Shown here piece after piece: positions 1 to 39,810 of a stretch of DNA of 39,810 nucleotides. Positions within the stretch are counted from its first letter, which is position 1, and every line of letters begins with the position of its first letter. Below the pieces are notes generated by a model that was not told the origin of the DNA, searched no databases, and was given only the letters and a program-made list of their open reading frames with translations. The position numbers and the translations under genes were made by a program. This DNA comes from Salinibacter pepae (lineage in GTDB: Bacteria > Bacteroidota > Rhodothermia > Rhodothermales > Salinibacteraceae), in NCBI RefSeq assembly GCF_947077775.1, contig NZ_CAMTTE010000002.1, positions 1 through 39,810 of the forward strand. The letters run 5' to 3'.

Positions 1-1119
1 GTCTTGGTACTGGCCCGGAGGTGTGCTCAGATCCTCGTCGACCGCCTTCCAAAGTTCCTCTGGGAGCCCGTCACGGATGATCTGCCGCGTGTGCTGGCCC
101 ACCACCCAGGTGTTGGAGTGCTCCGTGCTCGGAAGCCGATCCTTGACGTACTGGAGAACGCCCTTCCCGCTTTGGAATCGGTAGTGGCCGATCCAGTGGA
201 GGATCTTGTGGTGGATGACGCGCCGGTGTGTGGTCTGGTCGGTCCACGTCGTCCACAGGGCGTACACGCACCAACGAAAGAGCACTGGGTCCTCCTCTGC
301 TTCCGGCACGTACTGGTAGATCATCTGCCGGGTCGCGTACTCGCATGTGCGCCGTGCAAGCGCCCTGCGGACCAACACTGGGATGCTGACATTGCCAGCA
401 CCCTCTGAACCCGGCATGTCCATTTTTTTACACGCCGGAGTGTCGTGATAGCACATTTTGGCTTCCAACAAACTAAGCGTCTTCGATTCCGCTAAGCTGT
501 TGGGAAGCCTACACTTACAAGAACGGGTATCGTTACTATCTACAACACCTACACCCTGTATACCCCGGGAGCCTTGCAGGAAACGTGATGACCCAAGGCA
601 ACACCGGTCCATAATCCCGCTTCTATCCCTACCTCCGCCGGAGCCCTCGCCCCGCTTCCCTCCACCACCTCCTGCTGCCCTGGCCGATGCCTCGGCCTCC
701 ACCAGGGCATCCGTAAGCTCCCGCCGAGTCTCCGCTCCGGCTGCCGCTTCCGCCGCGGAGCTGTAGTCGATACCGAGGCCCTCGCAGAGATCCACCGCGT
801 CGATCTCAACCTCGCCTACGCGGACATGCGTTTTCGCCCGTTGGACCTGACCTTTATTCCGATCATAGCTTGTCTCGAAGCCGAGCACAGCCGGAACGGA
901 GTTCTCCTCTTTCCACTCGATGGTTTCCGCCGCGCTGGAAAGCGTTACCGCCTTCTTGTAGAGGCGCCCACGAGCGCCCACACGTCTTCCAAGCACGAGA
1001 CACATCTTGATCCACGCCGCCTCGGCCGTGCCGTCTGGACGGTTCTCAGCGATAGTGAAAAGTCGCTCAGCAAGCTCCTCCTCGGTGGGAACTGTTTCCG
1101 CTATGTCAGTACAAGTCAT
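1..1119 (-). CDS. PolA-like replication polymerase, N-terminal part (frame open across window edge)
   Basis: The minus-strand frame is open from an ATG at 1119 down to base 1 with no stop, so the gene leaves the window. Its last codon ends exactly on base 1, and the open frame at 37930..39810 starts with a whole codon on base 39810; joined they encode 999 residues. Three parts are visible. Residues 1-165 are acidic, mostly helical and end in a Gly-rich stretch. Residues 166-233 (about bases 420-625) have poorer third-position GC and no clear protein character. From Met233 (ATG at 423, after an A-run typical of Bacteroidota starts) the sequence leads smoothly into the polymerase. Translation could begin at 423, leaving 1119-625 as a separate gene or a fused domain. 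I do not recognise the first 165 residues. The catalytic motifs lie in the other half. Confidence 0.7.
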   Translation of the reverse strand, partial: MTCTDIAETVPTEEELAERLFTIAENRPDGTAEAAWIKMCLVLGRRVGARGRLYKKAVTLSSAAETIEWKEENSVPAVLGFETSYDRNKGQVQRAKTHVRVGEVEIDAVDLCEGLGIDYSSAAEAAAGAETRRELTDALVEAEASARAAGGGGGKRGEGSGGGRDRSGIMDRCCLGSSRFLQGSRGIQGVGVVDSNDTRSCKCRLPNSLAESKTLSLLEAKMCYHDTPACKKMDMPGSEGAGNVSIPVLVRRALARRTCEYATRQMIYQYVPEAEEDPVLFRWCVYALWTTWTDQTTHRRVIHHKILHWIGHYRFQSGKGVLQYVKDRLPSTEHSNTWVVGQHTRQIIRDGLPEELWKAVDEDLSTPPGQYQD

Positions 1120-1193
1120 CGCATCAGTTTCTTTTTCTCTCTGGAGTGATTGGTGCGCGGCAGCTGGAACTGCCGATGCTTTAGGTTACGTGG

Positions 1194-1228
1194 CGCCCTG
1201 GCCCTGCGCGGGTCGGGGCGTTTTTTTT
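1194..1228 (+). terminator. Rho-independent terminator, plus strand
   Basis: A 10-bp GC-rich stem with two G-U pairs (1194-1203 with 1211-1220) and a 7-base loop is followed by eight T residues. It faces away from the minus-strand polymerase gene and sits 75 bp upstream of its ATG at 1119. No plus-strand gene precedes it, so it either ends an antisense transcript of the polymerase gene or shields the recombinase gene at 1342 from read-through. Confidence 0.8.
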
Positions 1229-1341
1229 GCGTGGTATCTTGACACGTTAATGCCATAGTTGGGTTCCGAGAAACTGCCGTGGGTGGTACGAGTACAACTC
1301 TTTAGTCACACATCGCAAGTGATCTTCACGCCATTCACCTT

Positions 1342-2355
1342 ATGCCAAGCCAGCTTCCCGACCGCATCGAGAGTGCCCTTGAGAGCGGCGAGTCCCAGTA
1401 TAGCACCACCACTCTTCAATCGTACCGTGCGGCCTGGCGGGACTTTTTGACCTGGTGGGCGGGCACTAGAAATGCCGATGCGTGGGAGCTGCGACTCGAG
1501 GAAGAAGGCCTCCCCTTACCTCCATTCGAGGCGATCGCTGGCTACCTTCAGGACCGGAAAGACATGGCCTGGTCGACGCTCACAGGCCGGCGACAGGCGA
1601 TACGACTCGTACATCTGCACTATGACATGCGCGACCCTTTTGAGCAATCAGAGGTGCGGAAGACGTGGGCGGAGGTGCGGAAGCAGAAGCAAGAGGAGGA
1701 ATCGGCTTCACGCCCAATCGGAAGCGACCATGGGGCCGCTGAGGTTATCGAAAACGGCTTAGAACTCCTCAAAAACCATTTCGAGGGCCGCCGTGGCAGG
1801 GAGGACATGAGTGAGGAGGAGCTCTTCCGCAGAGATATGCAATATCTCCCGCAGGAGGTCTCCAGTGCTGAGGACCTGAGCCCGGCTCAGCAAGATCTCA
1901 TCCCTGAGCCTGGCTTTGACCGTAAGACGATGCGCAACCGCCCACTGCTTCTTTTAATCGCGACAACCAGCGCCACCCGCACCGATGTTGTCGGCATACG
2001 CGTAGAGGATGTCCATTTGCGCAGCGAAGATGTTTTCCTCCAGAGCGAGTCCAGCAAGACAAAGGAGGCGCCACTGCAGATCGGTCTTCGAGACGACGAG
2101 GGCAATCTCGAGTCGGTACTTCACCTCAGGCGAGAGCCGGAGCTCCGCTACTGTCCGGCCCAAGCGGTGGCGTCGTGGATCGTGCGCGGGGATCTGGCAG
2201 AAGGACCGCTCTTCCGATCACTTACGCCACAAGGCAAACTGAAAGATTCGGGCATCCAGCCCCAGGCCATCAACCACGCCATTCGCCGCCGGGCAGAGGA
2301 TGTCGAGGGACTCGACTCAGACGAGTGGACGACCCGGCGGCTGCGGAGCCGATAG
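1342..2355 (+). pseudogene. Tyrosine recombinase, truncated before the catalytic C-terminus
   Basis: Residues 1-120 resemble the SAM-like core-binding domain of phage/XerD-type integrases. The catalytic domain follows, with the first catalytic arginine at about R213 (SATRTDVVGIRVEDV), a conserved CPAQAVASWI segment and a GPLFRSLTPQGKL segment. The protein stops just where the family's H-x-L-R box should appear: the end reads EWTTRRLRSR, with Arg in place of the catalytic His, then TAG. The second catalytic Arg partner region, the third-box His/Trp and the nucleophilic Tyr are all absent. It should therefore be inactive. The ATG at 1342 has no strong Shine-Dalgarno site. It is the second of three recombinase-related loci here, unlike the one at 16888 in sequence, and probably records an old integration event. 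Confidence 0.75.
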
Positions 2356-2532
2356 GCACAGGGCTAGCAGGGGGGATAGAGAAACAAACGCCGTTATTGC
2401 AAAAACGGAAATTACTTAGGTGCTGCAAACACCAGTACCTAATCCGAACCTTCTTGCTGTCTTACCACGGCAATTGATCCAATCAGAGAAAGTATATCCT
2501 CTGGCTTGAAAGGCAATACGGCGGCGTTGGTC

Positions 2533-3003
2533 ATGCGCAACCTTCCATACCTGCTCATCGGAGCGTTTCTTCCGGCCATATTTCTTTCTGTCGCCTCACC
2601 AGCAGTCGGTCAGAGCAGTTCTCCAGCGAATCCTCCCCCAGCGAATCTTCTCCCACCGGATTCTTCCCTGTCTGCCCGAGGCATCGCGTTCGAGCTGCGT
2701 TACGGGAGCCCGAGGGCCAGGGGAGCACCACCCCGGCAAGCGGGAGCTGGGGACAAGACCCTGCACACGCTTGTCTCCATGGGCATTGCCGTTGGCACGT
2801 ACTACGGGATTAGAGGAGCTGCTGGCTGGCCGCACCGCAGGTGCCTCGTGGCGGCTGGTGGGAGTGCCCTTACGGCAGGGCTGTTGAAGGAGCTGTATGA
2901 CCGCTCGAAGATCGGCAATCGGTTCAGTGGAGCAGATATGGTCTTCAACGCAATCGGGACGGGCCTGGGTATAGGAGTCGTAGTCGGCCTGAGAGGAAGC
3001 TAG
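2533..3003 (+). CDS. Exported small membrane/periplasmic protein (YfiM/DUF2279-like)
   Basis: A 156-residue protein. I chose the ATG at 2533 because it gives a clean Sec signal peptide (MRNLPYLLIGAFLPAIFLSV, then Ala-rich to a likely cut after SPAVGQ); an upstream TTG would add nine residues ahead of it. After a Pro-rich segment come two glycine-rich hydrophobic stretches around KELYDRSKIGNRFSGAD and NAIGTGLGI. That pattern resembles YfiM/DUF2279-type proteins (KE-x-YD ... FS-x-x-D-x-x-x-xAxG). The role is unknown; it likely sits in the periplasm or inner membrane. It stands alone on the plus strand, convergent with the initiator-like gene, and a tandem-repeat-rich gap follows. Confidence 0.6.
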   Translation: MRNLPYLLIGAFLPAIFLSVASPAVGQSSSPANPPPANLLPPDSSLSARGIAFELRYGSPRARGAPPRQAGAGDKTLHTLVSMGIAVGTYYGIRGAAGWPHRRCLVAAGGSALTAGLLKELYDRSKIGNRFSGADMVFNAIGTGLGIGVVVGLRGS

Positions 3004-3031
3004 CGGTTCGGCCGCGATACCAGAGAGACAG

Positions 3032-3232
3032 GACTGGAGAGGCAAGACTGGAGTGGCAAGATTGAGAAGGTCGCGTCTATCCCCTCACCATTGCGGGCCT
3101 TCGCCATTGCGGGCGAGTCCGTTCTGGAAGGACCTACTTTCCAAGGCCACCCTCCAAGGCCATCCTCCAAAGTCACTTTGGCTCAGGAGACCTTTAGCCA
3201 GTTGGCTTTCGGCCAGTTGGCCTCCGGTCGGC
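3032..3232. repeat. Cluster of four unrelated short tandem repeats
   Basis: Within 200 bp there are several direct repeats: a 14-bp unit (gactggagwggcaa, about 2.8 copies from 3032), a 16-bp unit containing ccattgcgggc (two copies, about 3086-3117), a 13-bp unit containing tccaaggcca (three diverged copies, about 3133-3175), and a 15-bp unit containing cagttggc (3198-3232). The last array lies inside the 3' end of the initiator-like gene and encodes its terminal RRPTGRKPTG. The units are not related to each other. Confidence 0.75.
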
Positions 3233-4888
3233 CGGTTCTCCAACCTCCGGATCGAAATACATGTACTGGGGGCCATTTCCACCGCTAGGGCCAGACAGAC
3301 ACCGATGAAATCGGTCCTCCGGGATACCCTGAGCAGTGTACCCTTCCTTTTCCGCTTCTGAAACGGTCTCTTTGTGCTCCAAGGGTGGAAGAGAGCTCTC
3401 TTTCGAGGGCTCGCCGGGGTTCTCTTCTCCGGAGGGCTGGAGGGCGTATCCTTCGGTGATGGCCTCGTGGAGCCAGGCGCCGGGCTTGCGGATCGTCTGT
3501 TCGGCGGCCCGCTGGCGGTAGAGCTCGAAGTTGGCCCGGACCCGAGCGCGAGAGAATCGGGACAGAAGCTCGGCGATGCGGCCGGCCCAGACGCCGACGT
3601 TGGCGAGCTTTTCGGCTAAGTCTTGCTTCTCGGGTGGGAGATTGCCAAAGTCGGCCGATGGAGAACCTCTCCCAGACGCCTGGCGCTCGTGCTGGTCTTT
3701 GTCTGGTGGTGGCCGACCTGTTCCATTAGATTGATCAGCCGGCACAGCATTGCCTTTTCCTAACGCCGGCTCTACCCCCTGCTTCGGCTTGTTCTTGCTT
3801 GAAGGCTGGCTATGTTTGTCTTTAGAAGAACTCTTTTTATAAGAGGAAGGGGGGTCAGAATTTTGGCGATCGGGGGTCAGATCGTTGGCGTCGCCTCTGC
3901 AACGAAAACCCGAGTCCTCCGAATTCTCGCTTGAACTGTCACTCGAACTGCCACTTGAATTGCTACTTGAGCTTCTACTTGAGGCATCTCCGACCGCTTC
4001 AGGCAGGAAGCGGTACTTGCATGCCCCGTTTTCCGGGCGGACCCGCCCGATCCACTTCCCCTGGAGGGCCTTCGCGGCTCGGGTCACGGCCGTTTTCGAC
4101 CGCCCGGTCATTTTCGCCAGCGCCCGGCTGGAAAGCTCAGTCCACCGGTCGTGGACGGCCTGCAGTGCGCCGCTCTGCGGATCCATCTCCTTGGAGGTCC
4201 ATCCCCACGTCCCGCGGAGGACCGCGAGCACGACCCGCAGACCCGCTCCAGTGTCAAGCGTAGGGAGCTCCTCGAGAAGGGCGGTCGGGACCTGCGTAAA
4301 CCGCGCTGTCGGGACGCCCAGCGCCAGCTGGTAGTGGTAACTCCGGCCGCTGCGATCTGCGCGGGCCCATCCAATAGATTCCAGCTCGGAAAGCCCGTTG
4401 CGCGTGCCCTGGTCCGACAGGCCACTGGCCGCCTCGACGTCGCTTCGAGAGAGCCAGTCCTCGGTGCAGGTCCACTTGCCCTCGGCTGGATGGAACCGGA
4501 AGGAGAGGTGGATCAAGCCCAGAAGGCACCGCAGAGCGGAATCGGACATTTCCGGCATGCGGCCGAACACCGCGTTCGGGACCGGCATGCGGAAGAGACC
4601 TGGAGGGAACGGCTCGGTGGCGTCAAGCGACAGTTCCTCCGAGGGCAGCTCCTCTGGGGATAGCTCCTGTGGGGATAGCTCTCCCGGCGACTGCTCCTCG
4701 AGAGGTAGCTCCCCTGGCGACGGCCGATCGGCCGCGTCGGAGGATCTTCCCTTCCGGTCAGGGCCGCCGGGCGAGGGAGACTGTTGCGATTCGGTAAATT
4801 GAGGGCTCGGGGGCGCCGCCTTCCGAGGCGGATCGGCCGGAGAATTGGAACCCGGCTTGGCCCTTGCGCTTTTTAAGAGACAAGGCAT
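3194..4888 (-). CDS. Winged-helix replication-initiator-like protein
   Basis: A 564-residue protein with two DNA-binding-like blocks. Residues 113-190 form a winged-helix-like domain (helix, then DVEAASGLSDQGTRNGLSELESIGW, then a beta-wing). Residues 205-297 resemble the N-terminal domain of phage replication protein O and related plasmid initiators: an RVVLAVLRGTWGW helix, then RALAKMTGRSKTAVTRAAKAL. Residues 55-90 carry degenerate SPGEL/SPEEL pentapeptide repeats and residues 300-420 are a low-complexity Ser/Lys/Pro linker. A further helical block (about 425-495, KPGAWLHEAITEGYAL) resembles the C-terminus of such initiators. Its role is probably origin recognition and loading for plasmid replication in the cytoplasm. 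The leader holds an opposed terminator hairpin that may mark antisense control. It could instead be a regulator, because no biochemical motif is decisive. Confidence 0.6.
   Translation of the reverse strand: MPCLLKSARAKPGSNSPADPPRKAAPPSPQFTESQQSPSPGGPDRKGRSSDAADRPSPGELPLEEQSPGELSPQELSPEELPSEELSLDATEPFPPGLFRMPVPNAVFGRMPEMSDSALRCLLGLIHLSFRFHPAEGKWTCTEDWLSRSDVEAASGLSDQGTRNGLSELESIGWARADRSGRSYHYQLALGVPTARFTQVPTALLEELPTLDTGAGLRVVLAVLRGTWGWTSKEMDPQSGALQAVHDRWTELSSRALAKMTGRSKTAVTRAAKALQGKWIGRVRPENGACKYRFLPEAVGDASSRSSSSNSSGSSSDSSSENSEDSGFRCRGDANDLTPDRQNSDPPSSYKKSSSKDKHSQPSSKNKPKQGVEPALGKGNAVPADQSNGTGRPPPDKDQHERQASGRGSPSADFGNLPPEKQDLAEKLANVGVWAGRIAELLSRFSRARVRANFELYRQRAAEQTIRKPGAWLHEAITEGYALQPSGEENPGEPSKESSLPPLEHKETVSEAEKEGYTAQGIPEDRFHRCLSGPSGGNGPQYMYFDPEVGEPADRRPTGRKPTG
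4633..4716. repeat. 15-bp in-frame repeat encoding SPGEL/SPEEL pentapeptides
   Basis: About five degenerate 15-bp units (consensus near agctcctctggggat) lie inside the initiator-like gene and translate on the minus strand as SPGEL, SPQEL, SPEEL and PSEEL. The period keeps the frame, so copy number can change without breaking the gene. The acidic repeats form a disordered spacer ahead of the first winged-helix-like domain. Confidence 0.8.
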
Positions 4889-4930
4889 TACGTCGCAGCG
4901 TATGTCTTGTTAGGTCCGAAATGGACTTCT

Positions 4931-4969
4931 GCCCGCCGACTGACCCAAACCAGTCGGTGGGCTTTTTTT
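4931..4969 (+). terminator. Strong plus-strand terminator in the leader of the initiator-like gene
   Basis: A 12-bp stem (4931-4942 with 4951-4962, one G-U pair), an 8-base loop and seven T residues. It begins 43 bp upstream of the ATG at 4888 and terminates plus-strand transcription, that is, antisense to the initiator mRNA. A smaller hairpin (gtcc-gaaat-ggac, about 4913-4925) lies just before it. Two hairpins ending in a U-run opposite a rep leader resemble a countertranscribed RNA, but I see no convincing plus-strand promoter in the sequence. Confidence 0.8.
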
Positions 4970-5428
4970 GTGAGTTATGGGGTTTTCAGGTCTGCATGTG
5001 GTCGCTTCGTCGGGAAAATCATCGCTTCCAAAACGAAAGCCTCCAAGTCGGGGCGCTGGCTGCCGGAAGCTTGGGGACAATGCCTGGAATGGAGTCAGGC
5101 ACCCGACAGCGCAGGCAGGAAAGACCTGCTGGCGCCCCCACCTGGAGGCTCTCCAGATTGGGGTAGTTTAAGTATTTCGGACGTACTCCATTCGCGACGA
5201 CCGAGTTCAGTGTCCCAAACCTTGCTCGACCGTGGGCCCATGTTGGGAGACATGCGCCAGTACGTTGATCGTAAATATATGAGATCGGATGGTCGAACAT
5301 CAAATCGATGCTTTCTGCCTGCTTGGTGAGGAGGCAAGGATGGTCTGGTATAAGCTAAGCCTGAAACAATTATCCGCACCGTGCTGTCTTCACGATACGT
5401 TCTTCTTTAGTAAAAGACAGTCACAGAT
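4970..5428. other. Intergenic region with a large imperfect inverted repeat; possible origin/control region
   Basis: This 460-bp gap separates the minus-strand initiator-like gene from the plus-strand gene at 5429. No frame in it has convincing coding character. A segment near 5038-5060 (gcctccaagtcggggcgctg) returns in inverted, imperfect form near 5128-5147 (ctggcgcccccacctggagg), enclosing about 70 bp. Its place next to the initiator gene makes it a reasonable origin or copy-control candidate, but no clear iterons or DnaA boxes were found. Confidence 0.35.
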
Positions 5429-5617
5429 ATGTCTAAAAAGAGCCCTGAAGATCGCGAGGTAGATCACCGTACGGAAACTGATGGCGAAGGCGTTCACCAC
5501 TATCGAACCTACGAGGATGAAAACGGAGACCAATACACTCAATACGAGGGAACAGAGAGCCGCAACGAGCTTCTTGGGTTCGAAGACGACGAGCATTTCG
5601 AGGACAACATGCTGTAA
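5429..5617 (+). CDS. Small very acidic protein, unknown function
   Basis: A 62-residue, extremely acidic protein (start MSKKSPEDREVDHRT, end EDDEHFEDNML) with about one third Asp/Glu and a central TYEDENGDQYTQYEG stretch rich in Tyr and Gln. There is no transmembrane segment and no recognised domain. The ATG follows an A/T-rich leader and a terminator stands directly behind the stop, which supports a real monocistronic gene. The composition suits the cytoplasm of a salt-in halophile. Small acidic plasmid proteins are sometimes anti-restriction DNA mimics, but nothing here proves that. Confidence 0.65.
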   Translation: MSKKSPEDREVDHRTETDGEGVHHYRTYEDENGDQYTQYEGTESRNELLGFEDDEHFEDNML

Positions 5618-5644
5618 CAGCGACTCCCTTAATGAATGAACCAC

Positions 5645-5679
5645 GGCCCGGCCGCGACCACGGCCGGGCCATCTTTGTT
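5645..5679 (+). terminator. Terminator after the small acidic gene
   Basis: A perfect 9-bp stem (ggcccggcc at 5645-5653 with ggccgggcc at 5662-5670) is followed by a short, imperfect T-rich tail (atctttgtt). It begins 27 bp after the stop codon at 5617. Confidence 0.7.
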
Positions 5680-5918
5680 AGGGCATCTTACGATTGATTG
5701 TGATTGGTCACTCTGAACAAGCTGAAAACAGTCGAATTGAGCGGGCTTACTGACTGCCAGTGAGTCGGGTAGATCGGAATGTTAGGTCGTTCGCTCACTT
5801 ATTAATACCTACACCTCTACTCAGCTTGACCTCACTCTTCTTGGAGCTTCTGCGATTTCCTTTTGCCCGTGCAAGCCTTCCTTAATCGATCCGTTTGCTC
5901 AATCTCTCTATCATTGAC

Positions 5919-6533
5919 ATGGACCGTAATGAGCTGCATGAACTTCAGAATGAAATGCATCACCACGAGGCTGCTCACGCAGCCGCTCACGTCTGTCTCA
6001 GTCAGGAAACGAAAGTAGACAGAATCGAGGTTGGAAGTGAACTCAACGACCTCATACCGGGAGCTAACGACATGATTGCTAGTGGACGAGTCGAAGTCAG
6101 TGGAATTGACGATATATGCTACTCTTGGATTTCTACTGTGTGTTCTTTAGCAGGAGTTGCACACGACCATGTAAAAGGGTACAGCTACCTTCAAAAGCCG
6201 GGAAAACCAAGAGCAGTAGAGTTGGCAGCACATGGGCGCTTTGATAAGGTAGAAAGTCTTTATCCTAGGATCTCGGGGGATCTGATAAAAGCAAAAATTG
6301 TGGCAGTATATTATGAGAGAGAAGACTCAGAAAGCGACTCGCTCCAAAACGGGCCTTTTGCCAAAGGATGGAGGTTAGCTAAAGAATTTGTTCGAAATGT
6401 GATGCCAGCCATCAACGAACTCGCTAGAAACCACTTATCGGCGGGGGGCACTCCTGGAAATGTAGTCCGCGAAGTTCTGACTCGACACCAAGTAGTCAAA
6501 GAGTATAAAAGTGAAATGGGAATAAATAAGTAA
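5919..6533 (+). CDS. M41-like HExxH metallopeptidase-type protein
   Basis: A 204-residue protein from the ATG at 5919; a TTG at 5895 would add eight residues. Near the N-terminus is NEMHHHEAAHAAAHVCL, with HEAAH at residues 16-20 matching the zinc-binding HExxH of FtsH-type (M41) peptidases, whose usual context is HEAAHAVV. Further family features follow: a beta segment with a RVEVSG-type turn, an AG-x-VAHD motif where M41-like proteins carry AGPVAE, and a C-terminal helical block (FVRNVMPAINELARNHL ... GNVVREVL). There is no AAA ATPase domain and no membrane segment, so it is a stand-alone peptidase-like domain. It is clearly more AT-rich than its neighbours, which suggests acquisition from another genome. 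The third zinc ligand is not certain. Confidence 0.65.
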   Translation: MDRNELHELQNEMHHHEAAHAAAHVCLSQETKVDRIEVGSELNDLIPGANDMIASGRVEVSGIDDICYSWISTVCSLAGVAHDHVKGYSYLQKPGKPRAVELAAHGRFDKVESLYPRISGDLIKAKIVAVYYEREDSESDSLQNGPFAKGWRLAKEFVRNVMPAINELARNHLSAGGTPGNVVREVLTRHQVVKEYKSEMGINK

Positions 6534-6776
6534 GGCAAAATATTAATACCAACGAAAAATATTTTGTAAAAAATTTTAGGGTATAAAGTCGATAACAACA
6601 TTATGTACGTATAATCCAAAATTAATACAAAGTAACAAAAATTATGATATGAAATTTTGAAAAAATTAGTAGGTAAAAGTCAGGCAGATTAAAATCCAAG
6701 AGTTGGGAGACCTAAGAGGTTACTGGGTGCGAGTTTCTCTGAAGCCACGCCTCGACAACCTTTCTACTAGGTTCGT
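6534..6776. other. AT-rich noncoding stretch
   Basis: The bases between about 6535 and 6690 are far richer in A and T than the rest of the window (runs such as aaaaatattttgtaaaaaatt). No gene is visible. It continues the AT-rich composition of the M41-like gene, so both may have arrived together. A DNA-unwinding element is possible but unsupported by neighbouring initiator sites. Confidence 0.5.
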
Positions 6777-7555
6777 CTACACCGCGGTGGGTTCGGTATC
6801 GTTCATCAACTCCTTGTGCCGTCCGCGTAGGGCCTGCGCCCGTTCCTCTTGATCGGCCAAACCGGTGCGGATGTCTTGTTGCTCTTGCTTGCTTTGCCGC
6901 AGGTCCCTTGATCTGCTAAATGAGGCAACGCCAATTCTGAATACTTTGATCAACGAGACCAAGAACCGATTCTTTGGTAGACCCGATGATGCCTTTGCTT
7001 ACCTGACGGGCAGAAGACTGAAGACGATCAGTGAATCCGTTTAGTGCATTCGGGGCCTCCTGATTGTCGATAGTCTCATCAGTGTCGACGTAGCGGGACT
7101 CGCGTTGCGATCTGCCGCTGCTCTCACTATCGCTCAGCATTGCGGGGGCACCAGCACCTATGAAGAGGCTGAGCTCACCGATCAGAATGCTTGTCCCGAC
7201 GGTCTTGGGTGCCCCGAGTGTGCTCGCAGTGGTCGCGGCACCTGCTGCAGTGCCCGCTCCAACCCCGACGGCTGTACCTGTTTTTCGACTGGTAAGTCAT
7301 CTTGTTTGGATTGTTTGAAGCGACACTCCTCTCGCTCCACCTGCATCAATTGGGCGCGGCTTAAAGGCTCGCGCCGCAGAAGGCTTCGATGCTGTCGCGC
7401 TGAAACCGAAGTGCGCGGTCTCGGAGGGCTTGCGTATTGGACTCGCCCGAGAGAGCCGGAGCTACTGAATTGTCGAGATGGTCGGCACGGTCGCGGGCGA
7501 CTTGCTTGAGCTTACGCTCGATGCGGGACTGCTCGCTATCTAGATCATTTTCGGG
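6777..7555 (-). pseudogene. Multiply frameshifted helical/membrane protein gene
   Basis: Coding-like sequence continues down the minus strand but changes frame several times. In order: a helical acidic piece (LDSEQSRIERKLKQVARDR ... RFQRDSIEAF, bases 7555-7370); a second helical piece in another frame (REPLSRAQLMQVEREECRF); a glycine/alanine zipper with a hydrophobic helix (TAVGVGAGTAAGAATTAST ... IGELSLFIGAGAPA) running into ESKSIIG-like helices up to base 6916; and a coiled-coil tail (RQSKQEQQDIRTGLADQEER) ending at 6777 in a fourth phase. The pieces read as one original protein with coiled coils around a hydrophobic centre. Its 5' end is cut off at about 7555, where umuC begins on the other strand. 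I do not recognise the family; the open frames at 6916-7140 and 6777-6962 are fragments of it. Confidence 0.6.
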
Positions 7556-7568
7556 AGCCTCCCGGCGG

Positions 7569-7874
7569 CTTTTAGAGCCGATCTACCGGAGCGGCCACGG
7601 CTACAAGAAGGCGGGCGTCTGCCTCTACGACATCCGCCCGAGCCGCCCGCACCAGCCTGGGTTATTCGGCCAGGAGAGGAAGAAGGACGAGGATCTGATG
7701 GAAGCGGTGGACCGAATAAACCAGGAGTACGGGAAGGAAGCCATCGGGCTCGCTGCGGCGGGCCTTCCTGAGGGAAAGGGGCACCTCGAGCGGGAGTGGA
7801 CGATGAAGCGCCAGCGGCGATCTCCGCGGCACGCGACCCGATGGGACGAACTACCTGTTGCCAAGGCTGGTTAG
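7569..7874 (+). pseudogene. umuC: umuC 3' fragment (Y-family DNA polymerase V, C-terminal domain)
   Basis: The plus-strand frame from about 7569 to the stop at 7874 matches the C-terminal part of UmuC, the translesion polymerase: IYRSGHGYKKAGVCLYDI (family consensus near YKKAGVMLLDL), GLFGQERKKDEDLMEAVDRI, QEYGKEAIGLAAAGL and TRWDELPVAKAG, the standard UmuC ending. The first 300 or so residues (palm, fingers and catalytic Asp/Glu) are missing. The fragment joins, within about 15 bp, the truncated 5' end of the frameshifted minus-strand gene, so a deletion or rearrangement made this junction. A plus-strand reading that starts further left is only the reverse of that neighbour. It cannot be an active polymerase. 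Confidence 0.85.
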
Positions 7875-7877
7875 CCG

Positions 7878-8100
7878 GCCAAGCCGTGTTTTCCAAACCG
7901 CGAGCAGGCCGGTGGGAGCGGTCTTGCGGGACAAAAGCACCTTCCGGAAGATCATCCCGCCGAAGAGCCTGTGCCTGCGGCGGTGGAGCCCGGAGCCTTC
8001 GCCCCAGATGACTTGCGGCCTGAAGAGATTCCGCGTGAGGAAGAGCGCCCGGGCAGCGCCGGCGGCTCACTCTCACCCGGCATCCGTCCAGTCTCTCGTC
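7878..8100 (+). pseudogene. Acidic, proline-rich coding fragment after umuC
   Basis: Directly after the umuC stop, in the same frame, lies an open stretch with strong coding bias but no start codon: GQKHLPEDHPAEEPVPAAVE, then FAPDDLRPEEIPREEERPGS. Acidic Pro/Glu-rich tails like this end several halophile proteins. It looks like the tail of a deleted gene. Beyond about 8100 the frame loses coding character. Low certainty. Confidence 0.3.
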
Positions 8101-8297
8101 AGGCTTGTCCCACCACCTGTCTTATCGCCACCCGCCGCATCGCTGCATTTCACGTTGCCACAGGTCACGTCACCACACGTCGGGTACAGCCCGGCGTCCA
8201 ACAGCAGGCAGAGCAATTTCGCTTCCTCATTTGTGTCTGGAGCAGGGATCGGGTCGATGCCAGCGGGAAGGACGTGACAGTGGTCGGGAGTGTGCAC
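8073..8297 (-). CDS. Small cysteine-rich protein, unknown function
   Basis: A 74-residue open frame starting at GTG 8297, with GC-rich third positions. It contains PDTNEEAKLLCLLLDAGLYP followed by CGDVTCGNVKCSD, giving four closely spaced Cys residues that could bind metal, and ends TSLTRDWTDAG. No known zinc-ribbon pattern fits exactly, there is no signal peptide, and no Shine-Dalgarno site is evident. It overlaps the end of the plus-strand fragment at 7878-8100. It may be a real small gene or a remnant. Confidence 0.4.
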   Translation of the reverse strand: MHTPDHCHVLPAGIDPIPAPDTNEEAKLLCLLLDAGLYPTCGDVTCGNVKCSDAAGGDKTGGGTSLTRDWTDAG

Positions 8298-8390
8298 AGG
8301 AGGAAAGGCCTCTGAAAAACTGTGATGGGATGAAGCGAAAGAGCCAACCTATAGACACGGCGCCCTGCCGGCATCTACCCTCTCTTTTCC

Positions 8391-8484
8391 GACTTTCCAT
8401 CTTTCTCAATTTCCATCTTTCTCGATTTCCGTTCTTGCCGATGCCTGTCTTTGCCGATGTCTACCTTCTCCGATGTCCCATGCC
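8391..8484. repeat. 16-bp degenerate direct-repeat array (about 5.5 copies)
   Basis: Units begin at about 8391, 8408, 8424, 8440, 8456 and 8472. Each resembles gatttccatctttctc, with gat- at the start and a tc/cc ending. The regular 16-bp period and 5-6 copies resemble plasmid iterons, but the divergence between units and the lack of an adjacent rep gene weaken that idea. It is the longest of the intergenic repeats. Confidence 0.75.
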
Positions 8485-8520
8485 ACAGGCTCACTTCCAC
8501 ACCATAGCCTCAATCCGATC

Positions 8521-8549
8521 AAAAAAAGCCCGGCCTTTGCGGGCCGGGC
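8521..8549 (-). terminator. Minus-strand terminator without an obvious gene
   Basis: An 8-bp stem (gcccggcc 8528-8535 with ggccgggc 8542-8549) preceded on the plus strand by seven A residues gives a strong rho-independent terminator on the minus strand. The nearest minus-strand coding remnants are at 8741-9066, which suggests that a gene once ended here and has decayed. Confidence 0.75.
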
Positions 8550-9366
8550 AGCGCGACAACCCCACCGACTAAGTGAAAGTGCCACGCGCCGGTTAATAAA
8601 CAAACCAAAAGTTAAAAATGAAACGGGGTGCGGTGGAGGACTTTCGGGCACAGATGCCACGGGCACGGATGCCGCAGGCGCAGAATCAGACGGAGAGTAG
8701 AATCAAACGCAGAAATGGCCAAACGCAGGAATGGCCTGCCTCAGAGGGTCTGCGGTAGCAGGCGCGGGAGCTCTGAGACAGGCCAAAACCAGTTGTATAC
8801 ATAAAAAGACTCGCCTCGGAGCGGGCGGGGGATAAGCTCCGAAACGAGCCTGTAAGGCCAGCGCAGACGATGGGAACCGGTCCGCTCCACAGAGGGTAGC
8901 GGGCCAGTTCTAAAATCATCGTCACACGGCCATAGGCAGTATATAAAAACCCCACCCCGGGTCGTCAAGGGGCAGGCGTGACGGTGGAGTAACCCTCGGT
9001 CAGGACTTCGCTAATCAGCTCACACGGCCGCCATGTGAGCCATAAAACGGGTCTCGCTTTCGACATCCTGGCACGAAAGGGAGCGCCGAAACTGTCAGGA
9101 CGTCGGCAACATCGGAGCCACTTGTCCTCAGTTTCAGGGGCTCACTTTCGCTCCACAGGGAAGGGCGCAACTGAAAAGGCAAAACTGTGAAAACGGTGCG
9201 GTGCTCCCAGAGGGCGGTAAGAACAGGTGTCCAGAAAGGCCCAAGGAGGCCTCACGTCGGTCTTCAACAGGTAGCCTCAGTGCTGGTATCTTCAAGGCCG
9301 GTGGTCTTCAGGGCTGGTAGCCTTATCCCGAGTTGCGCCCTCAAAGCCCCTGGGATCCTACGGGAC
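8550..9366. other. Decayed region: repeats, hairpin and coding remnants
   Basis: No intact gene is convincing in this 800-bp stretch. It holds a 16-bp direct duplication (aaacgcaraaatggcc, 8705-8736) and minus-strand open frames at 8741-8968 with weak coding character (RWPYRLVSELIPRPLRGE). A hairpin at 9088-9135 (gaaactgtcaggac against gtcctcagtttc, loop about 22 bases) lies before further short repeats around 9260-9320 (ctggtatcttc / ggtggtcttcag). Confidence 0.45.
8965..9066 (-). pseudogene. 33-codon remnant resembling the initiator C-terminal motif
   Basis: A short frame, ATG 9066 to TGA 8965, ends CELISEVLTEGYSTVTPAP. The initiator-like protein at 3194-4888 contains WLHEAITEGYALQP near its end, so this may be the last piece of a second, lost initiator gene. 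The evidence is a short motif only (L-x-x-x-(I/L)TEGY). Confidence 0.3.
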
Positions 9367-10041
9367 CTACTCTCTGATTTCGGGATGATTCTCTGCCATG
9401 CAACGCTCCCGTTCCTTGCGGAGCAGCCGGTCAAACCGGCTCCAGTCCTGCACCTCCTCCGCCGAGACGGAAACGCAAAACGCCTCCCGGGCCGACTCGC
9501 GCCTGCTCTTCCCCAGAAGCCCACCCGCGCACCACGCGACCACAAGCGTGCTCTCGACCGCGTTTCGGACGTACATGTCTCTGAGGTGGCCCGGCCCCTC
9601 GGCACTGGCCATCTCTTTCCGGCGCGCCTCTTCTCTTCGGCTCTCGATCAGCTTGTCCCTCGCGTCCTCGGCGGCCTTGAGGGCCGTCCGGAACGAGTCG
9701 AAGCGCCGCCTCCCCTCGAAAAACTCGCTGCGGGCGAACATCTCCTGGATCGACTCGGCGAGAAAGTAGGACTCCCACGCCAGCTTCTCTTCTCCTCCCC
9801 GCCGGAGGAGGTCCTCGGCCCGGCCTTCAGCGCGCCGGAGCGTCTCCGCCGCTGCACTTTCGACCTTTGGCCGGTGGATCTCCGGCCGACCGGTCTCCCC
9901 TGGCGCCCGGCGGTCGAGCGTGCGGTTTCGATTGGCGGTGCCCTTCGGTCCAGTTTGCTTGGGCTCTTCGGTCTTTTCGCCGCGGAAAAAGTAGTACGCG
10001 AGGCCGCCTAGCGTGGCTACAACGAGAATGAAGGACAGCAC
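9367..10041 (-). CDS. Single-pass membrane protein with long coiled coil; likely frameshifted near its start
   Basis: The protein begins LSFILVVATLGGLAYYFF, a single transmembrane helix, followed by a basic/polar linker and a long charged helical region (about residues 65-150, ESAAAETLRRAEGRAEDLLR ... KLIESRREEARRKE). A last helical block (residues 155-224) holds VVAWCAGGLLGKSRRE. The only start in this frame is GTG 10041, directly at the membrane helix. Upstream in-frame codons still read sensibly (HLADSILRRHKLPAAV), while a neighbouring frame has ATG 10127 with an AGGAG about 9 bp ahead and an acidic start (MEPRAENDLEKPVLI). A single-base shift near 10085 would join the two. So either the N-terminus is short or the gene has a frameshift. 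Function unknown. Confidence 0.65.
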   Translation of the reverse strand: MLSFILVVATLGGLAYYFFRGEKTEEPKQTGPKGTANRNRTLDRRAPGETGRPEIHRPKVESAAAETLRRAEGRAEDLLRRGGEEKLAWESYFLAESIQEMFARSEFFEGRRRFDSFRTALKAAEDARDKLIESRREEARRKEMASAEGPGHLRDMYVRNAVESTLVVAWCAGGLLGKSRRESAREAFCVSVSAEEVQDWSRFDRLLRKERERCMAENHPEIRE

Positions 10042-10147
10042 AGCTGCAGGTAGTTTGTGTCGGCGTAGGATCGAGTCGGCCAGATGAGCACCGGCTTTTC
10101 AAGATCGTTCTCGGCCCGGGGCTCCATCGAAGGGCTCCTGGCAGGAG

Positions 10148-10233
10148 GCAGGCTTTGGGAGGAAGCAGGCTTTGGGAGGAAGCAGTCCCTGATACAGGCA
10201 GTCCCTAGTGTAAGCAGTCCCTGGTCTAGGCAG
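10148..10233. repeat. Two adjacent tandem arrays (17 bp x2, 16 bp x3)
   Basis: A 17-bp unit gcaggctttgggaggaa is perfectly duplicated (10148-10181). It is followed at once by three 16-bp units that start gcagtccct and differ in the second half (10182-10229), ending in a partial gcag. Both arrays share the gcag boundary. They lie upstream of the coiled-coil membrane protein gene. The remaining bases to 10513 show no gene. Confidence 0.85.
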
Positions 10234-10513
10234 ACACCAGGTCGACTTGTGCCGAGGCCAAGCGGGCGAAGCTCCAATGGCGCGGAGGTTTCAGTGGCGC
10301 AGAAGCTCCAGCGTTATGTGCATCAGAGGATTAGCAAAAGAGCAAAAGATATTCCCTCTCCAAAAAGAAGTGGCTTGGGTGGGGCAGGCCTCTGAAACGA
10401 ACGAGTAACGACACCAGAAATTTGGGGCTCATGGGCACAGCAGACGACTCGGCGCTCAGATCCGGCAGGAGTGTGCTTCAGACGGATGGAGGGGAGCACG
10501 GGAAGACCCGAAC

Positions 10514-10843
10514 TTAGAAAATCATTGTCATCCGGTAAAAACGTCCTGGTTGATGAAGGTCACTTAGGTCGTGCTGGCAAATGGAAATTTCGCTTGACAG
10601 CCACAGAAGCCATGCCACCATCGTCGATACCAAGTGCAGCATTACCATGTACCTGGAGTACGGTCTTCTCGTAACAGGTGGCAATTCGACAGTAGTGTTT
10701 GACTCGACCAAAGAGGCGCCCGATCTTATTTTTTCTTCATATAAATCTCGACTGAGTGGTCGCTGGAGCTTGCGGTCTTTCTTCGGCGGACCAACACTGC
10801 CGACGGTCTGCTCCTTCAGTTTCTCAGCCTCGGCCATGGTCAT
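10514..10843 (-). CDS. Hypothetical protein with one hydrophobic helix
   Basis: A 109-residue frame from ATG 10843 (alternative ATG 10837, MAEAEKLKEQ). The N-terminal 65 residues are polar and basic (KKDRKLQRPLSRDLYEEKIR, then TTVELPPVTRRPYSRYM), followed by one hydrophobic helix (MVMLHLVSTMVAWLLWLSSE) and a short tail. The minus-strand reading looks more protein-like than the opposite strand, where an open frame also exists. I do not recognise a family. It could be a small membrane-anchored protein or a fragment. Confidence 0.45.
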   Translation of the reverse strand: MTMAEAEKLKEQTVGSVGPPKKDRKLQRPLSRDLYEEKIRSGASLVESNTTVELPPVTRRPYSRYMVMLHLVSTMVAWLLWLSSEISICQHDLSDLHQPGRFYRMTMIF

Positions 10844-11062
10844 CCGTCTAAGGGAGTAAACTTTGCAATCTCCATCCTCCTAAGCTCACCTCTTGCTCGG
10901 GGATGGGCAACTGTCACCACCATTGCGCCTCTTGATATTTAAGGTTCTGCCAGGGATCCACGAAGACTAACGTTGGGGATATTTGGGGAAGAAGATACCG
11001 CCCAGCATCTCCCTCTGTTCTCGCAGTAGTCCTTTAGCCGATACCTGAGCAGATTCAGAAAT

Positions 11063-11932
11063 ATGCGACTTATCAATCTTGCTTCCAAGCCGCCGAAGAC
11101 TTGGGCCTCACTTCTTGCCATTTTTCTTCTGGCTGCCGTGGTTGCTTTGCCAGCTCAAGCTCAAGGCACTGATCGGGTCGGAGACGAAGAGGCGCCCGCG
11201 CAGTCGTCTTCCGCTTCGCCGTCTTCGGCGGATGCTTCGTCGGAGGGCCTGCGGGTAGCTACTCTTGATGGACCAACAAGAGCATACGCTGGGGAGCCGG
11301 TGACGTACACGGCGTCGATCAAGAGAGAAGGGCTGGGTTCCTCCGTTCCCTACCGGTGGCAATTTGGAGAAGACAGGCCCAAAGGCGTCACCACCGACCC
11401 GGCCGCGGAGATGATCTCCAAGCACTTGGCGAGGCGGTCAGAGCTGGTCGCCACCTACACCTACGAGCGGCCGGGCACCTATACCGTGCGGGTCTCTGTA
11501 GGGCAGGGCGAACAGGAGGCTGGCGCGTCAGCGACGGTGACGATTACAGATTCATCCTCGTCCGACTCGTCTGAGGCGGAGATGCCGGCCATGGTTGCAT
11601 CGTCTCAAAACTCACAGGAGGCACAAAGGTCCGGATCGGCGGTGATGACGGATCGTCCCGGACAGTGGGGCATCGTGGTTGCCTCCATGCGGAGTGCCGA
11701 AAAGGCCGACGTTGTCGCTCGGCGGTACCGGGGCCAATTCGGGGCCGACCGCATGCCAGTAGAGGTCATGGAAGCTGATCTCGAGAGCGGCCGCTACTTT
11801 CGCGTCATTGTTGGGCAGTTCAAAAGCGAGAAGGCGGCCTGGAAGACGATTTCCGCCCGCGAGGAGGAGCTCCCGCTCCGCGCCTGGACGGTCCGGTACC
11901 AGAGGCGGTTTCTCTCGGAGGCGGGCCCGTAA
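11063..11932 (+). CDS. Exported SPOR-domain protein with PKD-like domain
   Basis: A 289-residue protein with a Sec signal peptide (hydrophobic WASLLAIFLLAAVVALPAQA, cut near AQAQ). A Ser/Ala-rich spacer is followed by a PKD/Ig-like domain at about residues 62-170 (GPTRAYAGEPVTYTASI ... WQFGEDRP ... YTYERPGTYTVRVSV), a second Ser-rich linker, and a C-terminal SPOR domain at about 203-285 (WGIVVASMRSAEKADVVARR ... YFRVIVGQFKSEKAAWKTI). SPOR domains bind septal peptidoglycan lacking stem peptides, so the protein probably sits in the periplasm or outer membrane at the cell wall; PKD domains usually mediate protein or glycan contacts. The ATG at 11063 is 10 bp into an A-rich context. It stands alone on the plus strand, and the 130 bp before it hold no other gene. 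Confidence 0.85.
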   Translation: MRLINLASKPPKTWASLLAIFLLAAVVALPAQAQGTDRVGDEEAPAQSSSASPSSADASSEGLRVATLDGPTRAYAGEPVTYTASIKREGLGSSVPYRWQFGEDRPKGVTTDPAAEMISKHLARRSELVATYTYERPGTYTVRVSVGQGEQEAGASATVTITDSSSSDSSEAEMPAMVASSQNSQEAQRSGSAVMTDRPGQWGIVVASMRSAEKADVVARRYRGQFGADRMPVEVMEADLESGRYFRVIVGQFKSEKAAWKTISAREEELPLRAWTVRYQRRFLSEAGP

Positions 11933-12124
11933 GTCTCTTCTGCCCTGCGGGCCTGTGAACAATGCCCAATGTCCCGTGCCCGACTGGCCCCGCCGCTCTG
12001 GGGTGGAGCTTCTGGCTCCCGGAAAACCGTCCTCATAAAACCGGCTCCGGAGAGCTCCTCGGAAAATCTTTCACGATACCGCAGTGAGGGTGCCCACTCG
12101 GATGAGTGCCACGGAAATTCCTTT

Positions 12125-12298
12125 TCAGCTACGGCCTCTCGACAGCCCCGATAGCTCGACAGCCCCGATGGCGACAGGCCCGATGGAAAGCACTGTGGCA
12201 AAAAACGCGAGGCCCAAGATAAGCCGGGAGGCCTTGGCGCCGACTTTGAGGCGTGGATGCATGACTCCAGCCACGTACTCATAGCCTGTCAGCCCCAC
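12125..12298 (-). CDS. Very small membrane protein
   Basis: A 57-codon frame from GTG 12298 (or 46 codons from ATG 12262) encodes GYEYVAGVMHPRLKVGAKA followed by one transmembrane helix (LILGLAFFATVLSIGPVAIG). Codon use fits the host. A tandem array (12137-12186, three units with gacagccccgat) overlaps its 3' end and codes for VAIGAVELSGLS. No family recognised; it may be a remnant. Confidence 0.4.
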   Translation of the reverse strand: MGLTGYEYVAGVMHPRLKVGAKASRLILGLAFFATVLSIGPVAIGAVELSGLSRGRS

Positions 12299-12339
12299 AG
12301 CCTACCAGACTGCTGTCGTCAGTCCGTTGCCTTCGAGAA

Positions 12340-12678
12340 TTGCATGCCAAAAGCGCTGTCCCATTCGCTGCGCCGAGCGGGCTGGCGGGGACCTCCGGGG
12401 ACTCAGAAGTAACTCTGAGTTGGGACGGGGCGGCTGGAGCAGACACCTACAACGTGTACCGGAGCACCTCCTCCACAAGCGGAGCAGAAGGAGAGCCGCT
12501 TGCGACGGGCGTGGCGGAGACCAGCTACGCGGACACCACTGCCGAGAACGGGACGAAGTACTACTACCGGGTGACATCGGTCAATCCCAGCGGCGCAGAG
12601 AGCGACGCGTCGAGCGAAGTGGAGAAGACGCCCTTTTCCGACCCGCCCAACCGGCCCAACTCGACGGACCGACCGTAG
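12340..12678 (+). pseudogene. Fibronectin type III domain fragment
   Basis: The frame encodes a single clear FN3 domain: APSGLAGTSGDSEVTLSW, ADTYNVYRSTSS, TSYADTTAENGTKYYYRVTS and NPSGAESDASSEVEKT, followed by a Pro-rich tail. FN3 domains of this kind normally sit in large secreted halophile proteins. Here there is no signal peptide, and the first dozen residues look unrelated, so this is probably the 3' piece of a longer exported protein whose 5' part is lost. An intact small gene with an internal start cannot be excluded. Confidence 0.6.
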
Positions 12679-12707
12679 GCGACGGTGCCAATCATCTGTG
12701 ACAGGCC

Positions 12708-13103
12708 CTACTGAGGAAGATCAATGTCTTCCTGGCGCTTCGTTTCGGCCTTCGTCACGCGCCCATCTAGGCCGAAGGTAATGATGGTACCTGGGCCGAA
12801 ATGCGTGTCCACGTAGTACAGCCGCTTGCCGCCACTGGGCAAATCTACCTCGCGGGTAGGCTCGTCTTTGTGTCGTCGCATCGCCTGTACTGTCAGTCGG
12901 GCCTGCGGCTCGGTCATTCCTTCGATAACCTTTTCTGCCCGCATTGCACTCGCAATTGAATCCGGCGGGCTCTCGGTGTTGATGTAGTACTCGACCTGGT
13001 CGTCTCCACCTCCGGCGGCCACGGCTCCTCCAGCGGCACCAGCACCAAACGCAAGACATCCGGTGAGAAGAAGTGGACACAAGCAAGTAATCAAGTGTCG
13101 CAT
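12708..13103 (-). CDS. Lipoprotein with BamE/SmpA-like fold
   Basis: A 131-residue protein. I place the start at ATG 13103 because it gives a lipoprotein signal (MRHLITCLCPLLLTGC, lipobox LLTGC); a longer reading to 13205 adds 34 implausible residues. A Gly/Ala-rich stretch follows the lipidated Cys. The mature part has a helix with VIEGMTEPQARLTVQAM and a beta hairpin (KRLYYVDTHFGPGTIITF, GLDGRVTKAE). The GMT-x-x-Q-(V/A) helix plus strands resembles small outer-membrane SmpA/BamE-type lipoproteins. Likely location is the periplasmic face of a membrane. The gene ends convergently with the FN3 fragment. Confidence 0.7.
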   Translation of the reverse strand: MRHLITCLCPLLLTGCLAFGAGAAGGAVAAGGGDDQVEYYINTESPPDSIASAMRAEKVIEGMTEPQARLTVQAMRRHKDEPTREVDLPSGGKRLYYVDTHFGPGTIITFGLDGRVTKAETKRQEDIDLPQ

Positions 13104-13240
13104 CGGCCCGTCGTTTTTCGTCGAGGTTCGGAAAGAAAACTGCCTGATCCGACGCGTCAGGACCAGAGGCCGTGGTACTGGTCGTAGCTCTGAGTAGAGG
13201 ACCATGCCGAAAGGACCTTCCGGCCCGGTCGATTCTTCGT

Positions 13241-13292
13241 GTCGGTTCTCCGCGTCGGTTCTCCGCGTCGGTTCTCCGCGTCGGTTCTTCGT
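13241..13292. repeat. 13-bp tandem repeat, four copies
   Basis: The unit gtcggttctccgc repeats four times head to tail; the last copy has two changes. It lies between the zinc-finger gene (13299-13535) and the lipoprotein gene start (13103), upstream of the latter. Confidence 0.9.
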
Positions 13293-13298
13293 ACTTCT

Positions 13299-13535
13299 TC
13301 AGAACAGGCTCTCCTCGCGGCTCAGCTGGTCGAGGTCCTCGCCAGCCCGATCGGAGCCGGTCGGCCCGTCGGGCCCGGAGCACCGCGGGCAGTCGACCCA
13401 GCCGCTTCCTCCACACTCCGGGCAAGCCTGGAACTGAGTCTCCCCACCGGGCCCGGTGGTTTTCTTCTCGCCGGCTCCCTCGCACTCATCGCACGCAATT
13501 TGCCTGTGTCCGCTACACTTCGGGCAATGCCGCAT
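13299..13535 (-). CDS. Small DnaJ-type zinc-finger protein
   Basis: A 78-residue protein with four CxxCxG-type knuckles: CPKCSGH, CDECEGAGE, CPECGGSGW and CPRCSGP. This is the layout of the DnaJ cysteine-rich domain, which folds two zinc sites and binds unfolded protein or partners. Here it stands without J-domain or substrate-binding domain; the rest is a short acidic tail (DRAGEDLDQLSREESLF). Such stand-alone proteins are often thiol or zinc chaperone-like or adaptors. The start at ATG 13535 begins directly with the first knuckle. Codon use matches the host. Confidence 0.8.
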   Translation of the reverse strand: MRHCPKCSGHRQIACDECEGAGEKKTTGPGGETQFQACPECGGSGWVDCPRCSGPDGPTGSDRAGEDLDQLSREESLF

Positions 13536-13626
13536 TGTGCTGGTAGGTCGTCAGCAGTTCGAATCTGATCGAAAGGTCTTTGGCGGCGTGCTCGAATGCC
13601 CGGGCTACCCGCCGGTACTGGTAGGC

Positions 13627-13676
13627 CCAGTGACTACGAGTCCAGTGACCACGAGCCTGGTAAATAGAACTGGTAA
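13627..13676. repeat. Two adjacent short duplications (15 bp x2, 13 bp x2)
   Basis: A 15-bp unit ccagtgactacgagt is duplicated with small changes, followed by a 13-bp unit ctggtaaatagaa duplicated exactly. They lie upstream of the minus-strand zinc-finger gene, in a gap (13536-13900) that otherwise shows no gene. Confidence 0.8.
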
Positions 13677-13762
13677 ATAGAAGAGGCCCTGAGCGCGAAA
13701 AGTTCGCTTTCCTCTTTCCCGAGAGGAGGTCTTCACCCTACCACGTGACCCAATGTCTCATG

Positions 13763-13830
13763 TGGCTTGGCGCTTGAAGTGGCTTGGCGCTTGAAGTGGC
13801 CTGGCGCTTGAAGTGGCCTGGCGCTTGGAG
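13763..13830. repeat. 17-bp tandem repeat, four copies
   Basis: The unit tggcttggcgcttgaag repeats four times without gaps; copies three and four share a t-to-c change, so the array grew stepwise. It lies just before the recombinase remnant at 13901. Confidence 0.92.
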
Positions 13831-13900
13831 GAAGGAAGTGGAGACACAGGGCCGGGCGCCAAGCCCGGAGAGCAGAGGCAGAAAGAATTTCGGAGCCCTG

Positions 13901-14020
13901 CTACAGGTCCTTCAGTGCCGTCTCCAGCTCCTCATCGACGACGTGCGTGTAGATCATGGTCGTGGATAGGTCCGAGTGGCCGAGTGCTTTCTGCACGAGC
14001 CGGATCTTTCCAGCCGGAGT
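13901..14020 (-). pseudogene. Tyrosine recombinase C-terminal remnant
   Basis: On the minus strand the frame reads AGKIRLVQKALGHSDLST, then TMIYTHVVDEELETALKDL and a stop at 13901. This is the last 40 residues of the recombinase encoded at 16888-17463 (AGKIRLVQKALGHSDLST, THVVDEELEGAMKGL), including the third-box GH and the catalytic Tyr (MIYTHV). Nucleotide similarity is about four-fifths by eye and ends sharply at about 14020, at the sequence ttccagccg. It is therefore a diverged partial copy in the same orientation as the intact gene, 3 kb away. Confidence 0.88.
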
Positions 14021-14059
14021 AGCCAGACAAGAAGAAACTATCTGCAAGGTACACCAGGA

Positions 14060-14132
14060 CCCGACTCACGCAAAAACCCGACTCACGCAAAAAAAAGCAC
14101 CCGCGCCGGCGGAGGGCCGCCGATCGCGGGTG
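14060..14132 (-). terminator. 17-bp duplication leading into a minus-strand terminator
   Basis: The unit cccgactcacgcaaaaa is duplicated (14060-14094). The A-run of the second copy forms, on the minus strand, the T8 tail of a terminator whose stem pairs cacccgcg (14098-14105) with cgcgggtg (14125-14132) around an inner GC-rich hairpin. No minus-strand gene directly upstream (14133-14553) is recognisable, so the terminated transcript is unknown. Confidence 0.65.
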
Positions 14133-14553
14133 GTTGCATGGGACAGCAACGCTGACGTGCACGACAACCTGAGGATGAGGTTTCTTCAGCTTATGCTCTT
14201 GGTAGGAGAGCTCTCGGCAGGAGAAAAGTACTAACAAGACGCGAAGGAGCGTGTCTTTTCTACCATCATAGCCCGCAGAGGCTCAAGAAGCTGAAGCCAG
14301 AGAGATCTATTCCTTCGAGTTTTAGGCTGTGGAAGCCTCAATGAAGGTCGAATGCGCCAGTAGACGGAGGCTCGTGCCGATAACCCCTCTCGATCCGGTA
14401 AATTGAAGGTAACGTGCCATAGACTGACCCTCTATTTTCCAAAAGAGCATAGTTTTTGTGGTTAATGGTCAATGCTAGCAGACGATAACCCGGTTAGGAG
14501 AGTATATTCCACCGCGTTATCTCTTCTTCTCCAGAACAAAACACCATTGACCT
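14133..14553. other. Noncoding leader of the pilin-like gene
   Basis: About 420 bp without a convincing gene. There are small hairpins (gttgc ... gcaac at 14136-14153; aggct ... agcct near 14323-14338). The region probably contains the promoter for the pilin-like gene, but I cannot identify -33/-7 elements with confidence. Confidence 0.4.
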
Positions 14554-15006
14554 ATGGGCCAGCAACAGCTTTTACTTCTCGTTCTCGCGACTGTCATCGT
14601 CGGCTTAGCTACTGTGGCCGGGATTCAGGCCTTCAGTGAAGGTCAGGCGCAGGCCTCTCAGGACGCACTTGTGCAGCGAGGCACTGGGATCGCGTCTGAT
14701 CTCTTAGGAGCCCACGATAAGCCATCGCAGCTGGGTGGAATTACTCTCGCCAGTGATGGCAGTCCGGGCACCTGGGCCAATGCAATTGGCCAGCCCTCAG
14801 CTACCATCGATGCGCCCGGTGCAGGAGACGGCGGAGAGTGCACCATAGAAGCTGGGACAGGTGAGTCTGGGTCCTTCGATCTCAGCTCCGTCGATGCCAC
14901 CGTCGATTGTGAAAACAATGGTGGTGCAAATGTAGTGGTCGGAATAGATGCGGACGCCTCAGGTGATCGAATCGAGACTGCCATCGTCTCCTCCGCAAGC
15001 GTTTAG
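14554..15006 (+). CDS. Type IV pilin-like protein with MGQQQ N-terminus
   Basis: A 150-residue protein beginning MGQQQLLLLVLATVIVGLAT: a hydrophobic helix of about 20 residues starts almost at residue 3, as in mature type IV pilins, preceded only by Met-Gly. If a prepilin peptidase cleaves after Gly2, the mature protein would start with Gln, with the helix forming the fibre core. An Ala/Gln-rich helical continuation (about 25-50) leads to a Gly/Ser/Asp-rich acidic C-terminal domain with one Cys pair (GECTIEAG and VDCENN) that could form a disulphide. MGQQQ-type pilin-like proteins are, from memory, common in Bacteroidota and relatives. A strong terminator follows. The next gene is an O-antigen-ligase-like enzyme, so this protein may be glycosylated. 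Calling it a minor pilin is inference. Confidence 0.7.
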   Translation: MGQQQLLLLVLATVIVGLATVAGIQAFSEGQAQASQDALVQRGTGIASDLLGAHDKPSQLGGITLASDGSPGTWANAIGQPSATIDAPGAGDGGECTIEAGTGESGSFDLSSVDATVDCENNGGANVVVGIDADASGDRIETAIVSSASV

Positions 15007-15070
15007 TGCTGCTTCCAGCGTTTGAGACCTGAGCATTTCAGTCTTCATGCCTGAGCAAGCTACAGGCTGA

Positions 15071-15101
15071 AAGGGCGGCTCCGTTCGGAGCCGCCCTTTT
15101 T
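15071..15101 (+). terminator. Terminator after the pilin-like gene
   Basis: A perfect 12-bp stem (15071-15082 with 15087-15098), GTTC tetraloop and T-run. It separates the pilin-like gene from the ligase gene, giving a strong short pilin transcript and lower read-through downstream. Confidence 0.92.
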
Positions 15102-15238
15102 CTTTGCTGTGAATGTCTGCCCAGCCAGTTGCTTGCCCAGTTAGGCGCAGAAGAAAAATCTGCCAAGTGAGAATGTGTATGCTAGCGCACCAAGATGGCC
15201 CCTCTGCAGGCCGAGAGTTACACCAGGGCGCACGAGCT

Positions 15239-16735
15239 ATGAGTAATCCAGATCCAGACAGAGCTTCAGAGATTGGTTTCAAATGGCTCAGTTGGGAGAA
15301 CGCTGATGGGGGAGACTTCCTCCTGGTGCTGATCTGCGCGTATATCGCTCTCGTCCCTGCGCTTTCTTTCGTTCCATCCCTGGAGCCGTACAACGAAAAG
15401 CGAGCGCTCCAGATTGGGGTTCTTCTTGCTGCGGCAGCTGGCGTGCTAAGAGTCGGGTCGGTGCGCGGCCGATGGCTGGAAACGTTCAAAAGCCTTCCTT
15501 TGACTGCCCGGTGGGGACTGGGGGGAGTGCTCGGCTTGGGGATCTTATCTTCTGTGTTGGCGCCAGCCCCGTTCTATGCCTTTCTCGAGGTGGGGCACTT
15601 CTTTCTCCTTTTCGTGGTGGCGGGAATCGTAGCATCTGAGGTCCGCCGTGCTCCTGGCCGGGTGCAACAAATTTTGCTTGGTACCGTGGTCTCGGGCGGA
15701 GCGCTCTACACTGTATACTTCGGGACGGGATATTTCTCACATCTTGCAGTTTCTGGCGTCAAGCTTTGGCCAAACGGAGGCACGAACTACGTAAATATAC
15801 GGATCTTCAATCACTACCAGACGGTAACGCTTCCGCTTTTTACGGGTGTTTTTCTGCTTATCTCTAAACGCCGATGGATCGGCAAAGGGTTGGCCTTCAT
15901 GCTGATCGCGCTGTGGTGGGCGTTGATACTCGCCTCCGAAGTTCGTGGTACTGTCATCGCGGTAGGCATCGGTGCCGCCGGTGTTGGTCTCTTTTTCAGG
16001 CGCCAAGCGAAAACCTGGATTGCGGTCCAGTCTGCAGGCCTTCTCACCGGACTTGGCCTGTACTACCTCCTTTTCACCGCTGACGCGGCTCCTCCAGTCA
16101 CAGGTAGGCTCGCAGACCCAGATCAGTACTCCGGCCGCCTCCAGCTCTGGCGCGTGTGCCTGGAGATGGCATGGATAAATCCCGTCTTTGGAATCGGCCC
16201 GATGCATTTTGCCTGGGCGCCGTACCCATATGTCGAACTTGCCAGCCCACATAGCGCGCTCATGCAGTGGCTGGCAGAGTGGGGACTTCCCTCCACTCTT
16301 GCCACGGTTTGGCTTGCAGTTTGGGGCCTGTGGCGGTGGATCAGGCAAGAGGCAAGCCAGAGCGCTGTGGAGACTTCTGAGGCCGTGAGGGCGTCCTTAG
16401 TTGCATCTGTCCTCGCGGGAGCGGCCCACTCCATGGTGAGTGGACTCATTGTTGCCCCGCTAAGCCAGATGCTTCTTGCACTTGTCGGGGGATGGGCGTG
16501 GGGGCGCTACAGGCCCACTGAACATGCTGATCAAAGGACGGGGAAGGGTTCTGCTATCAAGCCCCACTTTCTGCTGAGCGCGCTACTTGTGGGTTCGATT
16601 GTGCTCGTTGGGAGTAGCTTCAAGGATCTTGCTACGATAGAAGAGCGGCGATCGGCGTACCCTACCTACCAGGAGAGGTTCTCTCCAAGATACTGGAATC
16701 CAGGACATATCGGCCTTCAAGAACTCGATGTGTAG
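15239..16735 (+). CDS. O-antigen ligase-like / pilin O-oligosaccharyltransferase-like membrane protein
   Basis: A 498-residue polytopic membrane protein from ATG 15239 (an upstream in-frame ATG adds a basic, implausible 42 residues). About ten hydrophobic helices are visible. The hallmark region is a large periplasmic loop and helix: PDQYSGRLQLWRVCLEMAW, NPVFGIGPMHFAWAPYP, then SPHSALMQWLAEWGLPSTL, matching the Wzy_C/O-antigen ligase signature (G-x-G-x-x-x-F ... H-(N/S)-x-x-L-x-x-x-x-E-x-G). The family includes WaaL (glycan to lipid A), Wzy polymerases and PglL/TfpO enzymes that move lipid-linked glycans to pilins. Lying 230 bp behind a pilin-like gene, inside the same recombinase-bounded segment, it is best read as a pilin-directed O-oligosaccharyltransferase; a lipopolysaccharide ligase is the alternative. 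The C-terminal end (about 460-498) is a soluble tail. Confidence 0.75.
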   Translation: MSNPDPDRASEIGFKWLSWENADGGDFLLVLICAYIALVPALSFVPSLEPYNEKRALQIGVLLAAAAGVLRVGSVRGRWLETFKSLPLTARWGLGGVLGLGILSSVLAPAPFYAFLEVGHFFLLFVVAGIVASEVRRAPGRVQQILLGTVVSGGALYTVYFGTGYFSHLAVSGVKLWPNGGTNYVNIRIFNHYQTVTLPLFTGVFLLISKRRWIGKGLAFMLIALWWALILASEVRGTVIAVGIGAAGVGLFFRRQAKTWIAVQSAGLLTGLGLYYLLFTADAAPPVTGRLADPDQYSGRLQLWRVCLEMAWINPVFGIGPMHFAWAPYPYVELASPHSALMQWLAEWGLPSTLATVWLAVWGLWRWIRQEASQSAVETSEAVRASLVASVLAGAAHSMVSGLIVAPLSQMLLALVGGWAWGRYRPTEHADQRTGKGSAIKPHFLLSALLVGSIVLVGSSFKDLATIEERRSAYPTYQERFSPRYWNPGHIGLQELDV

Positions 16736-16887
16736 GTGCTCTGGTGCAGAGCCGAGCGGCAGTCGCCTGTATCCGTGTTGTGCCGACCTCGGTGTAGAGA
16801 CTGCTACGTTGATGCGTGTGCAGAACCGTGGACTGAAGCTAACCTCGCTTCGATCTTTCGGGCAGACACGACCTTCTCTTTACCCAA

Positions 16888-17463
16888 TCAGAGACCCTTC
16901 ATGGCTCCCTCCAGTTCTTCGTCCACGACGTGCGTGTAGATCATCGTCGTCGAGAGATCGGAGTGGCCGAGCGCCTTCTGGACGAGCCGGATCTTTCCAG
17001 CCGATCGGTAGAGCCGCGTGGCAAAGGTATGCCTCAAGGTGTGCGGGGAGACGCGCTCCACTTCTTCAATGCCTGCATCCCGGGCATACCGTTTGACCGA
17101 CCGGCGGAGGTGGGAAGTCGCCACCTGCGTTCCCTTCGACGTCGGTAGTAGGTAATCGGCTTTCGGGGCTTTCTCTTGCCGCCGGTCCATCCAGCCTTGA
17201 AGCTCCTCCAGAATCTCTTCTCCGATCCAGAGCGTCCGGTCCTTCGCGCCTTTTCCCTCTCGGACCATGAGCTTCCCGCTCATCAGATCAATACGCTCGG
17301 GCCGGAGCGCCGTCGCTTCGGAAGCCCGGAGACCGGCCTTGAGCATGATCCGCATGTAGAGGTAGTCCCGACAGGGGCCGAAGTATCGCTGGTTGGGCTG
17401 AGCCAGGAGCCGATCGGTTTCTTCCTCGGTGAGAACCCGAGGTAGCTTGTCCGGGCGGGCCAT
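16888..17463 (-). CDS. Tyrosine recombinase, catalytic domain only
   Basis: A 191-residue protein with all catalytic signatures of the XerC/D-integrase family: the first Arg in KAGLRASEATAL, a beta-hairpin Lys region (EGKGAKDRTLWI), HTLRHTFATRL with His and Arg, GHSDLSTTMIYTHV with the third-box His and nucleophilic Tyr. It lacks the N-terminal SAM-like core-binding domain found in typical 300-residue relatives. It starts MARPDKLPRVLTEEETDRLL, where others begin the catalytic domain. Upstream sequence in another frame (ESLASLLDRFPTHLSPDGPPG) could be the end of a lost core-binding domain, so a frameshift at about 17465 is possible. A remnant of the same gene lies at 13901. It may act with a partner or be an inactive survivor. 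Confidence 0.8.
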   Translation of the reverse strand: MARPDKLPRVLTEEETDRLLAQPNQRYFGPCRDYLYMRIMLKAGLRASEATALRPERIDLMSGKLMVREGKGAKDRTLWIGEEILEELQGWMDRRQEKAPKADYLLPTSKGTQVATSHLRRSVKRYARDAGIEEVERVSPHTLRHTFATRLYRSAGKIRLVQKALGHSDLSTTMIYTHVVDEELEGAMKGL

Positions 17464-17990
17464 CGGGCGAGAGGTGGGTTGGAAAACGGTCTAGAAGTGA
17501 GGCAAGACTCTCTGCTTCGGAAGAACCCGCCAACCGCCCAATTGTTACGCTTTGCCCTCTTTCCGTAACGCATGCGCGGCCTTAAACGGCATTCCCACCA
17601 ACTGGCGGAATTGCGTAACGCATTCACGATCGGTCCGGCTCCCCTCCGCCTAAGAGAACTCTCCTCTACGCAGGTATCTCTTCATCTGCTACTCCTGAGC
17701 TGTAACCCTTCAAGGCGGTTCTCCCCAAGTGGGAGGGACTCACTGCGCGATGGGCACTGACACAAAGCATCACTGCACTCCAAGCGCCGACTGACTTTCC
17801 TTGACAGAGGCCTTGGTAGAGGTCCGGGCTCGATCTTTGTCCTTGCTTCGTTTGCAAACGGACCTCCTAGACATAACATTATGAATTGTTGAAATTTTCG
17901 GTACCTAATTTTACAAACAGCGCAGCGAAGTCCACACGCCGCACTACTTGGTTTTCAAGGCCTCTCGTCTTACCTGTCGCTCAGTCGCCG
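17464..17990. other. Recombinase upstream region with CGTAAC-type repeats
   Basis: No gene is visible in this 527-bp gap. At 17542-17625 there are three copies of a CGTAAC/GTTACG motif: ttgttacgc (17542), gtaacgcat (17565) and the near-palindrome ttgcgtaacgcatt (17611-17624, symmetric core TGCGT-A-ACGCA). Such inverted short arms next to a tyrosine recombinase gene are what a crossover site could look like. The rest, up to the lipoprotein gene, includes a tttgcaaa palindrome near 17850 and likely holds that gene's promoter. Confidence 0.4.
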
Positions 17991-19526
17991 ATGCAGTCGA
18001 GCACTTCCCGAGTTTGGTTTGTCCTTGCGCTTTTCTCCCTCTCAATTCTCGTCTCCTGCGACTCAGGGGGAGGCACGCCCGAGCCGGATGAACCTTCTGA
18101 AGTAAGCGTGGAGGTGACCGGTACAGTCACGTCGGCTGAGAACGACGAGCCGATCGGTGGCGTCTCTGTTGAGGTCCTCCGGGCCGACAACGGAAATACC
18201 TTGGCGTCCGCCACCACTGACACCACTGGAAGCTACGAGGCTACGTTTACGATCGAGGAGCCTAGCGCGCCAGACCAGATTCGGCTGGAGCTGTCTGCCG
18301 AAGGGTTCGTAGACAAGGAAGTCTCAACCGGCTTCCAGCCTTCGGTCAGCGAAGACGTGACGCTTGAGGTTATGTCTGTGGAGGCAACGGCCTCCGGCAC
18401 GGTCACGGACAGCGACACAGGAGACCCGATTGAGGGAGCCTCTGTCACCGGCACGCGCCCTGACGGTGGTGAACAGCTTTTCGAGGCGACTACCTCTTCG
18501 GATGGGACGTACGAGGCGACCTTTGAGGTGGCTGACGAGCCGAGTGAGGTCACGATTCAGGCAGATGATGAGAACTTCGAGTCTGGAGAACAGGTCGTCA
18601 GCTTCGGCCAGCAGATTACCACTGACTTCAGCCTTCAACCCGCAACCACCGAGGTGACTGTTTCAGGGACGGTGAGCGACTCAAGCAGCAGCGACCCGAT
18701 TGAAGGAGCTACCATAACTGGAACTCGCGTCGATGATGGAGATCAACTTTTCGAAACTAGCGCCGCCTCAAGTGGAGAATATGAGTCATCATTTACTGTA
18801 GACGCACCCAGCGCGCCCAATGAGCTACGGGTGGAGGCCAACGCGGATAGCTTCAGGGCGGAAGAGAAAACCGTCGGCTTTGCCTCTTCAGTAAGTCAAG
18901 ACTTCGAGCTTGTAAAGAACAGATTCTCTCTAGACTTGAGTGTCGACGGAGACGGCTCAATTGAGACTAATCTGGTATCTGGTGACCTGAGTGAAAATGG
19001 GTATCTCCTCGGTTCAGAGGTAGAAATTGAAGTTCTTCCCAACGGAGAGAATATATTCTTCGGGTGGTCTGGAGACATAGATAAGAGCGAGAATCCAGCA
19101 ACTATAGAGATTACGGAGAATACTAGCGCTACCGCGGAAGTAGGTACCCCACAAGATGGATTGAGTCTGGGTATAGGACTCGTTCAGATAGGGTCTACGA
19201 TTGATGAGGCTTCCTTTTCCCTTTCAAACGATTTACCTGAAGAGGTAATCGTGACTGGGTTTACCCTGCTTGACCAAAACGACACAGAGGTTATAAATAC
19301 GTCTGATAACCTGACAATAGACCAAGGCGACTCAAGTGGATTTAGCGTGAGCTTTGGAATAGGACCGACTCCGGAAGAATTTGAGCAGTATCAGACGATA
19401 TGGGAGTTTGAGTTCAGAGGAAGTACCTTCGAGAAAGAGGTAGTGGTTGGAGACGTGTACTCCCCATCTGATCCATTCAGCTTGGATAAAAGCGCGAACA
19501 TGATAGAGCTGAGGGTCGAGGAGTAG
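17991..19526 (+). CDS. Surface lipoprotein with three carboxypeptidase-regulatory-like repeats and an InlB-type domain
   Basis: A 511-residue protein from ATG 17991, chosen because it yields a lipoprotein signal (VWFVLALFSLSILVSC, lipobox LVSC). The mature part has three tandem beta-sandwich repeats of about 85 residues, each starting (V/A)(T/S)GTV and containing PI-x-G(A/V)(S/T) and G(S/T/E)YE(A/S)(T/S)F, typical of CarboxypepD_reg-like domains (about residues 38-125, 128-210 and 213-300). Next is a divergent InlB B-repeat-like domain (about 305-370: LDLSVDGDGSIETN ... FFGWSGDIDKSENPATIEI). A last acidic domain of about 130 residues follows. It is extremely acidic. The likely place is the outer membrane surface, with an adhesion or structural role. 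Repeat 2 and repeat 3 are most alike, indicating internal duplication. The final third is more AT-rich than the repeats. Confidence 0.8.
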   Translation: MQSSTSRVWFVLALFSLSILVSCDSGGGTPEPDEPSEVSVEVTGTVTSAENDEPIGGVSVEVLRADNGNTLASATTDTTGSYEATFTIEEPSAPDQIRLELSAEGFVDKEVSTGFQPSVSEDVTLEVMSVEATASGTVTDSDTGDPIEGASVTGTRPDGGEQLFEATTSSDGTYEATFEVADEPSEVTIQADDENFESGEQVVSFGQQITTDFSLQPATTEVTVSGTVSDSSSSDPIEGATITGTRVDDGDQLFETSAASSGEYESSFTVDAPSAPNELRVEANADSFRAEEKTVGFASSVSQDFELVKNRFSLDLSVDGDGSIETNLVSGDLSENGYLLGSEVEIEVLPNGENIFFGWSGDIDKSENPATIEITENTSATAEVGTPQDGLSLGIGLVQIGSTIDEASFSLSNDLPEEVIVTGFTLLDQNDTEVINTSDNLTIDQGDSSGFSVSFGIGPTPEEFEQYQTIWEFEFRGSTFEKEVVVGDVYSPSDPFSLDKSANMIELRVEE

Positions 19527-19784
19527 CAGGTATCAAGCGGCTTCGACTTCCAGGACACCTGACAAGCAATAATGAGCGACTACCCGGCGCTTCAGTGGGA
19601 AGAGTAAAGCCGATCCAAGGTGGTGCCACAGGCTGGGAAGCAGAAAGGCGTTCAGGTCGACGTGAGCGTCTTTCGGGCGAGTGTGTTTTCCACCTTCAGG
19701 TCTCGGTGCCCGGTCTAGCGGCGCTTCCTAGAGCCCTGGGACCTCCCGAAACTCCTCAACGCGGCACGAGAATGCGACCGATGT
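19527..19784. other. Intergenic stretch without recognised gene
   Basis: Open plus-strand frames here lack coding bias. Small inverted pairs are present (tcgacgtgagcgtctttcgggcga). I see no promoter or conserved RNA structure. Confidence 0.3.
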
Positions 19785-19807
19785 CCCGCCCGTAAAGGCG
19801 GGTTTTT
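19785..19807 (+). terminator. Terminator between convergent genes
   Basis: A 6-bp stem (cccgcc 19785-19790 with ggcggg 19797-19802) and T5. It terminates plus-strand transcription from the lipoprotein gene before it enters the minus-strand GIY-YIG gene, whose stop codon it overlaps. Confidence 0.7.
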
Positions 19808-20744
19808 ACTCACTAGAGCTCGGTTCAGCAGCAAACTGCCGAGCAGGAGGCTTTCCCATCTGGTAGAAGTAGCCGCCGATGAGGTCATCTTTCAGCTCCT
19901 GTAGGACATGCTCCTGCCGCCCTGCCCCGGTCAGGGGAGCCCAAGCCACCGCTTTTTCTCCGGCCAACCGCGAGGCGGCAGCGAGTGCTCCGCCCGAGCC
20001 CCGCCTCGAATATCCCACCTGCAAAAGCTCATGGGTGTTGGGGTCCAGCACCTTGTACAAAACCGGAGTGCCATTTCTAGACTCCCTCAGCTCCTTGCCC
20101 GCAGCGCTCCAGCTCATTCCCTGCCCTGTGCCCCTGCAGCCGGCCAGGGAGGTCCAGCGTTTTCCCATCCATAGCTCAGAATGGGGTTCCCGCTTTGGGC
20201 GAGGCAGAGGGGCGCTGCTCGGCCGGATCCGGTAGGGGAATCCCACTTCGGGAAATCCCACTTTGGAGCCCTCGCCCGCGAGCTGCTCTCCTTCCCAAAC
20301 CGTGCTGCGGCGGTGGTTTGCGACGGAGGACATCCGCGCCTCCAGGCGGTACTCCCACAGCAGGCGCGACTCGAGGCCCTTTCGCCACTGCGCCGCGTCT
20401 AAGCGAGGATCTCTCCGCCCCTCGTGATGGGCCGCGTAGAAGGAGATCTCGTACTCGAGCCCATAGGCTTCTCGCAGGTGAGCGAGGCGCCGGGCCGCGT
20501 GCTTGGTGCTGGAAAAGTCCCGCGCCGAACGCCGGTTTAGCCGCGCCCAGGTGCCCAAGATCCGCTTCGATAAGTCCGAGCACTCGCCTACGTATACCAT
20601 TTGCCCTAGGCTAGCGGATCGGATCCGGTAAACTCCAGGCGCATCTGGAACAGTTGTCGGAGTCCTGCCAGTCGATGTGGCCCGGGCGGCGTTTTGCCAC
20701 CGGGACCACTTGAGGTTACACCAGTCTGAGGAGAAGCACTGCAT
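19806..20744 (-). CDS. GIY-YIG nuclease-family protein
   Basis: A 312-residue protein. Residues 35-140 form a GIY-YIG domain: PGVYRI at 36-41 (GIY position), VYVGE at 50-54 (YIG position), the conserved Arg in DLSKRIL (R61), and a Glu in the helix ESRLLWEYRLEA (E125 or E131) as metal ligand. GIY-YIG enzymes make DNA breaks as homing, repair or restriction nucleases. The C-terminal 170 residues are not recognised and contain a second alpha/beta segment (VLYKVLDPNTHELLQVGYSR) that may bind DNA. It is the last gene of a minus-strand series (22762 to 19806) and a 15-bp repeat array lies immediately upstream. Start ATG 20744; downstream alternatives would remove only N-terminal polar residues. Confidence 0.75.
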   Translation of the reverse strand: MQCFSSDWCNLKWSRWQNAARATSTGRTPTTVPDAPGVYRIRSASLGQMVYVGECSDLSKRILGTWARLNRRSARDFSSTKHAARRLAHLREAYGLEYEISFYAAHHEGRRDPRLDAAQWRKGLESRLLWEYRLEARMSSVANHRRSTVWEGEQLAGEGSKVGFPEVGFPYRIRPSSAPLPRPKREPHSELWMGKRWTSLAGCRGTGQGMSWSAAGKELRESRNGTPVLYKVLDPNTHELLQVGYSRRGSGGALAAASRLAGEKAVAWAPLTGAGRQEHVLQELKDDLIGGYFYQMGKPPARQFAAEPSSSE

Positions 20745-20804
20745 ACGTGTGGTTTCTTACCGTGTGGGTTTTTGACGTGTGGATTTTGGACGTGTGGGTT
20801 TTTG
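20745..20804. repeat. 15-bp tandem repeat (four copies) upstream of the GIY-YIG gene
   Basis: Four units of about 15 bp, consensus acgtgtgggtttttg, fill the gap between the ParB-like and GIY-YIG genes and touch the latter's ATG on the minus strand. They may tune the start region or merely be slippage products. Confidence 0.88.
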
Positions 20805-20821
20805 AAACCGGATGCTCGGGC

Positions 20822-21778
20822 TCAGCTGAACAGGTCCTGCCCGCCTGCAGGCTTCCTAGCCGCAAGCTCAGGGAAGCTCTCGTTTGAGCGCCAGCGCAGC
20901 TGCTTCATCGGACGCTCGAGGCAGTACCTGTTCATCGCCTTCACCAAAAGCGCGAGCTTCGCCTTCCGCGAGAGGTTGTCGTAGCCCTTCCGCATCTTGT
21001 CTTTCAAGAGGCTGATCGGGTTCTTCGCGCCTTTCTCTCCGTACTCCTCTTCCCAGTCGACCGCCGGGAAGTTCTTATCGTAGAGGAAGCCGTCGAAGAA
21101 GTAGTCCGCCCGCACCGGGAAGGTGGGCTTGTAGGCGAAGTAGGCAAATGCCATGAGGCTCCTCGGCATCTTGCCAGCCAAGGCGCCCTTGTCCGAACCG
21201 GTCTTCTCGATCGTCTCAACGAGGCGCTTGCGGCAAGCCGTCGCGATGTCGACGATGACCGAGTTGCTGACGTTTTCGTAGCGGTGCAGCTCCTCGAGCC
21301 GGCCCTGCTTCCAAAGCGCAAGAAGCCGGCAGACGGCTGCCATCTCCTCCGCGCTCTTGAAGCCCTCGATCCGGAGCACGTCCGCGCCGGTCCGCTTCAC
21401 GCCCACGTCGGCGATTTTGAAGGCGTCGGGATCGAGGCCGAATGCAACCAGGCACTCGACGCTCTCCCCTCGCCCGAGCTGCGTGATCGCCTTCAGGCGG
21501 TGCTGGCCGTTTATGAGCTTGTCGGTATAGGAAAACGCGATCGCGTCGGGGCTTACCATCCACTCCCCATCGCGCATTTGCTCCGCGTACCGGTCGACGC
21601 GATCCTCCCGCACCTTCCGGTTCGAGCGGTTTTTCTTCAGCCACTCCTTTGCCATTTCCGGAGTGACCTCGACAACCGCACACTCGATGTCCTTCTTGCT
21701 TCCAGGGACAGCGTAGCCAATCGCATCTTCCGGGACGCTAGATAGAGAAATGGGGCCCTTGGTGTCGCTGTACTTCAT
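20822..21778 (-). CDS. ParB/Srx-like NGQHRL-motif protein (phage/plasmid type)
   Basis: A 318-residue protein whose N-terminal 110 residues match the ParB/sulfiredoxin-like fold seen in many phage proteins: VTPEMAKEWLKKNRSNRKV (helix), RVDRYAEQMRDGEW (conserved R-x-x-x-Y-A-x-x-M), then INGQHRLKAITQ at residues 89-100, the D/N-GQHR nucleotide-binding motif. The rest (120-300) is helical, with a domain resembling those that follow GQHR in phage homologues. Proteins of this sort are found near phage replication or modification genes; their biochemistry is mostly unknown, though ParB folds bind CTP and others act as nucleases. It differs from the partition system at 36964-37810, so it is unlikely to serve in segregation. 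Gap to the upstream gene: 84 bp. Confidence 0.75.
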   Translation of the reverse strand: MKYSDTKGPISLSSVPEDAIGYAVPGSKKDIECAVVEVTPEMAKEWLKKNRSNRKVREDRVDRYAEQMRDGEWMVSPDAIAFSYTDKLINGQHRLKAITQLGRGESVECLVAFGLDPDAFKIADVGVKRTGADVLRIEGFKSAEEMAAVCRLLALWKQGRLEELHRYENVSNSVIVDIATACRKRLVETIEKTGSDKGALAGKMPRSLMAFAYFAYKPTFPVRADYFFDGFLYDKNFPAVDWEEEYGEKGAKNPISLLKDKMRKGYDNLSRKAKLALLVKAMNRYCLERPMKQLRWRSNESFPELAARKPAGGQDLFS

Positions 21779-21862
21779 GTAACTGGGTTTTTGTAAGCGT
21801 TAAAGTGGTAGGTAAGAGCTTCCGGTCAGGCAGGCCTCGTGTCACGGGCTATGTCATAGGCT

Positions 21863-22762
21863 TCATGCCGTAGGCGGTGGCGTGTTGGGCGTCTGAGCCG
21901 TGTCGTTCCGGCTCGGCGGCGCCTGGTTGGGCTGCTGCCCGCCTTGCTGAGGCTGGCCGCCTTGCTGGGGCTGCCGGCCGTTGCGCTGGCCGCCTTGCTG
22001 AGGCTGGCCATTGCTAGCCTGCCGTGGCTGCCCGTTGCTGGCCTGGCGCGGCTGCTGCTGGGGCTGCTGTCCGCCTTGGCGCCGCTGCTGGCCGCCGCCA
22101 CTATTGTCTGGGAGGTGCTGGCGCGGAGGAGCTCCGCTGCCGCCCTGCTGGCCGCCGCCACTGTCGTTCGGAAGGCGGGGCGGGTCCTCTTCCTGAGCCG
22201 GAAGCCCAAAGACGTCCTGCCGCACCTCCTTGAACGTGTCGATTACGTCCTGGTCGGTGTCCGGGTAGCGCTGGCTAATCACCGCCTCGGTGCCCTCGTG
22301 CAGGTCCGTGAAGAGCACGTTCTGGCTGTTGCCGCTGCGGCGCTCGTCCGGGAGAGTGGGCTCGATCGTGAGGATCGAGCTAGGGTTCTCAATCTCCGCA
22401 AGATCCGAGAGCAGGCTCTTCGACGTGTTGGTGAAGAAGCCGGTCTCGATCATGATCGTCCCTTCGCCCGTCTCCACGCGCAAGCGCAGCTTGTGGGACG
22501 TCCCGTAATCGTTTGTCCGCGTGAAGTGGCTCACGTCCTCGACGCGGCCCGCGACGCAGCGAGCAGGCGGCCGGATCGGGTTCTGGTCGTCGTCGAGCAT
22601 GTGGCCGTAGTCGAAGCTCTGGCGGTTGAGGAAGAGATACTGACTCTCTCCCTCCGGGCTGGTCTCTCGGAAGCCGGTCTCAATGCCGTCATCGCTGGCG
22701 TCCTCGCTGAGAGCGGCCTCAAGGGTGTCCAGAAGAGCGTTTACGTTGGGGTGGTTGTCCAT
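21863..22762 (-). CDS. Possible ssDNA-binding-like protein with Q/G/P-rich tail
   Basis: A 299-residue protein in two halves. Residues 1-190 are acidic and beta-rich (PARCVAGRVEDVSHFTR, HKLRLRVETGEGTIMIETGF), compatible with an OB-fold. Residues 195-299 are a disordered tail built from degenerate repeats such as QQGGQPQQGGQQ and ASNGQPRQ, like the linkers of SSB proteins. The acidic DIPF-type tip of bacterial SSB is absent (it ends NTPPPTA), so partner recruitment must differ if it is an SSB. It starts 34 bp after the stop of the gene upstream (22796) and precedes the ParB-like gene, so it belongs to the same operon. The ssDNA-binding idea is inference from architecture and context. Confidence 0.5.
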   Translation of the reverse strand: MDNHPNVNALLDTLEAALSEDASDDGIETGFRETSPEGESQYLFLNRQSFDYGHMLDDDQNPIRPPARCVAGRVEDVSHFTRTNDYGTSHKLRLRVETGEGTIMIETGFFTNTSKSLLSDLAEIENPSSILTIEPTLPDERRSGNSQNVLFTDLHEGTEAVISQRYPDTDQDVIDTFKEVRQDVFGLPAQEEDPPRLPNDSGGGQQGGSGAPPRQHLPDNSGGGQQRRQGGQQPQQQPRQASNGQPRQASNGQPQQGGQRNGRQPQQGGQPQQGGQQPNQAPPSRNDTAQTPNTPPPTA

Positions 22763-22795
22763 AGTGGGTAGTGGGTTGGTGGTTGGAAAAATGTC

Positions 22796-23032
22796 TTAGG
22801 CGCTAAAGCCGATTGGCTCTCCTGCGAGCCAATGCTGGCCGTAGCTGGTGTTGTGAATGAGCTCGATTCCTCCCATTGGCTCGAATAGGCCTCGGCGGCC
22901 TGTCGTCTCTGGCTGCCAATGGACCTGGACAATGGCGTACTCGCCGCCGGTTTGCCCAGGAAACGCGACGCGAGGCAGATTGGCCGCCTCGCTGAGATCG
23001 GTGATGGGCTCGAAGCCCAAGTCTCTCATCTT
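22796..23032 (-). CDS. Small protein, first gene of the phage-like operon (possibly 5'-truncated)
   Basis: A 78-residue frame from ATG 23032 with good coding bias: MRDLGFEPITDLSEAANLP, then GGEYAIVQVHWQPETTGR and NTSYGQHWLAGEPIGFSA. In-frame codons upstream still look coding (LAPTNAPKLIGPK) back to the palindrome at 23061-23081 and then lose character. So the natural start may be a TTG at about 23086, or the gene may be cut there by the rearrangement that placed a plus-strand gene fragment head-on. No family recognised. Confidence 0.5.
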   Translation of the reverse strand, partial: KMRDLGFEPITDLSEAANLPRVAFPGQTGGEYAIVQVHWQPETTGRRGLFEPMGGIELIHNTSYGQHWLAGEPIGFSA

Positions 23033-23060
23033 TGGCCCGATCAGCTTTGGGGCGTTGGTG

Positions 23061-23081
23061 GGGGCTAAAATTTTTGGCCCC
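23061..23081. repeat. 21-bp near-palindrome at a gene junction
   Basis: GGGGC-taaaa pairs with tttttg-GCCCC around a central T, with one mismatch. It sits exactly where the minus-strand operon gives way to the plus-strand fragment. It could be the scar of a rearrangement, a bidirectional terminator-like structure or an operator for the operon. Confidence 0.7.
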
Positions 23082-23095
23082 AAATCGGTTGCGCG

Positions 23096-24868
23096 CCCTG
23101 GCAGCGCGCACAGGAAGAGCAGTCCCGGCGGGAGGGAGTGCGCCAAAGCGCCGAGCAGGCCGCGGGTAGCATGTCCGCTGGCGGCCTGGCCGGCGCTATT
23201 GGCATGTTTGGGGTGATGGCCAGCGCGGTCATGGGCGGGCCGAAGGCAGGCCGGGCGGCCCTGACCAAGCTGGGCAAGAGCCTGAAAGGCGGGAAGGCCG
23301 ACGACGCGTACCAGGCGCTCAAAGGCGGCAGCAAAAGCGCCGACGAGGGCGTAACCAGCGCCAAAAAGCTCGCAAGGAAACGCGACGACTTCACCCAGGG
23401 AGCCAGCGCGGACAAGGCGCTTATCGGCCAAAGCCGCGCGGAGGGCCAAACCGACTACTTCGAGAAGGCCGTCAACCAGTCTTCAAGTGGCCTCACCGCC
23501 GGAGAGAAGGTCGGCGCCGCGGCCCGCCGGGAGGCGGAGGCCGCGGGGATGGAAGGCGGCTCCGCGAGCATCAGCCGCTTTCTCTCTACCTCCGGCCTGA
23601 AGCCCGCAGCGAAGCTACAAAGGCGAGGCAAGAGCTGGCGCGAGACGAAGCAGGGCAAGGGCGCGTTCAAAACCTTGATGGACGCAGACCGCGGGAAGCA
23701 GCGGAAGATGCTCGGCGACATCGCGGCGGACGCGACCCAGGAGGCCGCCGCCACGCTTCCGGCAAGCTACGCGGCGGACTCCGCGTTAGGGCTCACCGGC
23801 GCGCCCTCCGACGAGGAGTTCTACGACGTCGGCGCCCAGACGGAAGCGGCGGTGGAGTATCTCCCGACATTCGCGGCCTACGAGATCGGAAGCCGGGCGG
23901 CCTTAGGTGGGGTGGGCGCGGCCCTGCAGGGCATCGGCAAAGCCGCGAAGAGCTACATGTCTGGCTCCGGCGGGATGGGCGTGGCCCAAACCGTAAGCAA
24001 CGCCTTCACCGCTATCTCGGACACGGCCAAAGCGATGGGCAAGGCCGGCTCCGAGGCGGAGACGCGCTTCAATCAGCGGGTCCGCGGAAGCGGCTCGACC
24101 GCGGAGATGGTCAAGCGCGGATACGAGCAGGCCGGGAAGTACATGACCGACCGAAAAGGCGCGCTCAAGGACCCGGCCAGCCGCCGCCTCGCCCGCGGCG
24201 ACTCGAAGGTAAAGCGCAACCCGGCGGAAACCAGCTCCACCCTCCGCGGCGCAAAGCAACTCTTCGACCGCGAAAGCGGCCGCAACGCCATCACGGAGAT
24301 GGCCATCGGGTCCTCCGGCCGCCCGGAAGACGAGGCGGTGGCGGCCCTGCAGGACGTCAAGTCCACGCTCTTTAGGGAAGGAGACCAGCCTCGCTCCCGT
24401 GTCGCCCGCATGCTGGGCGGAGATGCGGTGAGCTACGGCGAGCTGAAGCGCTCGAACATCGAGATGGCCGAGGAGACCCAGCGGCAGATGCAGTCGGTGA
24501 AGGAGGGCCTGGACGACGCGCGGCGCCAGGTCGAGGCCGAGGCCGGCAACGTGACCAACAACAAAGCCGCGGGCCTCATCGGGTCGATGGCCGAGCGCGG
24601 GGCAGAAGGCCTCCGGGTCTCCGGCTACATGAAGAAAGGCGGGGAAGTGATGCGCGTCCCGACCGGCCAAGACGCGCGGGCCAGCGCCGAAATTACTAAA
24701 TGCTCTGAGAGTTGCTGCGGCAAGAAGACTGCTGCGGCAAAAGGAAAACGCCCGGCACTCCCACCAAGGAAGCCGGGCGTCAGTGCTCATGTGGCACTGC
24801 GGAGAAATGGATCGGGATTTTCGGTCCCTACTTGTGCTTCGAAGACACGCCCAGGGACCGAAGCATAA
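23096..24868 (+). pseudogene. Large alanine/glycine-rich protein, truncated (phage structural or conjugation-type)
   Basis: Coding sequence with very high third-position GC runs from about 23096 to about 24690. The first available start is GTG 23138, yet in-frame coding (QRAQEEQSRREG) begins before it, so the 5' end is missing. Features: a hydrophobic glycine-rich segment (GGLAGAIGMFGVMASAVMGG), long charged Ala-rich helices, a middle segment (VEYLPTFAAYEIGSRAALGG), and a helical C-terminal part (MAEETQRQMQSVKEGLDDAR). Such Ala-rich helical proteins occur as phage internal/ejection proteins and as conjugation membrane proteins (TrbL type); I cannot decide. From about 24690 to the stop at 24868 the frame is no longer coding-like and reads through a terminator, so the 3' end is lost too. 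Confidence 0.5.
24748..24780 (-). terminator. Terminator-like hairpin, minus orientation
   Basis: A 9-bp stem (acgcccggc 24748-24756 with gccgggcgt 24772-24780) followed on the minus strand by an interrupted T-run (tttcctttt). Just before it (about 24711-24742) is a direct duplication containing gctgcggcaa. The T-run fits transcripts coming from the IS element. Confidence 0.55.
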
Positions 24869-24955
24869 CGCCTGCCCACTTGCTTCACTTTTTCTTCTTG
24901 TTTTGTTTACTCCGGCGTCACAGTTCCTGTTGAAAACCCAGGGTGGGGTTTTGGT

Positions 24956-25972
24956 GCGTTATGTGAATCAGGGGTTGAGAGCGAGGATCAGCATCGCAGC
25001 AGCGAGCCGACCGAAGGCGTGAGCGAGCAGTCCCTAGTATGAGCGCACCTTCGAGGCCCGCCGAATCCCGGTTCTCTCGTTGATCCAGTTGAATAGCGAC
25101 TCGATCGGCCGGGAGAATCCGGCTTACAGCCTTGGAAAACAGCTTATCTGCCGCCGGAAGGGTCTTCTGGCCCTTGTCCTTCTCGGGCCAGAGTCAGCAG
25201 ATCAAGGTTCTGGTCCTCCGCGAGCCTCTCTTTGAGCGGTCCTTCGCAGCAGGCCTTGTCTCCACAGAGAACCCCGCCTTCGATTGTCGGCAAAACGCGC
25301 CGGAGAGCGCGAAGATCGTTTTCACTTCCGGGTGTCAGTCCGGCCCGCTCCGGAATCGGAAGCTGCTCGGATCTGCGCTCGACGACAAGATGGAGTTTCA
25401 CGCCGTGAAAGAAGATATCCTTAGAGGAGCAGTAACCGACCGGTGCGAGCCGGTCGGAGGCCACCGTTGCCTGGGAGGCCCGCTGTCCCTTCGCCAGCAT
25501 AATCGGCATCGAGTCGGCAATGCGAATCATCCCATCTCGGGTCTTTTTGCAGCCGACTTCGGAGAGGGCCTCTTCAACCATCGGAGCAAAAACGGCGCTC
25601 AGCCAGCCCGGACGGCGATTGTAGCTCTGATAAGAGGGAAGATCCGGGAACCACTCCGAAAAATGATCTTCCACGTATTCGTGAATCTCGCTGATGGTCT
25701 TTCGCTTTTTGATGAGCCCGAATACGTAAATCGTCAGTACCTCCTCGTCGGTAAACTCCGGATCGCTATTGTTGCTCTGCCGCTGGGCCGCCGCAGCGAG
25801 TCGGCCTCCGAACCGACAGGTTCTTGCGCTGGCAGATGAACAGGTAGATTCGAACAGGTGTAGAAGTAGCGTCCATGTCTCCAAGGGCGGCTTAGCAGAA
25901 AGATGTTTGGTTGCACCTTTCTTCAAGCCGCCTGCGGCGATGTGGTTTTTCAACCCCTGATCGGCGTAATGT
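24956..25972 (-). mobile_element. IS982-like insertion sequence, decayed copy
   Basis: A 1.0-kb element bounded by imperfect terminal inverted repeats: left end atgtgaatcaggggttga (24961-24978), right end tcaacccctgatcggcgtaa (25950-25969), sharing tcaggggttga. Inside lies one transposase gene on the minus strand, as in IS982-family elements. No unambiguous target duplication is visible. A second, partial copy in opposite orientation ends at about 27093. Confidence 0.75.
24968..25876 (-). pseudogene. IS982-like transposase with several frameshifts and a nonsense codon
   Basis: The longest intact part (EFTDEEVLTIYVFGLIKKR, LPSYQSYNRR, RIADSMPIMLAKGQRAS, FFHGVKLHLVVERR, GDKACCEGPLKERL) matches the DDE transposase of IS982-like elements, with D of IADS and D of GDKA as likely catalytic Asp residues. 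A natural start is ATG 25876 (MDATSTPVRIYLFICQRKN), one frame away from the main part. Near 25185 the frame shifts again (expected KDKGQKTLPAADKLFSKAV); near 25105 it shifts once more to RPIESLFNWINERTGIRR; and SKVRSY is followed by TAG where the second copy has CAA. So transposition in cis is not possible. A longer reading that starts at 26004 runs outside the inverted repeat and is not the real start. Confidence 0.8.
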
Positions 25973-25992
25973 AGATTAAAAAAACAGGACTC

Positions 25993-26631
25993 ATGTGTAG
26001 ACATTTCGGGTATGCATCAATCTTATCAATTGTACTGATACTTGCTTCCTGTAACGATTCTACTATAAATGGATTCGAGTGTAAAGGAAAAACTGATAAC
26101 TTAACTAAAGCACTAGGAATCAACATAGAAAATATCAGTAATGCATGCGGTGGATACGATAAAAAAATGAAGAGGTCACCGCTTTACATATATGGCCTAC
26201 CTAACGAGTCCGAACATCACGTAAGATCTTTACGAGCAAGTGCAATACTCGACACGGTTAGATTAGTTAACCTTGCAAACAGATATTCTGGCGAAGCTTT
26301 GAGCGAAGGTGAAAACCTCAGAGACTACTCACCCTTTAACGAAAAGTACCAAAATATTAAATCAAAATATGAACATTCAGAGGAATGGGTCAAAACTGGA
26401 ATTGACACTACCAATGAAGAGGGTAGTTTTTATGGTAGTAACTACTACGTTGAAGAAAGATGGAGAAAGGCAAAATTATCGACGGAAGAAAAAATAGATG
26501 GTAGGGCAGAGGTAAAGCTACAAAAGAGGCTAATCATAGAAACAAAGTCTGTTCCCGGAAAAGAATACAAGGAGTCTGATAATATATATGCGGTGGTACT
26601 CCTTATAGTTAGGGATTCTGCTTACTACTGA
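25993..26631 (+). CDS. AT-rich lipoprotein, unknown function
   Basis: A 212-residue protein with a lipoprotein signal (YASILSIVLILASC, lipobox LASC at about residue 20). The mature part is polar and mixed alpha/beta: SPLYIYGLPNESEHHVRSLR, ILDTVRLVNLANRYS, SFYGSNYYVEERWRKAKLS, and a hydrophobic beta strand near the end (NIYAVVLLIVRDSAYY). It contains Cys residues in FECKGK and NACGGY that could pair. Its base composition (many A/T third positions, Lys and Asn rich) is unlike almost all neighbours and suggests recent arrival from a low-GC genome. It begins 21 bp beyond the end of the IS copy and lies between two inverted IS remnants, so it may have moved with them. No family recognised. Confidence 0.7.
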   Translation: MCRHFGYASILSIVLILASCNDSTINGFECKGKTDNLTKALGINIENISNACGGYDKKMKRSPLYIYGLPNESEHHVRSLRASAILDTVRLVNLANRYSGEALSEGENLRDYSPFNEKYQNIKSKYEHSEEWVKTGIDTTNEEGSFYGSNYYVEERWRKAKLSTEEKIDGRAEVKLQKRLIIETKSVPGKEYKESDNIYAVVLLIVRDSAYY

Positions 26632-26929
26632 CAAGTTATTCGTTAGATGTCAGGTAGGATACGTGATAGGAGAAGTCCAAACAGTATAAGAGCCGAACCA
26701 TCATCTCTTGCACAGCGAGGAAAGGTGATTCTCACTGCGCCCACTCCAACCACTTGATCTATGTCGATAAGACCAAACAAGAGATATCAATTAATTAGAG
26801 CAGATAGAAGACTCGGCTATCCAACCAGATGGGGCAGTCGCGACATCCCCACCCACTCCCACGACATCGGCGGACGGGGCGCCCCGCCATGGGGTCACGC
26901 GTCCGGCGTCTCCCCCCGTACCACGCCCC
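26632..26929. other. Intergenic stretch without recognised gene
   Basis: The AT-rich composition of the lipoprotein gene continues to about 26820 and then changes abruptly to GC-rich. An open frame from 26761 reads into the IS fragment but its first half has no protein character. A short hairpin (ggggcgccccgcc near 26877) marks the change. Confidence 0.35.
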
Positions 26930-27093
26930 GTGCGGATCGGCAGCCGATCGAGTCGCTTTTCAACTGGATCAACGAGAAAACCGGCATTCAGCGAGCCTCG
27001 AAGGTGCGTTCCTACCAAGGTTTGCTCGTATATGCATTCGGTCGGCTCGCTGCCGCAATGCTCCTGCTCTCAAACCCTGATTCGCATACGTTA
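26930..27093 (+). mobile_element. IS982-like element fragment (transposase 3' end and terminal repeat)
   Basis: The plus strand encodes RQPIESLFNWINEKTGIQRA, then SKVRSYQGLLVYAFGRLAAA, the C-terminal end of the same transposase as at 24968-25876 but intact in frame, followed by the element's terminus (ccctgattcgcatacgtta, 27074-27092). The orientation is opposite to the first copy; the 5' three quarters are missing. Confidence 0.82.
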
Positions 27094-27135
27094 TACAAAT
27101 CCAGCAATCACCGAGAGAAAGGCTCTACAGAAGGA

Positions 27136-27163
27136 AAGCTCGCCCACTGCGGCGGGCTTTTCG
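27136..27163 (+). terminator. Plus-strand terminator
   Basis: A 9-bp stem with one G-U pair (aagctcgcc 27136-27144 with ggcgggctt 27151-27159) and a short T-run. It follows the IS fragment and would end plus-strand transcripts before the convergent minus-strand operon. The bases up to 27347 show no gene. Confidence 0.7.
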
Positions 27164-27347
27164 TATTTCGGGCCGGTTTGGCTACACAACGTTCCCGGTT
27201 CCGTCTTGACTTTGTGCCACGCGTTGCGTCAATTTCAAACGCGCGACACATTTCGTTCGCTAAGACGGTGGGGGTGTCGCGTCGCCCGGTCAGAATCGGC
27301 CGGGCGTTTCCATGCCACTCATCTCTGTGCTACTCGTCGGAGGACAG

Positions 27348-27641
27348 TCAGGGCTGATCTCCCACCTCCCCACTGGCGTTCCTAAGCGCCCCGGCACACG
27401 TCTCTAGTCGAGCCGCGATGTGGCGGGCCTGCTCATCCGGACGCGGGAGCTCGGCCTCGTCGATCTCCAACTCCTCCGGCAACTCCTGCTGGCGGAGCCG
27501 GTGCCGGACGGCCGCGAGGTCTCCGGCGCACGCGTCCAGAACGTCGAGCACGGCGGTAATCGCTTCCGACAAGGGCACGCGGGCCGCGCCGTCGCCCTCC
27601 TGAGGTTCGTCTTCGCCAATCGGAAAATCAGAGTCAGGCAC
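27348..27641 (-). CDS. Small acidic helical protein
   Basis: A 97-residue acidic protein: MPDSDFPIGEDEPQEGDG, then helices (LSEAITAVLDVLDACAGDLA, AVRHRLRQQELPEELEID, DEQARHIAARLETCAGAL). No motif or membrane segment; coiled-coil contacts are likely. It is the last gene of the minus-strand series that starts with hsdM or the par genes, 33 bp behind the Uma2-like gene, so it may be its partner. No family recognised. Confidence 0.6.
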   Translation of the reverse strand: MPDSDFPIGEDEPQEGDGAARVPLSEAITAVLDVLDACAGDLAAVRHRLRQQELPEELEIDEAELPRPDEQARHIAARLETCAGALRNASGEVGDQP

Positions 27642-27674
27642 GATGCTACCTCGGTTGTCTACAGCTCCGCGTGT

Positions 27675-28181
27675 CTACAACTCGCTCGGAAACTCCTTTG
27701 CAATGCCCGACGCCTGAAGCTTTTCCTCAGCGAAGAAATGGACCTCTCCCTCTTCGGTCACGATCCATACCTCCTCGGCGCCGGCCTCCTGGTAGAGCTT
27801 TCGCTTCTCTTTCATCTCGTCCCAGCCACCCGGCCCGGACATCACCTCGATGCAAATTTCCGGCGCGACGGTTGGAGGGTCGCCAGCGCCTTCCATTTCC
27901 CGTACACGGCTCTCGCTCGCCCACGTGACATCTGCCTGGCGCACTCCCTTCCCTGTGGTAATCGGGCACTCTGGAAATACCTCTCCTCCAGTGAGGACGG
28001 CGTCAAGCTTCTTCTGGATTGCGCGCTGGAGCTGGGAGTGGGAGAACCGACGCGGACTCAAGACAATCTGGCCTCTGTGGTTGGTCTCGGTCTTGTAGGG
28101 AAGATCGCTGAGAAGCGGGTCGCCCACAATCTCCTGCCACCGCTTTTGGTGCTCCTCTTTTGCCGTCGTTGTGGTTGGCAT
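27675..28181 (-). CDS. Uma2-family (DUF820) putative restriction-endonuclease-like protein
   Basis: A 168-residue protein from ATG 28181 (MPTTTTAKEEHQKRWQEI); a longer reading starts in noncoding sequence. It shows the Uma2/DUF820 core of the PD-(D/E)xK superfamily: a strand-helix N-part (HSQLQRAIQKKLDAVLTGGE), VRQADVTWAS with the first Asp, PEICIEVMSGPGG with Glu in the second strand, then EKRKLYQEAGAEEVWIV and a final VHFF strand. The family's E-V-x-S motif and the K-x-x-Y-x-x-x-G-x-x-E-(V/Y)-W motif are clear. The function of the family is poorly defined; transposon links and defence roles have been proposed. Its own terminator is not visible. Confidence 0.82.
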   Translation of the reverse strand: MPTTTTAKEEHQKRWQEIVGDPLLSDLPYKTETNHRGQIVLSPRRFSHSQLQRAIQKKLDAVLTGGEVFPECPITTGKGVRQADVTWASESRVREMEGAGDPPTVAPEICIEVMSGPGGWDEMKEKRKLYQEAGAEEVWIVTEEGEVHFFAEEKLQASGIAKEFPSEL

Positions 28182-28278
28182 GGCAGATGGCTGATTATTC
28201 GAAGCAGGATTGAAACGCGGGCAGTAGCAGGTGGGTTCTCGGCAGGCGCCCTGCCGACTGGGAGAAGGCAAGGAATAG

Positions 28279-28302
28279 AAAACCCGGCCTGTTCGGGCTG
28301 GG
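28279..28302 (-). terminator. Terminator behind the SNase gene (minus strand)
   Basis: A stem of cccagcc and ggccggg with one mismatch and a cgaaca loop, then TTTTC on the minus strand. It ends transcription from the SNase gene and separates it from the Uma2-like gene. Another inverted pair (ggcagg/cctgcc near 28240) lies beyond it. Confidence 0.6.
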
Positions 28303-28418
28303 CCTCAACTCGGGCATGTGAGGCTGGCTATGCCATCCAAATCACTCCAAAGAAAGTAAGTTGCGACGTCCGCAGGAGGACCGAGGCCGCTCCCATCACC
28401 ACTCGCGGAGACGCTATC

Positions 28419-29081
28419 TCACATGTTTCTCCCGCCAGGTAAGCTCTCGCAAGCCTGGCCGTCTCCATCTCCGTCCAAATTGTGTGGGTCGCCCGGCTGG
28501 TGCCGTTCAAAAAACCGCTGGGCTTCCGGCTGGGTGTCGAAGTCCGAGCAGTCGCGGTCCTCTACCGATGTCTCGCCCGGCCCTGACGTGCGGTCCCGCC
28601 ACTCCCACGGTGGGACCGGATTGCCCTGTGACCACAGGCCACGCTTCGCGTTGCGGGCCTGGCGCTCCAGCCTCCTGTACTCGCTTTCGTTTGGCGCGTA
28701 CTCGTCGTAGTGCCACGCCAGTCCGTCTCCGATGAGCATGGCCCCAAGGTCACCTCCCTGAATCTCTATGGAGGCTACAGCGCGGCCGTAACGGCCGATC
28801 TCTTCGACGTCAACCCGAACGTCCTTCCCGCCGACGTATCGCCGTGCGGCCCTTGTAGCAGCTGTCCCATAGGACTGCGAGGACTCCGGAGCGTCAACGC
28901 CATGGAGGCGGATGGTGACCTCCCCATCAGCGGAGCGGCGGACGTCGTAGGTGTCGCCGTCTTTGACCTCTGTGACGCGGGCCGTGAACGTCTGGCCCGA
29001 CTGTACCTGAGCTTGGGCCGCAGAGAGCGGAACGGCTGCGCAGAGGATGATGGCGGCTAGAAGGAGTCGAAAGCGCTGCAT
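28419..29081 (-). CDS. Secreted thermonuclease (SNase) with Excalibur calcium-binding domain
   Basis: A 220-residue protein with a Sec signal peptide ([19 protein letters not shown]). Residues 31-150 form a staphylococcal-nuclease domain: VKDGDTYDV (calcium-binding Asp, DGDT at 41-44), [11 protein letters not shown] (catalytic Arg58 and Glu66 equivalents) and [11 protein letters not shown] (catalytic Arg near 100), then the helix ARNAKRGLW. Residues 174-215 are an Excalibur domain ([20 protein letters not shown], then [16 protein letters not shown]) with the DxDxDG calcium loop and two Cys. It probably degrades DNA or RNA outside the cytoplasm, giving nutrients or limiting DNA uptake. It is 33 bp downstream of the DUF4268 gene. 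Confidence 0.93.
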
Positions 29082-29114
29082 GGCGACAGAAAAGGTCTGG
29101 GTCGCTACAGATGA

Positions 29115-30119
29115 TTAGCTTTCCTCAATCCTCGCCCTCTCTGAAGCTTGAGGACTCCATTCGCTTGCGTCCAGCTCCCGAAGCCGCGTTGAGAAGGCCC
29201 GGTGGAAGGCGCCGAGGAGCTCTCTCATCCGGCTGTGTTGCTCGGGCCACTCGTCCCGATCCATCGGGTCGGCCTCCCACTCGTGCTGGACAACGCACAC
29301 CTTCTTATCCGGCTTTGGGAGCCAGCTCAGCTCAACGCCGATCTCCCCTTCGATAGCATCCTTCTCTTGCCTCAGCAGGTGGAAAAGCGGCTCGGCTTCC
29401 TCCTGGTCTTTCAGCGCTAGCTGAACGGCCACGCGCTGGTCCCGAGTGTTGACCCGTGCCGTGAGTTGGCATCCCGAGCGGCCGACGGCATAATTTGTCC
29501 AGTGCTGTGGCCTGGGCGTGCGCGGTTGGACCTGGCTTCCCTGCTCCTCAAGGCGTTCGGAGAGGGCCGTCCAGTAGTCGAGTTGAAGCTTCTTTGTCTC
29601 TGTAAGCTCCCCGTCCCGGCCCGAAGCGCGCGAGACGGTTTTCGACCAGTCGTTGGGCTTCGACGCAAGGTTAAACTTCGGAGCCACCGGAGAGCTGCCG
29701 ATCTGCCAGAGCTCGATCTCGATTCCGAAGAAGCTGATCTCCTCTTCGGTGACGCTATTGAGCCAGTCAAGCGCGGCGCGGTGAGGATTGCGGACCTGCC
29801 GGGCAATCCAGATGATCGTCACGGCGTCCAGGCCCGCGGCGTACGTCAAGAGCTGGCCCAGGTGACCATGGTCTGTCAGGTTGAGCTGATTTTCGATCAG
29901 CACCATCTGGTCGTCGACCGTGTCCCTGCATAGGATGTCCGCGCTGAACGGGCCGACGTTCTTTTCGGTGCCTTCGAGCTCAAGATCGAGGCCGATCGTG
30001 CTAGCAAGGCGGCTCAAGTTCTCTTCTTCCGCCAGCCACGGGGTGAAGTCTTGGGCCTCATCCGGCCATACCTCGCGTGGGTCGACCTTCGCGATGTTTC
30101 CCAACTCGGGCGTTTCCAT
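29115..30119 (-). CDS. DUF4268-type nuclease-like protein linked to restriction genes
   Basis: A 334-residue protein. Its N-terminal 150 residues contain a PD-(D/E)xK-like core: GPFSADILCRD (Asp61), MVLIENQLNLTDHGHLGQLL (Glu76-x-Gln78), then TYAAGLDAVTIIWIARQVRN and HRAALDWLN. This N-terminal layout is typical of DUF4268 proteins, with the DUF4268 domain itself C-terminal (QLDYWTALSERLEEQGSQV, NYAVGRSGCQLTARV, then LFHLLRQEKDAIEGEIG). It resembles the NucS/RecB-type nuclease fold and often appears near restriction or phage-defence genes. It directly follows hsdR (139-bp gap), so a helper role in defence is likely but unproven. Confidence 0.75.
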   Translation of the reverse strand: METPELGNIAKVDPREVWPDEAQDFTPWLAEEENLSRLASTIGLDLELEGTEKNVGPFSADILCRDTVDDQMVLIENQLNLTDHGHLGQLLTYAAGLDAVTIIWIARQVRNPHRAALDWLNSVTEEEISFFGIEIELWQIGSSPVAPKFNLASKPNDWSKTVSRASGRDGELTETKKLQLDYWTALSERLEEQGSQVQPRTPRPQHWTNYAVGRSGCQLTARVNTRDQRVAVQLALKDQEEAEPLFHLLRQEKDAIEGEIGVELSWLPKPDKKVCVVQHEWEADPMDRDEWPEQHSRMRELLGAFHRAFSTRLRELDASEWSPQASERARIEES

Positions 30120-30143
30120 GCTTCGTGTTTGGTCAGTTTACTG

Positions 30144-30181
30144 GATAGGCTTCCGTCGCCATGATAGGCTTCCGTCGCCAT
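30144..30181. repeat. 19-bp perfect direct duplication
   Basis: The sequence gataggcttccgtcgccat occurs twice head to tail in the gap between hsdR and the DUF4268 gene, just upstream of the latter on the minus strand. The perfect identity indicates a recent duplication. Confidence 0.95.
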
Positions 30182-30257
30182 GAAGAGAATGAGGACACGG
30201 GACGTGCAGTATGTACGTGCCGCGTAGGCTCCGATGGCGACGGCTGGAAACGAGAGG

Positions 30258-33200
30258 CTATTCTTTTTCCACCTCGACCTCCTCTCGGACCCGGTCGAAG
30301 AGAAGGTCAAACAGCATCTCCCCGAAGGCCTCATCGTCGGTGATCTTCTTGTAGAGGCGGAAGTTCTTGTCGATCATCCCTTGGAGCTCAGTCTCCGCGA
30401 CCTCGTCGAACGTGAGGCGGGCATCGTTGGCGCTGTTGACCTCGATGCTCTTTTTGATCGCGTCGCGGTCCCGGACGTTTTCCTTCAGGCGCTCGATGAA
30501 GACCCGGTCGTCTTCGTCGAAATCGTAGTTGTCGAACCGCTCGTTGAGCAGCTCGATGATTTTTGAGAGCGGCTCTGGCTCCGGCTCGCCCGGGCCGGAG
30601 GTTCCTGCCGTCTCCTTTTGAGGCGGCAGTGGCTCGGAGCCGCGCTCCAAGTCGATGCCCTCCTCGCTGGTTTTCTGGATTCGGATCGACTCCAGGTCGA
30701 CGTACTGTGTCAGCTCGCTGGGCACGTCGCTGGGTTCAAGCAGGGCCAAGAGCTTCGACAAGAGAGGCCGGGCCAGCGTGTAGAGCTTCTCCAGCTCCAC
30801 GTCCTCGAAGGAGACTACCTGCGCGAGAAACGAGTAGAGGCGAACAAACTTGCCCACCTGCCGGCGAAACTCCGTCTGCTCCTCCTCGGAGGCGTCTTTG
30901 TAGCGCTCGACGCACGTGTCAAGCCGGCTGTGAATCTCAGATTGGGTGCTGCCCGGGTCGTGCCAGATCTCTGCAAACGCGCCCAAGTCCGCGTCCTTGA
31001 CGATCCCGTAGGAGCGGATCTGGTTTTCCAGGTCGTAGAGCAGGCTCGGGTCGGTGCCTTCACTTAGGGTCGTCTTCTCGTAGTAGGGCTCGAAGGCCTC
31101 CTCGATCTTCTCCCTGTCGTTTTCGAAGTCTAAAACCATCGTTTCCTCCTTCCCCGGATGGGTCCGGTTGAGGCGGGAGAGCGTCTGCACCGCGTTTACG
31201 CCGCCGAGCTTCTTATCCACGTACATCGTGTGGAGAAGCGGCTCGTCGAAGCCGGTCTGAAACTTGTTGGCGACGACGAGGAACCGGTATCCCTCCTGCC
31301 GAAATTTGCGGGCCGTTTGGCTGGTCGGGATGCCTCCGTTCATGGAGCGCTCGGTATGCTCAATGCCCCGGTCCTCAACGGTCCCGGAGAAAGCGACGAG
31401 CGCTTCATATGGGTAGTTCTGCTCATCTAGGTATCGGTCGAGGGCCTGCTTAAACCGCACGGCGTGGAGCCGAGAACGAGTGGCAATCATGGCCTTGGCC
31501 TTCCCGCCGATCCGGCCCGAGACGTTTTGCTCGAAGTGCTCGGCCATGATCTCCACCTTCTGCGCGATGGTGTGCTCGTGGGCGCTCACGTAGGACTCAA
31601 GCAGGCGGGTCGCCTTCGAGGCGTCGTACTCCGGGTCCTCCTCGATCTGCTTGTGGAGACGGAAGTAGTCGTCGTACGTGGTGTAGTTTTCGAGCACGTC
31701 GAGAATGAAACCCTCCTCGATCGCCTGCCGCATCGTGTACAGGTCAAACGGCTCGTGGGAACCGCCGGGCTGCTCCTCGCCGAAAAGCTCTAAGGTTTTT
31801 GGCTTCGGGGTGGCGGTAAACGCGAAGTTGCTCACGTTCGGCTGGCGGCCTCGCTTGCGCACCTCCTCTCGGATCCGGTCTTCGGTGTCAACGTCCACGT
31901 CGTCTTCCTCCTCGGCGTCTTTTAAGCTGGAGGCAGAAAGCGTGTCGTTCAGGTGCTTTCGGTACTCGCCGGTCTGGGAGCTGTGGGCCTCGTCGATGAT
32001 GACCGCGAAGTTCTCCCCGCCCCGCTCCCGAATCGCATCAGCGACGTGAGGAAAGGTCTGGAGCGTGACGACAACGATCTGCTTTCCGCTTCTCAGGGCC
32101 TCCTCCAGCCCGGCGGCGCCCTCTTCGATGTCGGCCACCACGCCCCGCTCCTGCTCGAATTGGAGGATGATCTGCGCGATTTGCTTGTCCAGCACGCGCC
32201 GGTCGGTGACGACAATCACCGTATCGAAGACCGACCGGTCCGCCTCGTCGTGGAGGAAGGCAAGCTGGTGGGCAAGGACGGCGATAGAGATGCTTTTCCC
32301 GCTCCCCGCCGAATGCTGGACGAGGTAACGCTGGCCTGGGCCGTCCTCCCGCGCATCTTCCACCAGGCGTCGAACCGACCGCATCTGGTGGTAGCGCGGG
32401 AAGATCAGGGTCTCCTCACCGGTCGGATTTCCGTCCTCGTCGAGCTCCTCGATCTCGGCGATGAAGTGCTCCAACAGGTTGAGGACGCTGTCCGGCGCCC
32501 ACACCTGCTCCCAGAGGTAAGCAGTGCGGTATCCCCTCGCCTTCGGCGGGTTGCCCTTGCCGCCATCGTAGCCCTTGTTAAAGGGAAGAAAGCTCGTGTC
32601 GTCTCCTTCTAGCCGGGTGGTCATGTAGGCCTCATCGCTCCCGACGGCAAAGTGGGCCAGGCACCGCTTAAACGCGAAGAGCGGCTCCGACGGGTCGCGG
32701 TCCGACCGGTACTGGTGGATCGCGTCGCGGTAGTTTTGGTCCTTGAGCGGCTCTTTGAGCTCGGCGGTAAAGAGAGGAAGGCCGTTGAGGAAAAGCGCAA
32801 GGTCGAGGGACTCCCTCGTGTCTTGGCTGTAGTAGAGCTGGCGGACGGCGCTGAAGACGTTGGCCCGGTACTTCTCTTGGAGGTCCGGGTTGCGGCTCGT
32901 GGTGGGCTTGAAGTAGACGAGTTTGAACCGGCACCCGTAGAGCTTCACCTCATCTCGGAGGACCGAAAGCGTGCCCTCTTCCTCAATTCGAGACGAGACG
33001 CGACCTAAGAGCTCTTCCCGGGCGTCTTCGCCAAACTGGTCCCGCAGGTCAGCCCACTCCCTGGGCTGGGTGGCGGCGATAAACTCGATCAGGTCATCTG
33101 GCAATAGGCATCGCCGGGCGTCATAGTCGCCGCTGGAGCGGCGCTCGTACCCGCCCGGGGCGAACGACTGCGCCTCGTGCTCGACCGATGCCTCGGCGGC

Positions 33201-33275
33201 CTGAGCCCCTGACTCGGCGGTGAGCGTCTCTTCGATGATGGACTCGAAGTTCTTTTCGGAGGTGCCAGTTGGCAT
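30258..33275 (-). CDS. hsdR: Type I restriction enzyme, R (motor/nuclease) subunit
   Basis: A 1005-residue HsdR of normal length. The N-terminal nuclease domain shows the PD-(D/E)xK pattern in SLDLALFLNGLPLFTAELK (Asp158, Glu172, Lys174). The SF2 translocase follows: Walker A in HSAGSGKSIS (321-330), motif II IIDEAHSS (DEAH 428-431), motif III FTATPKP (486-492), and motif VI QTLSRLNRT (697-705). A helical C-terminal part (about 830-1005) should dock on the methyltransferase. The enzyme translocates DNA from unmethylated target sites using ATP and cleaves far away. It lies 57 bp downstream of hsdS and is transcribed with it. All key residues are present, so activity is expected. Confidence 0.96.
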   Translation of the reverse strand: MPTGTSEKNFESIIEETLTAESGAQAAEASVEHEAQSFAPGGYERRSSGDYDARRCLLPDDLIEFIAATQPREWADLRDQFGEDAREELLGRVSSRIEEEGTLSVLRDEVKLYGCRFKLVYFKPTTSRNPDLQEKYRANVFSAVRQLYYSQDTRESLDLALFLNGLPLFTAELKEPLKDQNYRDAIHQYRSDRDPSEPLFAFKRCLAHFAVGSDEAYMTTRLEGDDTSFLPFNKGYDGGKGNPPKARGYRTAYLWEQVWAPDSVLNLLEHFIAEIEELDEDGNPTGEETLIFPRYHQMRSVRRLVEDAREDGPGQRYLVQHSAGSGKSISIAVLAHQLAFLHDEADRSVFDTVIVVTDRRVLDKQIAQIILQFEQERGVVADIEEGAAGLEEALRSGKQIVVVTLQTFPHVADAIRERGGENFAVIIDEAHSSQTGEYRKHLNDTLSASSLKDAEEEDDVDVDTEDRIREEVRKRGRQPNVSNFAFTATPKPKTLELFGEEQPGGSHEPFDLYTMRQAIEEGFILDVLENYTTYDDYFRLHKQIEEDPEYDASKATRLLESYVSAHEHTIAQKVEIMAEHFEQNVSGRIGGKAKAMIATRSRLHAVRFKQALDRYLDEQNYPYEALVAFSGTVEDRGIEHTERSMNGGIPTSQTARKFRQEGYRFLVVANKFQTGFDEPLLHTMYVDKKLGGVNAVQTLSRLNRTHPGKEETMVLDFENDREKIEEAFEPYYEKTTLSEGTDPSLLYDLENQIRSYGIVKDADLGAFAEIWHDPGSTQSEIHSRLDTCVERYKDASEEEQTEFRRQVGKFVRLYSFLAQVVSFEDVELEKLYTLARPLLSKLLALLEPSDVPSELTQYVDLESIRIQKTSEEGIDLERGSEPLPPQKETAGTSGPGEPEPEPLSKIIELLNERFDNYDFDEDDRVFIERLKENVRDRDAIKKSIEVNSANDARLTFDEVAETELQGMIDKNFRLYKKITDDEAFGEMLFDLLFDRVREEVEVEKE

Positions 33276-33332
33276 GACAATGGTTCGCCTGCATGGAGGT
33301 GAACTGGTTCGAGTAGGCGACTTGCCTGTGGT

Positions 33333-34748
33333 CTATTCGGCCGGCGCCACGGCAACCTCTTCACGAACATCAATCTTGCCGGTCACTGCCGCCGAGATGA
33401 GTGCGGTGCGGTATTCCTTCAATCGGTCAATTCCTTCCTCCATGGTTGAGATTTGCTCATCCAGCCTTCCAGCCTCGCTATTAAGGTATTTCACCAACTG
33501 TTCCTGCTCATCCGTTGGTGGAAGGGCCACTATTAGATTCTCGATGGTGTTCGTATTCAAACCGCTGAGTACAGCACCTCTCTGCACCAAAGCGATTTTC
33601 GTTTGCATGTACCATGCCTCGTGGAGCAACCACTGCAGGAAGTGACGGTCAATCTTCTCCCATCTGAGCCGAAGCCTGATAGTGTCAGAGTCTATGATGC
33701 CACTTTGAATCCCCTTTGGGACGATCCGGCTATTTCCAATACTGCCTTTGCGAGTAAGAACTAAGTCCTCTGGTTGAAGCTCATATCGATCAGCCATTTC
33801 GTGGAATCGTTCTTCAGACAACCACCTATGACCTGCTTTAAATTCGCCAGATATTATATTTTCTTGTCCATAAACCTTATATCCGGTGTCCCGAGATTCG
33901 AGTCCTTTGAGCATAGATCCGTAGGGACCCATTTGGATACCGTCCTCCGGCGCAGTCGCCAAGTGCTTTAAACGAACAGTTTTCCATTGCGCCGGAATCT
34001 CTCCCAGCCACTCCACGCCGCTGTCCTGCATCTCCACGTCACTGTCGAGTCCCTTCGTGACGACGCGGCTGATGAGGGCCGTGCGCTTCTCCTCCAGCAG
34101 GTCGATGAGCTCTTCCTTCTTCTCGATGAGCGCGTCGATGCGCCCCGTCTCGCGGTCGAGGAACGTGGCGATGGCGTCCTGTTCGGGTGGGGATGGAACA
34201 GGCCACCGGAGGTTCTCGACAAAATCGTTGGAGACACGCTTTTGGCCACCAGCCCCATACATGGTAGACTCACCGATCTTCCTAAAGGGGTGTGACATCG
34301 TCACGTAGTACAAGAATCTTTCGTCCAGATCCGGCCCCGGACGCAAGACGTGGAGTTCTGTGGTGCCAAATCCGATCCCGTTCGTGAGATCGGAAGCAAG
34401 TGCACCCTTCCGGTTTTCAAAGCAGGGTGTGATCTTCGCCACCAGCACATCTCCATCGCGAAAATATGTGTATCCGTCTATCACCTCCTCAATCTCTTTC
34501 GTCTCACCGAGATCGAGTCCGCCATTTTCTTTGACGGACTCCATAGGGACGAAGGACACCTCTGTGGTGTCTGGGAGGTCACGGACCTCAGTTTTGGACG
34601 GTGAGGTCTCCAGTAGAAATCGGAAACGGGCTGTTTCCCAGTGAGCTGGTGCCTCATCAAGCCATTCTACTTCTGGATCTTCGTACTCGTCGTACTGCGG
34701 GCGAGCACTGGTCAGGTCCAGCGTATCTCCAGGTTCGGTCACGCTCAT
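33333..34748 (-). CDS. hsdS: Type I restriction-modification specificity subunit
   Basis: A 471-residue HsdS with the usual two halves. Each half has a target-recognition domain (about residues 25-185 and 245-405) followed by a conserved helix: SPPEQDAIATFLDRETGRID, then EKKEELIDLLEEKRTALIS, and PPTDEQEQLVKYLNSEAGRL, then EGIDRLKEYRTALISAAVTG. Both halves start with the EWL(D/G)E-x-P motif, showing the internal duplication. Each domain reads one half of a bipartite DNA site. The second recognition domain (about 33540-33980) is distinctly more AT-rich than the rest of the gene, a sign that it was swapped in by recombination. The order M-S-R with short gaps (111 and 57 bp) indicates one operon. 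Confidence 0.95.
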   Translation of the reverse strand: MSVTEPGDTLDLTSARPQYDEYEDPEVEWLDEAPAHWETARFRFLLETSPSKTEVRDLPDTTEVSFVPMESVKENGGLDLGETKEIEEVIDGYTYFRDGDVLVAKITPCFENRKGALASDLTNGIGFGTTELHVLRPGPDLDERFLYYVTMSHPFRKIGESTMYGAGGQKRVSNDFVENLRWPVPSPPEQDAIATFLDRETGRIDALIEKKEELIDLLEEKRTALISRVVTKGLDSDVEMQDSGVEWLGEIPAQWKTVRLKHLATAPEDGIQMGPYGSMLKGLESRDTGYKVYGQENIISGEFKAGHRWLSEERFHEMADRYELQPEDLVLTRKGSIGNSRIVPKGIQSGIIDSDTIRLRLRWEKIDRHFLQWLLHEAWYMQTKIALVQRGAVLSGLNTNTIENLIVALPPTDEQEQLVKYLNSEAGRLDEQISTMEEGIDRLKEYRTALISAAVTGKIDVREEVAVAPAE

Positions 34749-34859
34749 TGTCGGATCGTTGCTTAGAAGAGCTGAAAGCCGAGGTCACGGAGCTGAAGAC
34801 GTGCAGATCCGGTCTCACCGCTGGTGCGTCTCAGTCGGTCACGCAGCGGGAAACGCCGA

Positions 34860-36866
34860 TCATGCTGTCACCTCCTCCATCATGTCGACGATGTCGCGCT
34901 GCACCTCCTGGAGGTCCTCCTCGATTTCGCCCAGCGGGCGTGGCGGGTCGTACTCGTAGAAGTAGCGGTTGAAGTTAATCTCGTAGCCGACCCGGCCGAC
35001 CTTCCCGTCCTGCTCGTCGGTGTAGTCCTCGTCGATGAACGCGTCTTCGACGTGGGGCTTCACCTCCCGCTCGAAGTACTCCTCGACGTCCTCCTTCAGC
35101 GGCACGCGCTCGTAATCTCGGAGGTCGGTGTCAGACATCAGCCGGTCTTTCGTGTCGCGGGCGGGCTCCGCGTCCGGGTCCTTCTCGGAAAGTGCCTCTA
35201 TGATGTCGGTCCGCTTTTTCTTGCGGATGGAGATGCCTCGGGCGTCGAGCTCGCTTTTTAGATGCGAGCGGAAGTCCGCGTAGTCGTAGTGCGTTTGGTC
35301 TTCCATATCACGCAGCATCGTCACGACCTGCTCCTGCACCTCCTCGTCGAGGCGTCCGAAGTAGCGCTTGTCCCACACGTTTTCGATTCGCTCCTCCGAG
35401 GGGCGAAGGTTCACTCGAAGTGGCCGCTCGACGCGGATCCTGCGGTAGCCAAAGTCCTCGGTGTCGAAGATCTGTACCCGGCCCTCTTCCTCCCCATTTT
35501 CCTGGTAGTACTCGAACGAGTCGTAGAGCCGCACGATCTCCCCAATCTGCTCCTCAGAGAGGTAGCGGCGCTTATCGCCGAGGCTCTTCCGCATCTCCGT
35601 CCAGAGACCGGACGCGTCGATCAGCTGCACCTTGCCGCGGCGCTTGGGCGTTTTGATATTGGAGACGACCCAGACGTAGGTCGAAATGCCGGTGTTGTAG
35701 AAAAGCTGCTCGGGAAGCTGGATGATCGCCTCCACCCAGTCGTTCTCCATGAGCCAGCGGCGGATTTCACTCTCCCCGCTCCCGGCGCCGCCGGTGAAGA
35801 GAGGCGACCCGTTCATGATGATGCAGGCGCGTCCTCCACCGTCTGGCACCGGCTTCAGGTGCGAAACCATGTGCTGGAGGAAGAGAAGCTGCCCGTCGGA
35901 CTTCCGAGGCGTCCCTGGTTCGAAGCGGCCAGCGGCGCCGCGCTCCGCCTCGCTTTCGACCTCCTTCTTGTCGCTTTTCCAGTCCTTGCCGTACGGCGGG
36001 TTTGCCAGCTGAAAGTCAAACTGCTCGTCTCGATGGGCATCGCCTGAAAGCGTGGAGCCGAGTTCGACATTGTCTGCGTCCCGGCCCTCCTCTGTTTTCA
36101 TGTAGAGGTCCGACTTGCAGATTGCCCACGTCTGCGGGTTGACCTCTTGGCCGAACAGGTGGACCTGGGCGCCCTCGTTTTCGCCCCGAATCTCATCGCG
36201 GGCCGCCGTGAGCATCCCGCCGGTGCCGCAGCACGGGTCGCAGATCTTAAACACCTTCCCCGGCTGGCCGAGCGGCTTCTTTTCGCTGTCGAGCACAAGC
36301 TTGGTCATAAGCCGCACGACCTCCCGAGGCGTGAAGTGCTCCCCAGGGTTCTCGTCAAGGGCCTCGTTGAACTTGCGGATGAGCTCCTCAAAGATGAGCC
36401 CCATCTGCTCGTTGGTGATGTCGTCGGGATGCAGGTCCACGCTTGTAAACCGCTCGACCACCTGGTAGAGCAGGCCTGCGTCATCGAGCCGACGGATCGT
36501 GTTGCGGAACTCAAACTTCTCGATCACCTCCCGCATGTTCGGCGAGAAGCCCGCGATGTAAGTGTTTAGGTTATCCTGAAGCGGGCCGGGACCCTCCTGC
36601 AGAAGCCGCTCGAAGGTATAGCGGGACGTGTTGTAGAACGCCTGCCCGGCCTTCTCCCGAAGCAAGCTGTCCATGTTGTCCAGCTCGCCCTTGTACTTCT
36701 GGTACGCCTCCAAGACCTCATCCTTTGTCGGCTTCAGCACGCTGTCGATGCGCCTGAGCACCGTAAACGGCAGGATCACGTCCTGGTAGCGGCCCCGCTT
36801 GAAGTCGTCGCGGATGAGGTTGGCCGTGTCCCAGAGGAAGTTGACGACGTCGCTGTGGGTTTCCAT
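34860..36866 (-). CDS. hsdM: Type I restriction-modification methyltransferase subunit
   Basis: A 668-residue N6-adenine methyltransferase. The helical N-terminal domain (1-150) is followed by the catalytic domain: GEHFTPREVVRLM (175-187), SAM-binding motif I ICDPCCGTGGML (208-219; most HsdM have DPACGTGG) and catalytic motif IV ANPPYGKDW (288-296). The segment GGRACIIMNGSPLFTGGAGS carries motif VIII-like features. The C-terminal 250 residues hold an acidic helical extension (FRSHLKSELDARGISIRKKK), longer than in E. coli HsdM (529 residues) but usual in one HsdM subfamily. With two HsdM per HsdS it protects host DNA; with HsdR it restricts. First gene of the hsd operon, 98 bp behind the RHH gene. 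Confidence 0.95.
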   Translation of the reverse strand: METHSDVVNFLWDTANLIRDDFKRGRYQDVILPFTVLRRIDSVLKPTKDEVLEAYQKYKGELDNMDSLLREKAGQAFYNTSRYTFERLLQEGPGPLQDNLNTYIAGFSPNMREVIEKFEFRNTIRRLDDAGLLYQVVERFTSVDLHPDDITNEQMGLIFEELIRKFNEALDENPGEHFTPREVVRLMTKLVLDSEKKPLGQPGKVFKICDPCCGTGGMLTAARDEIRGENEGAQVHLFGQEVNPQTWAICKSDLYMKTEEGRDADNVELGSTLSGDAHRDEQFDFQLANPPYGKDWKSDKKEVESEAERGAAGRFEPGTPRKSDGQLLFLQHMVSHLKPVPDGGGRACIIMNGSPLFTGGAGSGESEIRRWLMENDWVEAIIQLPEQLFYNTGISTYVWVVSNIKTPKRRGKVQLIDASGLWTEMRKSLGDKRRYLSEEQIGEIVRLYDSFEYYQENGEEEGRVQIFDTEDFGYRRIRVERPLRVNLRPSEERIENVWDKRYFGRLDEEVQEQVVTMLRDMEDQTHYDYADFRSHLKSELDARGISIRKKKRTDIIEALSEKDPDAEPARDTKDRLMSDTDLRDYERVPLKEDVEEYFEREVKPHVEDAFIDEDYTDEQDGKVGRVGYEINFNRYFYEYDPPRPLGEIEEDLQEVQRDIVDMMEEVTA

Positions 36867-36941
36867 CAGAACTGAAAAGCTGGCTTTGGCTTGGTGGACT
36901 GTCGAGCGTATGGACTTAGCGGTGTCCAGCCCGCACCTACT

Positions 36942-36981
36942 TTGGTATCAAGATATTTTGGTATCAGCCTATTTCCCTATC
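36942..36981. promoter_or_regulatory. 8-bp phased GATA-type repeats at the end of the RHH gene (candidate centromere or operator)
   Basis: On the minus strand the 8-mers tgataggg, aaataggc, tgatacca, aaatatct, tgatacca follow one another without gaps across 36981-36942, overlapping the last codons of the RHH gene and the leader of hsdM. The exact 8-bp phase matches how ParG/omega-type ribbon-helix-helix dimers stack on DNA. Confidence 0.55.
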
Positions 36982-37179
36982 AATGATTTCCGCAACGAGA
37001 TCTTTTACTGGCGTCTCCCTGCGCGCGCTCTCGACCTTGAGTCGGTGATGGAGGGATTTCGGAATGCGGACATTCAGCTGCGTCAACTCCTCTTGCTGAA
37101 CATCCTCCTCTAGATCGGAGGTGTCCTGCTCACTGGAAACTGATCCACCCGACGCACTTCCGAAGGGATTATCACTCAT
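36964..37179 (-). CDS. Ribbon-helix-helix partition partner / repressor (ParG-like)
   Basis: A 71-residue protein: a disordered acidic N-terminal arm (residues 1-32, SSEQDTSDLEEDVQQEE) followed by a RHH fold, strand LTQLNVRIPKSL, helix HHRLKVESARRET and helix VKDLVAEIIDREIG. Its ATG (37179) overlaps the stop of parA by 8 bp, so the two are translationally coupled. A ParA followed by a small RHH protein with a mobile arm is the type Ib plasmid partition layout (ParF-ParG): the RHH protein binds the centromere and its own promoter, and the arm stimulates the ATPase. A simple antitoxin is unlikely because no toxin gene is adjacent. Confidence 0.8.
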   Translation of the reverse strand: MSDNPFGSASGGSVSSEQDTSDLEEDVQQEELTQLNVRIPKSLHHRLKVESARRETPVKDLVAEIIDREIG

Positions 37180-37810
37180 GACCTAGGGTGCTGATTACGT
37201 TATCGGTAAGCGATTCGATTTCTGCGGCGGCCTTTTCGTCATTCATCTCCAGGACGGACTTGCCCTGTCCCATTGCTTGCGCGTAAATTACTCGGTCGCA
37301 AGTGCCGTCCCAAACGGCTGTCTCGAAGCGTGAGAGCACGTCCCTGACGGAATCACCAAGCTTGGTCCCAGCTTTCCTGCGAGAGACGACAAAGGCTGCC
37401 TTTGGCCCGCCTGTGACTTCCTGCCGTTTCTCAATGAGCCGTACGATTTCTTCAGTGGCCCACACGTCTGTCGGCGATGGCTGGACCGGCACGAGCGCGA
37501 GGTCCGAAGCCTTAATGATAGAGGTGTGCATCCGGTCAAGATGGGCGCCGCCATCGATGATGGCCACGTGAAAGGATTCCGATAATCGTTTCACATCCCC
37601 CTCTAAGCTGCTAGGCTGGTCGACTCCAAAGACTGGCGGGAGCTCATCCGGATCGGGACGAGAGGCCTTCCACGACTGTGCAGTGCCCTGAGCATCACAG
37701 TCGATGATGACCGCCTTCAAACCGCAGAGCTGGAGAGCACGAGCGATGTTCACGGCGATGGTAGACTTCCCAACCCCGCCCTTTCCGTGCAGAATGCCGA
37801 CTACTTTCAT
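37172..37810 (-). CDS. parA: ParA-type plasmid partition ATPase
   Basis: A 212-residue ParA/MinD-family ATPase of the short (type Ib, ParF-like) class without an N-terminal DNA-binding domain. It shows the deviant Walker A KGGVGKST (10-17) with its signature Lys, Walker A' IIDCDAQGTAQSW (35-47), Walker B VAIIDGGAHLD, and a VPVQPSPTDVWA segment typical of the family. ATP-dependent dimers coat the nucleoid and move plasmid copies apart with the RHH protein encoded next. The gene starts at ATG 37810, directly behind phased repeats that probably form its operator. It overlaps the RHH gene by 8 bp. Confidence 0.94.
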   Translation of the reverse strand: MKVVGILHGKGGVGKSTIAVNIARALQLCGLKAVIIDCDAQGTAQSWKASRPDPDELPPVFGVDQPSSLEGDVKRLSESFHVAIIDGGAHLDRMHTSIIKASDLALVPVQPSPTDVWATEEIVRLIEKRQEVTGGPKAAFVVSRRKAGTKLGDSVRDVLSRFETAVWDGTCDRVIYAQAMGQGKSVLEMNDEKAAAEIESLTDNVISTLGHE

Positions 37811-37811
37811 A

Positions 37812-37850
37812 TTATGATAGCATGTTATCTGACTATCTTTCTATCAACCT
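37812..37850. promoter_or_regulatory. 8-bp phased GATAG repeats before parA (candidate operator/centromere)
   Basis: On the minus strand, upstream of the parA ATG, the half-sites read gatagaaa, gatagtca, gataacat, then an inverted tatc. The 8-bp spacing is the same as at 36942-36981, and the core GATA is shared. These are good candidate binding sites for the RHH partner, giving autoregulation and/or plasmid tethering. The rest of the gap to 37929 is AT-rich and gene-free. Confidence 0.6.
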
Positions 37851-37929
37851 ATAACAAAATCCCGAGAACGTCAACCACTGGTGCGCTGGGCAAGCTCTGG
37901 ACATCCACACTGCAAGCTTACCGTGGCGG

Positions 37930-39810
37930 CTACGGCGTTTCCATCCCACGCTTCCACTCTCTTGCCGAGAAGCCCGCGTCCTTGGCTCTTTCCCAATTGT
38001 CAGGCACATTGCCCTGCGCGATTCGGCGCTTTCGCTCTTGATGCTGGCGGTGGAGATCCTCGACTGTGAGCGCGTCGCTCTTTTTGTCGCTACGAGACAC
38101 AGGCTGCGCACCTGTGGTGGACGTATCCGAGGCGGGTGATCTGTCTTCCCTCATTGAGCGGCTTTCCGCACCAGGCGCAGTCTTGGACGTGTCCACCGGG
38201 CTTGACGTGTCCGGGCTTGTTGTCTCCGCTGTCGGATCGGCCGGTGGTGGCGTCTTTGGGCTCGTCGTCCTGCTTGAGCTCGTTGAAGATGTCGAGTTGG
38301 TCGTCGTTGTGTCGTTCCATAGTTTGGCCTCAGGGTATGGGTCAGTGGTTGTAGTGTATCCGTCGTCGGTGACTTGAATGTAGGTATCAGCGACGCGGTA
38401 GAGCTCGTGCTCGTGGGCGAGAAGAATGGGACTGGCAGGTCCAGTCTCATCCGGGACAGGCATCTCCTCTCCGGTTTGAGGGTCGATCTTTACGGCCGTC
38501 TCTCCGTCTTTGAGCCGGACGGCGCCTCCGCTGGCGCTGGCAATGCGGTCGTGAACGTTTTCCGGCGGCATCTCCGGTGCCTCGATCTTCTCAACCTCAA
38601 AGATGGCCGGGAGGAGCGTGTCTTTCCCGGCAAACTCGGTCAGCTCCTCCTGCTTGGCCGTGAGCGCCTCGTTGACCGCCTTCTCCAGCCCATCCGGGCG
38701 GCGGGCGGCACACTCCGCGCCGTCGTGCAGCCACAGGACCGGCCGAAACCCTGTTCGCTCCTCCGCCACGCCGATGAGCACGCTCATCAGCTCCTGCTCG
38801 TAGCTTTGGGCGTGGGTTGCCATCGCGCTTCGCGGCCCGACCTTGTTGCAGTCGTCTTCCTTCTCCCGCTGGAGGGTGACCTCCACCTCGATCTCGATGC
38901 CGCTGGGCGCCTCCAGCGTGTCGCCCGGCTCCAGGGCCTGGAGCTTCTCGTCTCGGGCATCGATAAGCTGCTGGATGACCGGGTGAGTCTTCAGGTGATC
39001 TCCTACGTCCGGTCCCAAGATCGGCTTCAGCGCCTTCGTCACGTTTGCCTGGATGGAGGGTGCGGGCATTCCGTAGACGGTCGAGTAGAGCATGATCTTC
39101 ATCCCGGCCTTCACCTCCTCGTAGAGACCGGAGCCCTTCTCCGGAACCTCCAGGCCCTGCTCCTCGAAAAGTGGGCGGCAGTGCTCCATGAGGTCGTCCC
39201 AGATGGAGTATCCCTCTTGCGTAAGTGTTTCCAAGGCCTCCTCAGCGTCCCACAGCCACGCTGCAATCAGCAGGTGGGCCGACTTTAGGTCCACGTCATA
39301 GAGCCCCTCACAGAGGATCTCTCGGACTTCTGTGGGCAGGCGCAGGACCGATGGGTTGTGCCCGAAAATACGGTCGGTGCGCTCCTGCCTGGAGAAGCCG
39401 TAGTACGGTTTGTGCTGGAGGGCAATCTGGTGGAGGATCTGCTTGTACTGGGCCCGCTGCTGGTGGGCGAGTTTCCGCTTCTCGTGGCGGAGCCTGGCCT
39501 TGTAGCGAGTCACGTCGCCCTTGAGCTCTCCGTCGTCGGTTTTTTCGCACCCGCTGTAGTATCGCAGGAGTCCCGCCTCCTTTGGAGAAACTTCCACGTC
39601 GATCTCCATGCGGTCTACGTACTCAATCGCCTTTCCAATCTTGTCGTCGAAGCGAGCGAAGCGTCTGGACGGGACCTCGTTCATGTAGTTCCAGATCCGC
39701 TCGGCCATATCGGAAGGCGGCTGTAGCTCGAAAATCTCCTCCTCAATCTCCGCCCGGATGTCGCTTGCGTCCTGCCGGCCGACAGGATCGCCAGACAGGA
39801 CATAAACGCG
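37930..39810 (-). CDS. PolA-like (family A type) DNA polymerase, catalytic part; frame open at the window edge
   Basis: The minus-strand frame is open from base 39810 to the stop at 37930 (626 residues) and continues in frame into 1..1119 if the molecule is circular (999 residues, numbers below). Family A motifs appear in order. Motif A is LYDVDLKSAHLLIAA (Asp545, Asp547). Motif B is K611IMLYSTVYG620, fitting K-x7-Y-G. A conserved segment RSAMATHAQSYEQELM lies at about 701-716, and motif C is LWLHDGAE (His735, Asp736). The spacing from motif A to C, 191 residues, is close to that of Taq or T7 polymerase. No 3'-5' exonuclease motifs are visible. A Thr/Ser/Pro-rich tail contains a second gene in another frame, then a basic helical end (VEDLHRQHQERKRRIAQGN). 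It probably replicates or primes the plasmid; the divergent sequence leaves substrate and priming open. Confidence 0.75.
   Translation of the reverse strand, partial: RVYVLSGDPVGRQDASDIRAEIEEEIFELQPPSDMAERIWNYMNEVPSRRFARFDDKIGKAIEYVDRMEIDVEVSPKEAGLLRYYSGCEKTDDGELKGDVTRYKARLRHEKRKLAHQQRAQYKQILHQIALQHKPYYGFSRQERTDRIFGHNPSVLRLPTEVREILCEGLYDVDLKSAHLLIAAWLWDAEEALETLTQEGYSIWDDLMEHCRPLFEEQGLEVPEKGSGLYEEVKAGMKIMLYSTVYGMPAPSIQANVTKALKPILGPDVGDHLKTHPVIQQLIDARDEKLQALEPGDTLEAPSGIEIEVEVTLQREKEDDCNKVGPRSAMATHAQSYEQELMSVLIGVAEERTGFRPVLWLHDGAECAARRPDGLEKAVNEALTAKQEELTEFAGKDTLLPAIFEVEKIEAPEMPPENVHDRIASASGGAVRLKDGETAVKIDPQTGEEMPVPDETGPASPILLAHEHELYRVADTYIQVTDDGYTTTTDPYPEAKLWNDTTTTNSTSSTSSSRTTSPKTPPPADPTAETTSPDTSSPVDTSKTAPGAESRSMREDRSPASDTSTTGAQPVSRSDKKSDALTVEDLHRQHQERKRRIAQGNVPDNWERAKDAGFSAREWKRGMETP
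38090..38320 (-). CDS. Nested small zinc-finger ORF overlapping the polymerase tail
   Basis: A 76-residue frame lies wholly inside the polymerase tail in a different frame on the same strand (ATG 38320 to TAG 38090). Its third codon positions are far more GC-rich than those of the polymerase frame over the same bases, where the translation is low-complexity Thr/Ser/Pro. It begins MERHNDDQLDIFNELKQDDE, which includes QLDIF, close to the sliding-clamp-binding consensus QL(S/D)LF. It ends with CAWCGKPL ... HHRCAACVS, a C-x2-C-x19-C-x2-C arrangement that should bind zinc. Both the composition and motifs indicate real coding. It may be a separate small protein, or be reached by a frameshift from the polymerase. 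Function unknown. Confidence 0.65.
   Translation of the reverse strand: MERHNDDQLDIFNELKQDDEPKDATTGRSDSGDNKPGHVKPGGHVQDCAWCGKPLNEGRQITRLGYVHHRCAACVS

Follow-up and report, generated by a model that had tools for sequence, protein, structure and literature searches.

A candidate zinc-finger gene with a clamp-binding-like motif nested in the polymerase-like gene of a Salinibacter plasmid

The nested ORF and the gene around it

We analyzed a DNA stretch of 39,810 nucleotides from Salinibacter pepae (assembly GCF_947077775.1, contig NZ_CAMTTE010000002.1, positions 1-39,810 of the forward strand), hereafter referred to as the window. The contig is most likely a circular plasmid, because homology to the polymerase of a related plasmid runs across the contig junction. 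A 76-aa ORF at 38090-38320 (minus strand), extending from ATG to TAG, lies wholly within a polymerase-like ORF (37930-39810, minus) and is read in another frame of the same strand, at phase +2 (-1) relative to the polymerase frame. A matching arrangement, contained in the same way and in the same phase, is found in a second species of the same genus (genome G008, locus L006), where a homologous polymerase gene carries a 71-aa ORF at the same place. The relative's contig is publicly available as JAHENZ010000173.1 and is assigned to a metagenome-assembled Salinivenus sp.; this host name is only as reliable as its bin, because bins can be wrong. The features of the window considered here, all on the minus strand, are as follows:

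1..1119, 5' part of the polymerase-like ORF, assigned by homology to the relative's polymerase across the contig junction
37930..39810, polymerase-like ORF, 626 aa in the window, continuing over the contig ends to 999 aa in total (ORF list, relative)
38317..38577, approximate C-terminal extension of the polymerase, conserved in both plasmids and ending at the start of the nested ORF (alignment)
38330..38332, TGA closing the nested frame four codons upstream of its ATG, kept in the relative
38328..38331, GAGG, 7 bases before the nested ATG, kept in the relative; possible ribosome-binding site
38090..38320, nested ORF, 76 aa, ATG to TAG (ORF list, relative, resampling)
38276..38299, QLDIFNEL, residues 8-15, clamp-binding-like motif QLxIF (QLTIFDEL in the relative; consensus QLxLF in the available part of PMC4549789)
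38254..38260, CCCAAAG heptamer in the polymerase frame, absent from the relative (X-XXY-YYZ scan)
38099..38179, C-x2-C-x19-C-x2-C putative zinc finger, C48, C51, C71, C74 (spacing x20 in the relative)
38159..38183, 25-base run identical in both plasmids, over DCAWCGKP; the longest found
38113..38131, 19-base run identical in both plasmids, over LGYVHH
37930..38089, polymerase tail past the nested stop, poorly conserved (11/50 aligned residues in the alignment with the relative)

An earlier note, made from the sequence of the window, had pointed out this ORF with its QLDIF near the N-terminus and its four-cysteine finger, inside a Thr/Ser/Pro-rich, low-complexity stretch of the polymerase frame at 38090-38320. 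The translations bear out this description: QLDIF occupies residues 8-12, the four cysteines are C48, C51, C71, and C74, and the polymerase frame over the nested ORF is rich in Thr, Ser, and Pro. The relative's 71-aa ORF consists of MATSDRGGRQLTIFDEL, a linker, and then DCAWCGKP and TRLGYVHHKCVAC; it keeps the ATG, the motif as QLTIF, and all four cysteines, which are thus conserved candidate metal ligands in both plasmids. The two small proteins are 44% identical, with the identity residing mostly in the motif and the finger. Across the six frames of the window, the finger pattern occurs 3 times, that of the nested ORF included; another C-x2-C...C-x2-C pattern among the three is CDECEGAGEKKTTGPGGETQFQACPEC at 13493 (minus).

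No fitting family was found for the nested protein in Pfam, NCBIfam, or PHROG, the resemblances to DUF6011 (E 0.22; 11.5 bits against a cut-off of 26.6), YdaE (E 0.055), and the DksA-like PHROG 54 (E 0.061) all being nonsignificant. Up to E 1, neither Pfam nor NCBIfam gave a match to an HNH homing endonuclease family, and one HNH-labelled PHROG gave a nonsignificant E of 0.19. The predicted structure of the nested protein is of low confidence (mean pLDDT 54.6) and has a short helix at residues 10-15.

The polymerase-like protein, which we take provisionally to be a divergent family A-like polymerase, belongs to a group with the motifs D..A, K..K..YG, and HDG that occurs in the order's genomes and also on a plasmid of Deinococcus (L009, L011-L015, and L035) and is nearly unrecognised by Pfam. 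Of 8 distant loci (L009-L015 and L035), 7 gave an ORF passing the motifs, and L010 was left out of the alignment. One D, two K, one G, and the HDG columns are invariant across the nine aligned proteins, and we presume that they correspond to polymerase motifs A, B, and C. Pfam DNA_pol_A matches one of the nine (E 0.0024), the window's protein not being matched, and a profile of the group found no polymerase among its matches to PDB sequences; the lone PDB match, a GTP pyrophosphokinase (E 0.024), was taken as chance. The predicted structure of the polymerase is poor (pLDDT 38.8). In all seven distant relatives, including the one on the Deinococcus plasmid, no more than about 70 residues follow the HDG motif, and the C-terminal extension at about 38317-38577 is lacking.

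At its other end, the 999-aa ORF has an N-terminal part (766-1080, minus) homologous to a separate 210-aa gene of the relative (L006:2763-3395; 36% identity over 106 aa, E 3e-18). That gene sits upstream of the relative's polymerase, and in the window the two are fused in one frame, with a junction that by eye appears poorly coding. Elsewhere in the window, type I restriction-modification genes (30258-36866, minus; HsdM, HsdS, and HsdR family matches) adjoin a ParA-like gene and a possible ribbon-helix-helix gene that is below the Pfam cut-off. Rfam returned no matches on the window at gathering scores.

Coding character and selection in the two frames

Read in the nested frame, the overlap in the window has a GC content by codon position of 0.64/0.42/0.78, resembling the polymerase core (0.68/0.39/0.79), and read in the polymerase frame it has 0.42/0.78/0.65, unlike the core; beyond 38090, the polymerase frame becomes coding-like again (0.65/0.44/0.69). 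Both the coding bias of the nested frame and the subsequent return of coding character to the polymerase frame had been proposed in the earlier note and hold in the window. In the relative's overlap, the GC signal is weak (nested frame 0.58/0.54/0.60, polymerase frame 0.54/0.60/0.58). The length of the ORF is by itself little evidence, as stop-free frames this long are not rare: among 890 windows taken from 11 real plasmid genes, 83 were stop-free for 72 codons in the corresponding frame. The finger is another matter, appearing in that frame in none of the 890. When the polymerase amino acids were held fixed and silent codons redrawn (20,000 draws per plasmid), an open nested frame together with a finger arose at a frequency of 0.0001 for the window and 0 for the relative; a QLx[ILMF][FL] string arose somewhere in 3-5% of the resamples.

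Over the portion preceding the overlap, the polymerase homologs of the two plasmids are 67% identical. The blastn match between the plasmids (67.7%; L006:3682-5694) has as its final base, in either plasmid, the third base of the nested stop codon; the polymerase stops lie well beyond, the frames continuing for another 52 and 76 codons in the two plasmids. Within the overlap, three conserved blocks, comprising 37 of 77 nested codons and chosen after the alignment had been seen, display a marked scarcity of silent change in either frame when compared with rates expected from the upstream polymerase. At identical residues of the polymerase frame, 4 of 24 codons differ, against 13.0 expected (P 1e-4), and in the nested frame 5 of 27 differ, against 12.3 (P 0.002). 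The 25- and 19-base identical runs both fall within the finger, and no identical run in the aligned polymerase gene upstream of the overlap exceeds 15 bases.

Over the whole overlap the signal is weaker and the frames are about equally identical (34/68 residues in the nested frame, 28/62 in the polymerase frame), because the linker has diverged in both. Silent change across the whole nested alignment is mildly reduced, with codons differing at 10 of 34 identical residues versus 188 of 418 in the upstream polymerase, and differences are spread flatly over the three nested codon positions (28, 22, and 29 of 68; upstream polymerase 194, 144, and 345 of 662).

In the converse resampling, the nested protein was fixed, its silent codons were redrawn, and draws with an open polymerase frame were kept. 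The tail of the window has a hydrophobic share of 0.053, against a resample mean of 0.161 (P 0.002), and that of the relative 0.029, against 0.202 (0 of 9,222 draws as low). When 902 real-gene windows were read in that frame, an open frame occurred in 72 and a hydrophobic share of 0.07 or less in 12, with no window combining both properties. The nested third bases, which are the second bases of the polymerase codons, contain little T and G: in the window, T 3 and G 14 of 76, and in the relative, T 1 and G 10 of 71, the same count for the upstream polymerase being T 120 and G 321 of 869 and T 99 and G 235 of 664, respectively. This composition accounts for the low-complexity tail described in the earlier note and gives one plasmid a tail rich in Ser, Thr, Pro, and Ala and the other a tail rich in Gln, Asn, and Glu.

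Every selection test relies on a single species pair, because only two members were found. With blocks chosen post hoc and whole-overlap counts that are weaker, the comparison suggests that both frames are probably under selection, as far as one pair can tell.

In the own genome, the small protein matched one real place, the second standing at E 1.04, and in 60 genomes (own included) the real matches were those in the own genome and G008. The small protein also matched in G031 and at another place in G008, apparently antisense to long ORFs in both cases; these matches were taken as chance. With a two-row profile, 16 matches passed E 0.1 in 114 genomes of the order (own included), and only those of the own genome and G008 fell below 0.001, the next best being 0.008. 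The polymerase query retrieved a single locus from GTDB contigs, which is the G008 record; viral contigs gave no match to either protein, the phage collection none at all, and the plasmid collection one distant Deinococcus polymerase and no small protein. In 394 sampled genomes of the phylum, the polymerase profile gave 4 matches at E <=1e-6 and no new close relative. A third member of the nested-ORF family was thus not found in the order genomes, the plasmid, phage, and viral collections, the GTDB contigs, or the phylum sample. Around the distant polymerase loci L009-L015, no ORF combining QLxxF with a finger was seen in the flanks; the finger pattern alone occurs in L012 (33-203) and L035 (4295-4510), in neither case at the polymerase ORF, and looks by eye unlike that of the nested ORF.

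Start of the nested ORF and alternative readings

Both plasmids have CTATGG at the nested start, where the ATG requires the Leu codon CTA in the polymerase frame, a codon rare among upstream Leu codons (2/73 and 3/62 in the two plasmids). The GAGG preceding the ATG is not independent evidence of a ribosome-binding site, because a conserved polymerase Glu codon falls on the same bases. Shine-Dalgarno-like sites were seen by eye at few of the 18 other ORF starts in the window. In the assembly, a longer pattern for the 16S 3' end had no match, and a shorter one matched three places, two of which were inspected and neither of which is 16S.

Could the nested ORF be a by-product of a low-complexity, C-rich tail, with the polymerase frame alone being translated? 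The commonness of stop-free frames of this length, the near-equal identity of the two frames over the overlap, and the polymerase-frame stretches TAPGAESRS and SDTSTT, which are also identical in both plasmids, would all be expected, but the silent sites of the polymerase frame are nearly frozen in the conserved blocks, resampling almost never yields a finger in an open frame, and the DNA match stops at the nested stop. We consider this explanation very unlikely. Slightly less probable still is that the 25- and 19-base runs are DNA-level sites within the polymerase gene, such as origin elements; complete DNA identity is what such sites would show, but both runs coincide with finger codons, and the nearby conserved Glu14, Thr62, Arg63, Cys74, and Ser76 differ at silent positions. 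A more serious contender, though improbable, is that the nested gene alone is functional and that the polymerase lost its stop near 38317, making the tail a neutral run-on. The conserved domain of the polymerase reaches just to the start of the nested ORF, the tail past the nested stop is poorly conserved, and the seven distant relatives end soon after the catalytic motif; against neutrality, the polymerase frame is open in both plasmids, the hydrophilicity of the overlap exceeds what the nested protein demands, and coding-like GC periodicity returns in the polymerase frame after the nested stop. The arrangement may nevertheless have arisen when the polymerase lost a stop that preceded an older small gene, which would fit the end of the conserved extension at the nested ORF's start.

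A programmed -1 frameshift fusing the polymerase to the finger, one of the options raised in the earlier note, is the least probable of the readings weighed here. The nested frame is indeed -1 relative to the polymerase, and CCCAAAG lies in phase 60 bases after the nested ATG, the upstream counts of in-phase X-XXY-YYZ heptamers being none for 865 codon positions of the window and one for 660 of the relative. The search for slippery sequences that the same note had called for nevertheless yielded one zero-frame heptamer in the window's overlap and none in the relative's, and hence none common to both plasmids; a shift at CCCAAAG would leave out QLDIF, the RNA downstream of it folds no better than shuffles (z -0.10), and the ATG and the TGA that closes the nested frame before it are conserved. 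A former gene now fused, also suggested there, fits poorly with two frames that both appear constrained, and the relative does the opposite of conserving only the polymerase frame: it keeps both frames, the start codon, the QLxIF motif, and the four cysteines, in support of the nested-gene option. The alternative that carries real weight, and which we regard as nearly as likely as a clamp adaptor, is that the nested gene is real and its product acts elsewhere, either as a small zinc-finger regulator (DNA- or RNA-binding, e.g., controlling polymerase expression or copy number) or through a QLxIFxEL helix docking on another partner. The four conserved cysteines with GYVHH suggest a folded finger, the low-confidence model places a short helix at residues 10-15, the DUF6011, YdaE, and DksA-like resemblances, weak and nonsignificant as they are, are to fingers, and the clamp motif is short and imperfect. 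Conversely, outside the finger, conservation is found mainly in this motif, which fits the clamp consensus at Q1, L2, and F5 and lies in a variable, probably disordered segment, as short clamp-type motifs usually do.

A possible link between a plasmid polymerase and the host clamp

Taken together, the evidence from the two plasmids leads us to regard the nested gene as very probably real, and translation and selection of the polymerase tail as likely. Binding of the small protein to the clamp is a more tentative proposal, somewhat below an even chance. The complete explanation, i.e., coding in two frames together with a clamp-recruiting small protein, we would call evenly balanced. According to this explanation, 231 bases would encode two proteins. 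The polymerase frame would provide a disordered, hydrophilic tail of the plasmid-borne DNA polymerase-like protein, and a separate start at the ATG at 38320 would give a 71- to 76-aa protein with an N-terminal QLxIFxEL, a variable linker, and a C-terminal four-cysteine finger. The N-terminal motif would dock in the host beta sliding clamp and the finger would bind DNA or the polymerase, so that the small protein would bring the host clamp to the plasmid's own polymerase, and nesting would keep both products on one message. We infer translation, zinc binding, clamp binding, and partnership with the polymerase; judging from the sequences, a small adaptor holding the host clamp beside the plasmid polymerase or DNA appears to be the likeliest role.

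The motif is QLDIF in the window and QLTIF in the relative, which differ from the beta-clamp consensus Q-L-x-L-F, as given in the available part of PMC4549789, by one conservative change, Ile in place of Leu at position 4. The host genome has a beta-clamp family gene. Host DnaE carries QNSLF, and two Y-family polymerases (two examined of four loci) end, by eye, in QLELNF and QLEFDF; in a second DnaE-like gene of the host, a narrower expression found no clamp motif. Among small clamp-binding proteins, YabA is comparable in its description, and its gene is, to our knowledge, not nested. YabA, from low-GC Gram-positive bacteria, is described in the accessible text of PMC4705661 as a small protein that binds the clamp DnaN and whose C-terminal domain binds zinc; it differs in having a helical N-terminal domain, in lacking the QLxLF consensus, and in regulating initiation via DnaA and DnaN. 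Certain transposases provide a precedent for mobile-element proteins that bind the host clamp by a short motif; as far as the available part of PMC4549789 goes, their QLxLF is almost always C-terminal, whereas that of the nested protein is N-terminal.

The general kind of arrangement is known. In the portion of PMC6139136 available, the Rz/Rz1 spanin genes of phage lambda comprise a small gene wholly inside a larger one, on the same strand and in the other frame, whose products form a complex, and loss of the upstream gene's stop codon is mentioned as a possible, more complex route to the embedding of spanin genes. The spanins are lysis proteins rather than replication proteins, and their inner product is Pro-rich, whereas here the outer frame is of low complexity and the inner one carries the finger. 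Similarly, a hidden HNH endonuclease gene (ShiLan domain) is an out-of-frame zinc-finger gene inside a phage methylase gene, around which the methylase frame stays open, according to the available part of PMC11855218; that gene is a homing insertion of 195 aa, whereas the present 71- to 76-aa ORF lies in a C-terminal tail and has no significant HNH match. No title or abstract returned by a literature search describes a gene nested in a plasmid polymerase, a result with little bearing beyond the papers covered. The nested gene is credible, shows signs of two-frame coding, and is new in this setting as far as our searches reached.

Few same-strand nested genes are well supported in bacteria and plasmids, and annotation easily misses them. 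The one considered here sits in the gene of a divergent polymerase-like group barely recognised by Pfam, and the host clamp is a testable partner for its product. That the plasmid polymerase gene carries a nested zinc-finger adaptor recruiting the host clamp, such that an enzyme and its processivity adaptor share bases and co-evolve, is possible but doubtful as a whole. If the clamp reading is true, the nesting would couple a plasmid's own polymerase to the replication machinery of the host in a compact manner, and the two-frame sequence signature could be searched for elsewhere.
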